Below, one piece after another: positions 1-64,000 of a stretch of DNA of 64,000 nt. The notes under the pieces are model-generated. The model had not been told where the DNA came from, did not search any database, and saw nothing but the letters and a program-made list of their open reading frames with translations. How positions within the stretch are numbered: the first letter of the stretch is position 1; each line of letters opens with the position of its first letter. Origin of the DNA: Candidatus Borkfalkia ceftriaxoniphila (GTDB lineage: Bacteria > Bacillota > Clostridia > Christensenellales > Borkfalkiaceae); the NCBI RefSeq assembly GCF_004134775.1, contig NZ_SDOZ01000004.1, forward strand, positions 1 through 64,000. Reading direction: 5' to 3'. The position numbers and the translations under genes were made by a program.

Positions 1-2
1 TG

Positions 3-17
3 GCCGCCGCCAAATAA
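3..17 (+). CDS. possible last codons of an upstream gene
   Basis: Frame 3 reads Ala-Ala-Ala-Lys-stop and ends at 17, just before the inverted repeat at 23-70. This could be the tail of a gene that starts outside the window. Too short to identify; a chance reading is equally possible. Confidence 0.2.
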   Translation, partial: AAAK

Positions 18-22
18 AAATA

Positions 23-70
23 ACGTGTTAAAAGTGGATAACCCCTTTCGGGTTCCAACTTTTAACACGT
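23..70. repeat. long near-perfect inverted repeat
   Basis: The arms ACGTGTTAAAAGT (23-35) and ACTTTTAACACGT (58-70) are exact complements, and the inner AACCC/GGGTT continue the stem around a CTTTC loop with a small offset. There is no T-run behind it, so it is not a textbook intrinsic terminator. It may be a terminator variant for the upstream gene, or an operator in front of the promoter at 117-145. Confidence 0.6.
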
Positions 71-116
71 CAATTATAATAAAACAGTCTCTTTTTTCGA
101 CATTTTCTCATATACA

Positions 117-145
117 TTGACTTTACCGTTTTTTAATGTTATAAT
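117..145 (+). promoter_or_regulatory. strong sigma-A-type promoter
   Basis: TTGACT (117-122), a 17-base spacer and TATAAT (140-145). It should drive the solute-binding protein and the GGDEF/EAL genes behind it. The 5' leader of about 125 bases (to 277) holds two clear hairpins: CCCCCC/GGGGGG around 213-229 and a GTGCGCTTT/AAAGCGCAC hairpin around 231-253. No T-run follows them. Confidence 0.8.
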
Positions 146-277
146 GAACGAAATTGACAGTGCGCCCGAGCGGCGTGCCGAAAAACTACGCGGGCCGTGA
201 ATTTACGTTTGCCCCCCGCAGTGGGGGGCTGTGCGCTTTCTGCAAAAGCGCACAATTCCTGTTTGGAAGGAGAAAAC

Positions 278-1684
278 GTGAAAATTTTCAAAAATCTGTT
301 GATGTCTGTAGCAGTTTGTTCTATGCTCATCGCCTGCGTCGCCTGTTCGGGCGGCAACGATCACGGGCTTAATCCCGGTTCGCCCACGCCCGTCACGATA
401 TGGCATTACTACAACGGCGCGCTCGGTTCCACTTTCGACGAAATGGTCACCGATTTCAATAACACGCTGGGAAAGGAAAAGGGGATCGTCGTATCCGCCA
501 AATCCAAAGGGAGCATCGCCGGCGTGGAGGAGGCCATCCGCGCCTCGATAGATGGAGAGATCGGCGCGGAAGCGCTGCCTCAGATCTTTTCCGTGTATTC
601 CGACACCGCCTATTCGGTCAAGGATAAGATCGCGGATCTGTCAAATTATCTTACCGCGTCGCAAATCAAAGAATTCGTGCCCAGTTACATAGAGGAAGGC
701 GGTTTCGAAAAGGAAGGGGAGATCAAAATGTTCCCCATCGCGAAATCGACGGAGGTTTTGGCGATCAACAAGACCGACTGGGATAAATTTTCCGAAAAAA
801 CGGGCGCCGACGTTAAAAAGTTTGCCACATGGGAAGGCATTACGGAGTTGTCTGAACAGTATTACGCATGGAGCGGCGGTAAAGCCTTTTTCGGAAGGGA
901 CGCCTTCGCCAATTATATGCTCGTAGGCAGTAAACAACTCGGTAAACCTGTTTTCGAAGTGGAAAACGGGCAGGTGACTTTTCAACTCGATTCCGAAGTC
1001 ATGCGGAAATTGTGGGATAACTATTATGTACCGTACGTCAAGGGCTGGTTCAAACACGGCGGAAAATTCCGCACCGACGATATCAAGAGCGGCGCGATCG
1101 TTGCCTGCGTCGGTTCGACTTCGGGCGTCACGTACTTTCCCGAGAACGTAGATAACAATAAGGATCCCGAATACGCGATCCAGGGCATGATTTTGCCGCT
1201 CCCCAACTTTGCGGGTACGGAAAAATACGCCGTGCAGCAGGGCGCGGGCATGGCGGTCGTGCGTTCCGACGAAAAAACTGAATATGCTTCGACCGTCTTT
1301 TTGCGTTGGTTCAGCGAAAAGGACAACAACTTAAAATATTCGCTCGGTTCGGGCTATCTTCCCGTCAAAAAAGATCTCAACACCGAAGAAGCCGCCAAAG
1401 AATATTTTACGGACAATATCGAAATTTCCGCGCTGATGAAAAGCACGCTCTATACGGGCATCGAAATCGTCAATAATTATACGCTGTACACCACGCTTCC
1501 CTTCGATTGCGGTACCGAGGCGCGGGAGATCGTCAATACTTCGATGATCGATAAGGCGGTCGAAGATTTCGCCGCGATCGAGAACGGAAAAGTTACTCTG
1601 CAGCAGTGCCTGACCGTCGGTCATTTCGAAGAGTGGCTCAAAGCGCTGGGCGCGAGTTTGGAAAATCTGAAAGACAACGGATAA
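278..1684 (+). CDS. extracellular solute-binding lipoprotein (ABC sugar-type)
   Basis: The product (468 aa) is a family-1 solute-binding protein of the UgpB/MalE kind, which captures small sugars or related ligands outside the membrane. The GTG start at 278 has GGAAGGAG in front; the upstream in-frame ATG at 197 lies before this ribosome site and would bury the signal peptide. The N-terminus is basic, then hydrophobic, then has a lipobox ending in ACVAC-S, so it is probably a lipid-anchored lipoprotein. No permease or ATPase gene is nearby; instead the next gene, 3 bases on, is a membrane GGDEF/EAL protein. That suggests a sensing role, handing a ligand signal to c-di-GMP turnover, but this is inference. 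The ligand is unknown. Confidence 0.8.
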   Translation: MKIFKNLLMSVAVCSMLIACVACSGGNDHGLNPGSPTPVTIWHYYNGALGSTFDEMVTDFNNTLGKEKGIVVSAKSKGSIAGVEEAIRASIDGEIGAEALPQIFSVYSDTAYSVKDKIADLSNYLTASQIKEFVPSYIEEGGFEKEGEIKMFPIAKSTEVLAINKTDWDKFSEKTGADVKKFATWEGITELSEQYYAWSGGKAFFGRDAFANYMLVGSKQLGKPVFEVENGQVTFQLDSEVMRKLWDNYYVPYVKGWFKHGGKFRTDDIKSGAIVACVGSTSGVTYFPENVDNNKDPEYAIQGMILPLPNFAGTEKYAVQQGAGMAVVRSDEKTEYASTVFLRWFSEKDNNLKYSLGSGYLPVKKDLNTEEAAKEYFTDNIEISALMKSTLYTGIEIVNNYTLYTTLPFDCGTEAREIVNTSMIDKAVEDFAAIENGKVTLQQCLTVGHFEEWLKALGASLENLKDNG

Positions 1685-1687
1685 GAG

Positions 1688-4600
1688 ATGGAAGGGAAAA
1701 AGAACAAACGTACCAAATCTATTTTACGGAAAACCCTGATCCCGATCGTTTTGGTGATCGTGTTTCAGACGGTGTTCTTTTTTTGCGCTCTTTTTGCGTC
1801 GGATACCTTTACGAACCTTCGCAACAACAGTTTCGAAATGTTCAACGGCAAAGTGATTAATGTTTCCGATTCGCTCACCAACAACATGATCCGCGTATGG
1901 TCGAACATCAGCGAAACGGAGAACGACGTCGTAAGCCGCGTGGAAACGATTCTTCAAGAACAAGGAAAATCGTACGAAGATATTGCAAAACCTTTTACCG
2001 AAGAGGAAAAGGCCACGGAAGGCCCCCGTACCTATCACATCAACGAAATTATATTATCCGAAATCGCGGACGATATCCTGTATATGCTGCGCAAAAATCT
2101 GGTCACCGACGCGTTTATCGTGCTCGACGGCCCCGGAACGCGCAACCAGCCGCAGGACTATTATAAGGGAGGCATCTGTCTGAGGGACATGGATCCTACC
2201 TCCGCGAGTTCGGATAACGCCGATATCGAAATGACTTACGGCAGTATCGAGATCCGGGATCAACTGCACGTGACGGGAAACAAAACCTATTCCACCTTTG
2301 AATTTTCCGAAGAATGCTCCAACGATAACGAGGCATTCTTTTTCAAACCGCTGAATGCGGCGAAAGAAGCGAAAAAAGTATCCGATACGAAAAATTATGC
2401 TTATTGGTCGCCTTCATATAAAATGAATCAGTACGGCGAAACGATCGTATCGTATTCGATCCCGCTTATCTCTTCGAAAGGCGACGTGTTCGGAGTGCTG
2501 GGCATCGGCCTTTCCGTCGCTTATCTGAGCGGGCAAGTCAATATCGGAAACACGTCGGGAGAATACGGCGCCGCGGTATGCCTCGTGAAAAACAACGAGG
2601 ACGGCAGCGTGGATCTGGAACGCATCGTACATTCGGGCAGTCTGGGACAGAGCGTTTTCGGTTCCGTAAGCAGTGTTTCCGCCTTGCCGGACGGCTATAC
2701 GAATTTTTATAAGATCCCTTCTTCCAAAGTCGTATGCAACGTCAAGACGTTGGATATTTACAATCGGAACGGCCCGTTCAGCGGCGACGTATGGGCGGTG
2801 GTCGGCATGGTCGACGAGGGCGTTCTGATGACCTTTTACAATACCATTCTCATCGCGATGTCAGCCTCGGCGCTGGCGGCGGTGGCGCTCGCGCTCGTGG
2901 CGGTCACGCTCGTCGTGCGCAGTATCAGCAAGCCCATTGCGGAACTTGCGGAGGATACGCAGAATTACAGCGCGGCGAATGAGCAGCCTTTGCGCAAGAC
3001 GTATATCAAGGAAATAGACCTTTTAGCCGAAGCATTTTTGGAAAAGAGCGAAACCGCCGAAAACATCGCGCAGAAAGTTTCGGGCATCATCTCCAATTCG
3101 CGCACGCAGATCGGCGTGTTCGAATACGTGTACGGGGAAAAGAAAGTTTTCGTCAGCCGCAACGTCTATACGCTCATGCGCTGGCAGGACGAACGCATAA
3201 ACGATTATATCGGCATCGATCGTTTCCGCCGCCTCATGTCCAAGATCGATCCTTTAAACGAAAGGGACGAAACAGTCACCTATAAGATCCCCGAAGAAGA
3301 AGCGTGGATCCAGATCTCCGTCGTGGACGACGGTAAAAAGATCATCGGCACGATCACCGATATCACCCTCGACGTCATCGAAAAGAGGCGCATCGAATTC
3401 GAGCGCGATTTCGACGTTCTGACGGGGCTCAACAACCGCCGCTATTATAACGATAAATTGTACGAACTGTGCGAAACGCCCGAACTCGTCCGTATCGGCG
3501 CCATGGTGATGATCGATCTGGACGAACTCAAATACGTCAACGATACCTACGGGCATTCTTACGGCGATAAGTATATTCAGTTGATGGGCGAACTCATCAA
3601 GGGTTTTCCCCGCAGCAATGCGCTCATCGCAAGACTTTCGGGCGACGAGTTTGCCGTCTTTCTCTACGGCTACGCGAGCGAAGCGGAACTGCTTGCAGAA
3701 GTGCAGGGCGTATGGTCGCGTATGGAACGGTGCTTTCTGCCGCTGCCGAGCGGTGAAAATTTCAAACTGCGCGCCTCGGGCGGCTATGCGCTGTATCCGC
3801 GCAACGCCGCCACGCCCGAAGAACTGTTCCGTTACTCCGATTACGCCATGTATTCGGTCAAGCATACGGATAAGGGGCGCCTCGGCGATTTCGATATCGA
3901 AGACTACCGCAAGAACGAATTTATCATGAGCGGGCAGGAAGAATTTTTCCATATCGTAGAGAGCCGCAAAGTCAGATACGCTTTTCAGATGATCGTGGAC
4001 GCGCGCACGGGCGAGACCTACGGATACGAGGCTCTCATGCGCCCGCAGGGGGAAACCATCAAATCCCCCGTGCAGATCCTCGAGATCGCCAAGAAGTGCG
4101 CCAAACTCAACGTGATCGAACAACTCACCTGGAATGGGGCGCTGGAAACGTATCAGACCCGTTTCGGCGAGGGGCTTTTGGAAAAGAAAGCCAGGCTGTT
4201 CATCAATTCCATCAGCGACTGTATTATTCCGCCCGACGATATCCGCGCGTTGGAAACGGCGTACGGCGAACTTCTCGGCAACGTGGTTTTGGAGATCATG
4301 GAAAACGAGCCGATCAGTTCTTCTTCCACATTGGAAAAGAAAATAAGTTATCTGGGGCGCTGGAATGCGGAACTTGCCATAGACGATTTCGGTTCCGCCT
4401 ACAATACCGACGCGGTGCTTTTGATCACCCAGCCTCAGTACATCAAATTCGAACGCGCCATCATACAGGGCATTGACGCCTCTTCCGATAAGATGCTGAT
4501 GGTGGAAAATATGGTCAATTATATGCACCGCCGCAATATCAGGGTGATCGCCGAGGGCGTGGAAACGTTCGGGGAGATGAAGAAAGTCATCGAGTTGGGC

Positions 4601-4702
4601 GTCGACTATATCCAGGGCTACTATCTGCACAAGCCGAGTTTTACCGAGTTCGGCTTATCCGACGAAAAGAAAAAAGAAATTCTTTTATGCAACGGAAAAT
4701 AA
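1688..4702 (+). CDS. membrane sensor GGDEF/EAL protein (c-di-GMP synthesis/hydrolysis)
   Basis: The protein (1004 aa) has a transmembrane helix near residue 15-37, a large extracellular CACHE-like sensor to about residue 380, a second helix at about 390-415, a HAMP-like segment, then GGDEF (about 560-720) and EAL (about 760-990) domains. The cyclase motif reads SGDEF, a variant that can still be active. The EAL side looks complete: YEALMRP, the Asn of LFINS, the Glu of LEIMENE, IDDFG, the Lys of YIKFER, IAEGVE and IQGYYLHKP. It therefore should at least hydrolyse c-di-GMP. It follows the solute-binding lipoprotein by 3 bases and shares its promoter, so the lipoprotein may feed its CACHE sensor. 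Confidence 0.88.
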   Translation: MEGKKNKRTKSILRKTLIPIVLVIVFQTVFFFCALFASDTFTNLRNNSFEMFNGKVINVSDSLTNNMIRVWSNISETENDVVSRVETILQEQGKSYEDIAKPFTEEEKATEGPRTYHINEIILSEIADDILYMLRKNLVTDAFIVLDGPGTRNQPQDYYKGGICLRDMDPTSASSDNADIEMTYGSIEIRDQLHVTGNKTYSTFEFSEECSNDNEAFFFKPLNAAKEAKKVSDTKNYAYWSPSYKMNQYGETIVSYSIPLISSKGDVFGVLGIGLSVAYLSGQVNIGNTSGEYGAAVCLVKNNEDGSVDLERIVHSGSLGQSVFGSVSSVSALPDGYTNFYKIPSSKVVCNVKTLDIYNRNGPFSGDVWAVVGMVDEGVLMTFYNTILIAMSASALAAVALALVAVTLVVRSISKPIAELAEDTQNYSAANEQPLRKTYIKEIDLLAEAFLEKSETAENIAQKVSGIISNSRTQIGVFEYVYGEKKVFVSRNVYTLMRWQDERINDYIGIDRFRRLMSKIDPLNERDETVTYKIPEEEAWIQISVVDDGKKIIGTITDITLDVIEKRRIEFERDFDVLTGLNNRRYYNDKLYELCETPELVRIGAMVMIDLDELKYVNDTYGHSYGDKYIQLMGELIKGFPRSNALIARLSGDEFAVFLYGYASEAELLAEVQGVWSRMERCFLPLPSGENFKLRASGGYALYPRNAATPEELFRYSDYAMYSVKHTDKGRLGDFDIEDYRKNEFIMSGQEEFFHIVESRKVRYAFQMIVDARTGETYGYEALMRPQGETIKSPVQILEIAKKCAKLNVIEQLTWNGALETYQTRFGEGLLEKKARLFINSISDCIIPPDDIRALETAYGELLGNVVLEIMENEPISSSSTLEKKISYLGRWNAELAIDDFGSAYNTDAVLLITQPQYIKFERAIIQGIDASSDKMLMVENMVNYMHRRNIRVIAEGVETFGEMKKVIELGVDYIQGYYLHKPSFTEFGLSDEKKKEILLCNGK

Positions 4703-4720
4703 ACGGAGCAAGCGTACGGC

Positions 4721-7027
4721 GTGAAAAAGCATTCTGCCAAATTCAATAAAACCATGTGGATCAAGACCATCGTCGTCGCGGTGGTCCTTATATCCGTGGA
4801 ACTCATCGCGGGCTTTTCTCTGTATCACAACGCCGTCACGTCCGCATACGACGGTACTTTCCGTCAGTACGCCGCGTCGCTTTCGGGCATCGAGCGCGAA
4901 CTGAATGAAATTTTTTCCGAAGACGTCGGAAATTTCGACGAAGAGGACGGGTTCGCTCTTTCAGGCTCGCTCGACGCCGCGGGCGCGGAGATCGAGATCG
5001 GGGGGCAAAGTTATGCCGTGCAATCGCAGACGATTGCCCATAACCTGCAGGAGCGCCCCGTGCTCTTCTATTCTTTAAGCGATATGTGCAAAGGAATCGG
5101 CGATGAAACGCTATATACCGTTTATACAAAATCTGTAAACGGCGAAACGGCACTGCGCCTGCGCCCCTTTGAAGAGGCCGTGAAACAACTTTCCATGGCG
5201 GGGTTCGAAGGGATCGCGCTCGCGAGCGGCAGCGGCCGCGTCGTCTTTGCGACGGGTGTCTTCGACGGCTATTTTCAGGATTACGGTTTCGAATTGCAGC
5301 CGTCGGAAGCGTCGTCCGTGCGCATCGTGAACGAGGGCGAAGGGCACTACGCCTGTTCTGTCAGAGTTCTGGGCGCTACGGGCTATTATCTCGGCGCGTT
5401 CGTGGATTTCACGGGACAGCAGAAAATTTCCGATTCCCTTGCGCGGGAGATCGCGGTCATTCTTATCGTGACGGGCGCGGTGGTCGGCGTACTGTTCCTT
5501 TTATATTCTTTCTGGGTAGGGCTCAACGAAAATTCGTTCCGCTATTCCTACCGTATCGTTACCGACGCGGACGGGAAAATTATCAGAGCCAACGCGAAAT
5601 TCAAACAGGATTTCCCCCAGACGGTGGAGATCAAAGAGAACGTGGCGCGGTTCGAAGAAAAGACTTTCAACGCCGTCAAGATTTCCGCGTTCGGCGCCGA
5701 GCGCCTGCTCGCGTGCGTCGCGAAAAAACAGACGAACGGCAGGATCCGCCTTTCCGCGAGCGAACTCGCGCTCCCGTACGAATCGGATCTTGAAAATAAA
5801 GATCTGATGAAAAACGTGTACGACGTTTTTACAGCCAAGGGCGGGCGCGTTCTGATAGGCACGATCTTTATCGGCAATCTCGCCAATTTCAAGGCGATGT
5901 TCGGCACGGAATTCGCCCAAAAAGTCTATGCGAAGATCTTTGCAAAGACCGAGCAGGAATTTACTTACGCCTACGAGATAGACGACAGTCACATCGGTAT
6001 TCTGTATCCCGAGGGGAAAAAACTTGATAATTTATTGCAGGATATCAAAGACGCGGTGAATTTTATCGATCAGCCCGTTATGATCGACGGCAACCTCGTC
6101 AATATCGGCGCGAAATTCGGATTCGCCGTCTGCGACGCGGTCATGGAACGGCGCGATTTCGAGTACGCGGCGATTGCGGCGGACGCCGCGTTAAAGCGCG
6201 CTGCGGAAGACAAGATGAACGATTATTTCATCTATCACGAATCCCAGAAAAAACAGTACGCCAAATTTTTCGTGCAATACGATATCCGTAAAATGCTCGA
6301 CGACGGCGATTTTTACATGGAATATCAGCCGCAGTACAGTCTGAAAGAAAACCGCATTACGGGATTCGAGGCTCTCTTCCGCGTGCGCAACCCGAAAATG
6401 AACGTGAGCGCGTATGAGATCATTTCCTATGCCGAGCGTACGGGAAACATGGTCATGCTGGGAGATTTTGTCTTCGATACAAGCATGCGTTTTGCCAAGA
6501 TCATCGAAGGCAGGGGCGTCACGGTTTCTTTGAACGTTTCGCCAATTCAACTGATGCAGGCGGGCTTTGTCGAGAACTTTTTGAAAATATATCATAAATA
6601 CGATCTGAAAGCGGGTACGATCTCGGTGGAGATCACCGAATCCTTTCTCATGCACACTTTCGACGAAACGCTCAAAAAATTGCAGATTCTGTGCGAGCAG
6701 GGCATTTCTATCCATCTGGACGACTTCGGTACCCAATATTCTTCGCTGTTATATCTGAAAAAACTGCCCATTGCCGCCATTAAGATCGACCGCGAATTTA
6801 TCAGCGATATCGCGGCCAACGAGTACAGCCGCGCGATCACGCGCATGGTGCTCAATATTACCAAGGAACTGAAACTTTTGAGTATTTCCGAGGGGATCGA
6901 AACCAAAGAACAACTTCAGATCTTGCAGGAAATGGGCTGCGACGTCATTCAGGGGTACTTGATCGGACGCTCCGTAAAGGAAGACGCCGCGTTGGAAATG
7001 TTGCGAAATTTCAAACCCGAAATTTAA
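4721..7027 (+). CDS. membrane EAL phosphodiesterase with degenerate GGDEF
   Basis: The product (768 aa) starts at GTG 4721 behind ACGGAG. One helix at about residue 10-30 and another at about 245-268 bracket an extracellular sensor region of unknown fold. The middle domain has the GGDEF fold position, but its motif is replaced by YEIDDSHIGI, so cyclase activity is unlikely. The EAL domain (about 530-765) keeps FEALFRV, the Asn of SLNVSP, the Glu of VEITES, LDDFG, the Lys of AIKIDR, SEGIE and IQGYLIG, matching an active c-di-GMP phosphodiesterase. It lies 18 bases behind the first GGDEF/EAL gene and is probably cotranscribed with it. Confidence 0.85.
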   Translation: MKKHSAKFNKTMWIKTIVVAVVLISVELIAGFSLYHNAVTSAYDGTFRQYAASLSGIERELNEIFSEDVGNFDEEDGFALSGSLDAAGAEIEIGGQSYAVQSQTIAHNLQERPVLFYSLSDMCKGIGDETLYTVYTKSVNGETALRLRPFEEAVKQLSMAGFEGIALASGSGRVVFATGVFDGYFQDYGFELQPSEASSVRIVNEGEGHYACSVRVLGATGYYLGAFVDFTGQQKISDSLAREIAVILIVTGAVVGVLFLLYSFWVGLNENSFRYSYRIVTDADGKIIRANAKFKQDFPQTVEIKENVARFEEKTFNAVKISAFGAERLLACVAKKQTNGRIRLSASELALPYESDLENKDLMKNVYDVFTAKGGRVLIGTIFIGNLANFKAMFGTEFAQKVYAKIFAKTEQEFTYAYEIDDSHIGILYPEGKKLDNLLQDIKDAVNFIDQPVMIDGNLVNIGAKFGFAVCDAVMERRDFEYAAIAADAALKRAAEDKMNDYFIYHESQKKQYAKFFVQYDIRKMLDDGDFYMEYQPQYSLKENRITGFEALFRVRNPKMNVSAYEIISYAERTGNMVMLGDFVFDTSMRFAKIIEGRGVTVSLNVSPIQLMQAGFVENFLKIYHKYDLKAGTISVEITESFLMHTFDETLKKLQILCEQGISIHLDDFGTQYSSLLYLKKLPIAAIKIDREFISDIAANEYSRAITRMVLNITKELKLLSISEGIETKEQLQILQEMGCDVIQGYLIGRSVKEDAALEMLRNFKPEI

Positions 7028-7055
7028 ATTTGAGAAATATTTGTCGAAAATTGTG

Positions 7056-7084
7056 TTGTATATTTGCCCGATCGGGTGTATAAT
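7056..7084 (+). promoter_or_regulatory. promoter of the third EAL gene
   Basis: TTGTAT (7056-7061), a 17-base spacer and TATAAT (7079-7084). It gives the gene at 7119 its own start of transcription, separate from the two genes before it. Confidence 0.65.
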
Positions 7085-7118
7085 GCACATATAATGAATA
7101 AGAAAAGGAGGCAAAGAC

Positions 7119-8522
7119 ATGATCCGTCAACTGCTCGCAGGCGCAGAATTGAAACCCGGAGTCGCCATTCTGTTGGTCGTCCTGTTCGTCCTCGTTGCAG
7201 CGGCGGCGATGTTTTTCCTCTATCGCGGTATCCGCAAGGACCGAAACCGCTATATCGCGGATAAGTTGAAGATCGGCGAACTTAACAAGGATTCCTTTGA
7301 CGATTTGATTCTGCGCCGCTTTCATTCCGCGGGCAAAAATACGCATTTCAGCGTCTTTTTCATCGAGATCAACGATGCGAAAAATATCCGCGAATCGTTC
7401 GGTGAAAAACAATTCGCAGGCGCGGTCAATACACTCGTCGAACGCCTGTACAGGCTCCTTCCCAAAGGCAGCAAGGTCTGCCTGTACGAATACGACCTTT
7501 TGGCGGTTCTCGTCGACGAGGACCTGGATAAAAAAGCGCTCTCCGATCTGGCGTCGTTCTGCCTGTTGGAAGGGCGTAAAACCGTCAGTTTGATCACGCG
7601 CGTGCGGCTGGAACTCGATCTGAGCATCGGCGTCAACAGTTACAATGCGTTCAGCGCCAATTTTAACGCGTTCAAGCAGAATCTCGAACTCGCGCTCGCC
7701 GTATCCAAAAGAAACGGACTCAATAAATATACGATCTACTCTTCGGAAATCTCCAACAGCGAGAGCGAAGAATATAAATATTATCAGGAGATAAAATCGG
7801 CGATCGAGGCGAACGAGTTTACTTTATACTATCAGCCCGTGTATGATTTAAAGAACAATGTTATTTTCGCCTACGAAAGCCTGTTGCGCTGGAATCACAA
7901 GACGCTCGGCGTGCTCGCTCCGGGAAAATTTCTGAATATCTTGGAGCAATCGGGCGACATCAACTGGGTCGGAGCGTGGGCGTTCGAACAACTGCTCATC
8001 GCGCAGCAGCGTTATAAGCAGAAAAATCCCGATAAAAACGTCACTTTTTCCATGAACCTTTCGCCCAAACAGTTAATGAATCCCAATCTTACCGACGATT
8101 TCCGCCGCGTGCTCAAAAAATATAAAGTGCCTGCAAACGAAGTGTGTATGGAGATCGTGGAATTCGCCATGTTCGACAAAATGCCTGAGGTGCACGAAAA
8201 TATTCAAAAACTCGTACAGTGCGGCTTTCAGATCGCGCTCGACGATTTCGGACTGGAAATGAGTTCTTTGAAGCGGTTGGAAAATCTGCAGGTCAACTGG
8301 GTAAAACTCGACCGCTCGTTTATCGACGAAGCGAAAGACGACCTTTTGATCGGAGGCGTGGCAAACTCGCTGGTCGGCTACGCGGAAAAGAACGATTTCC
8401 GTATCATCGCCGAGGGGATCGAGGACGACGTAACGCTGGATTTTATCAAGGAACTTTCGATCCCGTACGGGCAGGGCTATTATTTCGGCAAGCCCAAGGC
8501 GCCCGCGGAATACGATATTTGA
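7119..8522 (+). CDS. membrane-anchored EAL phosphodiesterase with degenerate GGDEF
   Basis: The product (467 aa) has one N-terminal membrane helix (about residue 15-37), a cytoplasmic GGDEF-like domain whose motif is lost (YEYDLLAVLVDED at its place), and an EAL domain from about residue 230. The catalytic motif is ESL instead of EAL, a common tolerated variant. The Asn of SMNLSP, the Glu of MEIVEF, LDDFG, the Lys of WVKLDR, IAEGIE and GQGYYFGKP are all present. It should hydrolyse c-di-GMP to pGpG. The ribosome site is AAAGGAGG. It stands directly before the c-di-GMP riboswitch operon, which fits a local signal circuit. Confidence 0.85.
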   Translation: MIRQLLAGAELKPGVAILLVVLFVLVAAAAMFFLYRGIRKDRNRYIADKLKIGELNKDSFDDLILRRFHSAGKNTHFSVFFIEINDAKNIRESFGEKQFAGAVNTLVERLYRLLPKGSKVCLYEYDLLAVLVDEDLDKKALSDLASFCLLEGRKTVSLITRVRLELDLSIGVNSYNAFSANFNAFKQNLELALAVSKRNGLNKYTIYSSEISNSESEEYKYYQEIKSAIEANEFTLYYQPVYDLKNNVIFAYESLLRWNHKTLGVLAPGKFLNILEQSGDINWVGAWAFEQLLIAQQRYKQKNPDKNVTFSMNLSPKQLMNPNLTDDFRRVLKKYKVPANEVCMEIVEFAMFDKMPEVHENIQKLVQCGFQIALDDFGLEMSSLKRLENLQVNWVKLDRSFIDEAKDDLLIGGVANSLVGYAEKNDFRIIAEGIEDDVTLDFIKELSIPYGQGYYFGKPKAPAEYDI

Positions 8523-8549
8523 GTTTTTTCGAATAAAATTTAAAAGTAC

Positions 8550-8578
8550 TTGACAATTTTATAATAATATTCTATAAT
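8550..8578 (+). promoter_or_regulatory. consensus promoter of the riboswitch operon
   Basis: TTGACA (8550-8555), exactly 17 bases, TATAAT (8573-8578): a perfect match to the vegetative sigma consensus. Transcription should begin near 8585, immediately before the riboswitch, so regulation of this operon is left mainly to the RNA. Confidence 0.9.
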
Positions 8579-8585
8579 TAGAATA

Positions 8586-8662
8586 AGTTAAAAGCAAAGT
8601 ATCCAAAAGGGTATGACGCAAAGCTAAGAGCCTAAGTCGCAAGATATGGTTGTCAGTTGCCA
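8586..8662 (+). promoter_or_regulatory. c-di-GMP-I (GEMM-I) riboswitch aptamer
   Basis: The conserved GEMM-I elements occur in order: GCAAA (8594-8598), a hairpin with an AAAA tetraloop (8599-8614), the invariant GACGCAAAGC (8615-8624), the tetraloop-receptor GCCTAA (8630-8635) and a closing GG-TTG-TCAG-TTGCC (8648-8661) that fits the GGNAGCCGGGUUGCC consensus. A strong terminator begins at the 3' end of the aptamer. The setting agrees: three c-di-GMP enzymes lie upstream and surface-protein genes downstream. Whether binding turns expression on or off cannot be settled, because the aptamer and terminator share only about three bases. Confidence 0.9.
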
Positions 8663-8695
8663 AAACATTCTATGATGTTTTGGCAATTTTTTTTT
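8659..8695 (+). terminator. riboswitch expression-platform terminator
   Basis: Perfect stem GCCAAAACAT (8659-8668) / ATGTTTTGGC (8675-8684) with a six-base loop, followed by AA and nine T. It ends 34 bases before the first gene of the operon, so it is a regulated attenuator and not the end of the gene upstream. Confidence 0.92.
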
Positions 8696-8729
8696 CATAA
8701 AATCATTTGATCATTCGGGGAGTCGTGCT

Positions 8730-9413
8730 ATGAAATGGTTAAAGCGTCTGCAAATGATGCGCATATCAAAAATCGTAATAGCCGTTTCGCTTGCACTTTC
8801 CGTTATTTTTGCGGGCTTTACGATCTACGGGAACAAAGTCGGCAATTTTATCATCAATGTTTCCAACGACGGCGCGCATATTGCCGCGACCATGAAAGAG
8901 GATCTGTCCGATCTGTCCTCCCGCCTGTCCGTTTCGGGACTGGAAGGGCAGGGCGCCACCACATATGAAGATATTCCCCGCTCGATCGCCAGGGGGATCG
9001 GAAACAAGAGCGACACCGTATATCAGACCTATATGGCATTCAGTTTTTATCTGGTCAACAAGACCGAACGCTCGGTGGATTACGACATGAGCCTGAACGT
9101 CGTCGACAGCGTCGGCAGGGCGATCGATATCATGCGCGTCATGATCATCGAAGGCGACGCGGAAGGCGGCGATATATACGCCAATCCCGAAGCGAGCGAA
9201 GAGGGCGAAAACTGGCTGAAACAGCACACTTCATACGAAACGATCGCATTTATTTCCGAAAAACAACTGATGGCGAAGCGGGTGACCGATTTTCAGCCCG
9301 AAGACAAAGTGAAATACACGATCGTCATCTGGGTGGAAGGTTGGGATATGGACTGCACCGACGAGCGGCTGCAAGACCGTATTAAAATGAAACTGGACTT
9401 TTACGCGTATTAA
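8730..9413 (+). CDS. membrane-anchored TasA/camelysin-like surface protein
   Basis: The product (227 aa) has a short basic start, a membrane helix at about residue 12-30 and an extracellular domain rich in beta-strand. Its C-terminus reads VIWVEGWDMDC then ends in KLDFYAY, close to the C-terminus of the next protein (VKVWLEGTDGDC), so the two are probably related by duplication. That pattern is seen in TasA/camelysin-type proteins of Clostridia. Unlike its neighbour it lacks a clear SipW-type cleavage site, so it may stay in the membrane as an anchor or assembly base (inference). It is the first gene after the c-di-GMP riboswitch. Confidence 0.6.
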   Translation: MKWLKRLQMMRISKIVIAVSLALSVIFAGFTIYGNKVGNFIINVSNDGAHIAATMKEDLSDLSSRLSVSGLEGQGATTYEDIPRSIARGIGNKSDTVYQTYMAFSFYLVNKTERSVDYDMSLNVVDSVGRAIDIMRVMIIEGDAEGGDIYANPEASEEGENWLKQHTSYETIAFISEKQLMAKRVTDFQPEDKVKYTIVIWVEGWDMDCTDERLQDRIKMKLDFYAY

Positions 9414-9471
9414 GGTTGCTACGGGCGACGCCCGTAAAAATATTATGAAATGATCAAAGGAGAGATATCTT

Positions 9472-10410
9472 ATGAAAGCAACAAAAAAACTGATCGGCGC
9501 TTTGGCGGCGTTGGTCATAGCGATCGCCGTAGCCACGGGCTCCACTTTCGCCTGGTTCACGACAAATCAGAAAGTTACGGTGGAAAGTTTGGACTTACAG
9601 GTTACTTCCGGTAACGACGATCTGCAAATCGCGTTGGGCAAACCGACGAGCGCTACGGATTGGTCGAATTTGAAGTTCGGGCGTAAAATTTTATCTGCGG
9701 ATGTTTTGAAGGATAAAACGATTTCGCTCGACGCTTTGACGAGCGCCGATACGGATCACAACGGCGTGGAATTGAAAGATAAAGAGAACTCTGCGGCTGG
9801 TGAGGGTTCTTATTTGGAATTCGACCTCTCATTTTATTCAAATAAAGGCTTGAGCGTATTGCTCGGAAATACTGCCGAGGTTGCTGTTAAAGACACAGCC
9901 GTGCAAGCGCATCAGATTTTCGCCTGGGACGATTCGATTACGGAAGCAACCTATGGGCAAGCCGTTGCAAAAGGTGCGAGAATCGAGGCGAGAGCCGCGC
10001 ACGCATCGCGTATCGCGTTCGTTACGGGCAGCGGGGACTCTGCGACGGGAAAAGTTTGGGCGCCTTTCGAAACGACGGCAAACGGCGGTAACGATACGAC
10101 GCAAGCCGGGTTCTATAAGGGCAACCTTGCCGCGGCGTACTATAATTATTCGTTAGGCGTCTCCGAATCAATAGCTCAGACAGTTGCTAAAAATGTAATA
10201 TTGCCGTTGACGAATGACAGTACATATGCTTCTACGAGTGAGATCTTGATTCTTGAAAAACCCGCGGCTGAAACTGCAAGTATTTATTACGGCACCGTAA
10301 CTGTGAAAGTTTGGCTGGAAGGCACGGACGGCGATTGCCTTAATTCCATCTTCGAAGACAAAATGACTGTTATGTTAAATCTTACGGGTATTATGAAGTC
10401 CGGTTCGTAA
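9472..10410 (+). CDS. secreted TasA-like fibre protein with SipW-type signal peptide
   Basis: The product (312 aa) begins with a basic stretch, a hydrophobic core and STFAWFTTN, the form of a SipW-dependent signal peptide. The mature part is Thr/Ser/Asn-rich and predicted to be largely beta-strand, ending in the VKVWLEGTDGDC motif. In Bacillus, TasA with this type of signal is cut by SipW and forms matrix fibres; the same role is likely but not proven here. The ribosome site AAAGGAGAG is strong. A large hairpin follows the gene, which could raise its level relative to the genes behind it. Confidence 0.72.
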   Translation: MKATKKLIGALAALVIAIAVATGSTFAWFTTNQKVTVESLDLQVTSGNDDLQIALGKPTSATDWSNLKFGRKILSADVLKDKTISLDALTSADTDHNGVELKDKENSAAGEGSYLEFDLSFYSNKGLSVLLGNTAEVAVKDTAVQAHQIFAWDDSITEATYGQAVAKGARIEARAAHASRIAFVTGSGDSATGKVWAPFETTANGGNDTTQAGFYKGNLAAAYYNYSLGVSESIAQTVAKNVILPLTNDSTYASTSEILILEKPAAETASIYYGTVTVKVWLEGTDGDCLNSIFEDKMTVMLNLTGIMKSGS

Positions 10411-10432
10411 ATCTAAATATTTACAAAACCAG

Positions 10433-10477
10433 GCAATCACAAAAAGCGGGCGATGTTCGTCCGCCTTTTGTGATTGC
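10433..10477 (+). promoter_or_regulatory. intercistronic mRNA hairpin after the fibre gene
   Basis: Stem GCAATCACAAAA (10433-10444) / TTTTGTGATTGC (10466-10477) with an inner GCGG/CCGC. No T-run follows, so it is more likely a stabiliser or processing site for the upstream mRNA than a full terminator; partial termination is possible. Confidence 0.65.
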
Positions 10478-10530
10478 GATCATTGCGGTTGTGTTTATTT
10501 CACGCGCGAAAAAAGTAACAAAGGTGTATT

Positions 10531-11226
10531 ATGCGTAACAAAAAAGTAATCAATATCGTCGTAAACGTCATCGTAGCCATTATTCTGGTGTTCGTTTTTA
10601 TTCTCACGCTCAATATCATTCTGTCGGGGGATAAAGGTTACACTTCGATTTTCGGCACCGCTTACGTATCGGTGGAAAGCAATTCGATGAAGGGCGATAA
10701 AGCCGATAACTTCCAGAAGGGCGATCTTCTGAAAATCAAGATCCTCGATGAAGAAGAAAAGAAAAATTTGCAGCCGGGCGATGTGATCACTTTTTGGGAC
10801 AATACCATCGTGGATAATCAACTGGTACTGAATTCGCATAGGATTATCAAGGTCGAGAAGCAGTCGGATGGCTCGGTAAGATACGAAACCAAGGGCGACA
10901 ATAATCTCGATGCCGATAAAATGCTTATACCCGACGTAACCATCGTCGGTATCTACGAGGGCAAGATCGGCGGACTTGGCAACGTCGTTTCCTGGTTTCA
11001 CTCTTCCACGGGCTTTTTTGTGTGCATCGTGCTCCCCGCGTTTTTGATCGTGGCGTATTTTGCGTTCAATCTGGTCATGGTGCTTCGCGAGAGGAACAAA
11101 GTCAGCGACGAAACGAAAAAAGAACGACTGCGGCAAGAACTCTTAGAGGAACTTCGCGCGGAAGGTAAACTATCTGTCGGAAATGACGACGAAATTTCGG
11201 AACCGGATAACAAGGATCAGGATTAA
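10531..11226 (+). CDS. SipW-type signal peptidase I
   Basis: The product (231 aa) is an S26B (ER/SipW-type) signal peptidase with an N-terminal membrane helix (about residue 8-30) and a C-terminal one (about 160-185). The nucleophile is the Ser of VESNSM. At the general-base position a His is found (LNSHRII) where ordinary bacterial signal peptidases have Lys, the mark of the SipW class. The TKGDNN box is present. It should remove signal peptides of the TasA-like proteins encoded just before it. The charged C-terminal tail is in the cytoplasm. Confidence 0.85.
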   Translation: MRNKKVINIVVNVIVAIILVFVFILTLNIILSGDKGYTSIFGTAYVSVESNSMKGDKADNFQKGDLLKIKILDEEEKKNLQPGDVITFWDNTIVDNQLVLNSHRIIKVEKQSDGSVRYETKGDNNLDADKMLIPDVTIVGIYEGKIGGLGNVVSWFHSSTGFFVCIVLPAFLIVAYFAFNLVMVLRERNKVSDETKKERLRQELLEELRAEGKLSVGNDDEISEPDNKDQD

Positions 11227-11234
11227 CGACATCG

Positions 11235-11253
11235 GGGCGGCATGCGTCCGCCC
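11235..11253 (+). promoter_or_regulatory. small intercistronic hairpin
   Basis: GGGCGG (11235-11240) / CCGCCC (11248-11253) between the signal peptidase and AAA+ genes, directly before the ribosome site TAGGGAGG. It may tune translation of the AAA+ gene. Confidence 0.4.
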
Positions 11254-11273
11254 GTAGGGAGGCGCCGTCTGGT

Positions 11274-12815
11274 ATGGCTGAATTTGCGAAATACTACGTG
11301 GATTTTTTGTGGAACGCGCTGCAAAATATCTGGAACTTTATCTATTCCATTCTCTACGCGTTTTACAAGATCGTCGTTCTCGATACGATCAATTATTTCA
11401 AGGCGCTGGGCGCAGTTGTAGGCAATTTCGACGTACTCGGTTGGATCTGCCTTATTTTGGTTTCTCTCGTCAATATCGCGCTCGTCTTTTTTATCGTATA
11501 TCGCTTGGTCCAACTCATCCGCCGATATATCGTTTACCGCGGCAAAGAAGTGGAAAAAGACAAACTGATGGAGGAGATCGCCCGCTTGCACGAACAGGCG
11601 GAAGAACTCGTCAAAGAAAAAAATCAGATTTTCGCGCTCAAAGTGGGCAATCAGATTTCCGAAGGCTATGTCCCGAACGACGCGCTCGCCGTCACCTCGG
11701 ACGAGGGGACGGGCGGCAATCGGGAAGCGAGCCGATTTACGAAACTGATCAACCTCGACGAAAAGTACGGGCGCAATCCCAATATCATCTTTATGTCGGA
11801 TACCGACATGATCTCCTTGCAGGATATCGTGAAAAGATTTGTCGATTTCGCCGCGTCGCAACTCCAACTCTACTATACCGAAGATACGATCCGACTGTTT
11901 TTCGCAGGCCTTGCGACTTCCAAAATCATTATTTTAGAGGGCATCTCGGGTACGGGTAAAACAAGCCTTCCCTACGCAATGGGCAAGTTTTTCAACAACA
12001 ATACGTCCATCGTTTCCGTGCAGCCGTCCTGGCGCGACCGCGCGGAACTTGTCGGATATTTCAACGAATTTACCAAAAAGTTCAACGAAACGGACTTTTT
12101 GAACAGCCTTTACGAAACGACGCTGCGCGAAGATCCCAATTTTATCGTACTCGACGAAATGAACCTCGCGCGTATCGAATACTACTTCGCGGATTTTTTA
12201 TCCATTATGGAAATGCCCGATATAGCGGAATGGAAGATCGATCTCATCTCGTCGCCCTCTCCGACCGACCCGAAAAACGTCATTTACGGAAAACTTTTGG
12301 TGCCGCAGAACGTCTGGTTCGTGGGCACGGCGAACAACGACGATTCCACCTTTACCATCACCGACAAGGTGTACGACCGCGCCATCGCGCTCGAACTCAA
12401 TCAGAAAGCTGATTACTTCGATGCGCCCATGACCGAAAGTTTCAACTGCACGTTCAATTATCTGGAATCCCTGTTCGACAGGGCGTACAAAGAATATGAG
12501 ATTTCCGATAAGAATATTGCGCTCATCAAAGATCTGGACGCCTTTATACAGTCGAAATTCAAGATCAGTTTCGGCAACCGTATCATGAAACAGTTGAAAC
12601 TGTTCGTTCCCGCTTACATGGCTTGCGGCGGTACGGAGTCGGGCGGCATCGATTTCATCGTCACGAGCAAGATCTTACGCAAATTCAATTCGCTCAACCT
12701 GCCGTTTCTGACCAAAGAGTTGCAGGAACTTATCGCTTACTTCGACCGAAAGTTCGGCAAGGGCACGATGAAATATTCCATCGCGTACATTCGTGAATTG
12801 CAAAAAGTGAACTGA
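11274..12815 (+). CDS. membrane-anchored McrB-type AAA+ ATPase
   Basis: The product (513 aa) starts with an amphipathic/membrane region and a clear helix at about residue 55-80, then a charged coiled segment (to about 125), then an AAA+ domain. Walker A is GISGTGKTS (about 222-231), Walker B is FIVLDEMNLARIEYYFADF (about 288-306), a form typical of McrB, and the sensor region reads FVGTANNDDS in place of the usual GTMNTADRS. McrB proteins are motors that work with McrC. Here the N-terminal DNA-recognition domain is replaced by membrane anchoring, and the gene lies among signal peptidases and surface proteins. A role in assembly or remodelling at the membrane is inference; a defence role is the alternative. 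Confidence 0.78.
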   Translation: MAEFAKYYVDFLWNALQNIWNFIYSILYAFYKIVVLDTINYFKALGAVVGNFDVLGWICLILVSLVNIALVFFIVYRLVQLIRRYIVYRGKEVEKDKLMEEIARLHEQAEELVKEKNQIFALKVGNQISEGYVPNDALAVTSDEGTGGNREASRFTKLINLDEKYGRNPNIIFMSDTDMISLQDIVKRFVDFAASQLQLYYTEDTIRLFFAGLATSKIIILEGISGTGKTSLPYAMGKFFNNNTSIVSVQPSWRDRAELVGYFNEFTKKFNETDFLNSLYETTLREDPNFIVLDEMNLARIEYYFADFLSIMEMPDIAEWKIDLISSPSPTDPKNVIYGKLLVPQNVWFVGTANNDDSTFTITDKVYDRAIALELNQKADYFDAPMTESFNCTFNYLESLFDRAYKEYEISDKNIALIKDLDAFIQSKFKISFGNRIMKQLKLFVPAYMACGGTESGGIDFIVTSKILRKFNSLNLPFLTKELQELIAYFDRKFGKGTMKYSIAYIRELQKVN

Positions 12816-12834
12816 CCGCGAAGGAGAAACGGGC

Positions 12835-14454
12835 ATGGACAAAGAATATCTTCAGAATTTTATGGAAAAAATGCGCGGCGGCGGATTGTTGTACGACAAT
12901 TTTTACAAGGCGCTGCGCGGCGGGAAGAACGAAGTATTCCATAACGTCGTGTCCGAGGCGGTCACTCTCGACGACAGTTGGATCCTGACGCTGGAAGGCG
13001 CGCTGCATTCCATCGAACAGATCGCGCGCAATCCCCGCAAATTCATCATCGACGAAGAACTGATCGTTGACGTGGAGCGCGCGCGTCGCACCAACGCAAA
13101 GACGATACGTCATCTCGCCTCCAACACGAAAAATATTCAAAGCATTTCCGAAAGCGGGGAGGTGCGCCCCAAAAAACTTTTGACGACCGAGATGCAGGAA
13201 GATCTCGCCATATACGAGAACCGTTTTGTGTGCGCACTCGTACAGAGGCTCGTGACTTTTGTCGAACAGCGCTACAACGATATCAACGGCAAAATGCACA
13301 TGTACGATATCACCAACGTGAATTTGAGATCGAATTTTCATTACGGCGAAAGCGAGGTGGAATGCGGACTTTTCGTCAAGATGAAGGAACCGCCGCACGA
13401 CAAAGTTCTGCTCGAACGCAACCGCGGACTGCTGGAAAAGGTAAAGGCGCTGCGCCGCCGTCTGAAAATTTTACAGAGCACGGATTTCATGCGTCAGTTA
13501 AACGGCAAAAAGCCCGTGCACCCGCCCATCATGAAGACCAATCTCATCAAGATGAACGTCGATTATCAGAACTGCTACAAATTGTGGCTGTACATTTCGT
13601 CGTACACGTTCGTCGGTTACAGCGTGGAAGTCAAGGACAAAAACCTGCCCGTAGACGGCGATTATTTCGACGATCTCACGGTTCTTGCGGGTTTGAGCGT
13701 GCAGTCGCTGTTTACGAACAAACTTTTAAAGGCCGAGGAATATGAAAATATTCCCTTCGGAGAGCCGAAACGAAAAAATTATAAAGTCGTCACGAAATAT
13801 AAATTTATGCCGTCTTTTGCAGAGGATAAAAAGACGGCGGGCGAGGATACCGTCAACGAGTTTTATTTCCGTCAGATGAAGAACGAACTCGTCAAAGCGA
13901 CAGGGCTCGGCACGTTGGCGGAAGAAAAACAACTGAAAATGAATTTTCAGCGTTTTTTTAAGGCGATCGAAAAGATCAACAACGCCATGTTGGACGAGGT
14001 GATCGCCTCGCAGATCCCCGCGAAAAAAGATCTGCTGAAAAAGACTGCCATTCAGAAAAAAGAACAGGCGGTCAAAGACGCGCAGTTCACGTACCGCCGT
14101 TATCAGCAGATTTCGCGCCTCAGGAGAGAGGAACTCGAAAAGTCGCTCAAAAAAGAGAGCCGCGAACTTCTGAAATTGGAGAAACTGAAAGCCGAACTGG
14201 ATAAGGAAAAGGGTAAACGCCGCGACAGGCTGGAACAGGCGCGCAAGAAGAAAGCGCAGTTGGAAAGGATCAAAGCGAAAAAACTTCTCGCGGAACAAAA
14301 GGCAAAACTGTACGAAGAGGGGCTGCGCGAAAAGGACGCCGCAAAGTCGGAAGAACTCGAAGAGGCAAAGCGTCGGAAACGCGAGGAAACCAAGCGGAAA
14401 AGGGAACTCAAAAAATTGGAAGAATTACGGGAAAAATACGATGGGCTTGATTGA
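12835..14454 (+). CDS. DUF2357/McrC-like partner with long coiled coil
   Basis: The product (539 aa) has an alpha/beta N-terminal half (about 1-400) that resembles DUF2357 proteins, the usual partners of McrB-type AAA+ proteins, judged by general pattern (TTEMQEDLAIYENRFVC) and by context, not by a search. The last 130 residues are almost only Lys, Glu, Arg and Leu in heptads, a long coiled coil. I see no PD-(D/E)XK nuclease motif of the kind that McrC carries. Together with the gene before it (19 bases away) this makes an McrBC-like pair without evident nuclease. The ribosome site is GAAGGAGAA. Confidence 0.55.
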   Translation: MDKEYLQNFMEKMRGGGLLYDNFYKALRGGKNEVFHNVVSEAVTLDDSWILTLEGALHSIEQIARNPRKFIIDEELIVDVERARRTNAKTIRHLASNTKNIQSISESGEVRPKKLLTTEMQEDLAIYENRFVCALVQRLVTFVEQRYNDINGKMHMYDITNVNLRSNFHYGESEVECGLFVKMKEPPHDKVLLERNRGLLEKVKALRRRLKILQSTDFMRQLNGKKPVHPPIMKTNLIKMNVDYQNCYKLWLYISSYTFVGYSVEVKDKNLPVDGDYFDDLTVLAGLSVQSLFTNKLLKAEEYENIPFGEPKRKNYKVVTKYKFMPSFAEDKKTAGEDTVNEFYFRQMKNELVKATGLGTLAEEKQLKMNFQRFFKAIEKINNAMLDEVIASQIPAKKDLLKKTAIQKKEQAVKDAQFTYRRYQQISRLRREELEKSLKKESRELLKLEKLKAELDKEKGKRRDRLEQARKKKAQLERIKAKKLLAEQKAKLYEEGLREKDAAKSEELEEAKRRKREETKRKRELKKLEELREKYDGLD

Positions 14455-15037
14455 ACCGAAAAATAAGAAAAAAAAGATTTTGTCAGCCGTAAGTTTTACT
14501 CTTGCGGCTGTAATCTTTCTGCTTGCGCTGTACGTTTTTTTCGTTTCGCTGGACGCAAAGAGCAAAAATGAACCGGTAGAATTTTTCGGGCGCTCGTTCG
14601 TCATCGTGCTCACCGATTCCATGACGCCCGAGATCGGCGTAGGCGAACTCGTCGTCATCGAGAGCACGGGCATCGAAAGCGTTCAGGTAGGGCAGAACGC
14701 GGTCTTTGTCAGCCTTAGCGGAATGCTGAAAGGGCAGCGCATCATTCACAAAGTCGTGGAGGTCGGTCACGACGAACAGGGCGTTTATCTCCGCACACAG
14801 GGCGTGAAAGAGGGGGCGCCCGTCGATCCAGATCCCGTACGGGCGGAAAACTTTACGGGCGTGGAAGTCGGGCACTCCGTCTTTTGGGGCAAGATCATCG
14901 GCTTTTTCACCAAACTTGAAAACTGGCTGTTGCTGCTCGTCGTGCTCGTCGCAGTGAGCATCGCGATCATGCAGATCGTCAAAATCGTCAAAATTGCAAA
15001 GAATCCCGAGGATAGCGACAAACAGGATCGATCGTAA
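14441..15037 (+). CDS. second SipW-type signal peptidase I
   Basis: The product (198 aa) has N- and C-terminal membrane helices around an S26B peptidase core. The nucleophile is the Ser of LTDSMTPE and the base is the His of RIIHKV, as in SipW; the usual GDNN box is altered to TQGVKEGAPVDPD. The start overlaps the gene before it by 14 bases, so translation is probably coupled. Two such peptidases in one operon suggest distinct substrates or steps, for example one for each TasA-like protein. Confidence 0.8.
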   Translation: MGLIEPKNKKKKILSAVSFTLAAVIFLLALYVFFVSLDAKSKNEPVEFFGRSFVIVLTDSMTPEIGVGELVVIESTGIESVQVGQNAVFVSLSGMLKGQRIIHKVVEVGHDEQGVYLRTQGVKEGAPVDPDPVRAENFTGVEVGHSVFWGKIIGFFTKLENWLLLLVVLVAVSIAIMQIVKIVKIAKNPEDSDKQDRS

Positions 15038-15082
15038 CGTTCCGCACACTTTATAAATTCGCGATAAAAAAATCCGAATAAC

Positions 15083-15111
15083 TTGCTTTCGCAGCCGATT
15101 TGTACTATAAT
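15083..15111 (+). promoter_or_regulatory. promoter of the unknown gene at 15141
   Basis: TTGCTT (15083-15088), 17 bases, TATAAT (15106-15111). The next gene is therefore likely to have a start of its own and need not depend on the riboswitch, although no terminator stands between it and the operon. Confidence 0.7.
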
Positions 15112-15140
15112 AGTTTTAATCAGAAAGAACGGAGGGTCCC

Positions 15141-15935
15141 ATGAAAGACGGATTTAGCGCACCTTCGGAAGAATTGGAAAAATTACAAAAGATCATCGAT
15201 ATCGACAAGTGGCTTGCGAGCGAAAAGGCGGGCAAGGATCTGTGCGGCGAGGCGAGTTATTGCGCCTGTTGCGTCAAGGCGGAAACGTATCCCTGCGCGC
15301 GGGCGGCGCTGCGCGAACGCGCGGCAAACCAACCCAAAGATATTTCCGACGAAGTCGCCGCGACCGTCAGCGAATACGGGCCCGATGAGGAAACGGAGGA
15401 GATTTTGAAAGAGGAAAACGCAGAAGAGAAAGCCGAAGAGTCGCTCGCGGGCAGGGAACTCGTGACGCGGTATCGCCGCAGTTTCCGCTCGCGGCTCATT
15501 CAGAACGAAAACATTCAGGAATTTTACAGTCAGTTGAAAAACAACATTTTGGGATATGCGGGCGTGAAGTGCCGCATGAGTTTCCATTATGAATCTTTCC
15601 GCGTCGGCAAAAGCCTGATCGCCAAATTCAACGTGTCGGGCAAGACGCTTTGCCTGTATCTCGCCCTCGCGCCGAGCCTGTATGAAAACGGAAAATACCG
15701 TTTTGAGGACGTATCCGCGAAAAAGACGTACGCGCTCGTGCCGATGAAGTTGAAAATTACTTCCGGGCGCGCCATGAATTACGCCAAAGAATTGATCAAA
15801 CAATTGGCAACCAGGTACGATCTGGCGAATGTAGGCAGCATATACATGGAGTATCGCTATGCCTATGCCTCGGACGATTCTCTGATCGCCAAAGGGCTGA
15901 TCAAACCGTATACGGTCGCCGTGCGGGCAAAGTAG
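15141..15935 (+). CDS. conserved protein of unknown function
   Basis: The product (264 aa) starts at ATG behind CGGAGGG. The N-terminal 80 residues hold a Cys cluster (CGEASYCACCVKAETYPC) that could bind metal, then an acidic linker. The C-terminal 150 residues begin with RYRRSFRSRLIQ and contain SFHYESFRVGKSLIAKF and KTLCLYLALAP, a pattern I associate with an uncharacterised domain common in Clostridia and often repeated. Only one copy is present here. No membrane segment. Function unknown; its place next to the c-di-GMP operon may be incidental. Confidence 0.65.
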   Translation: MKDGFSAPSEELEKLQKIIDIDKWLASEKAGKDLCGEASYCACCVKAETYPCARAALRERAANQPKDISDEVAATVSEYGPDEETEEILKEENAEEKAEESLAGRELVTRYRRSFRSRLIQNENIQEFYSQLKNNILGYAGVKCRMSFHYESFRVGKSLIAKFNVSGKTLCLYLALAPSLYENGKYRFEDVSAKKTYALVPMKLKITSGRAMNYAKELIKQLATRYDLANVGSIYMEYRYAYASDDSLIAKGLIKPYTVAVRAK

Positions 15936-15951
15936 AAAAGTCACTTTTTAA

Positions 15952-15978
15952 AAAGGAGCGCGGAAGCGCTCCTTTTTT
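15952..15978 (+). terminator. intrinsic terminator
   Basis: GGAGCGC / GCGCTCC around GGAA, preceded by A and followed by six T. It closes the transcript of the unknown gene and separates it from the next promoter. Confidence 0.9.
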
Positions 15979-15988
15979 GTGAACGAAC

Positions 15989-16017
15989 TTGACAAACGCG
16001 TGCATTCGTGATACGAT
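15989..16017 (+). promoter_or_regulatory. promoter of the YwaF-like gene
   Basis: TTGACA (15989-15994), 17 bases, TACGAT (16012-16017). The -35 box coincides with an in-frame TTG that could be mistaken for the start codon of the gene behind it; the promoter shows that the real start is further down. Confidence 0.75.
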
Positions 16018-16075
16018 ATATATTGAGAAAATATGTCGAAAAAAGTCGCATTTTGCGGCAAGTGGGAGAAATATC

Positions 16076-16891
16076 ATGTCTGAATACGTGCTTGGACCGA
16101 GCGAGGGGACACCGCCGCCCGCAGGTCCGCACAATATGCCGCCGCCGCGCGTTTTCGGTTGGCAGCATTTACTGTATCTTGTCGTCGTCATCGCCGTCGG
16201 CGCCGCGATCTTTCTGCTCGTACGTAAAAAATACGCTAAAAACGATAGGGCGTTATCATTGATTTTCAGAGTGTGCGGCGTGATTCTATTGTTTTTCGTT
16301 ACAATCAACCGTGTCAGTGAAATATTTCGGTTGCACGGCTGGTACTACATCTTTCCCAACTCCTTTTGCGGGCTGGGTTCGTTCGTGCTCGCTTTTGCGC
16401 TTATATTCGGAAAAAAAGACAATATCGTCCTGCATTTTATAGCGTATCTGACTATGTTCGGCGGGATCGTAAATCTCATTTATCCCTATTACGTGGGGCA
16501 GCACCGTCTGTTTTTTTATCCAAGCACGATCTCGGGGCTTTTGCATCATACGATGTGTGTATTTATATTCGTTCTTATGGTTTATACAGGCTATATGAAA
16601 CCCGACATAAAGAAATGGTACGCGATTCCATTGGGGCTCAGTACGTTTATGACCGTGGGCGTATTTGAACTGAGTATGTTTTTACCGCTCGATCCCATGT
16701 ACGACGCCATGAATATCATCGTCGCGATCGTGCCCGATACTATTCTCACCTGGTGGTTCGTGGGGTTGGGTTTCGTGCTTGCTTATGCTGTTTTTATGGT
16801 CGCGTGGCATTTTGCCAACAAGGCGCGGAACGCGCGCAAACAAGAGGCGGCCGCTTCGACGCTGGAACGCGCGGCTGACAAAAAAATGTAA
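16076..16891 (+). CDS. multi-pass membrane protein, YwaF/TMEM164-like
   Basis: The product (271 aa) begins at ATG 16076 behind GTGGGAG, after the promoter. A Pro/Gly-rich tail of about 25 residues precedes seven hydrophobic helices, and the C-terminus is Arg/Lys/Ala-rich. The second to fourth helices (FPNSFCGLGSF and a following LIYPYY) resemble the YwaF (TIGR02206) family, whose role is not known. That assignment rests on general likeness. It is probably a single-gene unit. Confidence 0.55.
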   Translation: MSEYVLGPSEGTPPPAGPHNMPPPRVFGWQHLLYLVVVIAVGAAIFLLVRKKYAKNDRALSLIFRVCGVILLFFVTINRVSEIFRLHGWYYIFPNSFCGLGSFVLAFALIFGKKDNIVLHFIAYLTMFGGIVNLIYPYYVGQHRLFFYPSTISGLLHHTMCVFIFVLMVYTGYMKPDIKKWYAIPLGLSTFMTVGVFELSMFLPLDPMYDAMNIIVAIVPDTILTWWFVGLGFVLAYAVFMVAWHFANKARNARKQEAAASTLERAADKKM

Positions 16892-17026
16892 AATTTTCCA
16901 GATAAAGCAGGTAAAATGTTGTATTTGCAACAGTATGTTTGCGGGTTTGATGATAAAATAAGTACGTAAAAAGGGGAGACGGAAAACCGTTTCCGAAATG
17001 AAATAAGAATAAGAGAGGTTATCATT

Positions 17027-17557
17027 ATGAAAAGATGTGCTATTTGCGGTGAAGTCGTAGAAGACGACGTGATGGTCTGCCCTGTATGCAAGGCGACGAA
17101 ATTCGTTCCCATCGACGAAAGCGCCGAGATCAAATTTGCGTGCGTGCACGAAGTGGGCGTTGCCAAGGGGCTGGACGAAGAAGTCGTCAAGGGATTGAGA
17201 GCTAATTTCGAGGGCGAATGCACCGAAGTGGGCATGTACCTTGCCATGGCGAGAGTTGCCGAGAGAGAGGGCTATCCCGAAATAGCGGAAGCCTATAAGA
17301 GATACGCTTTCGAAGAGGCGGAGCACGCATCCAAATTCGCAGAACTTTTGGGCGAGTGCATCACGGATTCGACCAAAAAGAATCTGGAACTTCGCGTCGC
17401 GGCGGAAACGGGCGCCTGCGAAGGCAAACTGATGATCGCCAAGCGCGCCAAAGAGTTGGGCTACGACGCGATCCACGACACCGTGCACGAAATGGCAAAG
17501 GACGAAGCCCGTCACGGCGCCGGCTTCAACGGTCTTTTGAAAAGATATTTCAAGTAA
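17027..17557 (+). CDS. reverse rubrerythrin
   Basis: The product (176 aa) has a rubredoxin-type Fe(Cys)4 site at the N-terminus (CAICG and CPVCK) and a ferritin-like di-iron domain with the helices [21 protein letters not shown] and DEARH. Reverse rubrerythrins reduce hydrogen peroxide and oxygen in the cytoplasm of strict anaerobes. The domain order, rubredoxin first, distinguishes it from classical rubrerythrin. It is alone between its leader and a terminator, with the ribosome site AGAGAGG. I did not find a convincing promoter in the 135-base gap upstream. Confidence 0.93.
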
Positions 17558-17577
17558 ATCGTAACAATAAACAGATA

Positions 17578-17616
17578 AAAACCTCCGCGGCGAATGGCGC
17601 GGAGGTTTTATTTTTA
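17578..17616. terminator. bidirectional terminator
   Basis: ACCTCCGCG (17581-17589) / CGCGGAGGT (17598-17606) with A on the left and T on the right. It serves rubrerythrin on the plus strand and the PH-domain gene, which ends at 17642, on the minus strand. Confidence 0.9.
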
Positions 17617-17641
17617 TCTGTTTTGCGGATACTGTTATAAA

Positions 17642-18118
17642 TTATTGTCCGTCGGGCCCGTCGTTGTCCTCGTCTTTTTCGGTGTAGGAAACGTCGTAGC
17701 GGATATTTTCGTTTTTAGAGGTCAGCGCCTTGATAAATTCGTTGTTCCACTCGGGTTTGACGACGATGACCGTAAACGTTTCGTTTTTGAAATAAACGAC
17801 CAATTTGTTCGTTTTGGTAAATAAATGCACCGACGTGATCTCTTCGATTTTGAAGGTGCTCTTGATCACCCCGAAACGGAGCACGATCTCTTTGTCGGTG
17901 ATGCGGTAGAAAGAGCGGATGAGCAGACTGACGAATACCACTAAGAGAAGCGCGCATACGATGAGCATGACCACGTGCTGCAGACCGAGGGTAAAACTCG
18001 GAAAACCGAAACGTATAATGCGATAAATCGTCCAGCCCGCGCCGCCCAATGCGAGCGCGATCGCGAGAACAGAAAGGATGACCGCCGTTCTGGAAAATTT
18101 GAATTTAAAGTCTTTCAT
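17642..18118 (-). CDS. bacterial PH-domain membrane protein
   Basis: The product (158 aa) has two membrane helices (about residues 10-33 and 45-68) and then a small beta domain beginning FYRITDKEIVLRFG, with SVHLFTKTNKLVVYF and KPEWNNEFIKAL, the layout of bacterial PH-like domains of the YdbS/YvbH kind. The C-terminus is acidic. Function of such proteins is mostly unknown; membrane-stress roles have been suggested for the family. It is transcribed alone, towards rubrerythrin. Confidence 0.6.
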   Translation of the reverse strand: MKDFKFKFSRTAVILSVLAIALALGGAGWTIYRIIRFGFPSFTLGLQHVVMLIVCALLLVVFVSLLIRSFYRITDKEIVLRFGVIKSTFKIEEITSVHLFTKTNKLVVYFKNETFTVIVVKPEWNNEFIKALTSKNENIRYDVSYTEKDEDNDGPDGQ

Positions 18119-18134
18119 AATTTACCTCGGTCAC

Positions 18135-18163
18135 ATTGTAACACAAACGACGGCAAAAATCAA
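18135..18163 (-). promoter_or_regulatory. promoter of the PH-domain gene
   Basis: On the minus strand TTGATT (18163-18158), 17 bases, TACAAT (18140-18135), 17 bases from the start codon. An 8-base inverted repeat, ACCTCGGT (18124-18131) / ACCGAGGT (18176-18183), brackets the promoter and may be an operator or chance. Confidence 0.65.
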
Positions 18164-18239
18164 CAGTACCAAAGCACCGAGGTCAAGTTTTTCCCTTCGT
18201 GATATAATTTATTCTTATATATAGGAAAGGGCAATTTGC

Positions 18240-18268
18240 TTGTTTTATTATTTTAAAAGGTGTAAAAT
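18240..18268 (+). promoter_or_regulatory. candidate promoter of the ATP synthase operon
   Basis: TTGTTT (18240-18245), 17 bases, TAAAAT (18263-18268), 32 bases before atpB. A second -10-like TATAAT lies at 18203-18208 but has no good -35 box. Confidence 0.5.
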
Positions 18269-18300
18269 AGGTTAGGCGAAAGAAAGGAGCGTTATCAATC

Positions 18301-19068
18301 GTGCAACAATTCAATTCACAACTACTTATAGATTTTACCGCGTTAGGTGAAAAAATATTCCCGAAGTTCATTTTCGGCGAAGGCTTGTTTGCCGTCAACG
18401 ACAGCGTGATCTCGGGCTTTATCGTCGTTGCGGTCATTTTACTGGCGGCGCTTATCATGCGCCTGACGATCATCCGCAAATGGAAAACGACGCCCACGGG
18501 CGGGCAGATGTTTTTGGAATGGCTCGTCTGCACGTTCGATAAACAGGCGGAAGATTCTACGGAAAATTACGCGTCGTTCATGGGACCGTACACGTTCGGT
18601 GCGGCGGCGTATATCTGCTGCGGGGTTCTCGTCGAACTATTCGGACTTCGCCCCGCCATGGCGGACGTAGGCGCCTGCCTGTCGCTCGCCCTCTGTACTT
18701 TTTTGTTTATCCATACGCTCGGTTTCGTGAAGAAGAAACACAGGCGTTTGCTGCATTATCTCAATCCCATCAACATCATCACGGATATCGCCGTGCCCGT
18801 TTCCATGACCGTCCGGTTATTCGGCAGTATTTTAAGCGGTATGGTGATCATGGAACTCGTATATATAGTCGTCGAGGCGATCTGGTTCGTGGGGCTTCCG
18901 CTCATTATTCCCGCCCTCGTTTCGCCGCTGTTCACGCTGTTCCACGCGTTTATACAGGCGTACGTGTTCGCCTCGCTCACGTTGATGTTCGTGCAGGAAG
19001 CGATCGAAGAGGGACCGAAAAAGCAAAAGAAAAAGAAGAAAAAGCGCGGCGAAGAGATCGCGGCGTAA
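18301..19068 (+). CDS. atpB: F-type ATP synthase subunit a
   Basis: The product (255 aa) is the membrane a subunit, which forms the two half-channels of the ion path. It has five to six membrane helices. The essential Arg is in SMTVRLFGSILSG, and the last helix reads FIQAYVFASLTLMFVQEA. The start is GTG at 18301, 11 bases behind GAAAGGAG, a rather long spacing, but no better start exists. The C-terminus is a Lys-rich tail. First gene of the operon; no atpI precedes it. Confidence 0.93.
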   Translation: MQQFNSQLLIDFTALGEKIFPKFIFGEGLFAVNDSVISGFIVVAVILLAALIMRLTIIRKWKTTPTGGQMFLEWLVCTFDKQAEDSTENYASFMGPYTFGAAAYICCGVLVELFGLRPAMADVGACLSLALCTFLFIHTLGFVKKKHRRLLHYLNPINIITDIAVPVSMTVRLFGSILSGMVIMELVYIVVEAIWFVGLPLIIPALVSPLFTLFHAFIQAYVFASLTLMFVQEAIEEGPKKQKKKKKKRGEEIAA

Positions 19069-19171
19069 CAAAGACAATATTCTCGCGTTTAAGAGCGAGT
19101 GGCATAAATGAAGGGCTGAGCCCTGACTTTGAAAACGCGGTTTTCAGAGTAAACTTCGGAGGTATGCAAAA

Positions 19172-19447
19172 ATGGAATTATTGGTAACGATGCTTATGAA
19201 CTTTTTGGCGAGCGACGGCGCGGCGTTGGGCGCGGCGATCGGCGCGGGCATTGCGGCATTTACGGGCGTAGGCGCAGGTATCGGTATGGGCATCGCCACG
19301 GGCAAAGCCGTAGAAGCGACGGCGCGTCAGCCCGAAGCGGTCGGCAAGATCAGAACGATGCTCCTTCTGGGGCTCGCGTTTGCGGAAACCACCGCGATCT
19401 ACGGATTATTGATCAGTATACTGTTGATTTTCGTAGGCGTGGCATAG
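19172..19447 (+). CDS. atpE: F-type ATP synthase subunit c
   Basis: The product (91 aa) is the rotor-ring subunit with two helices joined by the polar loop ARQPEA. The ion-binding carboxylate is the Glu of AFAETTAIY on helix 2. Thr after it resembles the Ser/Thr of sodium-binding rings, but the Gln expected on helix 1 is Met here (GIGMGIATG), so the coupling ion is not settled. The 103-base gap before it holds three small hairpins (around 19082-19098, 19112-19124 and 19132-19146), as is common before this highly translated gene. Confidence 0.95.
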
Positions 19448-19474
19448 ACAAAATAATTACGTAAAAGGTGTGAA

Positions 19475-20008
19475 ATGTCGCAAATGATCCCTCTCAATCT
19501 CGTTTTGGCGAGTATATTAGATACGTTCGGTATTTCCGTAACGAGCATTCTGCTTCATTTATTGAATCTGGTAGTGCTTACCGTCGGATTGTATTTTCTT
19601 TTGTTCAAGCCCGTCAAAAGGATGGTGCGCGAGCGGCAGGAAAAAGTAAAAAAGATCGAACAGGAAAACAGCGAACTCAACGCGGAAGTGAAAAAACTGA
19701 AAGACAATACCGAGGAGGTATTGACCGAGGCGAAAAAGGAAGCCGCGGATATACACGAAAAGGCCGTGCGCGTAGCCAATCAAAAGGCGGACGACATTAT
19801 CGGCGAGGCTAAAATCAAGGCGAAAGGGCTCGTGGAGCGCACGGAAAAGGAACTGGACGAAGAGCGCAAAAAATTGCAGCAGGATATCGAAAAGGAAATT
19901 ACCGACGTATCCTTTGTGGTCGCGGAAAAAGTACTTGCGCGCGACATCACCAAAGAGGATAACAAGCGCATGATCGAAGAGTGCCTCGAAGAGTGGAGCA
20001 AAAAATAA
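19475..20008 (+). CDS. atpF: F-type ATP synthase subunit b
   Basis: The product (177 aa) has one membrane helix (about residue 18-40) and then a long charged coiled coil, the peripheral stalk. Length is normal for the family. Its C-terminus usually meets subunit delta, which is very short here. The ribosome site is AAAGGTG. Confidence 0.9.
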   Translation: MSQMIPLNLVLASILDTFGISVTSILLHLLNLVVLTVGLYFLLFKPVKRMVRERQEKVKKIEQENSELNAEVKKLKDNTEEVLTEAKKEAADIHEKAVRVANQKADDIIGEAKIKAKGLVERTEKELDEERKKLQQDIEKEITDVSFVVAEKVLARDITKEDNKRMIEECLEEWSKK

Positions 20009-20009
20009 C

Positions 20010-20228
20010 ATGTCCAAGAGCGAACAGGTCGCAAAAGTGACCGTAACGATCAAGCCCGACGACGAAACGATGAAAAAGATTGCCGATTTCGTCAAGCGGC
20101 ACAACTGTTACAGCGTCGATTACATCATCGATGAAAACATAATCGGCGGAATTATCATTCAGATAGGGGACGTTATATACGACGGTTCCGTAAGGGGCAG
20201 GCTGGAAAATATCAAGCAAGCGTTGTAA
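20010..20228 (+). CDS. atpH: minimal F-type ATP synthase subunit delta (C-terminal domain only)
   Basis: The product is only 72 aa, against about 180 for ordinary delta. It matches the C-terminal part of delta: VDYIIDENIIGGIIIQIGD, then DGSVRGRLENIKQAL, the conserved end of the OSCP/delta family. The N-terminal six-helix domain, which normally binds the alpha subunits at the top of F1, is absent. There is no room for it, since atpF ends one base before this ATG, and atpF has normal length, so it was not fused there. The ribosome site would be inside atpF (GAAGAGTGGAG). Confidence 0.82.
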   Translation: MSKSEQVAKVTVTIKPDDETMKKIADFVKRHNCYSVDYIIDENIIGGIIIQIGDVIYDGSVRGRLENIKQAL

Positions 20229-20246
20229 CGTCCGTACAAGGATATT

Positions 20247-21788
20247 ATGATCGACGTAAACGAAATAGCCAAAGGCATCAAAGAAAAAATCGCCAAAGTA
20301 CAGGAGTCGCACGACGAACGCTCGACGGGGCGCATCGTCTATTCGGGAGACGGGATCATCAGGATCTCGGGCATCTCGGACGTAAAGTACAACGAACTTC
20401 TCGACATCAAGGGCGGCTATCACGCGCTTGCGCTCAACCTGGAACAAGATCTGGTGGGCGCGGTGCTTTTTTCGGGCGAAGATAAGGTGCGGTTCGGCGA
20501 CTATGCCTATTCTACGGGCAGGACCGTGGATATGCAGGTGGGCGAAGAACTCATCGGCAGAGTCGTCAATCCCCTCGGAGAGGCGCTCGACGGGCTGGGA
20601 GAACTGCACACGGGCAAGTCCCGCCCCGTGGAATATCCCGCGCCCTCCATCATGGACCGCGGCAAAGTGAACAAACCATTGCAGACGGGCATCCTCGCCA
20701 TCGACAGCATGATCCCCATCGGAAGAGGGCAGAGGGAACTGATCATCGGCGACAGGCAGACGGGCAAGACCGCCATCGCCGTGGACGCCATCCTGAATCA
20801 GAAGGGCGAAAACGTGATCTGTATCTATGTTTCCATAGGGCAGAAAGCGTCCTCGCTTGCAAAGACGCTCAACACCCTGCAGAACGCGGGCGCCATGGAA
20901 TACACCTGCGTGGTCGGCTCCACGGCGGACGACGCCGCGCCCCTGCAATACATCGCGCCGTACAGCGGCTGCGCCCTTGCCGAATACTTCATGTATCAGG
21001 GGAAGGACGTTCTGATCGTGTACGACGATCTTACGAAACACGCCGTCGCATACCGCGAAATGAGCCTGTTGTTGCAGCGCCCCGCGGGACGCGAGGCGTA
21101 CCCCGGCGACGTATTTTATCTGCATTCGCGCCTGTTGGAACGCTCGGCGAAACTGAGCGAAGAAAAGGGAGGCGGCTCGATCACCGCGCTTCCCATCGTG
21201 GAAACGCTGGCGGGAGATATCTCCGCGTATATTCCGACGAACGTCATTTCCATTACAGACGGACAGATCTATCTGGAAAGCGAACTGTTCAACAGCGGCG
21301 TGCGCCCCGCGGTCAACGTGGGCCTTTCCGTTTCGCGCGTGGGCGGCAGCGCGCAGCGCCCTGCAATACGCTCTGTTTCGGGGCAACTCCGCATCAATCT
21401 CGCGCAATACAGGGAACTCGCCATTTTCTCGCAGTTCGGCTCCGATCTGGACACCGAAACGCAGAAAATTTTAAGCCGCGGCGCCAAACTGACGGATACT
21501 CTCAAACAGAGGCAGTATCTCAATTACAGCGTGCGCGAAATGTTCGTACTCCTTCTGGTTTCGCAGAGCGACGTTATCGACGCCGTTCCCGAAAAGAAGG
21601 TGACGGCATACAACGAAAATCTTCTCGACTTCATCCGCGTCAACAGGCCGGAGATCCTCTCGGATATCGACCCCGACCAAAAACCGGGCGACGAACTCAA
21701 AGAGCGCATTTTGGAAGTTGCGCGCGAATGTTTGAGTTACGTCGGCATCGCGGTTCGCAAGGAGAGCACGGAGGCGGAAAATGGCTGA
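20247..21788 (+). CDS. atpA: F-type ATP synthase subunit alpha
   Basis: The product (513 aa) is the non-catalytic nucleotide-binding subunit of F1. The P-loop is GDRQTGKTA; YREMSLLLQRPAGREA and SVSRVGGSAQ are conserved signatures. Length is normal. The last codons overlap atpG by 8 bases, so translation is probably coupled. Confidence 0.97.
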   Translation: MIDVNEIAKGIKEKIAKVQESHDERSTGRIVYSGDGIIRISGISDVKYNELLDIKGGYHALALNLEQDLVGAVLFSGEDKVRFGDYAYSTGRTVDMQVGEELIGRVVNPLGEALDGLGELHTGKSRPVEYPAPSIMDRGKVNKPLQTGILAIDSMIPIGRGQRELIIGDRQTGKTAIAVDAILNQKGENVICIYVSIGQKASSLAKTLNTLQNAGAMEYTCVVGSTADDAAPLQYIAPYSGCALAEYFMYQGKDVLIVYDDLTKHAVAYREMSLLLQRPAGREAYPGDVFYLHSRLLERSAKLSEEKGGGSITALPIVETLAGDISAYIPTNVISITDGQIYLESELFNSGVRPAVNVGLSVSRVGGSAQRPAIRSVSGQLRINLAQYRELAIFSQFGSDLDTETQKILSRGAKLTDTLKQRQYLNYSVREMFVLLLVSQSDVIDAVPEKKVTAYNENLLDFIRVNRPEILSDIDPDQKPGDELKERILEVARECLSYVGIAVRKESTEAENG

Positions 21789-22644
21789 TACCGCAGAGAT
21801 CAAGCATCGCATCAAGGGGATCAACGATACGCATCAGATCACGAAGGCGATGGAGTTGATCTCCGTGGCGAAGATGCACAAGACGATGGCAAAGCACGCC
21901 GCCAACGCCCCTTATTTCGATACGGTGCGCTATGCGATCAAAGATATCCTGCGCCACAGCGCGGATATTCACAATAAATATATCGACCACCGTCCCGATT
22001 CGCGCACGGCGTATATCGTCATCGCGGGCGACAAGGGATTGGCAGGCTCGTACAATGCGAACGTGCTCAATCTCGCGTGGGAGCATATGCAAAAGCGTCC
22101 CGTGCATTACGTCATCACCATCGGGCAGATGGCGCGCGCTTTTTTCGAGAGCAAGAAACAGAGCGTCGATCTGGAATTCACGCACGCCGTGACCAATCCC
22201 ACCATGCACGACGCGCGCGGCGTTATGCGCGACATTCTCGATCTGTACGACAAGAATCTGATGGACGAGGTCATCGTCGCGTTCACCAAAATGCAGTCCA
22301 CAGTCGTGCAGACGCCCCAACTCATCCGCCTTCTTCCCATTATGGAACAGGATATCGAGGTGGAAAACGCCCCGTCGTACGGCGGTCAACTCGAATACGA
22401 CCCTTCCCCCAAGGAAGTGCTGGACGTACTCGTGCCGCAGTATCTGGTCGGCGTCATCTATTCCACGCTCATTCACGCGTCGGCAAGCGAACACGCCGCG
22501 CGTATGCTCGCGATGTCCAACGCCAACAAAAACGCGGAAAAGATGCTCGACACGCTCAATCTCGAATACAACCGTTCCCGACAGAGCGCCATCACGACTG
22601 AACTTTTGGATCTGGCGTCGGGAAGGTTTGCCTCGAAGAGATAA
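21781..22644 (+). CDS. atpG: F-type ATP synthase subunit gamma
   Basis: The product (287 aa) is the central rotor shaft. The N-terminal helix with IKGINDTHQITKAMELIS and the C-terminal helix with RQSAITTELLDLASG are the conserved coiled-coil ends. GDKGLAGSYNANV is also typical. It starts inside the end of atpA. Confidence 0.95.
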   Translation: MADTAEIKHRIKGINDTHQITKAMELISVAKMHKTMAKHAANAPYFDTVRYAIKDILRHSADIHNKYIDHRPDSRTAYIVIAGDKGLAGSYNANVLNLAWEHMQKRPVHYVITIGQMARAFFESKKQSVDLEFTHAVTNPTMHDARGVMRDILDLYDKNLMDEVIVAFTKMQSTVVQTPQLIRLLPIMEQDIEVENAPSYGGQLEYDPSPKEVLDVLVPQYLVGVIYSTLIHASASEHAARMLAMSNANKNAEKMLDTLNLEYNRSRQSAITTELLDLASGRFASKR

Positions 22645-22657
22645 TGCGGCAAATTAG

Positions 22658-24061
<1,404 letters not shown>

Positions 24062-24069
24062 AGAAAATT

Positions 24070-24480
24070 ATGAATAAGTTTTTTCTGGAAATCATTACGC
24101 CCGAGCGCACGTTTTACAGCGGACGGGTCGAATCGATCACGGTCAGCGCCGTGGGGGGGCTGTGCACGATCATGGCGATGCACCAGCCCACCGTTCTCGC
24201 CACCGAGCCGGGGATCTTGAAGATCACCGCGGACGGAAAGACGCGCGAGGCGTTTATCAGCGAGGGTTTTATCGAGGTGCGCCCCGACGAAACCGTCGTC
24301 TTTTCGCAGGCGGTGGAATGGCCCGAAGAGATCAACGAGCAGCGCGCGCGGGAGGCTGCGGAGCGCGCCGAGGAGATGATACGGCGCAACAGGAGCGCTT
24401 CGGAATATCGGCTCAACCGCATCGCGCTGCAGCGCGCGTTTTCGCGCCTGCGCGTAAAAAACGATCATATGAAAGATTAG
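24070..24480 (+). CDS. atpC: F-type ATP synthase subunit epsilon
   Basis: The product (136 aa) has the N-terminal beta-sandwich ([19 protein letters not shown]) and a C-terminal pair of helices rich in Arg and Glu. The C-terminal helices could restrain ATP hydrolysis as in other epsilon subunits. Last gene of the operon, 8 bases after atpD, followed by a terminator. Confidence 0.93.
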
Positions 24481-24490
24481 AAAATTTTGG

Positions 24491-24528
24491 AGGACGGCGT
24501 ATTTTTGCGCCGTCCTTTCTTCTTCTAT
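24491..24528 (+). terminator. terminator of the ATP synthase operon
   Basis: AGGACGGCG (24491-24499) / CGCCGTCCT (24509-24517), then a T-rich tail. Confidence 0.88.
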
Positions 24529-24557
24529 TTGACAAAAAACGCGTATCGTACTATAAT
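24529..24557 (+). promoter_or_regulatory. promoter of the hydratase gene
   Basis: TTGACA (24529-24534), 17 bases, TATAAT (24552-24557), a perfect vegetative consensus. Confidence 0.9.
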
Positions 24558-24596
24558 GAAAGCAATTACTTTTACAAAGAACAGGAGTTATACGGT

Positions 24597-26822
24597 ATGA
24601 TCAAACTCATCAGGGGCGGGTGCTATTACATGGACGGCGCGCTCGTCAAGGAAAATCAGGCGTTTCTGACGGCGGAGCAGAAAGCGAAGGCGCAAAAGGG
24701 GACGATGACTTACAAGATCCTCCGCGCGCACAACGAGGGCGACGAAGAAAATCTGAAGATCAAGTTCGACGCTATCGCCTCGCACGATATCACCTACGTC
24801 GGGATCATTCAGACGGCGAAGGCGAGCGGTCTGGAAAAATTTCCGCTCTCGTACACTCTGACCAACTGCCATAACTCCCTCTGCGCGGTGGGGGGTACCA
24901 TCAACGAGGACGACCACGTCTTCGGCCTTTCCGCGGCGAAAAAGTACGGCGCGAACTTCGTGCCCCCGCACCTTGCGGTCATTCACCAATATATGCGCGA
25001 AACGGAGGCCAAAGTCGGCCGCATGATCCTCGGCTCCGATTCGCATACGCGTTACGGCGCGCTCGGCACCATGGCGGTGGGCGAGGGCGGTCCCGAACTC
25101 GTCAAACAGATCTTGGGCAAGACCTATGATATCAAGCGCCCCGAAACGGTGGCGGTGTACCTGCGCGGCAATCTCAGAAAGGGCGTCGGCCCGCAGGACG
25201 TGGCGATCGCGCTGTGCGGCGCCGTGTTCAAGAACGGTTTCGTCAAAAATAAAATCCTCGAATTCGTCGGCCCCGGCATCAAAAACCTATCCATGGATTA
25301 CCGCAACGGTATCGACGTGATGACCACCGAGACCGCCTGCCTCTCTTCCGTCTGGGAAACGGACGAAAAGACGCGCGAATATTACAAAGTCCACGGGCGC
25401 GAGGAAGATTACAAGGAACTTAAGGCGGAAAATCCCGCCTATTATGATTACGGCATTACGATCAATCTTTCGACCGTAGAGCCGATGATCGCGCTGCCGT
25501 TCCACCCCAGCAACGCGTACACGATCCGCGAACTTCTGGCGCACCCTTACGAGATCTTGTCCGAAGTCGAACAGGCGGGGCGCAAATTGAAGGGCGACGA
25601 AAGTTTTACGCTCACCGATAAGATCGTCGACGGCAAGATTTACGTCAATCAGGGCATCATCGCGGGCTGCGCGGGCGGTATGTACGAAAATATCGCGGAA
25701 GCGTACGAAATACTCAAAGGCAAGTCCACGGGCACGGGCGAGTTTTCGCTGTCCGTGTATCCTTCCAGCCAGCCCGTGTTCAAGAGTCTGGTGGATAACG
25801 GCTATATCGGCGGGCTTATGGAGAGCGGCGCCGTGGTCAAAACTGCGTTCTGCGGTCCCTGTTTCGGCGCTGGAGACGTGCCCGCGAACAACGGGCTGTC
25901 CATCCGTCACACCACCCGCAACTTCGAGAGCCGCGAGGGCAGCAAACCCGCGAGCGGACAGTTGGCGGCGGTCGCGCTCATGGACGCGCGTTCCATCGCG
26001 GCTACGGCGGCGAACGGCGGTTTCCTCACTTCCGCGCTCGACGTCGACTACACTAAAAAAATCAAAAAATATTCTTTCGATGCGGAAATTTATCGAAACC
26101 GCGTTTACCGCGGCGCGGGCGACGCGCACACCGAAACGCCGCTTAAATACGGCCCGAACATAGCGGACTGGCCCGAAATGATCCCGCTCGGCAAGAACGT
26201 TCTCATAAAAGCGGTGAGCGTTTTGGAAGATCCCGTTACCACCACCGACGAACTCATCCCTTCGGGCGAAACTTCCTCATACCGTTCCAATCCCCTGAAA
26301 CTCGCGGAATTCGCGCTTTCAAGAAAAGATCCCGCCTATGTCGGCCGCGCGAAAGAGGTCAAAGCGGCGGAAGAGGCGCGCCGCGCGGAAGGCTCGCTTC
26401 CCGAAGAGGTGCTGAAAGAGGTCGGTCCTTTGCAGATCAAAGAGGGCACGATTTACGGCAGTTGCGTCGTGGCGGTCAAACCCGGCGACGGTTCGGCGCG
26501 CGAACAGGCGGCGAGTTGTCAGAGGGTGCTCGGCGGCATCGCCAATATCGCCAAAGAGTACGCGACCAAGCGTTATCGCAGCAACCTCATTAACTGGGGC
26601 ATGCTGCCCTTCGTCGCCGATAAACTCAATTTCAAAGTGGGCGATTATATTTACATTGAGAACATAGACGAACTCATCCGAAACGGCGCGGAGGAAATTC
26701 CCGCAAAACATCTGAGCGGAAAGAGCGTGAAGGATATCACGCTGCGCGTGGGCGGCCTCACGGATGACGAAAAGAATATCATTTTGAAGGGCTGTCTGAT
26801 CAATTTCAACGCCGCGAAATAG
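24597..26822 (+). CDS. aconitase-family hydratase (YbhJ-like)
   Basis: The product (741 aa) belongs to the aconitase superfamily, which isomerises or hydrates carboxylic acids with a [4Fe-4S] cluster. The likely cluster ligands are the Cys of TTETACLSS and the CxxC of [10 protein letters not shown]. The substrate-site motif GSDSHTRYG is present, as is a swivel domain at the end ([20 protein letters not shown]). Length and pattern are nearer to E. coli YbhJ than to classical aconitase, so the true substrate is uncertain. The start at 24597 is set by the promoter and CAGGAG; an in-frame extension reaching into atpC is not real. Confidence 0.82.
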
Positions 26823-26838
26823 GGCGGAGGCTTATAAT

Positions 26839-27684
26839 ATGTACCGATTGGAGCAGTATAAAAACATCATAGATCTGACGATCCGTCCGCGCGAGCCGCT
26901 CATTTTGAGCGAGCGGGAAAAGGACGGGATATGCGATGAAATGCTCTCCGTGTTGCTCGAAGAGCGCAACGAGATCGCGGCGTTCAGTTATCCGTACAAG
27001 GTCAAACGGGATCTCATCTGGGGCTATCTCAACCAGCGTCTGCCCAATCCCGTGAGCGCGCGTTTTCTGGAAATCCAGGATAAACTGTTCTGGTCGGAAA
27101 CGCTGGAAAACGGCATCGTCGACGTTGCGGACATTCCCTGCCGCGACCGGATCGCGCTGTGGCAGGGCGATATCACCCGTCTGAACGCGGACGCGGTGGT
27201 GAACGCCGCCAACAATCGGTTGCTCGGCTGTTTCATTCCCCACCACAAGTGTATCGACAACGTCATCCACTCGCGGGCGGGCGTGCAAGTGCGTCTGGAC
27301 TGTTCCAAGATCATGGGCGCGCAGGGCGAAAAGGAGCCTTCCGGCTGCGCCAAGATCACGCGCGCGTATAATCTGCCTTCCAAATATATCATCCATACCG
27401 TAGGGCCGATGGTCGGGCGCAAAGTGACCGACGAGGACAGGCGCGTGTTGCGGGGATGCTATATTTCCAGTCTGAACCTCGCAAAGGAAATGCGTCTTGA
27501 AAGCATCGCTTTCTGCTGTATCTCCACGGGAATTTTCGGGTTTCCGAACGACGAGGCGGCGGCCGTCGCCGTGGGTGCGGTCAAACAGTGGCTCATGGAA
27601 AACGATTACCCGATCCGCGTTATCTTCGACGTGTTTCTGGACAAAGACCTTGCCATCTATCGCGAAATTTTAGACAACGTATAG
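26839..27684 (+). CDS. zinc-dependent macrodomain protein-ADP-ribose hydrolase
   Basis: The product (281 aa) has an N-terminal helical region and a macrodomain from about residue 100: ALWQGDITRLNADAVVNAAN, then the zinc-macro signature LLGCFIPHHKCIDNVIH with the metal-binding His and Cys, and CCISTGIFGFPND. This class removes ADP-ribose from proteins. In staphylococci and streptococci it occurs with a SirTM sirtuin and lipoate-protein ligase genes; none is adjacent here. It lies 16 bases after the hydratase and is likely in the same transcript. Confidence 0.88.
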   Translation: MYRLEQYKNIIDLTIRPREPLILSEREKDGICDEMLSVLLEERNEIAAFSYPYKVKRDLIWGYLNQRLPNPVSARFLEIQDKLFWSETLENGIVDVADIPCRDRIALWQGDITRLNADAVVNAANNRLLGCFIPHHKCIDNVIHSRAGVQVRLDCSKIMGAQGEKEPSGCAKITRAYNLPSKYIIHTVGPMVGRKVTDEDRRVLRGCYISSLNLAKEMRLESIAFCCISTGIFGFPNDEAAAVAVGAVKQWLMENDYPIRVIFDVFLDKDLAIYREILDNV

Positions 27685-27685
27685 G

Positions 27686-27716
27686 AAAAGACACGGCGTC
27701 AGCCGTGTCTTTTATT
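27686..27716. terminator. bidirectional terminator
   Basis: AAAAGACACGGC (27686-27697) / GCCGTGTCTTTT (27702-27713). It ends the macrodomain transcript and could also serve the small minus-strand reading frame that stops at 27712. Confidence 0.9.
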
Positions 27717-27846
27717 CCGCCTGAATTTGATACAGAGCGGGTCTTTCGGGCTTCGCAGGCGAAAACTGCGCCTTGTCGATGTGCATGAGATTCGCCGTGC
27801 CGCAGAGGGCCGCCGCGCAGAGCGCGCATAACAAAAACCGTTTCAT
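27712..27846 (-). CDS. possible small secreted peptide (44 aa)
   Basis: A minus-strand reading frame starts with ATG at 27846 and encodes MKRFLLCALCAAALCGTAN, which looks like a signal peptide with three cysteines, followed by a 25-residue polar tail ending in IQAE. It stops exactly at the bidirectional terminator, which argues that it is real. Against it: no good ribosome site, and the promoter upstream points the other way. Function unknown. The 27685-28073 gap otherwise holds the terminator, the promoter at 27891 and the RNA leader described below. Confidence 0.35.
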   Translation of the reverse strand: MKRFLLCALCAAALCGTANLMHIDKAQFSPAKPERPALYQIQAE

Positions 27847-27890
27847 GCCCGCAGTATTTGCATAGATACCGAAAAGTATGCGCGTATCTC

Positions 27891-27919
27891 TTGCTTTTTC
27901 GCGCGGAAAGGTTTATAAT
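27891..27919 (+). promoter_or_regulatory. promoter of the TM1266-like gene and ABC transporter
   Basis: TTGCTT (27891-27896), 17 bases, TATAAT (27914-27919). Transcription would start near 27926 and give a leader of about 148 bases. Confidence 0.8.
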
Positions 27920-27925
27920 AAAAAC

Positions 27926-28073
27926 AAGACAGATGCCGAAGGGCAAATGCCTTTTAAAAATATTTGCAACCTGCGCCGAAGGGTACGCCCGACGGGAAAG
28001 GGGAGAATCGGATTTGTTTGAAACGAGTCGGGGCACTCTCTTTTTTCCGCGCGCGGGAAAAGGGAGTTTTTTT
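27926..28073 (+). promoter_or_regulatory. structured 5' leader with attenuator hairpin; candidate riboswitch
   Basis: GCCGAAGGG occurs twice (about 27933 and 27979). GCAAAT/ATTTGC forms a stem between the copies. The leader ends in a stem ACTCTCTTTTTTC (28035-28047) / GGGAAAAGGGAGT (28055-28067) followed by seven T and, at once, the ATG. The 3' arm holds the ribosome site GGGAG, so the same hairpin can stop transcription or hide the ribosome site. The upstream part does not match any riboswitch class I can recall (TPP, glycine, cobalamin, SAM, FMN, lysine, ZTP, THF, guanidine). The ligand is unknown. Confidence 0.6.
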
Positions 28074-28322
28074 ATGTCCGAAAACCGCGTTGCGGCGGTC
28101 AGTATCGTCGTGGAAAAGAAAGAGAGCACCGAAAAACTCAACGCCGTTCTGCACGAATTCGGGGAATACATCATCGGCAGAATGGGGATACCTTATAAAC
28201 CCAAGGGCATTTCCGTCCTGTCCGTCGTGCTCGACGCGCCGACGGAGATCGTCAATGCGCTCACGGGCAAACTCGGCATGCTCGACGGCGTGTCCGCAAA
28301 AACTTTGTTTTCGAAATATTGA
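28074..28322 (+). CDS. TM1266-like iron-only hydrogenase system regulator
   Basis: The product (82 aa) is a small alpha/beta protein with the ferredoxin-like fold of the NikR C-terminal/TM1266 family: RVAAVSIVVEKKE, then LHEFGEYIIGRMGIPY and ISVLSVVLDAP. Such genes often accompany [FeFe]-hydrogenase maturation genes, although none is in this window. Its function is not established. It has no DNA-binding domain. It is the first gene after the regulated leader and lies 22 bases before the ABC transporter genes. Confidence 0.75.
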   Translation: MSENRVAAVSIVVEKKESTEKLNAVLHEFGEYIIGRMGIPYKPKGISVLSVVLDAPTEIVNALTGKLGMLDGVSAKTLFSKY

Positions 28323-28344
28323 TTTCATTTTAAGGAGTATATCC

Positions 28345-29346
28345 ATGAAAAAATTATTGACTTTTCTTTTGTCCGTTCTGCTGCTCGTAAGCGGCGCGTT
28401 CGCGCTCGTCGCCTGCGGACGCGAAAAAGTAATGGTCTATTTCCCCGACGGCACGCCCGGGCTGGCGCTCGCGCAGGCGATCACCGAGGGAGTAAGCGAA
28501 ACGAACGTTACGTTTAAATTCGAGCCCGTACCCGCTACCGAAATCGCGGGCGTCGTAGCCAACGGCGAAGCGGATCTCGCGATCATGCCCACGACCGCCG
28601 CCGCCACGCTGTATGGAAAAAAGAACGTCAAGATCCAACTGATGAGCACCAATGTGTTCGGCAACCTCTACGTTGTGGGATATGGCGAAAACCGCGCCGA
28701 AGATCTTCACGGGTTGGTCGGCAAAGTGGTCTATTATACCACGGGCACCACCGTGGATATGTTCCGCTACATCATCGATCAGACCGAGGGGCTTGAATAC
28801 GCCGAAATGGGCAACACGTCGGACGTGGATCCCGAAAAGATCAATTTACAGCAGGCGACGGAAGGCTCGGAAATCATCGCGTTTATGGCGGATGCCAAAA
28901 AGAATAACAAAGAATGTTACGGCGTTCTGGGCGAACCGCAGGTGACGGCGTGCAAAGCCAAAGTGGAAGGCAGCGATTTTATCGTCGATTTCCAGGAAGA
29001 ATGGAAAAAACTGACGGGTGAAGAGGGCTATCCGCAGGCTTCTCTGGTGGTGAAAAGCGAATTTGCGGAAAATCACGCCGACGTTGCCGAAGCATTCGCG
29101 AACAGTCTTGCCGGCAATGCCGCGTGGCTGGAAAACGCCGACAATATCGCGAGATTCAAACAGGCGCTGAAAGACGGCGATTATACATCGTCTTTGATCA
29201 CCGCGCCCATTACTGCGGAGACCGTCGCCAACTGTCATCTCGGTTTTCAAAAATCCTCCGATATCAAACAGTCGGTCAAAGATTACGTGAAAATACTCAA
29301 TAAACAGGATCTGGACGACGGATTTTTCTATACCTATTCCGCATAA
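28345..29346 (+). CDS. ABC transporter substrate-binding lipoprotein (NMT1/TauA-like)
   Basis: The product (333 aa) has a signal peptide ending in a lipobox, ALVACG, so it is probably a lipoprotein. The body is a periplasmic-binding type 2 fold: VYFPDGTPGLALAQAI, then NGEADLAIMPTTAAATLYG and GLVGKVVYYTTGTTVDM. Proteins of this shape bind taurine, sulfonates, nitrate or thiamine-precursor pyrimidines; the ligand here is not known. Its start follows TAAGGAG. The permease and ATPase genes follow. Confidence 0.82.
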   Translation: MKKLLTFLLSVLLLVSGAFALVACGREKVMVYFPDGTPGLALAQAITEGVSETNVTFKFEPVPATEIAGVVANGEADLAIMPTTAAATLYGKKNVKIQLMSTNVFGNLYVVGYGENRAEDLHGLVGKVVYYTTGTTVDMFRYIIDQTEGLEYAEMGNTSDVDPEKINLQQATEGSEIIAFMADAKKNNKECYGVLGEPQVTACKAKVEGSDFIVDFQEEWKKLTGEEGYPQASLVVKSEFAENHADVAEAFANSLAGNAAWLENADNIARFKQALKDGDYTSSLITAPITAETVANCHLGFQKSSDIKQSVKDYVKILNKQDLDDGFFYTYSA

Positions 29347-29365
29347 TCGTCCGAGGTAAAAACTT

Positions 29366-30127
29366 ATGAAACCGAAAGTCAAAAAAATCATCGGAAATAT
29401 CTGTTATCCGCTCGCCGTCGTGCTTTTGATTTTCGGCGTTTGGGCGGCCGCGGCGTACGCGAAGGGCGTCACGCTGATCCTTCCCACGCCCGCGCAGGCT
29501 TTTCACGAGTTGTTCGCTTACGTGCAGACTTCGGTTTTCTGGCGCGCTCTCGCAAATTCTTTGTGGCGTTCCTTTTACAGTTTTCTCATTTCCTTTGCGC
29601 TGGGGCTCGCGTTCGCGCTCCTTTCGCGGTTTTCCGAAGCGGCGGACAGGCTCGTCCGCCCGCTGATGGCGATCGTGCGCGCGGTACCCACGATGGCGAT
29701 CATCTTTATCCTTGTCATCTGGTTTTCGCGTACGCTCGCGCCCGTGGTCATCGCGGTCATCGTCATCTGTCCCACGCTGTATTCCGCGTTTCTTTCCGCC
29801 ATTTTGTCCGTCGATCCGAAACTGCACGAGATGAGCAAAGTGTACGGGGTAAAAAAGCGGGATATGCTGTTGAAACTGTACGTGCCGAACGTGGCGCCCG
29901 CGCTCTTTGAAGGCGCGGCGGGCGGGTTTTCTCTCAATATCAAACTCATTATCGCGGCGGAGGCGCTCGCGAGCACGCGGTTCAGTCTGGGCGGGCTGAT
30001 GCAGAACGCCAAGATCAATCTCGAAATGGAAAAACTGTTTGCCGTCACCGTAGCGGCGATCGTGCTTTCCGTACTCTGCGAGTGGATCATACGTCTGATC
30101 GGGAGGGCAATCGTCCGATGGAAATGA
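29366..30127 (+). CDS. ABC transporter permease (TauC/SsuC-like)
   Basis: The product (253 aa) has six membrane helices and the binding-protein-dependent permease loop (SKVYGVKKRDMLLKLYVPN), which docks on the ATPase. Family: BPD_transp_1 of the nitrate/sulfonate/taurine/pyrimidine group. It is 19 bases behind the binding protein and overlaps the ATPase gene by 10 bases. Confidence 0.87.
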   Translation: MKPKVKKIIGNICYPLAVVLLIFGVWAAAAYAKGVTLILPTPAQAFHELFAYVQTSVFWRALANSLWRSFYSFLISFALGLAFALLSRFSEAADRLVRPLMAIVRAVPTMAIIFILVIWFSRTLAPVVIAVIVICPTLYSAFLSAILSVDPKLHEMSKVYGVKKRDMLLKLYVPNVAPALFEGAAGGFSLNIKLIIAAEALASTRFSLGGLMQNAKINLEMEKLFAVTVAAIVLSVLCEWIIRLIGRAIVRWK

Positions 30128-30801
30128 AAGATATCGTCCTTTGCGGCGTAAGCAAAAATTACGGCGAAACGGCCGTGTACGAAAATTTCGATCTCACCAT
30201 CCGCGCGGGAGAGATCACCTGTCTTCTGGGCGCGTCGGGCTGCGGCAAAACGACGCTTTTGAATATGCTGGCGGGGCTTTTGCCATATACGGGCGAAATC
30301 AGGGGCGTGCCCGGGCGCGTGTCGTATATTTTTCAGGAAGAGCGGCTTTTGCCCAACCTCACCGTGCGGCAGAATATCGATTACGTTTTGGGAAAGCGTT
30401 CGCAAAAGACCGAAGAGATGCTCGCCCTTGTGGAACTTTCGGACAAGGCGGACGTATATCCTTCCGATCTTTCGGGCGGGCAGGCGCAGCGCGTTTCCAT
30501 CGCGCGGGCTTTTGCCTATCCGTCGGAACTTCTCTTGATGGACGAACCGTTTTCCTCTCTCGATACGGCGCTGAAGATCCGTCTGACGGAAGTTTTCTGC
30601 AAATTGTGGGAACGCGACAGGCGAACGGTCGTCTTTGTCACGCACGACGTGGAGGAAGCGTATACGCTCGCGCACCGCGCCGTTCTCATACGCGCGGGCA
30701 AAGCGGCGGCGGATTTTACCTGCGGCGAAAAGATACCGCGTCCGTACGGCGAACCTTCGCCGTTCAAACAAAATATTTTGCAGGCGATGCTGCAAGGCTG
30801 A
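30118..30801 (+). CDS. ABC transporter ATP-binding protein (TauB/SsuB-like)
   Basis: The product (227 aa) has Walker A GASGCGKTT, the signature LSGGQAQRVSIARAF, Walker B LLLMDEPF and the switch His in VTHDVEEAY. The start at 30118, inside the end of the permease gene, is preferred to an earlier in-frame one because it gives the usual family N-terminus. It ends at a terminator. Confidence 0.9.
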   Translation: MEMKDIVLCGVSKNYGETAVYENFDLTIRAGEITCLLGASGCGKTTLLNMLAGLLPYTGEIRGVPGRVSYIFQEERLLPNLTVRQNIDYVLGKRSQKTEEMLALVELSDKADVYPSDLSGGQAQRVSIARAFAYPSELLLMDEPFSSLDTALKIRLTEVFCKLWERDRRTVVFVTHDVEEAYTLAHRAVLIRAGKAAADFTCGEKIPRPYGEPSPFKQNILQAMLQG

Positions 30802-30826
30802 GAGCGGGACTTCCCGCTCTTTTTTC
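30801..30826 (+). terminator. terminator of the ABC transporter operon
   Basis: AGAGCGGGA (30801-30809) / TCCCGCTCT (30812-30820) followed by Ts. Confidence 0.88.
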
Positions 30827-30868
30827 TTTGCGCGCATAGAATTTTGCCGTTTCGTCAATACTGCGGGT

Positions 30869-31495
30869 ATGGAAACACATAACGCTCCCGCGCGCGTGCG
30901 GCGCGATCTGGTCGCACGCGACGTCAAAAACATGGTCTTTGTATTTGCGCTCGTCTCTTTTTTGGGCTGGTGTACGGAAATGCTCGCCTGCTATCCCTTT
31001 TCGGGCTGGCAGGACAGGGGCTTTCTCACACTGCCGTTCTGCACCATTTACGGCACGGCCGCGCTGTTTTATTATTACGCGTTCGGCTTGCCGCAAGAAC
31101 CGCGCTTTTTCAAACTGCGCGTCTTTCAGGGCAACGGGGCGGCAGCCTTTCTGCGCTACGCCTATTATTTTTTCGTCACCGCGTTTCTGGCGGCTGCCCT
31201 CGAATACGTCACCGCGCTCTTTTTCGATTCCGCCTTTTCCGTGCGCCTGTGGTATTACGAGCGCTATGCGTTCAATCTTTCGGGTTACGTCAGCCTCGGC
31301 TTTTCGCTGATATGGGGCGCGCTGTCCACCGTGTTCATGCGGTTCGGGTTCGTGCCCATGCTGCGTTTCGCCGCGCTCATGCCTTCGCGCGCGATCACTG
31401 CCGTCGTCGCCGTCATTATCGTTGCATTATTGGCGGATTATGCCTTCAATTATATATATTTGGCGATTCACGGCTATCGTTTTATGCTTTTTTGA
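30869..31495 (+). CDS. CmpB-like membrane protein (putative ABC-transporter type IV family)
   Basis: The product (208 aa) has five to six membrane helices. FLGWCTEMLACYP, RGFLTLPFCTIYGTAAL and LWYYERYAFNLSGYVSLG fit the PF06541 family, which is called ABC-transporter type IV but has no proven transport role. The ribosome site (GCGGG) is weak. The gap before it is short and I see no clear promoter, so read-through from the transporter operon is possible. Confidence 0.72.
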   Translation: METHNAPARVRRDLVARDVKNMVFVFALVSFLGWCTEMLACYPFSGWQDRGFLTLPFCTIYGTAALFYYYAFGLPQEPRFFKLRVFQGNGAAAFLRYAYYFFVTAFLAAALEYVTALFFDSAFSVRLWYYERYAFNLSGYVSLGFSLIWGALSTVFMRFGFVPMLRFAALMPSRAITAVVAVIIVALLADYAFNYIYLAIHGYRFMLF

Positions 31496-31524
31496 TTGTC
31501 TAACGGCTTGAAAGGTGCTATAAT
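31496..31524 (+). promoter_or_regulatory. promoter of the HAD phosphatase gene
   Basis: TTGTCT (31496-31501), 17 bases, TATAAT (31519-31524), starting at the base after the previous stop codon. Confidence 0.7.
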
Positions 31525-31554
31525 AGGTGCGATCGGGAAAAGGGAGGGCGGCTT

Positions 31555-32373
31555 TTGAAAACTCTGTTCGTTTCGGATCTGGACGGAACGCTGCTTACGA
31601 GCGCGGAAAATATTTCGCCGTACAGTCTTGAAAAACTGAACGCGATGATCGACGGCGGTATGCCGTTCACCTACGCCACCGCCCGCTCTTTGAATTCCGC
31701 GGCGAAAGCCGTGTGGGGGCTTCGGCAGAATCTGCCCGTCATTCTGTACAACGGCGCCGTCATCATGGAGCCGTCGGGCGGCAGTATGCTTTACAATAAC
31801 CCCTTCAACGCGGGTCAGCGGGAATACATACGCTCGCTCCTTCAAAAGTACGGCCTTTCCCCGCTCGTCTACTCTTTTCAGAAGGGGCGCGAACTGGTCT
31901 CATGGGAGAGGGGACGCGAAACGGAGGGAATGCTGCGCTATCTCGCGCGCCGCCGCGGCGACGCGCGGCTGCATCCCGTGGACAGCGAAAGCGCGCTCTA
32001 TGAGGGCGATATTTTCTATTTTACCTGTATCGACGAAAAGGCGCGGCTCGACGGCTTACAGCAGTCGGTGCAGACAAGTCTGGATTTGAAGACGATCTTC
32101 GAGCAGGAAACCTACCGCACCGACTGGTGGTGCGAGATCATGCCCGCCGCTACGTCTAAGGGCAACGCGGCGCGCGCGCTCAAAGAGATCGCGGGCGCGG
32201 AGCGGCTCGTCGTGTTCGGCGACGGCGTCAACGACTTTTCGCTTTTCGAGGCGGCGGACGAGAGTTACGCCGTGCAGAACGCCGACGATAGGCTCAAAGC
32301 GATGGCGAGCGGCGTCATCGGGTTTTCCGAGGAGGACGCGGTGGCAAAATTTTTATCAACGTACGAAAAATAA
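31555..32373 (+). CDS. Cof-type HAD phosphatase
   Basis: The product (272 aa) starts at TTG 31555 behind AGGGAGG. The nucleophile motif is DLDGTLL, a type IIB cap follows, and the acidic motif is VVFGDGVNDFSLFEAA. The family hydrolyses sugar phosphates, FMN or pyridoxal phosphate; the substrate here is not known. Cytoplasmic. Confidence 0.88.
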   Translation: MKTLFVSDLDGTLLTSAENISPYSLEKLNAMIDGGMPFTYATARSLNSAAKAVWGLRQNLPVILYNGAVIMEPSGGSMLYNNPFNAGQREYIRSLLQKYGLSPLVYSFQKGRELVSWERGRETEGMLRYLARRRGDARLHPVDSESALYEGDIFYFTCIDEKARLDGLQQSVQTSLDLKTIFEQETYRTDWWCEIMPAATSKGNAARALKEIAGAERLVVFGDGVNDFSLFEAADESYAVQNADDRLKAMASGVIGFSEEDAVAKFLSTYEK

Positions 32374-32391
32374 AATTGTGAGGTATGCCTT

Positions 32392-32958
32392 ATGAAAAAA
32401 GAAAAGAAAAAGAGCACTTTCTGGAAAGACTTCAAAGCGTTCATCTCGCGCGGAAACATCGTCGACTTAGCGGTCGCGGTCGTCGTCGGCGCCGCGTTTA
32501 CGGCGATCGTCAACAGCGTCGTGAACGATGTGATCAAGCCGCTGATCGCGCTGCTCGTCAACGGCGATATGAGCGAACTTGTCGTCGTGCTGCGCGCCGC
32601 GGTCATGAACGAGGCGGGCGAAATCGTCAAAGAGGCGATCACGCTCAACTACGGCAATCTGATCATGGCGATCTTGACTTTCCTCATCGACGCGTTCGTC
32701 ATCTTTACTGCCATCCGCATCGTGCGCAACGCGCAGAAGAAACTCAAAGAGGGCACCGAACTTCTCAAAGAAAAACTCGTCAAAGAGGAGGAAGACACCG
32801 CTGTCGCAGCGGAAGCGGCACCCGCTGCGGAGTCCGTTCCCGAACCCGCGCCTGCGCCCGCGCCCGTCGAAGAGAAACTTTCCCCCGACGCGGTGGCGCT
32901 GCTCGCCGAGATCCGCGACCTTTTGAAAGCGGAAAAAAACCAAACGGAAAATAAATAA
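32392..32958 (+). CDS. mscL: large-conductance mechanosensitive channel with long C-terminal tail
   Basis: The product (188 aa) matches Msc[21 protein letters not shown] forms TM1 and [18 protein letters not shown] forms TM2. MscL opens at high membrane tension and releases solutes on osmotic down-shock. Typical length is 130-150; here the C-terminal helix is followed by about 45 extra residues rich in Ala, Pro and Glu, then a final [12 protein letters not shown] helix as in normal MscL. The ribosome site is GAGG. Confidence 0.93.
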
Positions 32959-33111
32959 TTTCCCGCCTTTGATAAAGTCAAGTGTTTGGCGGCCCGATTG
33001 TTAAAATTTATCACCGAAAAAATTCAAAATAGGGGCGTTAAACAGTTTTTCAAAAGAAAAGTTTATGATATAATTTATATATCGTTTACAAATGCTATGA
33101 GGTAAAGAAAT

Positions 33112-33264
33112 ATGTATTCGCAGATTATTTCCGTCGGGTATCGTAATTTCCCGTTTGCCCTGTGCGTTCCGTTCGGAAAGTGCAAAGGCAAAATGTACCC
33201 TTATAGCGCCGAAACGGGAATAGTGCACTCTTGTGCCCGAAATGCAAACAGAATTTTCAGATGA
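33112..33264 (+). CDS. short reading frame, possibly a frameshifted zinc-ribbon protein
   Basis: ATG at 33112, behind GAGGTAA, opens 50 codons containing CVPFGKCKGKMYPYSAE. One base inserted near 33231 would let the frame run on through LCPKCKQNFQM, giving CxxxxxC and CPKC, like a short Com-type zinc ribbon. Either this is a single-base-broken gene (or a sequencing error) or the likeness is chance. Confidence 0.3.
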   Translation: MYSQIISVGYRNFPFALCVPFGKCKGKMYPYSAETGIVHSCARNANRIFR

Positions 33265-33320
33265 AAAAAACAGGTTCCAAGCGCAGGGCAGAATGTGCCG
33301 CGTTTGCGAGCCTGTTTTTT
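33265..33320 (-). terminator. terminator of the DUF1294 gene
   Basis: Outer stem AAAAAACAGG (33265-33274) / CCTGTTTTTT (33311-33320) with inner pairing of GGCA/TGCC. On the minus strand it ends in a T-run 10 bases after the stop codon of the DUF1294 gene; it can act in both directions. Confidence 0.65.
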
Positions 33321-33330
33321 GATTTTTCCC

Positions 33331-33624
33331 TCAGGTGAACACGAAGATCCCGCTGCGGAATATGCTGACCACCGCGTAAACGTTCAATACGATGAACAGA
33401 GGCAAAAGGATCATCAGAAGAATGTTGTCGGTCCGGAATTTGGAAAACAGCATTGTCAGAAACGCGCCGAGCGCGCCGCCTAAGAGAGCGGCGAGCAGCA
33501 GTTTTCCGTCGCGGTATTTGGGCTTGTCCAACGCGCCTTCCGCCGCTTTTTTTTGCTTTCGCACGAACAGAAGGGCAAAAAAGTTGATCGCGGCAAGATA
33601 CACGGCAAACAAAATGTAGAGCAT
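33331..33624 (-). CDS. DUF1294 family membrane protein
   Basis: The product (97 aa) has three membrane helices. KYRDGKLLLAALLGGALGAF followed by a short polar loop is the DUF1294 pattern. Its role is unknown. Two ATGs are possible; the first (33630) touches the ribosome site GGAGA, so the second at 33624, six bases further, is preferred. It is divergent from purE, with a 65-base gap. Confidence 0.72.
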   Translation of the reverse strand: MLYILFAVYLAAINFFALLFVRKQKKAAEGALDKPKYRDGKLLLAALLGGALGAFLTMLFSKFRTDNILLMILLPLFIVLNVYAVVSIFRSGIFVFT

Positions 33625-33689
33625 AACCATTCTCCTTTTTAGGGGAGTATGTGCAAAAATCGATTATTTCATACTTGGAGGACAGTAGT

Positions 33690-34187
33690 ATGGCAAAAGT
33701 TGCGATATTGATGGGCAGCAAATCGGATTTCCCCGTGGTCAGACCCGCGGCGGAAGCCTTGAAAAAATTCGGGGTGGAAACGGAAGTGCGCGTCATTTCC
33801 GCGCACCGCACGCCCGACGAAGCGCACGCGTTTGCCGAAAACGCCGAGAAAAACGGCGTGGAAGTTATCGTCTGCGCGGCGGGAAAAGCGGCGCATCTGG
33901 GCGGCGTCATCGCGGCTTACACCACGCTCCCCGTCATCGGGCTTCCCGTCAAGACGGATATGATGGGCGGGTTGGACAGCCTTTTGTCCATCGTGCAGAT
34001 GCCCTCGGGCATTCCCGTGGCTACGGTAGGCGTGAACGGCGGCGAAAACGCGGGGCTTCTGGCGCTCGAGATCCTCGGCGTCAAATATCCCGACATCGCC
34101 AGAAAACTCAAAGAATTCAAGGCGTCCATGGCGAATAAGATCAACGCGGACGACAAGGCTTTGCAGGAAGAACTGAAAAATCTTTAA
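33690..34187 (+). CDS. purE: N5-carboxyaminoimidazole ribonucleotide mutase
   Basis: The product (165 aa) catalyses the carboxylation step that makes CAIR in purine synthesis. GSKSDFPVVRPAAE, ISAHRTPDEAH and AAGKAAHLGGVIAA are the family motifs. The partner PurK is not in this window. The start at 33690 follows GGAGGAC. First gene of the purine operon. I see no purine riboswitch or clear promoter in the short gap upstream. Confidence 0.94.
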   Translation: MAKVAILMGSKSDFPVVRPAAEALKKFGVETEVRVISAHRTPDEAHAFAENAEKNGVEVIVCAAGKAAHLGGVIAAYTTLPVIGLPVKTDMMGGLDSLLSIVQMPSGIPVATVGVNGGENAGLLALEILGVKYPDIARKLKEFKASMANKINADDKALQEELKNL

Positions 34188-34217
34188 ATCGTTATCAATT
34201 TTCGGAGGATACATAAA

Positions 34218-34925
34218 ATGGAAAAACGCGCGCAACTCTATGAAGGAAAGGCCAAAAAGGTCTATGCAACCGACAATGCCGACGTGGTCATCGTCGACTA
34301 CAAGGACGACGCGACCGCTTTCAACGGCCTCAAAAAAGGGACCATCGCGGGTAAGGGCGTCATCAATAACAAGATGAGCAACATGATGTTCAAGATCATG
34401 GAGAGCAAGGGGATCCCCACCCATCTCGTAGAGGAACTTTCCGACCGCGAGACCGCCGTCAAAAAGGTGGAGATCGTGCCTTTGGAAGTCATCATCCGCA
34501 ATACCGCCGCGGGCAGTTTCTCCAAACGCCTCGGCGTGCCCGAGGGCAAAAAACTCCCCGTCACCGTTCTGGAATTCAGTTATAAGAACGACGATCTGGG
34601 CGATCCTTTGATCAACGACTATCACGCGCTCGCCATGGAACTCGCCACACCCGAAGAGATCGAGACCATCAAAAACATGGCGTTCAAGGTCAACGAGGTC
34701 ATGAAGGAGTTTTTCAAGACGCTCAATATCGATCTGATCGATTTCAAGCTGGAATTCGGCCGTTTCCACGGGCAGATCATTCTTGCGGACGAGATCTCGC
34801 CCGACACCTGCCGTTTCTGGGATATGACCACGGGTGAAAAACTCGATAAAGACCGTTTCAGAAGGGATATGGGCGGCGTGGAAGACGCTTACAAAGAAGT
34901 GTTCGCCCGCCTTACGGGCAAGTAA
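34218..34925 (+). CDS. purC: SAICAR synthetase
   Basis: The product (235 aa) joins aspartate to CAIR with [12 protein letters not shown], the [18 protein letters not shown] segment and DFKLEFGRF are conserved. Normal length. The ribosome site is GGAGG, 30 bases after purE. Confidence 0.96.
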
Positions 34926-34943
34926 TTCGCGGAGGATCGGCGG

Positions 34944-36371
34944 ATGTATTTGAGGGACGGGAAAAATCCGTTCGACAGTATGAACGAAGAGTGCGGCGTG
35001 TTCGGCGTGTACAGTGCGGAGACGCGCGACGTCGCGCATACCGTTTACTACGGGCTGTATGCTTTGCAGCATCGGGGGCAGGAGAGCGGCGGCATCGCCG
35101 TCGCCTATGCCAATAAGATCCAATACTACAAGGGCATGGGGTTGATTCCCGAGATCTTTGCAAACGGCAACCTGGACACGCTGCCCGAAGGCGATATCGC
35201 CATCGGGCACGTGCGCTATTCCACCACGGGCGCGAGCCTTTTACTGAACGCGCAGCCCATCGTATTCACGGGCAAGTGCGGCAAAATGGCGCTCGCGCAC
35301 AACGGAAACTTAACCAACACCAAACAACTTCGGGAAGAACTCATCAACGACAACGCCGTGTTTCAGACGACCATCGACTCCGAGGTCATGGCGCTGCTCA
35401 TCAACAAGAACAGTTACGGCGATATCGTCAAGGGCGTGCTCGCCGCCTGCAACCGTTTCAAGGGATCCTTTGCGCTCGTCGTCATGACGGCGGACAAACT
35501 GATCGCCGTGCGCGATCCTTACGGGATCCGCCCGCTCGTGATGGGCAAGAATCTCGACGACGTCGTCATCGCGAGCGAAACGTGCGCGCTCGACGCCGTG
35601 GGCGCCAATTATGTGCGCGACGTCAGGCCGGGCGAAGTTCTGGTCATCGATTCCTCGGGCGAGCATTCGTATTTTCTGGAAGGCGCGGGCAGAAAGTGCG
35701 CCTCCTGTATCTTCGAATACGTGTATTTCGCGCGCCCCGACAGCGTTCTGGACGGTTGCAGCGTGTACGAATCGAGAAAAGAGGCAGGGCGGCTGCTCGC
35801 CAAATATAACCCCGTGGACGCGGATATCGTCAGCGGCGTACCCGATTCGGCGGTGGTCGCCGCGAGGGGCTATTCAGAAGCGACGGGCATTCCCTATGTG
35901 GAAACGCTCGCCAAAAACCGCTACGTGGGCAGGACGTTCATTCAGCCCGACCAGTCGATGCGCGAAAACAGCGTCAGCGTCAAGATGAACGCGCTGCGCG
36001 CCAACGTACAGGGCAAGCGATTGATCCTCATCGACGATTCCATCGTGCGCGGCACGACCAGCAAGAAGATCGTGAAGATGCTGCGCGACGCGGGCGCGAA
36101 AGAAGTACATATGATGATCTGTTCGCCCGTCATCAAGCACCCGTGCTATCTGGGCATCGATATGCAGTCCTATTCGCAACTGATCGGCGCGAATAAGAGC
36201 GTCGAGGAGATCGCGGCGTATATCGGCGCGGATTCGCTGCGGTATCTGACGGTGGAACAACTCAAAGAAACGGTAAAGAGCGCGAACGTACAGTTCTGCA
36301 CGGGCTGTTTCGATAAAAACTATCCTTATCCGATGGACGATTACGAGGCGGATAAACATAAATTCGAATAA
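34944..36371 (+). CDS. purF: amidophosphoribosyltransferase
   Basis: The product (475 aa) makes 5-phosphoribosylamine from PRPP and glutamine, the first committed step. The catalytic Cys is residue 17 (EECGVFGVY), so a 16-residue propeptide must be removed, as in the Bacillus-type enzyme. The PRPP loop is LIDDSIVRGTTS. Cysteines in CASCIFEYVYFARP, SPVIKHPCYLG and FCTGCF fit the oxygen-sensitive [4Fe-4S] cluster of that type. Confidence 0.96.
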   Translation: MYLRDGKNPFDSMNEECGVFGVYSAETRDVAHTVYYGLYALQHRGQESGGIAVAYANKIQYYKGMGLIPEIFANGNLDTLPEGDIAIGHVRYSTTGASLLLNAQPIVFTGKCGKMALAHNGNLTNTKQLREELINDNAVFQTTIDSEVMALLINKNSYGDIVKGVLAACNRFKGSFALVVMTADKLIAVRDPYGIRPLVMGKNLDDVVIASETCALDAVGANYVRDVRPGEVLVIDSSGEHSYFLEGAGRKCASCIFEYVYFARPDSVLDGCSVYESRKEAGRLLAKYNPVDADIVSGVPDSAVVAARGYSEATGIPYVETLAKNRYVGRTFIQPDQSMRENSVSVKMNALRANVQGKRLILIDDSIVRGTTSKKIVKMLRDAGAKEVHMMICSPVIKHPCYLGIDMQSYSQLIGANKSVEEIAAYIGADSLRYLTVEQLKETVKSANVQFCTGCFDKNYPYPMDDYEADKHKFE

Positions 36372-36388
36372 GCGAAGGAGAAAACGAC

Positions 36389-37414
36389 ATGGCAATTTCC
36401 TATAAAGACAGCGGCGTAGACGTCGAGAGAGGCTACAAGGCGGTCGAACTGATGAAAAAACACGTAAAATCCACCTACGATGCGAACGTATTGGGCGATA
36501 TCGGTTCGTTCGGCGGATTTTATTCGATTACGGGCGAGAAGATGGAAGAGCCCGTGCTCGTGGCGGGCACGGACGGCGTGGGTACAAAACTCAAGTACGC
36601 CTTCCTCGCGGATAAACACGATACTATCGGCATCGACGCGGTGGCGATGTGCGTGAACGACATCGTCTGCCAGGGCGCGAAGCCGCTTTTCTTCCTCGAT
36701 TATTTCGCCACGGGCAAACTTTCGCCCGAAACGGTGGCGACCGTGGTTTCGGGCATTGCGGAAGGTTGCCGCCAATCCGGCTGCGCGCTCATCGGCGGAG
36801 AAACGGCGGAAATGCCCGGATTTTATCCCGACGGCGAGTACGATATCGCGGGCTTTGCCGTGGGCATCGTCGATAAAAAGAAAGTCATCAACGGGCAGAG
36901 CATCGAGCCGGGCGACGCGCTCATCGGTATCGCGTCCAGCGGCGTGCACTCCAACGGTTATTCGCTGGTGCGCAAACTGTTCGGCGACGAAAACAAAGAG
37001 GAGTTGACAAAGTACGACGAGCGCCTCGGCGACACGCCCCTCAACGTACTTTTGACGCCTACGAAAATTTACGTGAAAAGCATTTTGGATCTCATTTCCA
37101 AAGTACGCGTCAAGGGGATCGCGCACGTCACGGGCGGCGGATTTTTCGAAAATATTCCCCGCATTTTCCCCGAAGGCATCGGCTGCGAGATCGATAAAAA
37201 TTCTTACGAAGTCCCTCCCGTATTCCGCGTCATGCAGGAGCGCGCGGGCATCACCGACGCGCAGATCTACAATACCTTCAATATGGGCGTCGGCATGGTC
37301 GTCTGCGTCGCGCAAAAGGATGCGCAGGAAACCGTCAAACTTTTAAGCGCGAGCGGCGAAAAGGCGTTCGTGCTCGGCAAGACGGTCGCGGGAAAAGGAG
37401 TTACGCTGCTGTGA
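36389..37414 (+). CDS. purM: AIR synthetase
   Basis: The product (341 aa) closes the imidazole ring to form AIR. YKDSGVDVERGYKAVELMK, AGTDGVGTKLK and HVTGGGFFENIPR are typical. The gene overlaps purN by 4 bases. Confidence 0.97.
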   Translation: MAISYKDSGVDVERGYKAVELMKKHVKSTYDANVLGDIGSFGGFYSITGEKMEEPVLVAGTDGVGTKLKYAFLADKHDTIGIDAVAMCVNDIVCQGAKPLFFLDYFATGKLSPETVATVVSGIAEGCRQSGCALIGGETAEMPGFYPDGEYDIAGFAVGIVDKKKVINGQSIEPGDALIGIASSGVHSNGYSLVRKLFGDENKEELTKYDERLGDTPLNVLLTPTKIYVKSILDLISKVRVKGIAHVTGGGFFENIPRIFPEGIGCEIDKNSYEVPPVFRVMQERAGITDAQIYNTFNMGVGMVVCVAQKDAQETVKLLSASGEKAFVLGKTVAGKGVTLL

Positions 37415-38028
37415 AAAAAATAGCGGTGTTCGCGAGCGGTTCGGGCAGCGATTTTCAGTCGGTCATCGACGAAAACGAGCGCGAGCCTTTCTGCGCAATT
37501 TCCCTTCTCGTGGCGTCGAAGGAGGGCATCTACGCCTTAGAACGCGCCAAAGCGCACAATATCGAGGCGATCGTCCGCAGCAAAAAGGATTTCCCCTCCA
37601 ACGAGGAAATGTTCGAAGATATCATCCGCGAACTCAACGCGCGGAATATCGACTTTGTGGTGCTGGCGGGCTATCTCAACATGATCGCGGAAAATTTCGT
37701 AAAGGCGTTTCCCGACAGAATTATTAACATTCATCCCTCGCTTATCCCTTCCTTTTGCGGCAAAGGGTATTACGGGCTGAACGTGCACCGTGCGGCGCTC
37801 GAATACGGCGTTAAAATTTCTGGGTGCACCGTGCATTTCGTGGACGAACATTACGACAGCGGCGCCATTATATTGCAGCGCTGTGTGCCCGTTCTGGAAG
37901 ACGACACGCCCGAAATGTTGCAGGCGCGCGTTTTGGAGGAAGAGCACCGCGCCCTTCCCGAGGCGGTGCGGCTCTTAACGACGGGAAAAGTACGAAAAGA
38001 GGGACGAAAGGTCATCATACGGAGGTAA
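37411..38028 (+). CDS. purN: GAR formyltransferase
   Basis: The product (205 aa) transfers a formyl group from 10-formyl-THF to GAR. FASGSGSDFQS, NIHPSLIPSFCG and GCTVHFVDEHYDSGAII with the catalytic Asn-His-Asp set are present. Start ATG-like codon (GTG) at 37411 inside the end of purM. Confidence 0.94.
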   Translation: MKKIAVFASGSGSDFQSVIDENEREPFCAISLLVASKEGIYALERAKAHNIEAIVRSKKDFPSNEEMFEDIIRELNARNIDFVVLAGYLNMIAENFVKAFPDRIINIHPSLIPSFCGKGYYGLNVHRAALEYGVKISGCTVHFVDEHYDSGAIILQRCVPVLEDDTPEMLQARVLEEEHRALPEAVRLLTTGKVRKEGRKVIIRR

Positions 38029-38033
38029 AGAAA

Positions 38034-38756
38034 GTGGAGAGCGTATATAAGATCGGCAATATCGGAGATTTGATCAAGGACAACAGTTATGTGGGCAGGG
38101 GCGTCGTGATCGGCGAGAGCGAAAACGGCAAAAACGCGGTGTTTGCCTATTTCATCATGGGGCGCAGCGAAAACAGCCGCAACCGCATTTTCAAGGACAG
38201 GGGGGAAGAAGTCACCATTTATCCCTTTGACGAGAGCAAAGTGGAGGATCCTTCGCTCATCATTTATTCGCCCGTGCGCCGCGCGGGAAACAGCGTCATC
38301 GTGACCAACGGCGACCAGACGGATACGGTGTACGATTTTCTGATGAAGGGAAAAACGTTTGAAGAGGCGCTGGAAACGCGCTGCTTCGAACCCGACGCGC
38401 CCAATTTCACCCCGCGTATCAGCGGCGTCCTCGATTTCAAGGACAAGGGCTTTACCTATAAAATGAGCATTTTAAAGAGCGCGGACGAGAAGGGAAGCGC
38501 CTGCAACCGCTATACCTTTTCTTACAGTCCGCTCGCGGGCGTGGGACATTTTATCCACACCTACAACTGCGACGGCAATCCGATTCCCACCTTTACGGGC
38601 GAGCCCGAGCGCGTGAAGATCCCCGACGATATCGAGGAGTTTTTCTCGGATCTTTGGAACAATCTGAACGAACAGAACAAAATTTCGCTGTACGTGCGCT
38701 ATACCGACCTTGCAAGCGGCAAGACGCAGGCGAAGATGATCAATAAAAACAAGTAA
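38034..38756 (+). CDS. PurO-like IMP cyclohydrolase
   Basis: The product (240 aa) resembles the IMP cyclohydrolase family first known from archaea (PurO), which closes the final ring to IMP: NSYVGRGVVIGES, FAYFIMGRSENSRNRIF and VTNGDQTDTVYDF. The start is GTG at 38034 behind GGAGG. Together with the next gene it does the two reactions usually done by PurH. The fold is unrelated to the PurH cyclohydrolase domain, so this is replacement and not splitting. Confidence 0.85.
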   Translation: MESVYKIGNIGDLIKDNSYVGRGVVIGESENGKNAVFAYFIMGRSENSRNRIFKDRGEEVTIYPFDESKVEDPSLIIYSPVRRAGNSVIVTNGDQTDTVYDFLMKGKTFEEALETRCFEPDAPNFTPRISGVLDFKDKGFTYKMSILKSADEKGSACNRYTFSYSPLAGVGHFIHTYNCDGNPIPTFTGEPERVKIPDDIEEFFSDLWNNLNEQNKISLYVRYTDLASGKTQAKMINKNK

Positions 38757-38769
38757 GGAGAAAAGGGCG

Positions 38770-39954
38770 ATGAAAGAATTCGAACTTAAATACGGGTGCA
38801 ATCCCAATCAGAAACCTGCGAAAATCTTTATGGCGGACGGGAGCGATCTTCCCATCGAGATCCTGAACGGGCGGCCCGGCTACATCAATTTTCTGGACGC
38901 GTTCAACAGTTGGCAGTTGGTGAAAGAAATCGAAGAAAACGTCGGGCAATGCGCGGCGACTTCTTTCAAACACGTGAGCCCCACCAGCGCGGCGATCGGA
39001 AAAAAATTGTCCGAACCGCTGAAAAAGTCCTGCTTTGTAGACGATGTCGAAGGGCTGGACGATTCGCCTCTGGCGTGCGCTTACGCCCGTGCCCGCGGCA
39101 CCGACCGCATGTCCTCCTTCGGCGACTGGGTGGCGCTCTCCGACGAGTGCGACGAAGTGACCGCGAAGATCATCGCCCGCGAAGTTTCCGACGGAGTCAT
39201 CGCGCCTTCCTATTCCCCCAAAGCGCTGGAAATTTTAAAAGCCAAGCGCAAAGGCTCCTACAATATCGTGAAAATCGACAAAGATTACAGGCCCGATCCC
39301 GTCGAGCGCAAACAGGTATTCGGCGTGACGTTCGAACAGGGGCGAAACGAGTTTAAAATCGACAAATCGCTCCTTTCCGATATCGTGACGAAGAATAAAG
39401 ACCTTCCCGAAGAAAAGGCGGTCGATCTGATCATCGCCCTCATCACCCTCAAATATACGCAGTCCAATTCCGTGTGTTTTGCGGCGGACGGGCAGGCGAT
39501 CGGCGTGGGCGCGGGACAGCAGTCGCGCATTCATTGCACCCGCCTTGCGGGCAGCAAAGCCGATCTGTGGCATTTGCGCCAGCACGAAAAAGTGCTTTCC
39601 CTGCAATTCGCGGACGGCGTGGGGCGGCCCGATAAAAACAATATTATCGATATCTATCTCTCCGACGAAGCGGAAGACGTGCTCGGCGACGGCGTCTGGC
39701 AAAAGTTTTTCAAAGTGCGCCCCGAACCCTTCACCGCGGAAGAAAAGAAAGCCTATCTTTCCACGATCAGCGGCGTTTCTTTGGGCAGCGACGCGTTCTT
39801 TCCCTTCTCGGACAACATCGAGCGCGCGAGAAAGAGCGGCGTTTCCTACATCGCTCAGCCGGGCGGTTCGGTGCGCGACGATCTCGTCATCGACGCGTGC
39901 GACAAGTACGGCATGGTGATGGCGTTCACCAAAATGCGCCTGTTCCATCACTGA
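38770..39954 (+). CDS. stand-alone AICAR formyltransferase
   Basis: The product (394 aa) corresponds to the C-terminal AICARFT part of PurH only: KYGCNPNQKPAKIF, SFKHVSPTSAAIG with the catalytic Lys-His, and AGQQSRIHCTRLAG. It adds the last carbon using 10-formyl-THF. No MGS-like IMP cyclohydrolase domain precedes it; the gene before encodes a PurO-like enzyme for that step. The ribosome site is AAGGAGAA. Confidence 0.9.
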   Translation: MKEFELKYGCNPNQKPAKIFMADGSDLPIEILNGRPGYINFLDAFNSWQLVKEIEENVGQCAATSFKHVSPTSAAIGKKLSEPLKKSCFVDDVEGLDDSPLACAYARARGTDRMSSFGDWVALSDECDEVTAKIIAREVSDGVIAPSYSPKALEILKAKRKGSYNIVKIDKDYRPDPVERKQVFGVTFEQGRNEFKIDKSLLSDIVTKNKDLPEEKAVDLIIALITLKYTQSNSVCFAADGQAIGVGAGQQSRIHCTRLAGSKADLWHLRQHEKVLSLQFADGVGRPDKNNIIDIYLSDEAEDVLGDGVWQKFFKVRPEPFTAEEKKAYLSTISGVSLGSDAFFPFSDNIERARKSGVSYIAQPGGSVRDDLVIDACDKYGMVMAFTKMRLFHH

Positions 39955-39972
39955 TCTCTATAAGGAGTGTCT

Positions 39973-41259
39973 ATGAACGTTTTGATCATCGGAAATGGCG
40001 GAAGAGAGCATGCGATCGCGCAGGCTCTCAAAAAAAGTCCGCGCGTCGAAAAATTATACTGCATGAAGGGCAATGCGGGCATCGCGGAGATCGCAACCTT
40101 GGTGGACGTCGATTATTGCGACGTGAAAGCCGTGGGCGATTGGGTGGATGCGCATCCCGAGATCGGCTATACCGTCATTGCGCCCGACGATCCGCTCGCT
40201 CTGGGGCTTGCGGACGAGTTGGAAAGCCGCGGACACAGAGTGTTCGGGCCGAACAAGCGCGCTGCCGAAATCGAATCGAGCAAGGCGTTTGCCAAGGCGC
40301 TCATGAAAAAATACGGCATTCCCACCGCGGCTTACGAAACTTTCGAAGATTACAACGCGGCGCTCGCCTACGTGCGCGCGGGCAAATTCCCCGTCGTTTT
40401 GAAAGCGGACGGGCTGGCGCTCGGAAAGGGCGTGCTCATCTGCGAAAACCTGCATGAAGCGGAGGAAGGCTTGAAACAGATCATGCTCGACAAGGCGTTC
40501 GGCGCCGCGGGCAATACGATCGTGATCGAAGAATTTTTGCGCGGCAAAGAATTCGAGCCGGGCGAAGAGGTCTCCGTGCTCACCTTTACCGACGGCAAGG
40601 CCATCGTTCCCATGGTCGCCAGTTGCGACCACAAGCGCGCCTACGACGGCGACAAGGGGCTGAACACGGGCGGCATGGGCACGTTCACGCCCTGTCCCTT
40701 TTACGACGCGGCGGCGGAAAAAGAAGTCATGGAAAACATCCTTCTCCCCACGATGCGCGCGATGAACGCGGAGGGGCGGCCGTTCAAAGGCGTTCTCTAC
40801 TTCGGTCTGATGCGAACGGACGAAGGCTATAAAGTGGTCGAATACAACGCCCGTTTCGGCGATCCCGAAACGCAGGTGGTTCTGCCCATGTTAAAGACCG
40901 ACCTTCTCGATATTTTCGAGGCGGTGACCGACGAGCGGCTGTCCGAACTGAAAATAGAATGGGAAGAGGGCGCTTGCGTGTGCGTGGTGCTCGCGAGCGG
41001 CGGCTATCCCGAAAAATACGAAAAGGGCAAACAAATCGAGATCGGCGCGCTAGACGAAGGAATTCTGCTCGCCCATGCGGGCACGAAACGCGAAAACGGC
41101 GTTTTAAAAACCAACGGCGGCCGCGTTCTGGGCGTGTGCGCCAAAGGAAACACTGTGGAAGAGGCGCGCGAAAAGGCATACCGCAACGTGGAAAAGATTT
41201 CCTTCGAGGGCATGCACTACCGCAGGGATATCGGCGTGAAATACAACAAAAAAGGGTAA
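39973..41259 (+). CDS. purD: GAR synthetase
   Basis: The product (428 aa) joins glycine to phosphoribosylamine with ATP. IIGNGGREHAIAQAL, the ATP-grasp segment PVVLKADGLALGKGV and ARFGDPETQVVLP are conserved. The start is ATG 39973, after TAAGGAG; an in-frame GTG at 39967 overlaps the ribosome site and is not used. Confidence 0.96.
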   Translation: MNVLIIGNGGREHAIAQALKKSPRVEKLYCMKGNAGIAEIATLVDVDYCDVKAVGDWVDAHPEIGYTVIAPDDPLALGLADELESRGHRVFGPNKRAAEIESSKAFAKALMKKYGIPTAAYETFEDYNAALAYVRAGKFPVVLKADGLALGKGVLICENLHEAEEGLKQIMLDKAFGAAGNTIVIEEFLRGKEFEPGEEVSVLTFTDGKAIVPMVASCDHKRAYDGDKGLNTGGMGTFTPCPFYDAAAEKEVMENILLPTMRAMNAEGRPFKGVLYFGLMRTDEGYKVVEYNARFGDPETQVVLPMLKTDLLDIFEAVTDERLSELKIEWEEGACVCVVLASGGYPEKYEKGKQIEIGALDEGILLAHAGTKRENGVLKTNGGRVLGVCAKGNTVEEAREKAYRNVEKISFEGMHYRRDIGVKYNKKG

Positions 41260-41269
41260 ACGAAGAAAG

Positions 41270-44200
41270 ATGATATACAGAATTTTTGTGGAGAAAAAAG
41301 AAAATCTGCAAGCGAAAAAGACGCGCGCAGACCTGGACGCGCAGCTCGGCATCGCGGTGGAGGATTTCCGCGAGATCCTCCGTTACGACGTGGAGGGACT
41401 CTCGCAAGAGGAACTGAAAGAGGCGATCGTCAACGTATTTTCCGAGCCGCCCGTCGATAACGTATATCTTGAAAATATGGATTGCGGCGAGGATTACAAA
41501 GTGTTCGCCGTCAGTTATCTGAACGGGCAGTATGACCAGAGGGCGGACAGCGCCGCCCAGTGCGTGCAACTTTTAACGCGCAAGGCGCGCCCGTTGGTGC
41601 GCTGCGCGCGCGTGTACGCCGTCAAGGGCGTGACCGACGCGGAACTTGCGCGTATCAAAAAACATCTCATCAACCCCGTGGAGAGCGAAGAAGTTTCCCT
41701 CGACAAGCCCGAAACGCTGCGCCGCGCCAAAATGCAGACGCAGGACGTCAAGGAGATCGCGGGCTTTATCGACATGAGCGTGAACGAGATCGCGAACTAT
41801 CACACAAAATGCGGTTTCGCCATGAGTGTGGAAGATCTTGTTTTCGTGCGCGATTATTTCAAAAAGGAAGGCCGCAATCCCACCGAAACGGAAGTCAAGG
41901 TCATCGATACGTACTGGTCGGACCATTGCCGCCACACGACTTTCGCGACGGAGATCGAGCGCGTGGATATTCATTCGGACAATCCGCATATCCGTAAAGC
42001 CTACGATTTGTACCGCGATCTGTTCGAAGAATTCAACGCGAAACGCGAAGATAAATACCCGTGCCTGATGGACATCGCCACCATCGCGGTGAAAAAACTG
42101 AAAAAAGAGGGACGGCTCGATAATCTGGATGTTTCCGACGAGATCAACGCCTGCTCGATCTGCATCGATGCGGAGATCGACGGCAAAACCGAAAAATATC
42201 TCGTCATGTTCAAGAACGAAACGCATAACCACCCTACGGAAATAGAGCCGTTCGGCGGCGCGGCGACCTGTCTCGGCGGCGCCATCCGCGACCCCTTATC
42301 GGGGCGCACGTACGTGTATCAGGCGATGCGCGTGACGGGCGCCGCGGATCCCACCGAGAGCATCGACAAGACGCTCAAAGGCAAACTTCCCCAGCGCGTC
42401 ATCACCCGCACGGCGGCGGGCGGTTTTTCCTCCTACGGCAACCAGATCGGGCTTGCCACGGGCATCGTGGACGAAGTCTATCACAGCGGCTATAAGGCGA
42501 AACGTCTGGAAACGGGCTTTGTCGTGGGCGGCGCGCGGCGCGATATGGTCTACCGCGAAAAACCCGCAACGGGCGATATCGTCGTTTTATTGGGCGGCGA
42601 AACGGGACGCGACGGCTGCGGCGGCGCGACGGGCTCTTCCAAAGCGCACGACGCGCGTTCGGTAGAGCAGTGCGGCGCGGAAGTGCAGAAGGGCAACCCT
42701 CTCACCGAACGCAAATTGCAGCGCCTGTTTTTAGATCCCGAAGTCACGCGCAAGATCAAAAAGTGCAACGATTTCGGCGCGGGCGGCGTTTCCGTCGCCA
42801 TCGGCGAACTTGCCGACGGGCTCGTGATCGACCTCGACAAAGTGCCCTTGAAATACGAAGGGCTGTCGGGCACGGAACTCGCCATCTCCGAATCGCAGGA
42901 GCGCATGGCGGTGGTCATCGCCGAAAAGGACAAAGAAGAGTTTATCCGCCTCGCGGCGAAAGAAAATCTGACAGCCACACCCGTCGCCGTCGTCACGGAC
43001 GACAGGCGCATGAAAATGCTGTTCAAGGGCCGCGCCATCGTGGACATTTCCCGCGATTTTCTCGATACCAACGGCGTAAAGCAAATCATATCCGCCGAGA
43101 TCGACGACAACGCGACGCATTATTTCGATATCCGTCAAAAAGATTTCCGCGAGGGCGTGTTAAAGACGCTTGCCGATCTGAACGTATGCTCCAAGAAGGG
43201 GCTTTCGGAAATGTTCGATTCGACCATCGGCGCGCGCACGGTCTATATGCCTTACGGTGGCAGATATCAGCTGACGCCCGCCATTTCCATGGCGGCGAAG
43301 ATCTGCGGCGGCGAAACGGACGTTGCCACCGTGGCGGCGTACGGCTACTCGCCCGAACTGATGAGCACTTCGCCCTTTACGGGCGCGATCTACAGCATCG
43401 TGACTTCGGTGGCGAAACTCATCGCGAGCGGCTGCGATTACGACGAGATCCGCCTCACGTTCCAGGAATTTTTCATGCGGCTCAACCGCGATCCCAAGCG
43501 CTGGGGCGTGCCTTTGAGCGCGCTGTTGGGCGCGCTGTACGCGCAGATACAGTTGGGCTTGGGCGCCATCGGCGGCAAGGACAGCATGAGCGGCACCTTC
43601 GAAAATATCGACGTTCCGCCCACGCTCATTTCCTTCGCGCTCGCGCCCGCCAAGGCGAGCGGGCTCATTACCAACGTGATCGGAAAGGCGGGAATGAAAC
43701 TGTACTGGATCCCCATGCACAAGGATTTTTCCAAAATTCCCGACTTTGCCGAACTCGCCGCAACTTATAAAGAAGTCACAGCCAATATCCGCAGCGGCAA
43801 TATCCAATTCGCCACGGTCGCGGAAAACGGCGGCATCGCGTCGGCGATCGTAAAATCCTGCCTCGGCAACGGATTCGGATTCGTTTTCGAAGGCGACTGC
43901 GACTGTATTTTGAGCGAACATTACGGCGAGATGATCGTGGCTCTGGAAGATCCCGAAGCGTTCCGCGGCACGAAGATCTACCTCGGCGAAACGTCGGAGC
44001 GCGACTTCGTTTACGATAAGGAAAAAGTGACTTCGGAAGAGGCGCGCGCGGCTTTTTGCGGCACGCTGGAAGGCGTATTCCCCAACACCGCCAAGGCGGA
44101 GGGCAGGGCGCGCGACTGCGATTTCGACTGCAAGGGCAAACGCTATACGAATATTGCGACGAAAACCGCAAAACCCCGCGTCTTTATCCCCGTGTTCCCC

Positions 44201-44968
44201 GGCACCAACTGCGAGTTAGACACCGCGCGTAAATTCGATCTTGCGGGCGCGGAAAGCGAAATTTTCGTCGTCAAAAACCGCACGAGCGCGGATATCGAGG
44301 AGAGCGTGCAGGCGATCGCGAAAGCCATTTCCCGCAGCAATATCGTCGCCTTCCCCGGCGGCTTTTCGGGCGGCGACGAGCCCGACGGCAGCGGCAAATT
44401 CATCGCGACCACGTTCCGCAATCCGTTCATCGCCGAACAGATACAAAAATTGCTCTCCGAGCGCGACGGACTGATCTTAGGCATCTGCAACGGGTTCCAG
44501 GCGCTCATTAAATTGGGGCTTGTGCCTTACGGCGAGATCCGTCCCCTGACGAGCGGCAGTCCGACTTTGACCTACAACACCATTTCCCGCCACGTTTCCA
44601 CGCTGGTCGATATCCGTGTGGCGTCCGATAAATCGCCGTGGCTGTCCGCGTGCAAGGTGGGCGACGTGTTCACCGTTCCCGTATCCCACGGCGAGGGCCG
44701 CATCGTCGCGCCTCTCAAGGAACTGGAACGCATGCGCGAAAACGGGCAGATCGCCACGCAGTACTGCGACTTGAACGGCGCGCCCACCATGGAATATCCC
44801 TATAACTGCAACGGCTCGGCATGGGCGATCGAGGGCATCACCTCGCCCGACGGCAGGGTGTTCGGCAAAATGGGACACACCGAGCGCACGGGCGAAAACC
44901 TCTATAAAAACTGCGGCGGCAACTTCGACATGAAACTGTTCGAAAGCGGCGTCAAATATTTCAAATAG
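41270..44968 (+). CDS. purL: FGAM synthase, long single-chain form
   Basis: The product (1232 aa) converts FGAR to FGAM with glutamine and ATP. It unites an N-terminal PurS-like part, two PurM-like halves (VIDTYWSDHCRHTTF, FKNETHNHPTEIEPFGGAAT) and a C-terminal class I glutaminase (VFPGTNCELDTARKF, ILGICNGFQALIKLGL with its Cys, and VSHGEGR). Most Bacillus-type bacteria use three separate proteins PurS, PurQ and PurL; the long form is typical of many Clostridia and of proteobacteria. Last gene of the operon, followed by a terminator. Confidence 0.96.
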   Translation: MIYRIFVEKKENLQAKKTRADLDAQLGIAVEDFREILRYDVEGLSQEELKEAIVNVFSEPPVDNVYLENMDCGEDYKVFAVSYLNGQYDQRADSAAQCVQLLTRKARPLVRCARVYAVKGVTDAELARIKKHLINPVESEEVSLDKPETLRRAKMQTQDVKEIAGFIDMSVNEIANYHTKCGFAMSVEDLVFVRDYFKKEGRNPTETEVKVIDTYWSDHCRHTTFATEIERVDIHSDNPHIRKAYDLYRDLFEEFNAKREDKYPCLMDIATIAVKKLKKEGRLDNLDVSDEINACSICIDAEIDGKTEKYLVMFKNETHNHPTEIEPFGGAATCLGGAIRDPLSGRTYVYQAMRVTGAADPTESIDKTLKGKLPQRVITRTAAGGFSSYGNQIGLATGIVDEVYHSGYKAKRLETGFVVGGARRDMVYREKPATGDIVVLLGGETGRDGCGGATGSSKAHDARSVEQCGAEVQKGNPLTERKLQRLFLDPEVTRKIKKCNDFGAGGVSVAIGELADGLVIDLDKVPLKYEGLSGTELAISESQERMAVVIAEKDKEEFIRLAAKENLTATPVAVVTDDRRMKMLFKGRAIVDISRDFLDTNGVKQIISAEIDDNATHYFDIRQKDFREGVLKTLADLNVCSKKGLSEMFDSTIGARTVYMPYGGRYQLTPAISMAAKICGGETDVATVAAYGYSPELMSTSPFTGAIYSIVTSVAKLIASGCDYDEIRLTFQEFFMRLNRDPKRWGVPLSALLGALYAQIQLGLGAIGGKDSMSGTFENIDVPPTLISFALAPAKASGLITNVIGKAGMKLYWIPMHKDFSKIPDFAELAATYKEVTANIRSGNIQFATVAENGGIASAIVKSCLGNGFGFVFEGDCDCILSEHYGEMIVALEDPEAFRGTKIYLGETSERDFVYDKEKVTSEEARAAFCGTLEGVFPNTAKAEGRARDCDFDCKGKRYTNIATKTAKPRVFIPVFPGTNCELDTARKFDLAGAESEIFVVKNRTSADIEESVQAIAKAISRSNIVAFPGGFSGGDEPDGSGKFIATTFRNPFIAEQIQKLLSERDGLILGICNGFQALIKLGLVPYGEIRPLTSGSPTLTYNTISRHVSTLVDIRVASDKSPWLSACKVGDVFTVPVSHGEGRIVAPLKELERMRENGQIATQYCDLNGAPTMEYPYNCNGSAWAIEGITSPDGRVFGKMGHTERTGENLYKNCGGNFDMKLFESGVKYFK

Positions 44969-44969
44969 T

Positions 44970-45000
44970 AAAAAGAGCGGCGTTACTGCCGCTCTTTTTG
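44970..45000 (+). terminator. terminator of the purine operon
   Basis: AAAAAGAGCGGC (44970-44981) / GCCGCTCTTTTT (44988-44999). Confidence 0.92.
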
Positions 45001-45087
45001 TTAAAATATGATAAACAAATAGTTGCTTGCTGTCATGTACAATTCGCGGTTCCCCGTTTAAAATAAAAGCAAAAAGGGGGGGACTCG

Positions 45088-46929
45088 ATGAAAAAAATAT
45101 GCGCGCTGGCTGCAACGCTCGTTCTGTTTGCCGCGATTTTCGTCGGCAATGCGCCCGTCGAGGCCGCGGCGTATGCGGGATTCGTGGAAACGAATACATA
45201 TCTATCCAAATTGAGCATGGCGCCGTCAATTATCGCAGAATTGCGAACCGAAGGGCAGGCGGAAAGTTATGCCGAACTCGACCCGAAAATGCGCCCCTCG
45301 AACGCCGTCGTAACGGTGGACGACGAACTCAACGTACTGGACGCCGGCGGGAAAGAGATCGGGGATTTTTCGACCGTATTCGAAACGCTCTCTTCGGAAG
45401 GGATTCTGACCGTCGTGCGGCTGAAAAACCGCGTGCAGGCGGACGCGCTGTCCGCGTGGCTGATCGAAACGGACGAGTTCGACCTCGCAGCGATGTCGTC
45501 CGATCCCGCCGTCGTGAAATATCTGAAAACCAAAGAAAAAGATATACGGGGCATTGCCGATTATTCCGCAAAGACGGCGCAGGATCTGGATGCCGCCGCC
45601 TTGGTCAAAGAGGCAAACGAGAATTACTGCAACGCGGTGCTCTTATCGCAGGGCGCGGCGACTGCGGAAACGGTGGCGTTTTTCCAGGCGCGTTTCAAAG
45701 CCGTGTGGCTCGCCGCCGATTCGGCGGAGGAGTTCAATTTTTACCGCTGCGTTTCCAGCGGCGCCTACGGCATACTTTCGGACGGCGAGCCGGAAACTCT
45801 GTATCATTATTACGACAATTACAATATCAACTCCATTCCGCGCGCCTATCTCAATATCGCGCACCGCGGCATGCCTTACGGTTATCCCGAAAACACTTTG
45901 GAGGGCTGCATCGCCGCCTATGAGGCGGGCGCGGACGCCGTGGAGATCGATATGAAGGTTTCCAAAGACGGCGAAATTTTCATACTGCACGATTCCACGC
46001 TCGAGCGCACGACCGACGGACAGGGGATCGCGGAACATATGACGCTGGAACAGTTGCGTCAATATAAAGTGACCAAAGACTACAACGGCGCGGAAACGGG
46101 CATGGCGTACGATATTCCCACGCTCGACGAGTTTTTCGAATATTTCAAAAAGATCGACGACTGCCTCATCGTGTGCGAGATCAAGACGACGGATCAAAAT
46201 ATCGTGCAACTCTTTTCCGACAAAGTGAAGGAATACGGCATGTACGGAAAAGTCGTGGCGATCGCTTTCGGCATGGATATGCTGGGGCTCATGAAGGAAA
46301 CGGACGCGGGCATTCCCACCGCCTATCTCAATAAAATTTCGCAGGATGCGGCGGGGCCGCAGTTGCGCGCGCTCTGCGTCAACAACACCGCCGTAGACGC
46401 GCAATGCGATCCGACGTATTTCTGGGAAAGAAATTTAAAAAACCGCGGATTCGTCAACTTTTCCTGGACGTACGACGCGAACAGCGTTTTAAACGCCGTG
46501 CAGATGGGCGTGACGGGCATCACCAACAACGTGCCTGCGGCAGTCGGCGGCTATCAGAAACGGATTTTGCCGCGCGAGGGTTACACCGTCGCAAGCGCGG
46601 CGGCGCTCGAAGGCGCGTCATTTCCCGCGGACGTGGAATTCTGCGACCGCACGCTGGAAGAAAAACAATGTGAAGTTTTCCGCTATGAGGTTTCGGGAAA
46701 CGAGGCGACGGTGATCCTCAAACACAAGGCGAACAATTTCGTCGTGTACAGCGAACCAGTGCGCGTGCGGATCCAAGGCGCGCAGGAGCCTGAACCGACC
46801 CCCGGGCCGAAACCCGAACCCGAGCCCTCGAAAAACGGGTGCGGATCGCATCTTGCGGCGGGAGCGGCCGCGGGCGGTGCGGCTCTGATCGTCCTTGCGG
46901 CGGTACTGATCCGCAGTAAAAGAACATGA
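45088..46929 (+). CDS. secreted, membrane-anchored glycerophosphodiester phosphodiesterase
   Basis: The product (613 aa) has a signal peptide (cleavage near VEAAAYA), an N-terminal domain of about 220 residues of uncertain fold (possibly a degenerate TIM barrel), and a GDPD domain from about residue 252: NIAHRGMPYGYPENTLEG, EIDMKVSKDG and ILHDSTLERTTDG with the two His, and Glu/Asp metal ligands. It hydrolyses glycerophosphodiesters outside the cell. A Pro/Glu spacer, the tetrapeptide GCGS, a Gly/Ala-rich helix and RSKRT form the C-terminus, which looks like a membrane anchor. The ribosome site is AAAAGGGGGG. Confidence 0.85.
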   Translation: MKKICALAATLVLFAAIFVGNAPVEAAAYAGFVETNTYLSKLSMAPSIIAELRTEGQAESYAELDPKMRPSNAVVTVDDELNVLDAGGKEIGDFSTVFETLSSEGILTVVRLKNRVQADALSAWLIETDEFDLAAMSSDPAVVKYLKTKEKDIRGIADYSAKTAQDLDAAALVKEANENYCNAVLLSQGAATAETVAFFQARFKAVWLAADSAEEFNFYRCVSSGAYGILSDGEPETLYHYYDNYNINSIPRAYLNIAHRGMPYGYPENTLEGCIAAYEAGADAVEIDMKVSKDGEIFILHDSTLERTTDGQGIAEHMTLEQLRQYKVTKDYNGAETGMAYDIPTLDEFFEYFKKIDDCLIVCEIKTTDQNIVQLFSDKVKEYGMYGKVVAIAFGMDMLGLMKETDAGIPTAYLNKISQDAAGPQLRALCVNNTAVDAQCDPTYFWERNLKNRGFVNFSWTYDANSVLNAVQMGVTGITNNVPAAVGGYQKRILPREGYTVASAAALEGASFPADVEFCDRTLEEKQCEVFRYEVSGNEATVILKHKANNFVVYSEPVRVRIQGAQEPEPTPGPKPEPEPSKNGCGSHLAAGAAAGGAALIVLAAVLIRSKRT

Positions 46930-46944
46930 TCCCACTGAAATTGC

Positions 46945-46984
46945 CCCCTTTGCAACGGAAATACTGCAAAGGGGATTATTTTTG
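46945..46984 (+). terminator. terminator after the phosphodiesterase gene
   Basis: CCCCTTTGCA (46945-46954) / TGCAAAGGGG (46965-46974), then ATTATTTTT. Confidence 0.85.
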
Positions 46985-46995
46985 TAAAAATAAAC

Positions 46996-47024
46996 TTTAC
47001 AAAATCGCTATCTTGTGGTAAAAT
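46996..47024 (+). promoter_or_regulatory. promoter of nrdR
   Basis: TTTACA (46996-47001), 17 bases, TAAAAT (47019-47024). No NrdR box is evident next to it. Confidence 0.7.
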
Positions 47025-47061
47025 AAATACATACTACTAATTGTAGGGAGGGGATGACGGC

Positions 47062-47550
47062 ATGAAATGTATGTATTGCGGCTATACCGAAAGCAAAGTG
47101 ATCGACAGCCGCTCGACCGACGAGGGCAGAACGATCCGCAGAAGGCGCGAATGCATGCAGTGCGGCAAGCGCTTTACGACGTATGAAACCATAGAAACGA
47201 CGCCCGTGCTCGTCGTAAAAAACGGGGGCAACCGCCAGGCGTTCGATCCCAACAAGATCAAAAACGGTATCATCAAAGCGTGCGAAAAGCGCCCCGTTTC
47301 CATGTACAAGATCGAAAAACTGGTAGAGGATATCAAAAAGCAGATCTATAATTCTCTCGAACAGGAGATCACTTCCAAACAGATCGGCGAAATGGTGATG
47401 GAAGGACTGCGGCAGATCGACGAGGTCGCCTACGTGCGCTACGCGTCCGTGTACCGCTCGTTTACGGATATCTCTTCTTTTATGAGCGAACTTGAAACGC
47501 TGATGCAGGAAGGCAAGATCAAAAAGACCGACCGTAAAGACGAGGAGTAA
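47062..47550 (+). CDS. nrdR: ribonucleotide reductase repressor NrdR
   Basis: The product (162 aa) has an N-terminal zinc ribbon ([23 protein letters not shown]) and an ATP-cone domain ([17 protein letters not shown]). It represses ribonucleotide reductase genes when dATP is bound. Normal length. Start ATG with GGAGGGG upstream. Its own terminator follows. Confidence 0.96.
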
Positions 47551-47576
47551 AAAAGGCCCTGACGGGCTTTTTTTTA
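47549..47576 (+). terminator. terminator of nrdR
   Basis: AAAAAAGGCCC with GGGCTTTTTTTT around a short loop; the T-run reaches almost to the ispG start. Confidence 0.8.
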
Positions 47577-47587
47577 TATAAAATGCG

Positions 47588-48628
47588 ATGAAAAAAATTG
47601 TGAACGTCGGTTCCGCCGTCTTAGGCGACGGAACAATAAAGATCCAGTCTATGACTACCACGCCGACGTGCGACGCGGAAAAGACCGCCGCGCAGATCGG
47701 AAGACTCGCCGCGGCGGGCTGCGAGATCGTGCGCGTCGCCGTGCGCGACGAAGCGGACGCGCGCGCCATTCGGACGATCCGCGATAAAATATCGCTGCCG
47801 CTCGTGGCGGACATCCACTTTTCGGCAAAACTCGCGGTGCTCGCCGTAGAGAACGGCGCGGACAAAGTCCGCGTCAATCCCGGCAATATCGGCGGCGAAA
47901 ATCAGTTGAGATCGGTCGCGGATTGTCTGCGCGCCCATCACGTTCCCGTGCGCGTAGGCGCCAATACGGGAAGCCTTGAAAAGGAACATTATCAAAAATA
48001 CGGAAAGAGCGCGAAAGCGCTCGTCGAAAGCGCGCTCGGGAATGTCGCCGCGTTTGAAAAATTCGGCGTGGACGATATCGTCATTTCCGTCAAGGCGTCG
48101 TCCGTGCCCCTCACCGTAGAGGCGTACAGGTTGCTCGCGTCGCTTACCGATTATCCGCTGCACGTGGGCGTGACGGAGGCGGGCACGCACGAGAGCGGCG
48201 TCGTCAAGAGCGCGATCGGGATCGGCGCGCTGCTTTTAGACGGGATCGGGGACACGATCCGCGTTTCTTTGACCGAGGATCCCGTCGAAGAGATCTACGC
48301 GGCAAAGCGTATCTTACGGGCGTGCAATCTGGCGGGCGGTGTGGACGTCGTGTCCTGTCCCACCTGCGGGCGCTGCGAGTGGGACAGCATGAAACTCGCC
48401 CAAAAAGTCGAAGAACTTACCTTTGCCAGCAAAAAAAATCTGAAGATCGCCGTGATGGGATGCGTGGTAAACGGGCCGGGCGAGGCGAAAGACGCGGATC
48501 TCGGCATCGCGGGGGGCAAGGAATACTGCGCGCTCTTTCGCGGCGGCGCCGTCACGCAAAAAATCGCCGCGGCGGACGCGGAACGCGTGTTTTTGGGGGA
48601 AGTGGAGAAATTACTCAAAGAAGAATGA
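47588..48628 (+). CDS. ispG: HMBPP synthase
   Basis: The product (346 aa) makes HMBPP in the MEP isoprenoid pathway with a [4Fe-4S] cluster. GDGTIKIQSMTTTPTCD, VNPGNIG and the cluster Cys of SCPTCGRCE and MGCVVNGPGEA are present. No ribosome site is evident before the ATG, which lies 12 bases after the nrdR terminator T-run. In many Clostridia ispG stands next to polC, as here. Confidence 0.95.
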   Translation: MKKIVNVGSAVLGDGTIKIQSMTTTPTCDAEKTAAQIGRLAAAGCEIVRVAVRDEADARAIRTIRDKISLPLVADIHFSAKLAVLAVENGADKVRVNPGNIGGENQLRSVADCLRAHHVPVRVGANTGSLEKEHYQKYGKSAKALVESALGNVAAFEKFGVDDIVISVKASSVPLTVEAYRLLASLTDYPLHVGVTEAGTHESGVVKSAIGIGALLLDGIGDTIRVSLTEDPVEEIYAAKRILRACNLAGGVDVVSCPTCGRCEWDSMKLAQKVEELTFASKKNLKIAVMGCVVNGPGEAKDADLGIAGGKEYCALFRGGAVTQKIAAADAERVFLGEVEKLLKEE

Positions 48629-48637
48629 GGTCGGCAT

Positions 48638-50161
48638 ATGGACGAAAGAGAATTTTTAAGCGCGCTGCGTTCGCGCGAAAATTTTAAAAAGGCGGTCGTA
48701 AACAAGATCGTTCTGGACCGCCGCGCGCGGCGCGCGGATTTTATTTTGATCACCGATCAACCCTTCACGCCGCAGGACGAAGAATTTATACGGGATCTGG
48801 TGCAAAAGGCCGTGCCCCCGTCGCTGAAAGCGGGATTCGAGATCAGAAAACTCGTGTGCGACGAACAACTCGTGCGTCAGAGGATCTTGGAATATCTCAA
48901 AGCCACCCACCTTGCAGCGGCGGCGTTCATCAAGGGCGAGGATATTTCCGTGCGCACTGGCGAGCCCACCGTGTTCGTATTCGGCGTGGACGAAGCGGAA
49001 AAGACTTTTTTCGAGACCCGCAACATTCTGGAAAACGTGGCGGCAATGCTCGAAAAAAATTTCTGCGCGCAGTTTCGCGGCGAACTGGAACTGAAAGAAA
49101 AGCCCGTCGAGGATACCGAGATCGAAGAGGAGGACGAACCCGTCCGCTTTCTGGCGACGCGCACCTTCCCGATCGTCGATTTCGAGGCGATCGATTTTGC
49201 CGAAGTTCCTCAAACGGCTACCTATATGAAGGACTGTTCCATGGCGGCGGATAACCTTACGGTGTGCGGGGAGATCGTGTACATACAGGAAAAAATTTCG
49301 CAGAAAGGCAAGCCGTATTATTCCATCACCCTCACCGACACGACCGACAAACTGTTTTTATCTTATTTCCCCAAAAAGAAGACGGAAGAAAAGATCAAAC
49401 AACTCAAACAGGGCGATTTTATCGTCTGCACGGGCGCGAACGAACTGTTCAACGGCCGCCTTCGCTTTACGGCGCGCTATATCAATTACGGCAGGATGCC
49501 CGATCATTTCGTGCCCGAAAAGCGGCCGAGCAAGCCCGCGCCCGCGCGGTATCAGCTGATCGTTCCCGAAAAGATCACCGACTACAACCAGATCAACCTG
49601 TTCGAGAACGCGTCTTTGCCCGCATGTCTTACGAGCCGCGATTTCGTGGTGTTCGACCTGGAAACGACGGGGCTCAACAATTCTCCCGTAAGCGGTCGCA
49701 TGGACGCGATCACGGAGATCGGCGCGGTCAAGATCGTGCACGGCGAAATATCCGAAAAGTTCACAACCCTCGTCAATCCCGAGCGCAAACTGGAAGAGGA
49801 GAATATCAAGATCACGGGCATTACCGACGATATGGTCAGGGACGCGCCCAAGATCGGCGAAGTCATTCCCGACTTTTTCAAATTCTGCGAGGGATGCGAT
49901 CTCGTGGGGCACAACGTACAATTCGATTTTAAGTTTATTTCCTATTACGGCGCGCAGGACGATTATATGTTCGAACAGAAAACTTACGACACGGTGACGC
50001 TGGCGCAGAGCATGCTGTTTCTGTCCAACTACAAACTCAACACCGTTGCGGATTATTACGGCATCAAGTTCAATCATCACCGCGCATTCGACGACGCGCT
50101 CGCCACCGCAAAAATATTTATAGAGTTGATTAAAGCGAAAAAATGCTTGCCAAATCATTGA
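48638..50161 (+). CDS. truncated PolC-like protein: N-terminal domain, OB fold and 3'-5' exonuclease only
   Basis: The product (507 aa) corresponds to the front of PolC, the replicative DNA polymerase of Bacillota. An N-terminal domain (about 1-190), an OB fold (about 205-300: LTVCGEIVYIQEK) and a DEDDh proofreading exonuclease (about 335-505: VVFDLETTGLN, LVGHNVQFDFKF, HHRAFDDALATAK) are present. The PHP domain, the polymerase palm/fingers and the C-terminal parts are all missing; full PolC is about 1430 aa. The stop is not caused by a visible frameshift, since the rimP promoter and gene follow at once. It sits in the exact polC locus between ispG and rimP. A separate proofreading or repair role is possible. 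Confidence 0.82.
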   Translation: MDEREFLSALRSRENFKKAVVNKIVLDRRARRADFILITDQPFTPQDEEFIRDLVQKAVPPSLKAGFEIRKLVCDEQLVRQRILEYLKATHLAAAAFIKGEDISVRTGEPTVFVFGVDEAEKTFFETRNILENVAAMLEKNFCAQFRGELELKEKPVEDTEIEEEDEPVRFLATRTFPIVDFEAIDFAEVPQTATYMKDCSMAADNLTVCGEIVYIQEKISQKGKPYYSITLTDTTDKLFLSYFPKKKTEEKIKQLKQGDFIVCTGANELFNGRLRFTARYINYGRMPDHFVPEKRPSKPAPARYQLIVPEKITDYNQINLFENASLPACLTSRDFVVFDLETTGLNNSPVSGRMDAITEIGAVKIVHGEISEKFTTLVNPERKLEEENIKITGITDDMVRDAPKIGEVIPDFFKFCEGCDLVGHNVQFDFKFISYYGAQDDYMFEQKTYDTVTLAQSMLFLSNYKLNTVADYYGIKFNHHRAFDDALATAKIFIELIKAKKCLPNH

Positions 50162-50175
50162 AAAGGTGGTATAAT
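50147..50175 (+). promoter_or_regulatory. promoter of the rimP-nusA-infB operon
   Basis: TTGCCA (50147-50152), 17 bases, TATAAT (50170-50175). The -35 box lies in the last codons of the PolC-like gene. Confidence 0.8.
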
Positions 50176-50201
50176 TATCATACTGAATATGGTATGCTGA
50201 G

Positions 50202-50235
50202 GATTGAGAGTGGGAAACCGCTCTCAAATCTTTTT
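50202..50235 (+). terminator. attenuator hairpin in the rimP leader
   Basis: GATTGAGAGTGG (50202-50213) pairs with CCGCTCTCAAATC (50218-50230), with one bulged A, around GAAA; five T follow. It stands between the promoter and rimP, so it probably attenuates the operon. Hairpins of this form occur upstream of rimP in other Clostridia (from memory). Confidence 0.75.
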
Positions 50236-50266
50236 ATGTAGGGATATTTTTCCCGAAGGAGATCCT

Positions 50267-50740
50267 ATGAAAATGAAAACCGCCGAGGAGATCGCGGCGT
50301 TTTTGCAGCCGATCGCAGCAAGTTGCGGCGCGGAAATTTACGAGGTCGTGTTCAAACAGGGCAAAAATCCTTCGCTCACCGTCTTTATCGATTCCGATAA
50401 GGAGGGCGGCGTGGATCTCGATCTTTGTGAAGCCGTCCACAACGCCATCGACGGCCCGCTCGACGAGTTAGACCCCACGTTCGGCCGGCCCTATACGCTT
50501 AACGTGAGCAGTCCGGGATTGGACAGACCTTTCAGAAACGACAAGGATTTCTATAAAAACATCGGAAAAAAAGTGGAGATTCGCCTGTACGCGCCCATCA
50601 AAGGGCAAAAGTTTTTTGAGGCGGTGCTTGAAGAGTTCGATCCCGTGGCGGGGAATATCCGCGTCTCGTGCGAAAAGGATAGTTTCAAACTCAACTTAAA
50701 TCAGATAGCGAAAATTTCTCAGGCTATCGATTTCGAATAA
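50267..50740 (+). CDS. rimP: ribosome maturation factor RimP
   Basis: The product (157 aa) helps assemble the 30S subunit. The C-terminal SH3-like part and the segments PSLTVFIDSDKEGGVDLDLC and NVSSPGLDRPF are typical. The start is ATG 50267 behind GAAGGAG; the longer in-frame frame would start inside the attenuator. Confidence 0.92.
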   Translation: MKMKTAEEIAAFLQPIAASCGAEIYEVVFKQGKNPSLTVFIDSDKEGGVDLDLCEAVHNAIDGPLDELDPTFGRPYTLNVSSPGLDRPFRNDKDFYKNIGKKVEIRLYAPIKGQKFFEAVLEEFDPVAGNIRVSCEKDSFKLNLNQIAKISQAIDFE

Positions 50741-50767
50741 CATTGAAAATAAATCGAGGAGAACACA

Positions 50768-51907
50768 ATGGTTAACAAGGATTTCTTTTTGGCTTTGGCG
50801 GACCTGGAAGCGGAAAAGGGGATAAGCGAAAGCGTGTTTATCGAAGCGTTGCAGAACGCGCTCGCCTCCGCATATAAAAAACAATACGAGAGCGGCGCGA
50901 GCATCGTGGAAGTAAAACTCAATCCCGAAAAGAGCACCATCAAATTTTATACCGTCAAAACAGCCGTTGCCGAAGTGGAGGATAAGGAAAAAGAAATTTC
51001 TCTCGCCGAGGCGCAGTTGATCAAAAAGAGTTATAAACTGGGCGACGAAGTGTATGAAGAGTTCGTTCCGAAAGATTTCGGCAGGATCGCGGCGCAGACC
51101 GCGAAACAGGTCATTCTGCAAAAACTGCACGAAACCGAACGCGACAACACTTTGAGCGAGTTCTCCGACAAAAAAGACGAGTTGATGAGTTGCGTCGTGC
51201 GCAAGATCGACGCGAAGAACGTATATGTGGAACTGGGCAAAGGACAGATCGAGGGGCTGATGCTTCCGCAGGATCAGGTGCCCGGCGAAAAATACGAAGT
51301 CAACGACCGCCTGAAAGTATATGTGAAAAATATCAAAAACAACGGGCGCAACGCGCAGGTCCTCGTATCGCGCGCGGCGGCGGGTTTGGTCAAGCGCCTG
51401 TTCGAGATAGAAGTTCCCGAGATCAAATCGGGCGCGGTCGTCATCAAATCCATCTCGCGCGAAGCGGGACAGCGCACCAAAATGGCGATTTTCAGCGAGG
51501 ACGCGCAGGTAGACGCGGTCGGCGCATGCGTGGGCAACAAGGGCGCGCGCGTGAACGCGGTCGTCGAGGAACTGGGCGGCGAAAAGGTGGACATCATCCT
51601 GTGGAGCGAAAATCCACTGGAATTCATCGCCAAGGCGCTTTCGCCCGCCAAAGTCGTTTCGGTCACGCAGGTGGACGAAAAATCCGCCATCGCCGTGGTG
51701 CCCGACGATAAACTTTCCCTCGCCATCGGGCGCGACGGGCAGAACGCCCGCCTCGCGGCGCGGCTCACGGGCTGGAAGATCGACGTAAAGAGCGAATCTG
51801 CCGCCGCGAAAATGGATATCTTCCGCGAGAACGAAGAAGAGGAAGAAGAGTTTGACGGGGACGCGGAACCCGAAACGCAAGAGAGCGAAGAGAACGAACA
51901 AGAGTAA
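50768..51907 (+). CDS. nusA: transcription termination/antitermination factor NusA
   Basis: The product (379 aa) has an N-terminal RNA-polymerase-binding domain, S1 (about 130-200), and two KH domains (GACVGNKGARVNAVVEELGG, LAIGRDGQNARLAARLTGWK). The acidic C-terminal tail (EEEEEFDGDAEPE) is short; there are no acidic repeats, as in other Bacillota. RBS is GAGGAG. Confidence 0.95.
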   Translation: MVNKDFFLALADLEAEKGISESVFIEALQNALASAYKKQYESGASIVEVKLNPEKSTIKFYTVKTAVAEVEDKEKEISLAEAQLIKKSYKLGDEVYEEFVPKDFGRIAAQTAKQVILQKLHETERDNTLSEFSDKKDELMSCVVRKIDAKNVYVELGKGQIEGLMLPQDQVPGEKYEVNDRLKVYVKNIKNNGRNAQVLVSRAAAGLVKRLFEIEVPEIKSGAVVIKSISREAGQRTKMAIFSEDAQVDAVGACVGNKGARVNAVVEELGGEKVDIILWSENPLEFIAKALSPAKVVSVTQVDEKSAIAVVPDDKLSLAIGRDGQNARLAARLTGWKIDVKSESAAAKMDIFRENEEEEEEFDGDAEPETQESEENEQE

Positions 51908-51925
51908 ATTTCAAAGGGATGTTCT

Positions 51926-52198
51926 ATGCCGAAAGTAAAAAAGATTCCCATGCGTATGTGTATCGCCTGCCACGAGATGAAGGCAAAAAAAGAGATGCTG
52001 CGCGTCGTCAAGAATAAAGAAGGCGAGGTATTCATCGATTTTACGGGCAAAGCCGCGGGAAGGGGCGCATACTTGTGCGACCGCCCCGACTGCGTGAAAA
52101 AACTGAAAAAAGCCCGCCTTCTCAATAAAACTTTTTCCTGCGAAATACCCGATTCGGTGTACGAGCGCATCGAGGAGGAGTTCTTTGCAAAGAAGTAA
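51926..52198 (+). CDS. rnpM: RNase P modulator RnpM (YlxR)
   Basis: The product (90 aa) is a small basic RNA-binding protein: MRMCIACHEMKAKKEM, then GRGAYLCDRPDCVKKLKKA. RnpM of Bacillus binds the RNase P RNA. It overlaps the next gene by 14 bases. Confidence 0.9.
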   Translation: MPKVKKIPMRMCIACHEMKAKKEMLRVVKNKEGEVFIDFTGKAAGRGAYLCDRPDCVKKLKKARLLNKTFSCEIPDSVYERIEEEFFAKK

Positions 52199-52511
52199 AG
52201 CGGAAACCTACATCGGCTTTTGCATCAAGAGCGGCAAACTCACCTGCGGATTCAACGCGGTCGCCCTGCAAAAGAAGGGAGTTTTTTTACTGATATTATG
52301 CGCGAGCGCGAGCGAAAACGCGCGCGGAGAAGCGCTGAAACTCAAACGCCGATTCAACTGTGAATTATTGATCGCCTGCGGCAGAACGTTGGAAGAAATA
52401 ACGGGTAAACCCAACGTGAAGTTGGCGGCGGTAAGAGATACGGGCTTGGCAAACGCGATTTTGACAAGCGGTGATGAAAATTTTAAAATCTATTCGGGAG
52501 GCAATATTTAG
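52185..52511 (+). CDS. ylxQ: YlxQ-type L7Ae-like RNA-binding protein
   Basis: The product (108 aa) is of the L7Ae/L30e fold: YIGFCIKSGKLTCGFNAV with a conserved Gly and Lys, and LIACGRTLEEITGKP. It probably binds kink-turn RNA. The start is TTG at 52185 behind GAGGAGG, inside rnpM. Confidence 0.85.
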   Translation: MQRSKAETYIGFCIKSGKLTCGFNAVALQKKGVFLLILCASASENARGEALKLKRRFNCELLIACGRTLEEITGKPNVKLAAVRDTGLANAILTSGDENFKIYSGGNI

Positions 52512-52515
52512 CAAG

Positions 52516-55290
52516 ATGGCAGAAGCAAAGAAAAATTACGCGAATATCGAAAATATCGACGCGCTTTTGGGCGGCGAAGGGGTAGGCTCGCTGATGAAAA
52601 ACGTACAGATTACGGAAAAGAAGGTCGGCGATATTTTGAGACGCCTGTCTTCGCTGGAAGCGGAAGCGGCGCGGCGCGAACAGGCGCAGTCTGCCGAGGC
52701 GGAAGGCTCTTCCGCTGCCGAGGCGGCGGAAAAGCCCCGCGCGGAAGAAAAGATCGAAACCCGCGTTGAAAACAAAGTCGAAAATAAGGTTCCCGAAGAA
52801 GCGATCGAGAAGAAAGCCGAAATAAAGGCGGAAGTCAAAGCCCCCGAACCGCCCAAGGCTGTCGAGCCCGAGAAAAAGGAACCGTCCGAAGCGGAACCCG
52901 TAAGCCCCGCAAAGAGCGAACCCGTCGCGCCCAAAGAGGAGGCACGTGAGGAAAAACCGCGCGAAACGCCTGCCGCCAAGCCGCGCACGGAAACGCCCGC
53001 GCGCAGCACGACCTATACGAATAAAGACGGGCGCGAACTCCCCAGTTGGAACCGCGGCCCTTATCAGGGAAGAGAACGCACGGAGGCGGCTCCGCGCGAA
53101 AACCGTCCCGCCTACAATTCCGCGCAGGGCGGATACGGCGCTCGTCCGCAGGGACAGGGCGGCTATAATCGTCCCGACAACCGTCCCGGCGGCTATGCGC
53201 CCCGTCCGCAGGGCGCGGCAGGTCAAGGCCGCTATAATACGCCCCGCCCGCAGGGCGCGGGACCCCGTCCGCAGAACGGCATGGGCGCTCGTCCCGCCCG
53301 TTTCGGCGGCGCCGCGGCTCCCGCACCCGTCGTGCCCGCACCGAGCAAGACGCATGCGCCCGCCAAGAAAAAGACGTTCGAAAAGACCTATACCGAGCAG
53401 AAAAAGACGGTCTCCCGCCGCGCGCTCGTGAAACAGCAGGTCACGGTGGACGATTTCGACGAGAACAAGAGCGGTTACAGAAAAATGCGCGTGAAAAAGC
53501 AGAAACAACTTTCCGTGCAGACCATCAAGATCGATCATGCGGTCGTCACGAGCGAGAATATTCCCCTGAAAGTCCTCAGCGAAAAATTGGGGATTACGGC
53601 GGTGGAGATTACCAAGCGCCTGTTCCGCGAAGGCATCGCCAAGACCATCAACGATTCGCTCGATTACGACACCGCCGCTTATATCGCCTCCGATCTCGGG
53701 ATCGAGTTGGAATACCGTCCCGAAAAGACGGCGGAGGAAGTTCTCAGCGATATTTATAAGAGCGAACAGGAAGTCGTGACCAATTACGTCACGCGCCCGC
53801 CCGTCGTAACGGTGATGGGGCACGTAGACCACGGCAAAACTTCGCTTCTGGACCGTATCCGCAGCGCCAACGTCACGGCGGGCGAAGCGGGCGGCATCAC
53901 GCAGCATATCGGCGCCTACACGGTCAACGTCAAGGGCAAGTCCATCACGTTCCTCGATACCCCCGGACACGAGGCGTTCACGGCAATGCGCGCGCGCGGC
54001 GCGCAGGCGACGGATATCGTCATTCTGGTCGTCGCCGCGGACGACGGCATCATGCCGCAGACCATCGAGGCGATCAACCACGCGAAAGCGGCGGAAGTAC
54101 CCATCATCGTGGCGGTCAATAAAATGGATAAACAGGACGCCAACGTCGAACGCGTCAAACAGGGGCTCACGCAGAACGGGCTCGTCCCCGAAGAGTGGGG
54201 CGGCGATACCATTCTGTGTCCCGTATCCGCAAAGACAGGCGACGGCATCGACAGCCTTTTGGAGACCGTCAATCTCGTTGCGGAGATCCGCGAACTCAAA
54301 GCCAATCCCGACCAGAACGCGCGCGGCATCATCATCGAGGCGAAACTGGATAAGGGCAGAGGCCCCGTCGCCTCCGTGCTCATTCAGGACGGCACGCTGA
54401 AAACGGGCGATTCCATCATTTCCGGAACGACCACGGGCCGTGTCAGGGCGATGATAGACGACAAGGGCAGAACGGTCAAGAGCGCGGGCCCTTCGATGGC
54501 GGTTTCCATTCTGGGATTGGAAGACGTTCCCAACGCGGGCGACACCATCATCGCCGTCGAGCAGGATAAACTTTTGAAACAGGTGCTCGACGAGAGAAAG
54601 AGAAAGGAAAGCGACGCGATGATCAAATCGCAGTCGCGCGTGACGCTCGACGACGTGTTCGGCAAGATCGCCGAAGGCAAAGTCAAGGCGCTCAATATCA
54701 TCGTAAAGGGCGACGTGCAGGGCTCTGTCGAGGCCGTCCGTCAATCGCTTTTGAAACTTTCGGGCGAAGAAGTGCGCGTCAACGTGCTCCATTCGGGCGC
54801 GGGCGCCATCAACGAAACGGACGTCATGCTCGCCGATTCTTCCAACGCCATCATCGTGGGATTCAACGTGCGCCCCGACACCAAGGCGAAGGCGCTTGCC
54901 GAGAGAAGCGGCGTGGACGTGCGTTCGTACCGCATTATTTACGAACTTCTGGACGATATCGAAAAGGCGCTCAAAGGCATGCTTTCGCCCAAGTTCCGCG
55001 AGATCATGACGGGCAAGTGCGAAGTGCGCGAGACCTTTAAGATCACGGGCGTCGGTCTGGTGGCGGGCTGCTACGTGACGGAAGGAAAGTTGGTGCGCAG
55101 CGGCAAACTGCGTATTTACCGCGACGACATCATGATCGTCGAGGGCAACGTCAACCAACTCAAACGCTTTAAAGACGACGTGAAAGAAGTGTCGGGCGGT
55201 TTCGAATGCGGCCTTTCTATCGAAGGGTTCAACGAGATCCGCGTCGGCGACGTGATCGAATGTTATATCACCGAGGAGATCCCGGCGTAA
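52516..55290 (+). CDS. infB: translation initiation factor IF-2
   Basis: The product (924 aa) delivers initiator tRNA to the 30S subunit. The first 60 residues are helical, then a Glu/Ala/Pro-rich stretch, then a low-complexity region rich in Gly, Arg, Pro and Gln with repeated RPQG units (about 180-275), then the IF2N motif ([19 protein letters not shown]) and the GTPase ([21 protein letters not shown]), followed by domains II-IV. ATG 52516 was chosen because earlier in-frame ATGs lie in ylxQ; the ribosome site GGGAGG is about 14 bases away, rather far, so the exact start is not certain. Confidence 0.95.
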
Positions 55291-55299
55291 TTCAGAGGA

Positions 55300-55324
55300 G
55301 CGATGCGTTATTTTGACGCATCGC
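55300..55324 (+). promoter_or_regulatory. hairpin between infB and rbfA
   Basis: Perfect 9-bp stem GCGATGCGT (55300-55308) / ACGCATCGC (55316-55324). No T-run follows. Possibly mRNA processing or stability. Confidence 0.6.
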
Positions 55325-55343
55325 GCATCTTTCGGAGGTTTTT

Positions 55344-55724
55344 ATGCAAAATATGCGCGGAAAGCGGCTTTCGGGCGAATATCAAAAAGCCGTTTACGAG
55401 ATCATATCCACAAAACTGAAATATAAGACGAGCGAGATCAAGGGGCTCGTCAGCGTGACCAAGGCGGACGTTTCGCCCGATTTGAAGAGCGCAAAAATTT
55501 ATATCAGCGTGTACGGGAAGAACCGCGAGGAAGAAGCGGCGACTTTTGCCGAGATCCAGAAACACGCGGGCTTTATCCGCCACGAACTGGCGCAGGTGAT
55601 GACCATGCGCACGGTCCCCGAACTGCACTTTTTCGTGGACGACAGCATGGAATACGGCGACAAGATCGACCGCATCATCAAGGGGATCCACGATACGGAG
55701 CCGAAGAACGATGACGTTACGTGA
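55344..55724 (+). CDS. rbfA: ribosome-binding factor A
   Basis: The product (126 aa) acts in 16S rRNA maturation. VSVTKADVSPDLKSAKIYIS and HELAQVMTMRTVPELHF are diagnostic, with the KH-like fold. It overlaps nrnA by 14 bases. Confidence 0.94.
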   Translation: MQNMRGKRLSGEYQKAVYEIISTKLKYKTSEIKGLVSVTKADVSPDLKSAKIYISVYGKNREEEAATFAEIQKHAGFIRHELAQVMTMRTVPELHFFVDDSMEYGDKIDRIIKGIHDTEPKNDDVT

Positions 55725-56667
55725 AATTGCAGATAAACTGAAAACCATTGAAAGCGCGGCGATTTTCTGTCATATGCGTCCCGACGGCGACACGCTCGGC
55801 GCGGCATTGGGGCTGCAAGGCCTTCTGCGCGCGTGCGGGATTCCGTCCGAAGTGGTGTGCGAAAGCCCTGTTCCCGCAAAATTTTTCTTTTTGGAGGGAA
55901 TGCGCGAAGTCGCGTCCGCACCCACCAAGGACGCGCAGGCGTTCATCGCGGTGGATTCGAGCGACGAGGCGCGCCTCGGTGCGCTGTGCGAAACGTTTAC
56001 CAAATCGAAAAAAATCAAATTCAACATCGACCACCACGTTTCCAATACCCGTTTCGGGGATTACTGCTATGTGGAGGAGCGCGCCGCGACCTGCGAGATC
56101 GTCACCGCGCTCGCGGATGAACTGGAAGTACCCATCGACGTGCACACGGCGAACTGCCTGCTGCTCGGCGTCAGTTCCGATTCGGGCAATTTCGCGCATA
56201 AGAACGTGACGGAAAACACGTTTCTGACTGCGGCGAAACTGCTGCGGTGCGGTGCGGATATCCACGAGATACAGTACAATATGTTCAAGCGTCAGCCGCG
56301 CGAACGCGCGCTGTTATTCGGCAGGACGATGTCGAAGATACGTTACTTTTACGGCGACAAGATCGCGCTTATTTCCGTCGGGAAAAAGACGCTCGAAGAA
56401 TGCGGCGCCTCCGCGGACATGACCGAAGGTTTCATCGATTTTCCCCTCTCCGTGGACGGAGTGGAAGTGGCTGCGTGCCTGTTGGAGACCAAGCCGCATT
56501 CCTTTAAGATATCTTTACGTTCCAAGGGAAGATCGAACGTAAACAAGATCGCGTCCGTTTACGGCGGCGGCGGGCACGTGCTTGCCAGCGGCTGTATGAT
56601 CGGCGGCGAACTGGAAGAGGTGGTGGATAAACTCGTATACACCATCCGCCAGCATATCGAAGACTAA
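55711..56667 (+). CDS. nrnA: DHH phosphoesterase NrnA (oligoribonuclease/pAp phosphatase)
   Basis: The product (318 aa) has the DHH catalytic domain (MRPDGDTLG, AVDSSD, IDHHVSNT) and the DHHA1 domain with GGGGHVLASGC. NrnA degrades very short RNA and pAp, and related enzymes split pGpG, the product of the EAL proteins in this window; that link is inference. The start lies in rbfA, so translation is coupled. Confidence 0.93.
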   Translation: MTLREIADKLKTIESAAIFCHMRPDGDTLGAALGLQGLLRACGIPSEVVCESPVPAKFFFLEGMREVASAPTKDAQAFIAVDSSDEARLGALCETFTKSKKIKFNIDHHVSNTRFGDYCYVEERAATCEIVTALADELEVPIDVHTANCLLLGVSSDSGNFAHKNVTENTFLTAAKLLRCGADIHEIQYNMFKRQPRERALLFGRTMSKIRYFYGDKIALISVGKKTLEECGASADMTEGFIDFPLSVDGVEVAACLLETKPHSFKISLRSKGRSNVNKIASVYGGGGHVLASGCMIGGELEEVVDKLVYTIRQHIED

Positions 56668-56673
56668 AAGGTC

Positions 56674-56711
56674 GGCGGGGCGGCGCGCAAATTTTTTTGC
56701 GCCGCCCCGCC
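56674..56711 (+). promoter_or_regulatory. very GC-rich hairpin between nrnA and truB
   Basis: Perfect 13-bp stem GGCGGGGCGGCGC (56674-56686) / GCGCCGCCCCGCC (56699-56711) with the T-run inside the loop and no Ts after it. It is not a normal terminator; possible RNA processing or pausing element. Confidence 0.65.
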
Positions 56712-56735
56712 TTGCGAAAAACGGAGGAAAAAGGA

Positions 56736-57584
56736 ATGACGCCGAGCGGAATTCTCAATATTGATAAACCCGCGGGCGCGTCCAGCGCGGCGGTCGTGGG
56801 ACGCGTTAAGCGCGTTACGGGGCTGTCCTGCGGGCATATGGGTACGCTCGATCCCATGGCGGGCGGCGTCCTTCCCGTCGGCGTGGGCAACGCTACGCGC
56901 CTTTTCGACTATCTTCTCGATAAGGAAAAACAGTACCGCGCCGCCTTTCTGTTCGGCGCGGACAGCGACACGCTCGACAGCACGGGCGACGTAAAGTACG
57001 ATGCGGGCCGCGTTCCTTGCGAAGAGGAGATCAGGGCTGCGCTTTCCTCGCAGGTCGGGGAGATCATGCAGGAACCGCCGCTGTATTCCGCAAAATGCGT
57101 GCATGGCGCGCGCGCGTACGATCTGGCGCGAAAAGGCATTCCCTTCACGCTGGAAAAAAAGAAAGTCGCGATATATTCGCTCGACCTTCTTGAAAAGACG
57201 GGCGAGGGCGAATATTCCTTTCGCATACGTTGCGGCGGCGGCACGTATATCCGCGCGATCGCGCGCGATCTGGCGGCGGCTCTGGGCACTAAGGCGATCA
57301 TGACTTCTCTCGTGCGCGAAAAGAGCGGTATGTTCGATCTGAAAGACGCCGTTTCGCCCGACGTTCTGCAAAAGGACAACTGGCAGGAGTTTTTGATCCC
57401 TGTGCGGAACGTGCTTTCTTATCCCCGCGCGGACTTTTCCGATCTTACGGCAAAGCGTCTCAAAGACGGGCTCACGCAGCCGTTTGCGGGCGAAGGATTC
57501 TATACTCTGTGGCTGGACGGCGCGTTTTACGGCGTTGCGGAGGCGGGCGGGGGCGTCATCCGCGCAAGGACGAAATTATGCTGA
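56736..57584 (+). CDS. truB: tRNA pseudouridine-55 synthase
   Basis: The product (282 aa) makes pseudouridine 55 in tRNA. GILNIDKPAGASSAAVV and GHMGTLDPMAGGVLPVGVG with the catalytic Asp are present. The start at 56736 follows GGAGGAA; the frame is open further upstream but enters the hairpin. It overlaps ribF by 7 bases. Confidence 0.94.
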   Translation: MTPSGILNIDKPAGASSAAVVGRVKRVTGLSCGHMGTLDPMAGGVLPVGVGNATRLFDYLLDKEKQYRAAFLFGADSDTLDSTGDVKYDAGRVPCEEEIRAALSSQVGEIMQEPPLYSAKCVHGARAYDLARKGIPFTLEKKKVAIYSLDLLEKTGEGEYSFRIRCGGGTYIRAIARDLAAALGTKAIMTSLVREKSGMFDLKDAVSPDVLQKDNWQEFLIPVRNVLSYPRADFSDLTAKRLKDGLTQPFAGEGFYTLWLDGAFYGVAEAGGGVIRARTKLC

Positions 57585-58465
57585 AAATTATCGACTACGA
57601 TTCCGCGGAGCGGATGGAAGAGCCGTGCGTGCTCATGCTCGGTTATTTCGACGGAATGCACATCGGTCACCGCGCCCTGCTGCACGCCGCGATGAACCGC
57701 GCGGCGAAAGAAAATCTGAAAGTCGGCGTGATGACCTTTTACGGCGGCAAAAAGGGCGGGCAGATCTACGTGTTCGATGAGCGCGTCCGCCTTTTTGAAA
57801 GCCTCGGCGCGGATTTCGCGCTTGCGGCGCGATTCGACGACACGTTCAAGCGCACGCAAAAGGAAGAATTTCTGCGCGCGGTCTTTGCAAAATGCAACGT
57901 GCGCGCGCTCGTTTGCGGCGAGGATTTCACTTTCGGGCGCGACGCGGCGGGGACGGCGGAGGACGTGAAAAGAGCGGCGTTCGAACACGGCGCGTCTTTG
58001 ACGGTCCTGCCCTTGGTCGGCATTTACGAACACAAGGCGGCGGCGTCGCTCGCCAAAGAATATCTTGCGGCGGGCGACGTCGAAAAACTGAATCAACTAT
58101 TGGGCGGCCGCTATTTCGTTGCGGGCAGAGTTTCCACGGAGGGACGGCGCGTAGGCTCGAAACTTGGCTTTCCCACCGCAAACCTGCACCTTTCAAACGA
58201 AAAATTTCCGCTCCGGCAAGGCGTGTACGCGGTGAGCGTGCCGATCGGGGGCAGAGAGTTCCGCGGTATCGCGAACTACGGCGCGCGTCCGACCTTCGGC
58301 GACGAGCGGGTGGTTCTGGAAGTATACTTGGACGGCTACAAAGGCGATCTGTACGGCGAAGAGATCGTCGTATATTTCGACGGTCGGCTGCGGGACATAC
58401 GGAAATTCGAAAGCGCGGATGCGCTCAAAGCGCAGTTGAAAATAGATTTGGAGAAGATCAGATGA
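57578..58465 (+). CDS. ribF: bifunctional riboflavin kinase/FAD synthetase
   Basis: The product (295 aa) makes FMN and FAD. The N-terminal adenylyltransferase has LGYFDGMHIGHRALL and VCGEDFTFGRDAAG; the C-terminal kinase has GSKLGFPTANL and YGARPTFG. Start ATG 57578 in the end of truB. Confidence 0.94.
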   Translation: MLKIIDYDSAERMEEPCVLMLGYFDGMHIGHRALLHAAMNRAAKENLKVGVMTFYGGKKGGQIYVFDERVRLFESLGADFALAARFDDTFKRTQKEEFLRAVFAKCNVRALVCGEDFTFGRDAAGTAEDVKRAAFEHGASLTVLPLVGIYEHKAAASLAKEYLAAGDVEKLNQLLGGRYFVAGRVSTEGRRVGSKLGFPTANLHLSNEKFPLRQGVYAVSVPIGGREFRGIANYGARPTFGDERVVLEVYLDGYKGDLYGEEIVVYFDGRLRDIRKFESADALKAQLKIDLEKIR

Positions 58466-59304
58466 TTAAATTCGGACCGAGCGGCAACAGCGAATCTTTC
58501 TTTGCTGCGGGACTTTCCCATACCGAGGACGCGGCGAAATACGTGCGCGAGCGGGGACTCGACTGCTATGAATATTCTTTCGGCAGGGGCGTGCACATGG
58601 GCGAGGGTAAGGCGATTTCCATCGGTGAGGCATTTGCCGCCGAGGGGATTGAGATCAGCGTGCACGCGCCTTACTATATCAATTTTGCGAATCCCCTGGA
58701 CGAGAGCGCGCAGAAGTCCTATCATTACGTGCTTGACAGCGGTCGGTTTTTGAAACTGATGGGCGGCAGACGATGTGTCTTTCACGCGGCGACGCAGGGC
58801 AAAATGTTGCGTGAGGAAGCCGTCGCCCTTACCGCCGAACGGCTGAAAATTTTGCGCGATTATATCTATCTCAACGATATGCAGGATCTTTTATTCTGTC
58901 CCGAAACGATGGGAAAACTCGGGCAGATCGGCACGCTCGAGGAGATCGTCGCCTTTTGCAAGATCGACGAAATTTTTCTCCCCGCCATTGATTTCGGGCA
59001 TATCAACGCGCGCGAGGGCGGCAGTTTGAAGACGGTCTCCGATTATAAGTCGCGGCTGGAATATATGGTCGGCGAACTCGGATACGAGCGCGTAAAACAT
59101 TTTCACGTGCATTTTTCCAAAATTCAGTATTCGGCAAAGGGAGAAGTGCGCCATCTGACCTTCGAGGACGAAACGTACGGACCCGAATTCGAGCCGCTCG
59201 CCGTCGCGCTGAAAGAGTTGAAACTCGAACCCTATATCGTGTCGGAATCGGCGGGCACGCAGGCGGAAGACGCGCTTGCGATGAAACGCATATATAATGC
59301 CTGA
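58462..59304 (+). CDS. TIM-barrel protein of the endonuclease IV family
   Basis: The product (280 aa) has the AP-endonuclease-2 TIM barrel: FGPSGNSESF, SVHAPYYINFAN, CPETMGKLGQIGT, AIDFGHINAREGG and KHFHVHFS contribute the zinc-binding His, Glu and Asp. Length is as usual for DNA endonuclease IV, but the first segment differs from Nfo, so a sugar isomerase-like role is also possible. It overlaps ribF by 4 bases. Confidence 0.75.
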   Translation: MIKFGPSGNSESFFAAGLSHTEDAAKYVRERGLDCYEYSFGRGVHMGEGKAISIGEAFAAEGIEISVHAPYYINFANPLDESAQKSYHYVLDSGRFLKLMGGRRCVFHAATQGKMLREEAVALTAERLKILRDYIYLNDMQDLLFCPETMGKLGQIGTLEEIVAFCKIDEIFLPAIDFGHINAREGGSLKTVSDYKSRLEYMVGELGYERVKHFHVHFSKIQYSAKGEVRHLTFEDETYGPEFEPLAVALKELKLEPYIVSESAGTQAEDALAMKRIYNA

Positions 59305-59321
59305 AAACCGCACAGAATAAA

Positions 59322-59350
59322 TTGACTAAATAAAAAAAATTTGGTAAAAT
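59322..59350 (+). promoter_or_regulatory. promoter of the M24 peptidase gene
   Basis: TTGACT (59322-59327), 17 bases, TAAAAT (59345-59350). The start codon at 59357 is only 6 bases after the -10 box, so the mRNA would be leaderless or nearly so, and no ribosome site is present. Confidence 0.75.
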
Positions 59351-59356
59351 ATTTTT

Positions 59357-60409
59357 ATGGACAATACAAAAAAACTTCTCCGCGCGTTGCAGGCGGAAGC
59401 CATGCTTACCGAAAGTTGCGATCTGCGCGCTTATCTGACGGGTTTTTTTAGTTCGTTCGGATATGTCTACACGGATTGGGAAGAGAGCGTTTTCTTTACC
59501 GACCCGCGCTATGCGGAAGGCGCGAAAGAAGCGCTGAAAGGGCAGGATACCAAGGTAGAGATCGCCAAATCCGCCGCATCCGTTTTCGATTATATCAAAA
59601 CCAAAAAAGTCAAAAAACTCGCCGTCCCCATGGAACGCGTCAGCGTGCCCGAGGCGGCGGTTTATAAAAAATACAAATTCAAACTGACGGACAGTATGCC
59701 CGCGTTCGTCGAGGCGATGAGCGTCAAGACGGACGAAGAAATGCAAAACGTCGCCGCCGCGTGCGAGATCGCAGAAAAGGCGTTGGACAAGTTGTACGGC
59801 GAGTTGAAAGAGGGCGATACGGAAAACGAAGTCGCCGCGCGGCTCGAATACTATATGCGCGCATTCGGCGCGGGCGACCGTTCCTTCGAGACCATCGCGG
59901 CGTTCGGTAAAAACTCTTCCGTGCCGCACCACGCGCCCGACGATACCAAACTCGAAAAGGGAATGCCCGTGCTTCTGGATTTCGGCTGCAAAGTGGGCGG
60001 TTACTGTTCGGACATCACGCGCACCTGCCTTTTCGGAAAGAGCGCGGACGACCATTTCGCAAAAATTTACGCTCACGTTTACGATGCCCACATGAACGCT
60101 GCGGAGCATATCCGCGCAGGCATGAGCGGACACGAAGCGGATGCGCTCGCGCGCGGCGTTTTGGAAAAGCAGGGACTGGACAAGTTCTTTACCCATTCTC
60201 TGGGGCACGGGATCGGCATCAATATTCACGAATATCCCACCTTACGCATCGGGGCGGACTGTACGCTGAAAGACGATATGGTCTTTTCCATCGAGCCGGG
60301 CGTATATTTCGAAGGAGAATTCGGCATCCGCATCGAGGACAGCGTGCGGCTGAAAGACGGCAAAGTCGAATCGTTCATGCGTTCGGATAAAAAATTGATT
60401 ATTTTATAA
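59357..60409 (+). CDS. Xaa-Pro aminopeptidase-like M24 peptidase
   Basis: The product (350 aa) has the creatinase N-terminal domain and a pita-bread catalytic domain. The metal ligands are Asp of LLDFGCKVGG, Asp of CSDITRTC, His of HSLGHGIGINIHE, Glu of SIEPGVYF and Glu of GIRIEDSV. It removes N-terminal residues before proline, or acts on dipeptides. Located before efp, as in many Bacillota. Confidence 0.9.
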   Translation: MDNTKKLLRALQAEAMLTESCDLRAYLTGFFSSFGYVYTDWEESVFFTDPRYAEGAKEALKGQDTKVEIAKSAASVFDYIKTKKVKKLAVPMERVSVPEAAVYKKYKFKLTDSMPAFVEAMSVKTDEEMQNVAAACEIAEKALDKLYGELKEGDTENEVAARLEYYMRAFGAGDRSFETIAAFGKNSSVPHHAPDDTKLEKGMPVLLDFGCKVGGYCSDITRTCLFGKSADDHFAKIYAHVYDAHMNAAEHIRAGMSGHEADALARGVLEKQGLDKFFTHSLGHGIGINIHEYPTLRIGADCTLKDDMVFSIEPGVYFEGEFGIRIEDSVRLKDGKVESFMRSDKKLIIL

Positions 60410-60441
60410 TTTAATTCAGATAGATTAAAGGAGATTATTTT

Positions 60442-60999
60442 ATGATTGCAGCAGGAGATTTCAGAAAGGGCGTCACCATCGAATACAACGGCAACGTATA
60501 CGTCGTCGTAGAGTTTCAGCACGTCAAACCGGGCAAGGGCGCGGCTTTCGTGCGCACTAGACTGAAAAACGTTGTAACGGGCGCCGTTTTGGAACTTACG
60601 TTCAACCCTTCCGAAAAGGTGGAAAACGCACATATCGAAACGAAAAAGATGACTTATTCCTATTCGGACGGTGAACTGTATTGGTTCATGGACGAAGAAT
60701 TCAACCTGACCCCGCTCAATCACGATCAGGTAGAGGACGCCTTGAAATATATCAAAGAGAACGATCCCGTGACCGTGCGTTTTTATAAGGGCGCCGCGTT
60801 TTCGGTGGAGTGCGAAAACTTTGTCGAGTTGAAGATCGTCGAGGCGGAACCCGGCGTGAAAGGCAATACCGCGACCAACGCCACTAAAATGGCGACTTTG
60901 GAAACGGGCGCAAAGATCCAGGTTCCCATGTTCGTGAACGAGGGCGAAGTGATCCGCGTTGATACCCGTACGGGCGAGTACATGGAGCGCGTAAAGTAA
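60442..60999 (+). CDS. efp: elongation factor P
   Basis: The product (185 aa) rescues ribosomes stalled at proline stretches. [19 protein letters not shown] and the loop [10 protein letters not shown] with the modified Lys position are typical. The ribosome site is AAAGGAG; it is probably in one transcript with the peptidase. Confidence 0.97.
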
Positions 61000-61017
61000 T
61001 TTAAATCGAATCAGGCG

Positions 61018-61046
61018 CGCGGCGAACGGATTTTCCGTCCGCCGCG
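61018..61046 (+). promoter_or_regulatory. hairpin between efp and dtd
   Basis: CGCGGC (61018-61023) / GCCGCG (61041-61046), inner ACGGA/TCCGT. No T-run; partial terminator or processing site. Confidence 0.45.
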
Positions 61047-61067
61047 TAACTTTGTAAGGAGGAAATC

Positions 61068-61511
61068 ATGCGTGCATTGGTTCAGCGCGTGCGCAAAACG
61101 GCGCTGTCTGTCGGAGGAAAACCCGTATCGGAGATTCCGTTCGGTTTGGCGGTCTATCTCGGCGTGAAAGAGGGGGATACGCGCGCGCAGGCGGAATTTA
61201 TCGCAAAAAAGATTGCGCATCTGCGCATATTCGAGGATGAGAACGGCAAAATGAATCTTTCCGTCAAAGACGAGGGCGGCGAAATTTTGCTCATTTCCCA
61301 GTTCACGCTCTACGGCGACTGTACGCACGGCAACCGCCCGAGTTTTATCGCGGCGGCGCGCCCCGAAACGGCGCAGCCCCTTTATGAAATCGTAAAAGAA
61401 GAACTGATCGGATACGGGATACCCGTTTGTACCGGCGTGTTCGGTGCGGATATGAAGATCGAGCAGTACAACGACGGGCCCGTGAGTATTCTGATCGAAA
61501 GCGAGGCGTAA
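61068..61511 (+). CDS. dtd: D-aminoacyl-tRNA deacylase
   Basis: The product (147 aa) clears D-amino acids from mis-charged tRNA. MRALVQRVRKTALSV, SQFTLYGDCTHGNRPSF and the final NDGPVSILIES are diagnostic. The ribosome site is AAGGAGG. Confidence 0.95.
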   Translation: MRALVQRVRKTALSVGGKPVSEIPFGLAVYLGVKEGDTRAQAEFIAKKIAHLRIFEDENGKMNLSVKDEGGEILLISQFTLYGDCTHGNRPSFIAAARPETAQPLYEIVKEELIGYGIPVCTGVFGADMKIEQYNDGPVSILIESEA

Positions 61512-61514
61512 ACG

Positions 61515-62348
61515 ATGCGGATACGTTATCTCGGCACCGCGGCGGCGGAAGGCTTTCCCGCGGTATTCTGCAACTGCGCAGCCTGTAAAATGGCGCGCGA
61601 ACTGGGCGAACTGCGTACCCGCTCGCAGGCGCTGATCGACGAAACGCTGCTCGTCGATCTTCCGCCCGAAACCTATTATCACACCGTGCGTTTCGGAATA
61701 GATTTGTCCGCCGTGTCGCATCTTCTCGTGACGCATTCGCATACCGATCATTTTTACGCGCAGGAACTCGTGAACCGCGGCTATAAATTCGCCTACGGCA
61801 TGCGCGCAAAAACACTGCGCATTTACGGCGACGAAACTGTGCGGGAAGTATTCGCAGAAGGTACCGCGCGGGAGATCAAGGATGACGTGCGCGCCGATAT
61901 CCGCTTTATAACGGCGGAACCTTTTACGGCTTTCGACTGCGGCGGATACGAAGTGTACGCGCTTCCCGCAAAGCATACGCCTTCCGAGCGCGCGCTCGTC
62001 TATTTTATCCGCAAGGACGGAAAGGGAATATTGTATCTCAACGATACGGGTCTGCCCGACGAGGGTTTGTATGATTTTCTGCGGGAGCATAAACTGCGCG
62101 CCGACCTCGTGAGTTTCGACTGTACGCTCGGCGGCAGTCAGGAGATTCATTCGGGAAGGCATATGAACGTGTACGAGAACGCGCAGGTCTTGGAAAAACT
62201 TTTGAGAATCGGCGCAGCCGCGCCCGACGTGCGGGCGGTCATAACGCACTTTTCGCACAACGCCGCGCCTTTTCGGAAAGATATGGATTCGCTCGCCGCA
62301 AAATTCGGATTTATCGCCGCCTACGACGGCATGACGATCGAAATTTAA
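61515..62348 (+). CDS. metallo-beta-lactamase-fold hydrolase (PhnP-like)
   Basis: The product (277 aa) has the metal motif THSHTDHF, then PAKHTPSERALVYFI, LYLNDTGLP and VITHFSHNA. An extra Cys cluster (CNCAACKMA) lies near the N-terminus, as in PhnP-like enzymes. It is a phosphodiesterase of unknown substrate. It starts 4 bases after dtd. Confidence 0.8.
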   Translation: MRIRYLGTAAAEGFPAVFCNCAACKMARELGELRTRSQALIDETLLVDLPPETYYHTVRFGIDLSAVSHLLVTHSHTDHFYAQELVNRGYKFAYGMRAKTLRIYGDETVREVFAEGTAREIKDDVRADIRFITAEPFTAFDCGGYEVYALPAKHTPSERALVYFIRKDGKGILYLNDTGLPDEGLYDFLREHKLRADLVSFDCTLGGSQEIHSGRHMNVYENAQVLEKLLRIGAAAPDVRAVITHFSHNAAPFRKDMDSLAAKFGFIAAYDGMTIEI

Positions 62349-62349
62349 A

Positions 62350-62382
62350 AACCCGCCGTACAATTTGTGCGGCGGGTTTTCT
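62350..62382. terminator. bidirectional terminator
   Basis: ACCCGCCG / CGGCGGGT with As to the left and Ts to the right (62351-62377). It serves the plus-strand hydrolase and the minus-strand acetyltransferase. Confidence 0.88.
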
Positions 62383-62891
62383 TAACGCTTTACTTCATAG
62401 ACGATATGGGGCATGACCATTCCGTAATAATATTTGGTCTGTTTGCCGACGGGTATCATGCCGTTTCGCACGGCGACCGCGATCGAGGGCAGATTGTTTT
62501 CGCGGATAATGGAATATACGGCGGGAAAATCCAACTTTTCGAAAGCGTAACGTTTGCAGGCGGCGGCGCATTCGGTCGCGTAACCCCGATGCCAGAATTT
62601 TCTGCGGAAAAGATAGCCGATCTCGGGCACGAGCGCGTCGTCCCATTTCTGCATGGTGATCCCGCACTGGCCGAGAAATTCGCCGCTTTTTTTGTCTTTT
62701 ACAGCCCACAGCCCGAACCCGTATATGCGGTACCGTTCGATCTGTCGTTCGAGCCATTCGCGCACTTCGCCCTCCGAAAAGGCGTGTTCGTAGGCGTACA
62801 TCGCCTTCTCGTCCTGCAAAATCGTGCACAGATTGCCGAAATCGCATTCGGTCAGTTCGCAAAAGAACGTGCGCTCCGTTTCCGCGATCAT
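62382..62891 (-). CDS. GNAT-family N-acetyltransferase (RimJ-like)
   Basis: The product (169 aa) has the GNAT fold: GFGLWAVKDKKSGEFLGQCG, VPEIGYLFRRKFWHRGYATE with the acetyl-CoA loop, and the C-terminal ENNLPSIAVAVRNGM. The target is unknown. It overlaps the gene upstream of it by 4 bases. Confidence 0.88.
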   Translation of the reverse strand: MIAETERTFFCELTECDFGNLCTILQDEKAMYAYEHAFSEGEVREWLERQIERYRIYGFGLWAVKDKKSGEFLGQCGITMQKWDDALVPEIGYLFRRKFWHRGYATECAAACKRYAFEKLDFPAVYSIIRENNLPSIAVAVRNGMIPVGKQTKYYYGMVMPHIVYEVKR

Positions 62892-63535
62892 TGCACGATC
62901 ACCCCCAGATTTTTGATTAGATCCGCCGCCTGCACGGCGTTGATTGTCGCGCCTTTGAGTTCGGAAAGATCGGCGGAGATCTCGATGCCGCTCAATTTGC
63001 TGTCGCTCAAATTAATCCCTTTGAGCGAGGTCGTGTAAAAATTCACGCGCGTAAAATCGCATTTGGAAAAGGCGACGCCTTTCAGTTTGCCCATGGCGAC
63101 GTCGGCAAAAGAAAAATCGCACTCCTTCCAGCAGGCGTTCTGCATTTTTTCCGCGTTCAGATTGGCGTAAGAAAAGTTACAGCCCGTCGCGACGATCTCT
63201 TTCAGGACGCTTTCGGACAGATCCGCGCCCATCCATTTGGATTGCAGAAAGGCGCACTGCTTGAAATAGGAATTGCGTAGGCTGCCGTTGGAAAAATCGC
63301 AGCCGCGGAACACGGCGTTGGTATATTCGAAGCGTTCGAAGGCACAGTCGTTGAATTTGCAGTTTTCGAACACGCAGCCGAAAAATTCGGCGTGCCCGAA
63401 CCGTTCGTTTTCGGCGCGGAAATTTTTGAAAATTTTTTGTTCGATGCGCTCTTCCGTGTCGCGGTATTCCGATACTGCGGCGGAAAAATCGGCGGGATAA
63501 AGCGGCTCGGGAAATTCGGGCTGCAAAATGCGCAT
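62888..63535 (-). CDS. pentapeptide-repeat protein
   Basis: The product (215 aa) starts at ATG 63535 behind GGAGG. From about residue 50 it consists of A(D/N)LXX-type repeats such as CVFENCKFNDCAFERF and GADLSESVL, forming a right-handed quadrilateral beta helix. Relatives (Qnr/McbG/MfpA) mimic DNA and protect gyrase; most pentapeptide proteins have no known role. It pairs with a GNAT gene, which is seen in resistance-like settings, so a link to antibiotics is possible but not shown. Confidence 0.85.
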   Translation of the reverse strand: MRILQPEFPEPLYPADFSAAVSEYRDTEERIEQKIFKNFRAENERFGHAEFFGCVFENCKFNDCAFERFEYTNAVFRGCDFSNGSLRNSYFKQCAFLQSKWMGADLSESVLKEIVATGCNFSYANLNAEKMQNACWKECDFSFADVAMGKLKGVAFSKCDFTRVNFYTTSLKGINLSDSKLSGIEISADLSELKGATINAVQAADLIKNLGVIVQ

Positions 63536-63565
63536 GATCGTTGCCTCCGTGAATTTGATTGTTTC

Positions 63566-63594
63566 AGTATATCGTATAATTACCCTGCTGTCAA
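63566..63594 (-). promoter_or_regulatory. promoter of the pentapeptide/GNAT pair
   Basis: Minus strand TTGACA (63594-63589), 17 bases, TATACT (63571-63566). Confidence 0.85.
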
Positions 63595-63614
63595 GCGCGG
63601 ATCCGGCGGAAACG

Positions 63615-63643
63615 TTGACTTTTCGCGGTAAAAATAGTATCAT
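63615..63643 (+). promoter_or_regulatory. promoter of the M29 aminopeptidase gene
   Basis: TTGACT (63615-63620), 17 bases, TATCAT (63638-63643). It is back to back with the promoter of the pentapeptide gene, 20 bases apart. Confidence 0.75.
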
Positions 63644-63672
63644 AAAGGGGAAAGGACCAAGGGAGGAGAACC

Positions 63673-64000
63673 ATGAAAAAAAGTCTGCTGAAAAATTACG
63701 CGAAACTCATCGCCGTTGTCGGCGGAAATATACGCCCCGGGCAGGACGTGGAAATTTTTGCCGAGCCCGACCAGCCCGCGTTCGTCACGTATTTGTGCGA
63801 AGAATGCTACAAGGCGGGCGCGCGCAGCGTGCGTGTCGAGTGGTCGAGCCAGGCGGTCGACCGCCTCGCCGCCCGCTTCGAATCGCAAAAGACGCTCTCG
63901 CAGGTGCCTTCGTGGGAAGAGGAACTTTTAAAAGAGCGCACGGAAAAACTGCCCGTACGCATCAAGATCCTGTCCGCCGACCCCGACGGCATGAAGGGCG
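63673..64000 (+). CDS. M29-family aminopeptidase, cut by window end
   Basis: The first 109 residues read KNYAKLIAVVGGNIRPGQDV and so on, the N-terminal domain of metal-dependent aminopeptidases of the AmpS/PepS (M29) family. The ribosome site is GGGAGGAG. The catalytic part lies outside the window, so the assignment rests on the N-terminus. Confidence 0.75.
   Translation, partial: MKKSLLKNYAKLIAVVGGNIRPGQDVEIFAEPDQPAFVTYLCEECYKAGARSVRVEWSSQAVDRLAARFESQKTLSQVPSWEEELLKERTEKLPVRIKILSADPDGMKG

Follow-up and report, generated by a model that had tools for sequence, protein, structure and literature searches.

Within the window (the whole 64 kb stretch of DNA that was analyzed), positions 8550-15037 hold an operon that is probably a c-di-GMP-activated surface-fiber system of the CoCoPALM kind, in which a McrB-like AAA+ protein and its DUF2357 partner would power the processing or assembly of the subunits. 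CoCoPALM systems owe their name to the genes found around them and were assigned no function. A riboswitch, a recurring order of SipW and fiber-type genes, and searches of mobile-element collections that recovered no full-length AAA+ protein together point to a surface structure of a sessile lifestyle and not to restriction. The initial annotation of this DNA had read from it a perfect promoter, a GEMM-I riboswitch, a terminator, two SipW-type signal peptidases, a membrane McrB-type AAA+ protein and a DUF2357-like coiled-coil protein, all of which are borne out by the results below.

The operon is headed by a sigma-70-type promoter (TTGACA-17-TATAAT, 8550-8578, + strand) that agrees with the consensus at 12 of 12 positions and is the top-scoring of 18 sites in 7000-16500, where shuffled sequences gave a mean of 9.8. 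Behind it lie a c-di-GMP-I riboswitch aptamer (8583-8664, + strand), an intrinsic terminator with a 15-pair stem and a U-tract (8655-8688, + strand), and six ORFs, all on the + strand: a secreted or anchored fiber-type protein, T1 (8730-9413); a SipW-substrate-like protein, T2 (9472-10410); a SipW/ER-type signal peptidase (10531-11226); a membrane-anchored McrB-like AAA+ NTPase (11274-12815); a McrC-like DUF2357 protein (12835-14454); and a second SipW/ER-type signal peptidase (14441-15037). The AAA+ gene is separated by 47 bp from the preceding ORF and by 19 bp from the DUF2357 gene, which the second peptidase gene overlaps by 14 bp, a spacing consistent with a single operon. In the promoter scan, no strong + strand promoter was found directly ahead of the AAA+/DUF2357 pair, where the only promoter-like sites, at 10895 and 11362, match 9 of 12 positions; since the 18 promoter-like sites compare with 9.8 in shuffles, the operon may nevertheless contain a weak internal promoter. 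Right after the operon, a 264 aa protein (15141-15935) reaches no family cut-off; of the 80 loci compared below, a single one also has it. The next ORF (15989-16891, 300 aa) matches TMEM164 (PF14808, 40 bits, cut-off 25). The TTG at which it begins falls on a promoter-like site at 15989 that agrees with 10 of 12 consensus positions, and its real start is therefore probably further downstream.

The arrangement recurs among relatives. ORFs around the best 80 of 476 relatives from a genome-collection scan were labeled by iterated HMM searches, and the recurring order is EAL/GGDEF-EAL/GGDEF-riboswitch-T-T-SipW-AAA+-DUF2357-SipW, with additional T genes in many loci. In these best 80 of 476 relatives and the window, the gene before AAA+ encodes SipW in 54/67 and a fiber-type protein in 13/67 loci whose upstream flank is 700 bases or longer, and the gene after AAA+ encodes DUF2357 in 71/80 and a fiber-type protein in 9/80. 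DUF2357 is in turn followed by SipW (55/65), a fiber-type gene (9/65) or another gene (1/65). The median gaps are 34 nt before AAA+, 15 nt between AAA+ and DUF2357, and -4 nt between DUF2357 and the following gene, and a signal peptidase gene lies within 6 kb on the AAA+ gene's strand in 49 of the 50 loci with enough flank. Thus, in the gene-order comparison that the initial annotation had proposed, a SipW or fiber-type gene precedes AAA+ in 67/67 testable loci, and the pair was neither missing from every relative's operon nor moving alone, the two outcomes set there against a shared unit. Nine loci (L042, L044, L048, L050, L051, L053, L055, L056 and L057) hold second AAA+ copies that lack DUF2357 and have fiber-type genes behind them, together with a gene for a giant protein (1571-2431 aa), some of these proteins being cut by contig ends; the two giant proteins scanned of the nine, from L042 and L053, contain no Pfam families. 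Each of the nine loci shares its assembly with a DUF2357-bearing copy, which for L056 rests on the isolate name being the same as that of L030.

A second sample of 20 regions from the order of genome G025, none of them duplicating an earlier locus, was chosen for a full-length AAA+ gene and contig room, regardless of riboswitches. SipW precedes AAA+ in 19/20 of these regions and DUF2357 follows it in 19/20, L111 ending at AAA+ itself. A true exception to the order is L123, which has no fiber genes, no upstream SipW and no riboswitch; it carries full-length AAA+, DUF2357 and SipW genes, with ten unlabeled ORFs upstream. By taxon label, the loci belong mostly to Clostridia, Acholeplasmatales or other Bacilli/Mollicutes. 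The AAA+ protein is matched at E<=1e-100 in 78/150 genomes of the order of G025 (69 near full length) and at 1e-20 in 36/101 genomes of the family of G001, where only 8 are near full length and the rest are mostly without the N-terminal part; in the phylum of G001, G001 alone among 398 has a match. Frequent in one order, the AAA+ system has a scattered distribution outside it. NxD McrB genes in L091 (in tandem), L092 and L105 stand beside ORFs of about 800-1800 aa with no SipW nearby and represent a different system.

Both signal peptidases, peptidase 1 (Ser52/His103) and peptidase 2 (Ser60/His103), pass TIGR02228 at 58.2 and 61.2 bits, respectively (cut-off 51.85). The catalytic dyad of SipW/ER-type signal peptidases is Ser-His, and both residues are conserved across loci in peptidase 1 (Ser 58/59, His 59/60) and in peptidase 2 (Ser 65/65, His 63/63). 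T1 has an N-terminal hydrophobic segment, read from its sequence, and a C-terminal end with an IW(V/L)EGxD-type motif, and reaches no family cut-off among Pfam/TIGRFAM-type profiles; its family, aligned from 25 chosen homologues, is homologous to that of T2 (hhalign 98.3%). T2, whose signal ends in TFAWFT, scores 14.3 bits against the SipW-dependent signal peptide model TIGR04088 (cut-off 19), with 1/25 family members at E<=0.01. It is predicted to be a beta-rich fiber subunit, and the best alignments of its predicted structure are to pilus and fiber subunits, TasA among them. A TasA/camelysin identity, as first annotated, is not carried by sequence: PF12389 gives 15.6 bits against a cut-off of 22.5, and 0/25 family members match at E<=0.01. 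In Bacillus subtilis, the tapA-sipW-tasA operon places the SipW peptidase beside secreted fiber substrates. The sipW-bsaABCRSD operon of Clostridium perfringens has SipW beside such substrates as well (PMC7395162), and the window's operon is alike in this respect, whereas its subunits fall outside PF12389; the terms "ATPase" and "McrB" are absent from the main text of the C. perfringens paper.

The AAA+ protein is assigned to McrB by sequence (matches to McrB chains, E 4.4e-6) and stays below the cut-off of every Pfam AAA model. Across the family, the Walker A Lys, the Walker B Asp-Glu, N354, D356, D357 and R369 are present in 81/81 members, such that all carry an NxD motif (354-357, N354-x-D356-D357) and not the NxxD GTPase motif of McrBC. 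A hydrophobic segment falls within the first 130 residues in 77/77 full-length members, peaking from residue 57 in the window protein, and a coiled coil can be read from the sequence. Its DUF2357 partner matches PF09823 at 32.9 bits (cut-off 23.3) and has in its AF2 model a C-terminal helix of about 130 residues (405-535). Neither Pfam nor PADLOC assigns this partner to a PD-(D/E)xK nuclease family; its structural model is weak, and a degenerate nuclease may be present. More broadly, Pfam shows no nuclease family in any of the window's six operon proteins, nor does PADLOC in the four that it covered. The pair is comparable to McrBC type IV restriction in combining a McrB-like AAA+ domain with a DUF2357 partner, with stalk-in-ring activation likely by analogy, and differs in having NxD for NxxD, a membrane segment and no nuclease family found.

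These features correspond to a group already on record. In one passage, Bell et al. 2024 gave the name CoCoPALM to NxD McrB proteins that are joined to a membrane and coiled-coil part resembling FtsB and accompanied by signal peptidases, leaving the function for a later paper (PMC11090510), and the initial annotation, which knew of no unit joining fiber genes to a McrBC-like pair, had thus overlooked a pairing with a published name. In the definition given there, D or E usually follows NxD, here D in all 81; the membrane segment and the predicted coiled coil are as in the FtsB-like McrB fusion; and the signal peptidase neighbors and the coiled-coil McrC homologue have their counterparts in the peptidase genes near AAA+ and in the long predicted helix of the DUF2357 protein. 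Unlike the present operon, the systems in that section are described with no mention of c-di-GMP, a riboswitch, TasA-type cargo or a fixed order, and "cyclic di-gmp" and "biofilm" are absent from the main text of PMC11090510. In the open-access full-text literature, we found no later CoCoPALM paper and none linking CoCoPALM to c-di-GMP. As far as could be searched, the c-di-GMP layer and the fixed gene order are therefore new relative to prior work.

The FtsB-like architecture described by Bell et al. (PMC11090510), together with the N-terminal hydrophobic segment shared by every full-length member, also lends itself to an unlikely alternative in which the AAA+/DUF2357 pair serves as a scaffold in the membrane or as an NTPase for quality control and not as an assembly motor, for example clearing misfolded or stalled fiber subunits or coupling fiber sites to the division machinery. 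Pfam finds no protease domain in the pair, which argues against this role, and the remaining data fit assembly equally. Quite unlikely, in our judgment, is that the pair is an anti-phage defense that attacks incoming nucleic acid at the membrane, and that it shares the transcript because phages use the fiber as a receptor or are a greater threat during surface growth. Kinship to McrBC speaks for defense, as do the prediction that sister NxD systems are RNA-targeting defense (PMC11090510) and a match of the AAA+ protein to the PADLOC candidate-defense model PDC-M26A at 1.4e-43. The last also means that a defense-gene library picks up this AAA+ protein and that automated callers may label it as defense, which calls for caution in annotation. 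Plasmids (17 records, each short of 80% query coverage) and one phage record (57% coverage) do have homologues of the AAA+ domain, but the full-length protein was not found on plasmids or in phages, and among 24 stretches of viral contigs that fit two peptide patterns there was no relative. That Pfam shows no nuclease family in the window's operon proteins also stands against defense, since CoCoNuTs with a missing or inactive McrC nuclease are always flanked by another nuclease in the account of Bell et al. (PMC11090510), and the AAA+ gene is tied both to SipW/fiber genes and to the c-di-GMP riboswitch. The fiber assembly or remodeling proposed in the initial annotation is thus favored over a hitch-hiking defense module by the gene order in all 67 testable loci, the riboswitch frequencies in the two samples (29/39 and 17/20, detailed below) and the mobile-element searches; that the AAA+/DUF2357 pair drives assembly is what we infer.

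The aptamer scores 64 bits with the c-di-GMP-I model (GEMM-I, RF01051; gathering score 35) and is the sole feature of the window to reach an Rfam gathering score. It is a full, ordinary aptamer, alignable residue by residue to the c-di-GMP-I model and belonging to a 22-copy alignment with 21 invariant columns; what is unusual is the type of operon controlled. The 5' arm of the terminator takes the 3' end of the aptamer, as the minimum free energy fold of the window also has it, and the aptamer's 3' strand is built into the terminator in 61/74 distinct riboswitches versus 306/1480 (21%) shuffled controls. Ligand binding and the terminator should therefore be mutually exclusive, and the riboswitch is predicted to be an ON switch for c-di-GMP. 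OFF c-di-GMP-I switches are known and 13/74 riboswitches fall short of the overlap criterion, but this shared strand, in the window and in most other copies, makes it very unlikely that c-di-GMP stops transcription here and that the operon is active in low-c-di-GMP (motile or dispersing) cells.

An association of the riboswitch with the operon holds across relatives. With a riboswitch model built from the 22 copies found by Rfam, 78 matches were obtained in the window and the 80 loci, two of them cut by contig ends and all (78/78) on the AAA+ gene's strand. Among the best 80 of 476 relatives and the window, a riboswitch lies upstream in 29 of the 39 loci that extend 6 kb or more in that direction; of the ten without (L031, L044, L046, L048, L051, L053, L055, L057, L077 and L079), six are among the nine AAA+ copies without DUF2357. 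For 37 of the loci, the whole genome (35 in all) was scanned with Rfam's own model. This yielded 106 matches, 105 of them above the cut-off, which are spread over 32 of these genomes, with 54/106 inside those loci where 1.3 would be expected by length, and none in 14 control genomes. In the second sample, a riboswitch is upstream in 17/20 regions, with 39/39 matches on the AAA+ gene's strand, and is missing from L112 (about 3.3 kb upstream on its contig), L120 and L123. A further set of 15 chosen regions around NxD McrB genes in the family of G001 contains the same operon and riboswitch in L100, L102 and L103; no riboswitch was found in L101 (about 0.9 kb upstream on its contig) and L104, both near the type, or in the remaining ten, more distant, regions. 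Tandem c-di-GMP-I riboswitches, three to four in a row, precede the same operon in L118 (5326-5777), L036 (6053-6368) and L115 (13684-14007).

Three genes for c-di-GMP enzymes had been read just upstream of the promoter, and an EAL domain is indeed found in all three products, whereas GGDEF is clear in the first only. These are a 1004 aa GGDEF+EAL protein (1688-4702, + strand; PF00990 99.6 bits, PF00563 122 bits) that also has a weak Cache-like match below cut-off; a 768 aa EAL protein (4721-7027, + strand; PF00563 198 bits) without a Pfam match to GGDEF (PF00990); and a 467 aa EAL protein with a weak GGDEF (7119-8522, + strand; PF00563 197.7 bits, PF00990 27.7, cut-off 23.8). Among the 38 loci with 7.5 kb upstream, 22 have EAL/GGDEF genes there on the strand of the operon, and none has them on the opposite strand.

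In the c-di-GMP-activated fiber system that we favor, these adjacent GGDEF/EAL enzymes would tune the signal. High c-di-GMP would be bound by the aptamer, making its 3' strand unavailable for the terminator such that the operon is read through. T1 and T2 would be exported via Sec with SipW-type signal peptides, cut by the two Ser-His signal peptidases, and polymerized as beta-rich surface subunits. The McrB-like protein may be anchored in the membrane through its N-terminal helix, its NTPase ring facing the cytoplasm, while the DUF2357 protein, as a putative McrC-type activator, would extend its long helix. In McrBC, the stalk of McrC is inserted as a plug into the McrB ring, comparable to gamma in F1-ATPase, and hydrolysis has been proposed to proceed sequentially and with rotation (PMC6624300). 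By this analogy, a membrane ring with a stalk protein and no recognized nuclease could be a motor already in place where SipW substrates exit the membrane, and the ring may power one step in the extraction, processing or assembly of subunits, the least certain part of the scheme. The recurrence of the operon set in many bacteria suggests that the motor helps fiber building. A more specific form, which we put forward tentatively and with some doubt, is that a McrBC-type ring motor was taken from nucleic-acid defense to build extracellular fibers, with a membrane-anchored McrB-like hexamer, which turns a McrC-like long-coil stalk or is turned by it, pushing or extracting SipW-processed subunits at the membrane under a c-di-GMP riboswitch, in Clostridia and wall-less Acholeplasma relatives. 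If true, this would be a new type of energized fiber assembly in bacteria.

Cultured carriers are found among the loci, namely Acholeplasma oculi (L049), A. granularum (L045) and Paracholeplasma vituli (L022), and the involvement of a McrBC-type motor in fiber assembly thereby becomes testable. In the two Acholeplasma loci, the second gene after a further riboswitch encodes a protein of 742-767 aa with a SipW-type signal (L045, 13928-16969; L049, 13935-16890), which in L045 carries a CBM5/12 carbohydrate-binding module.
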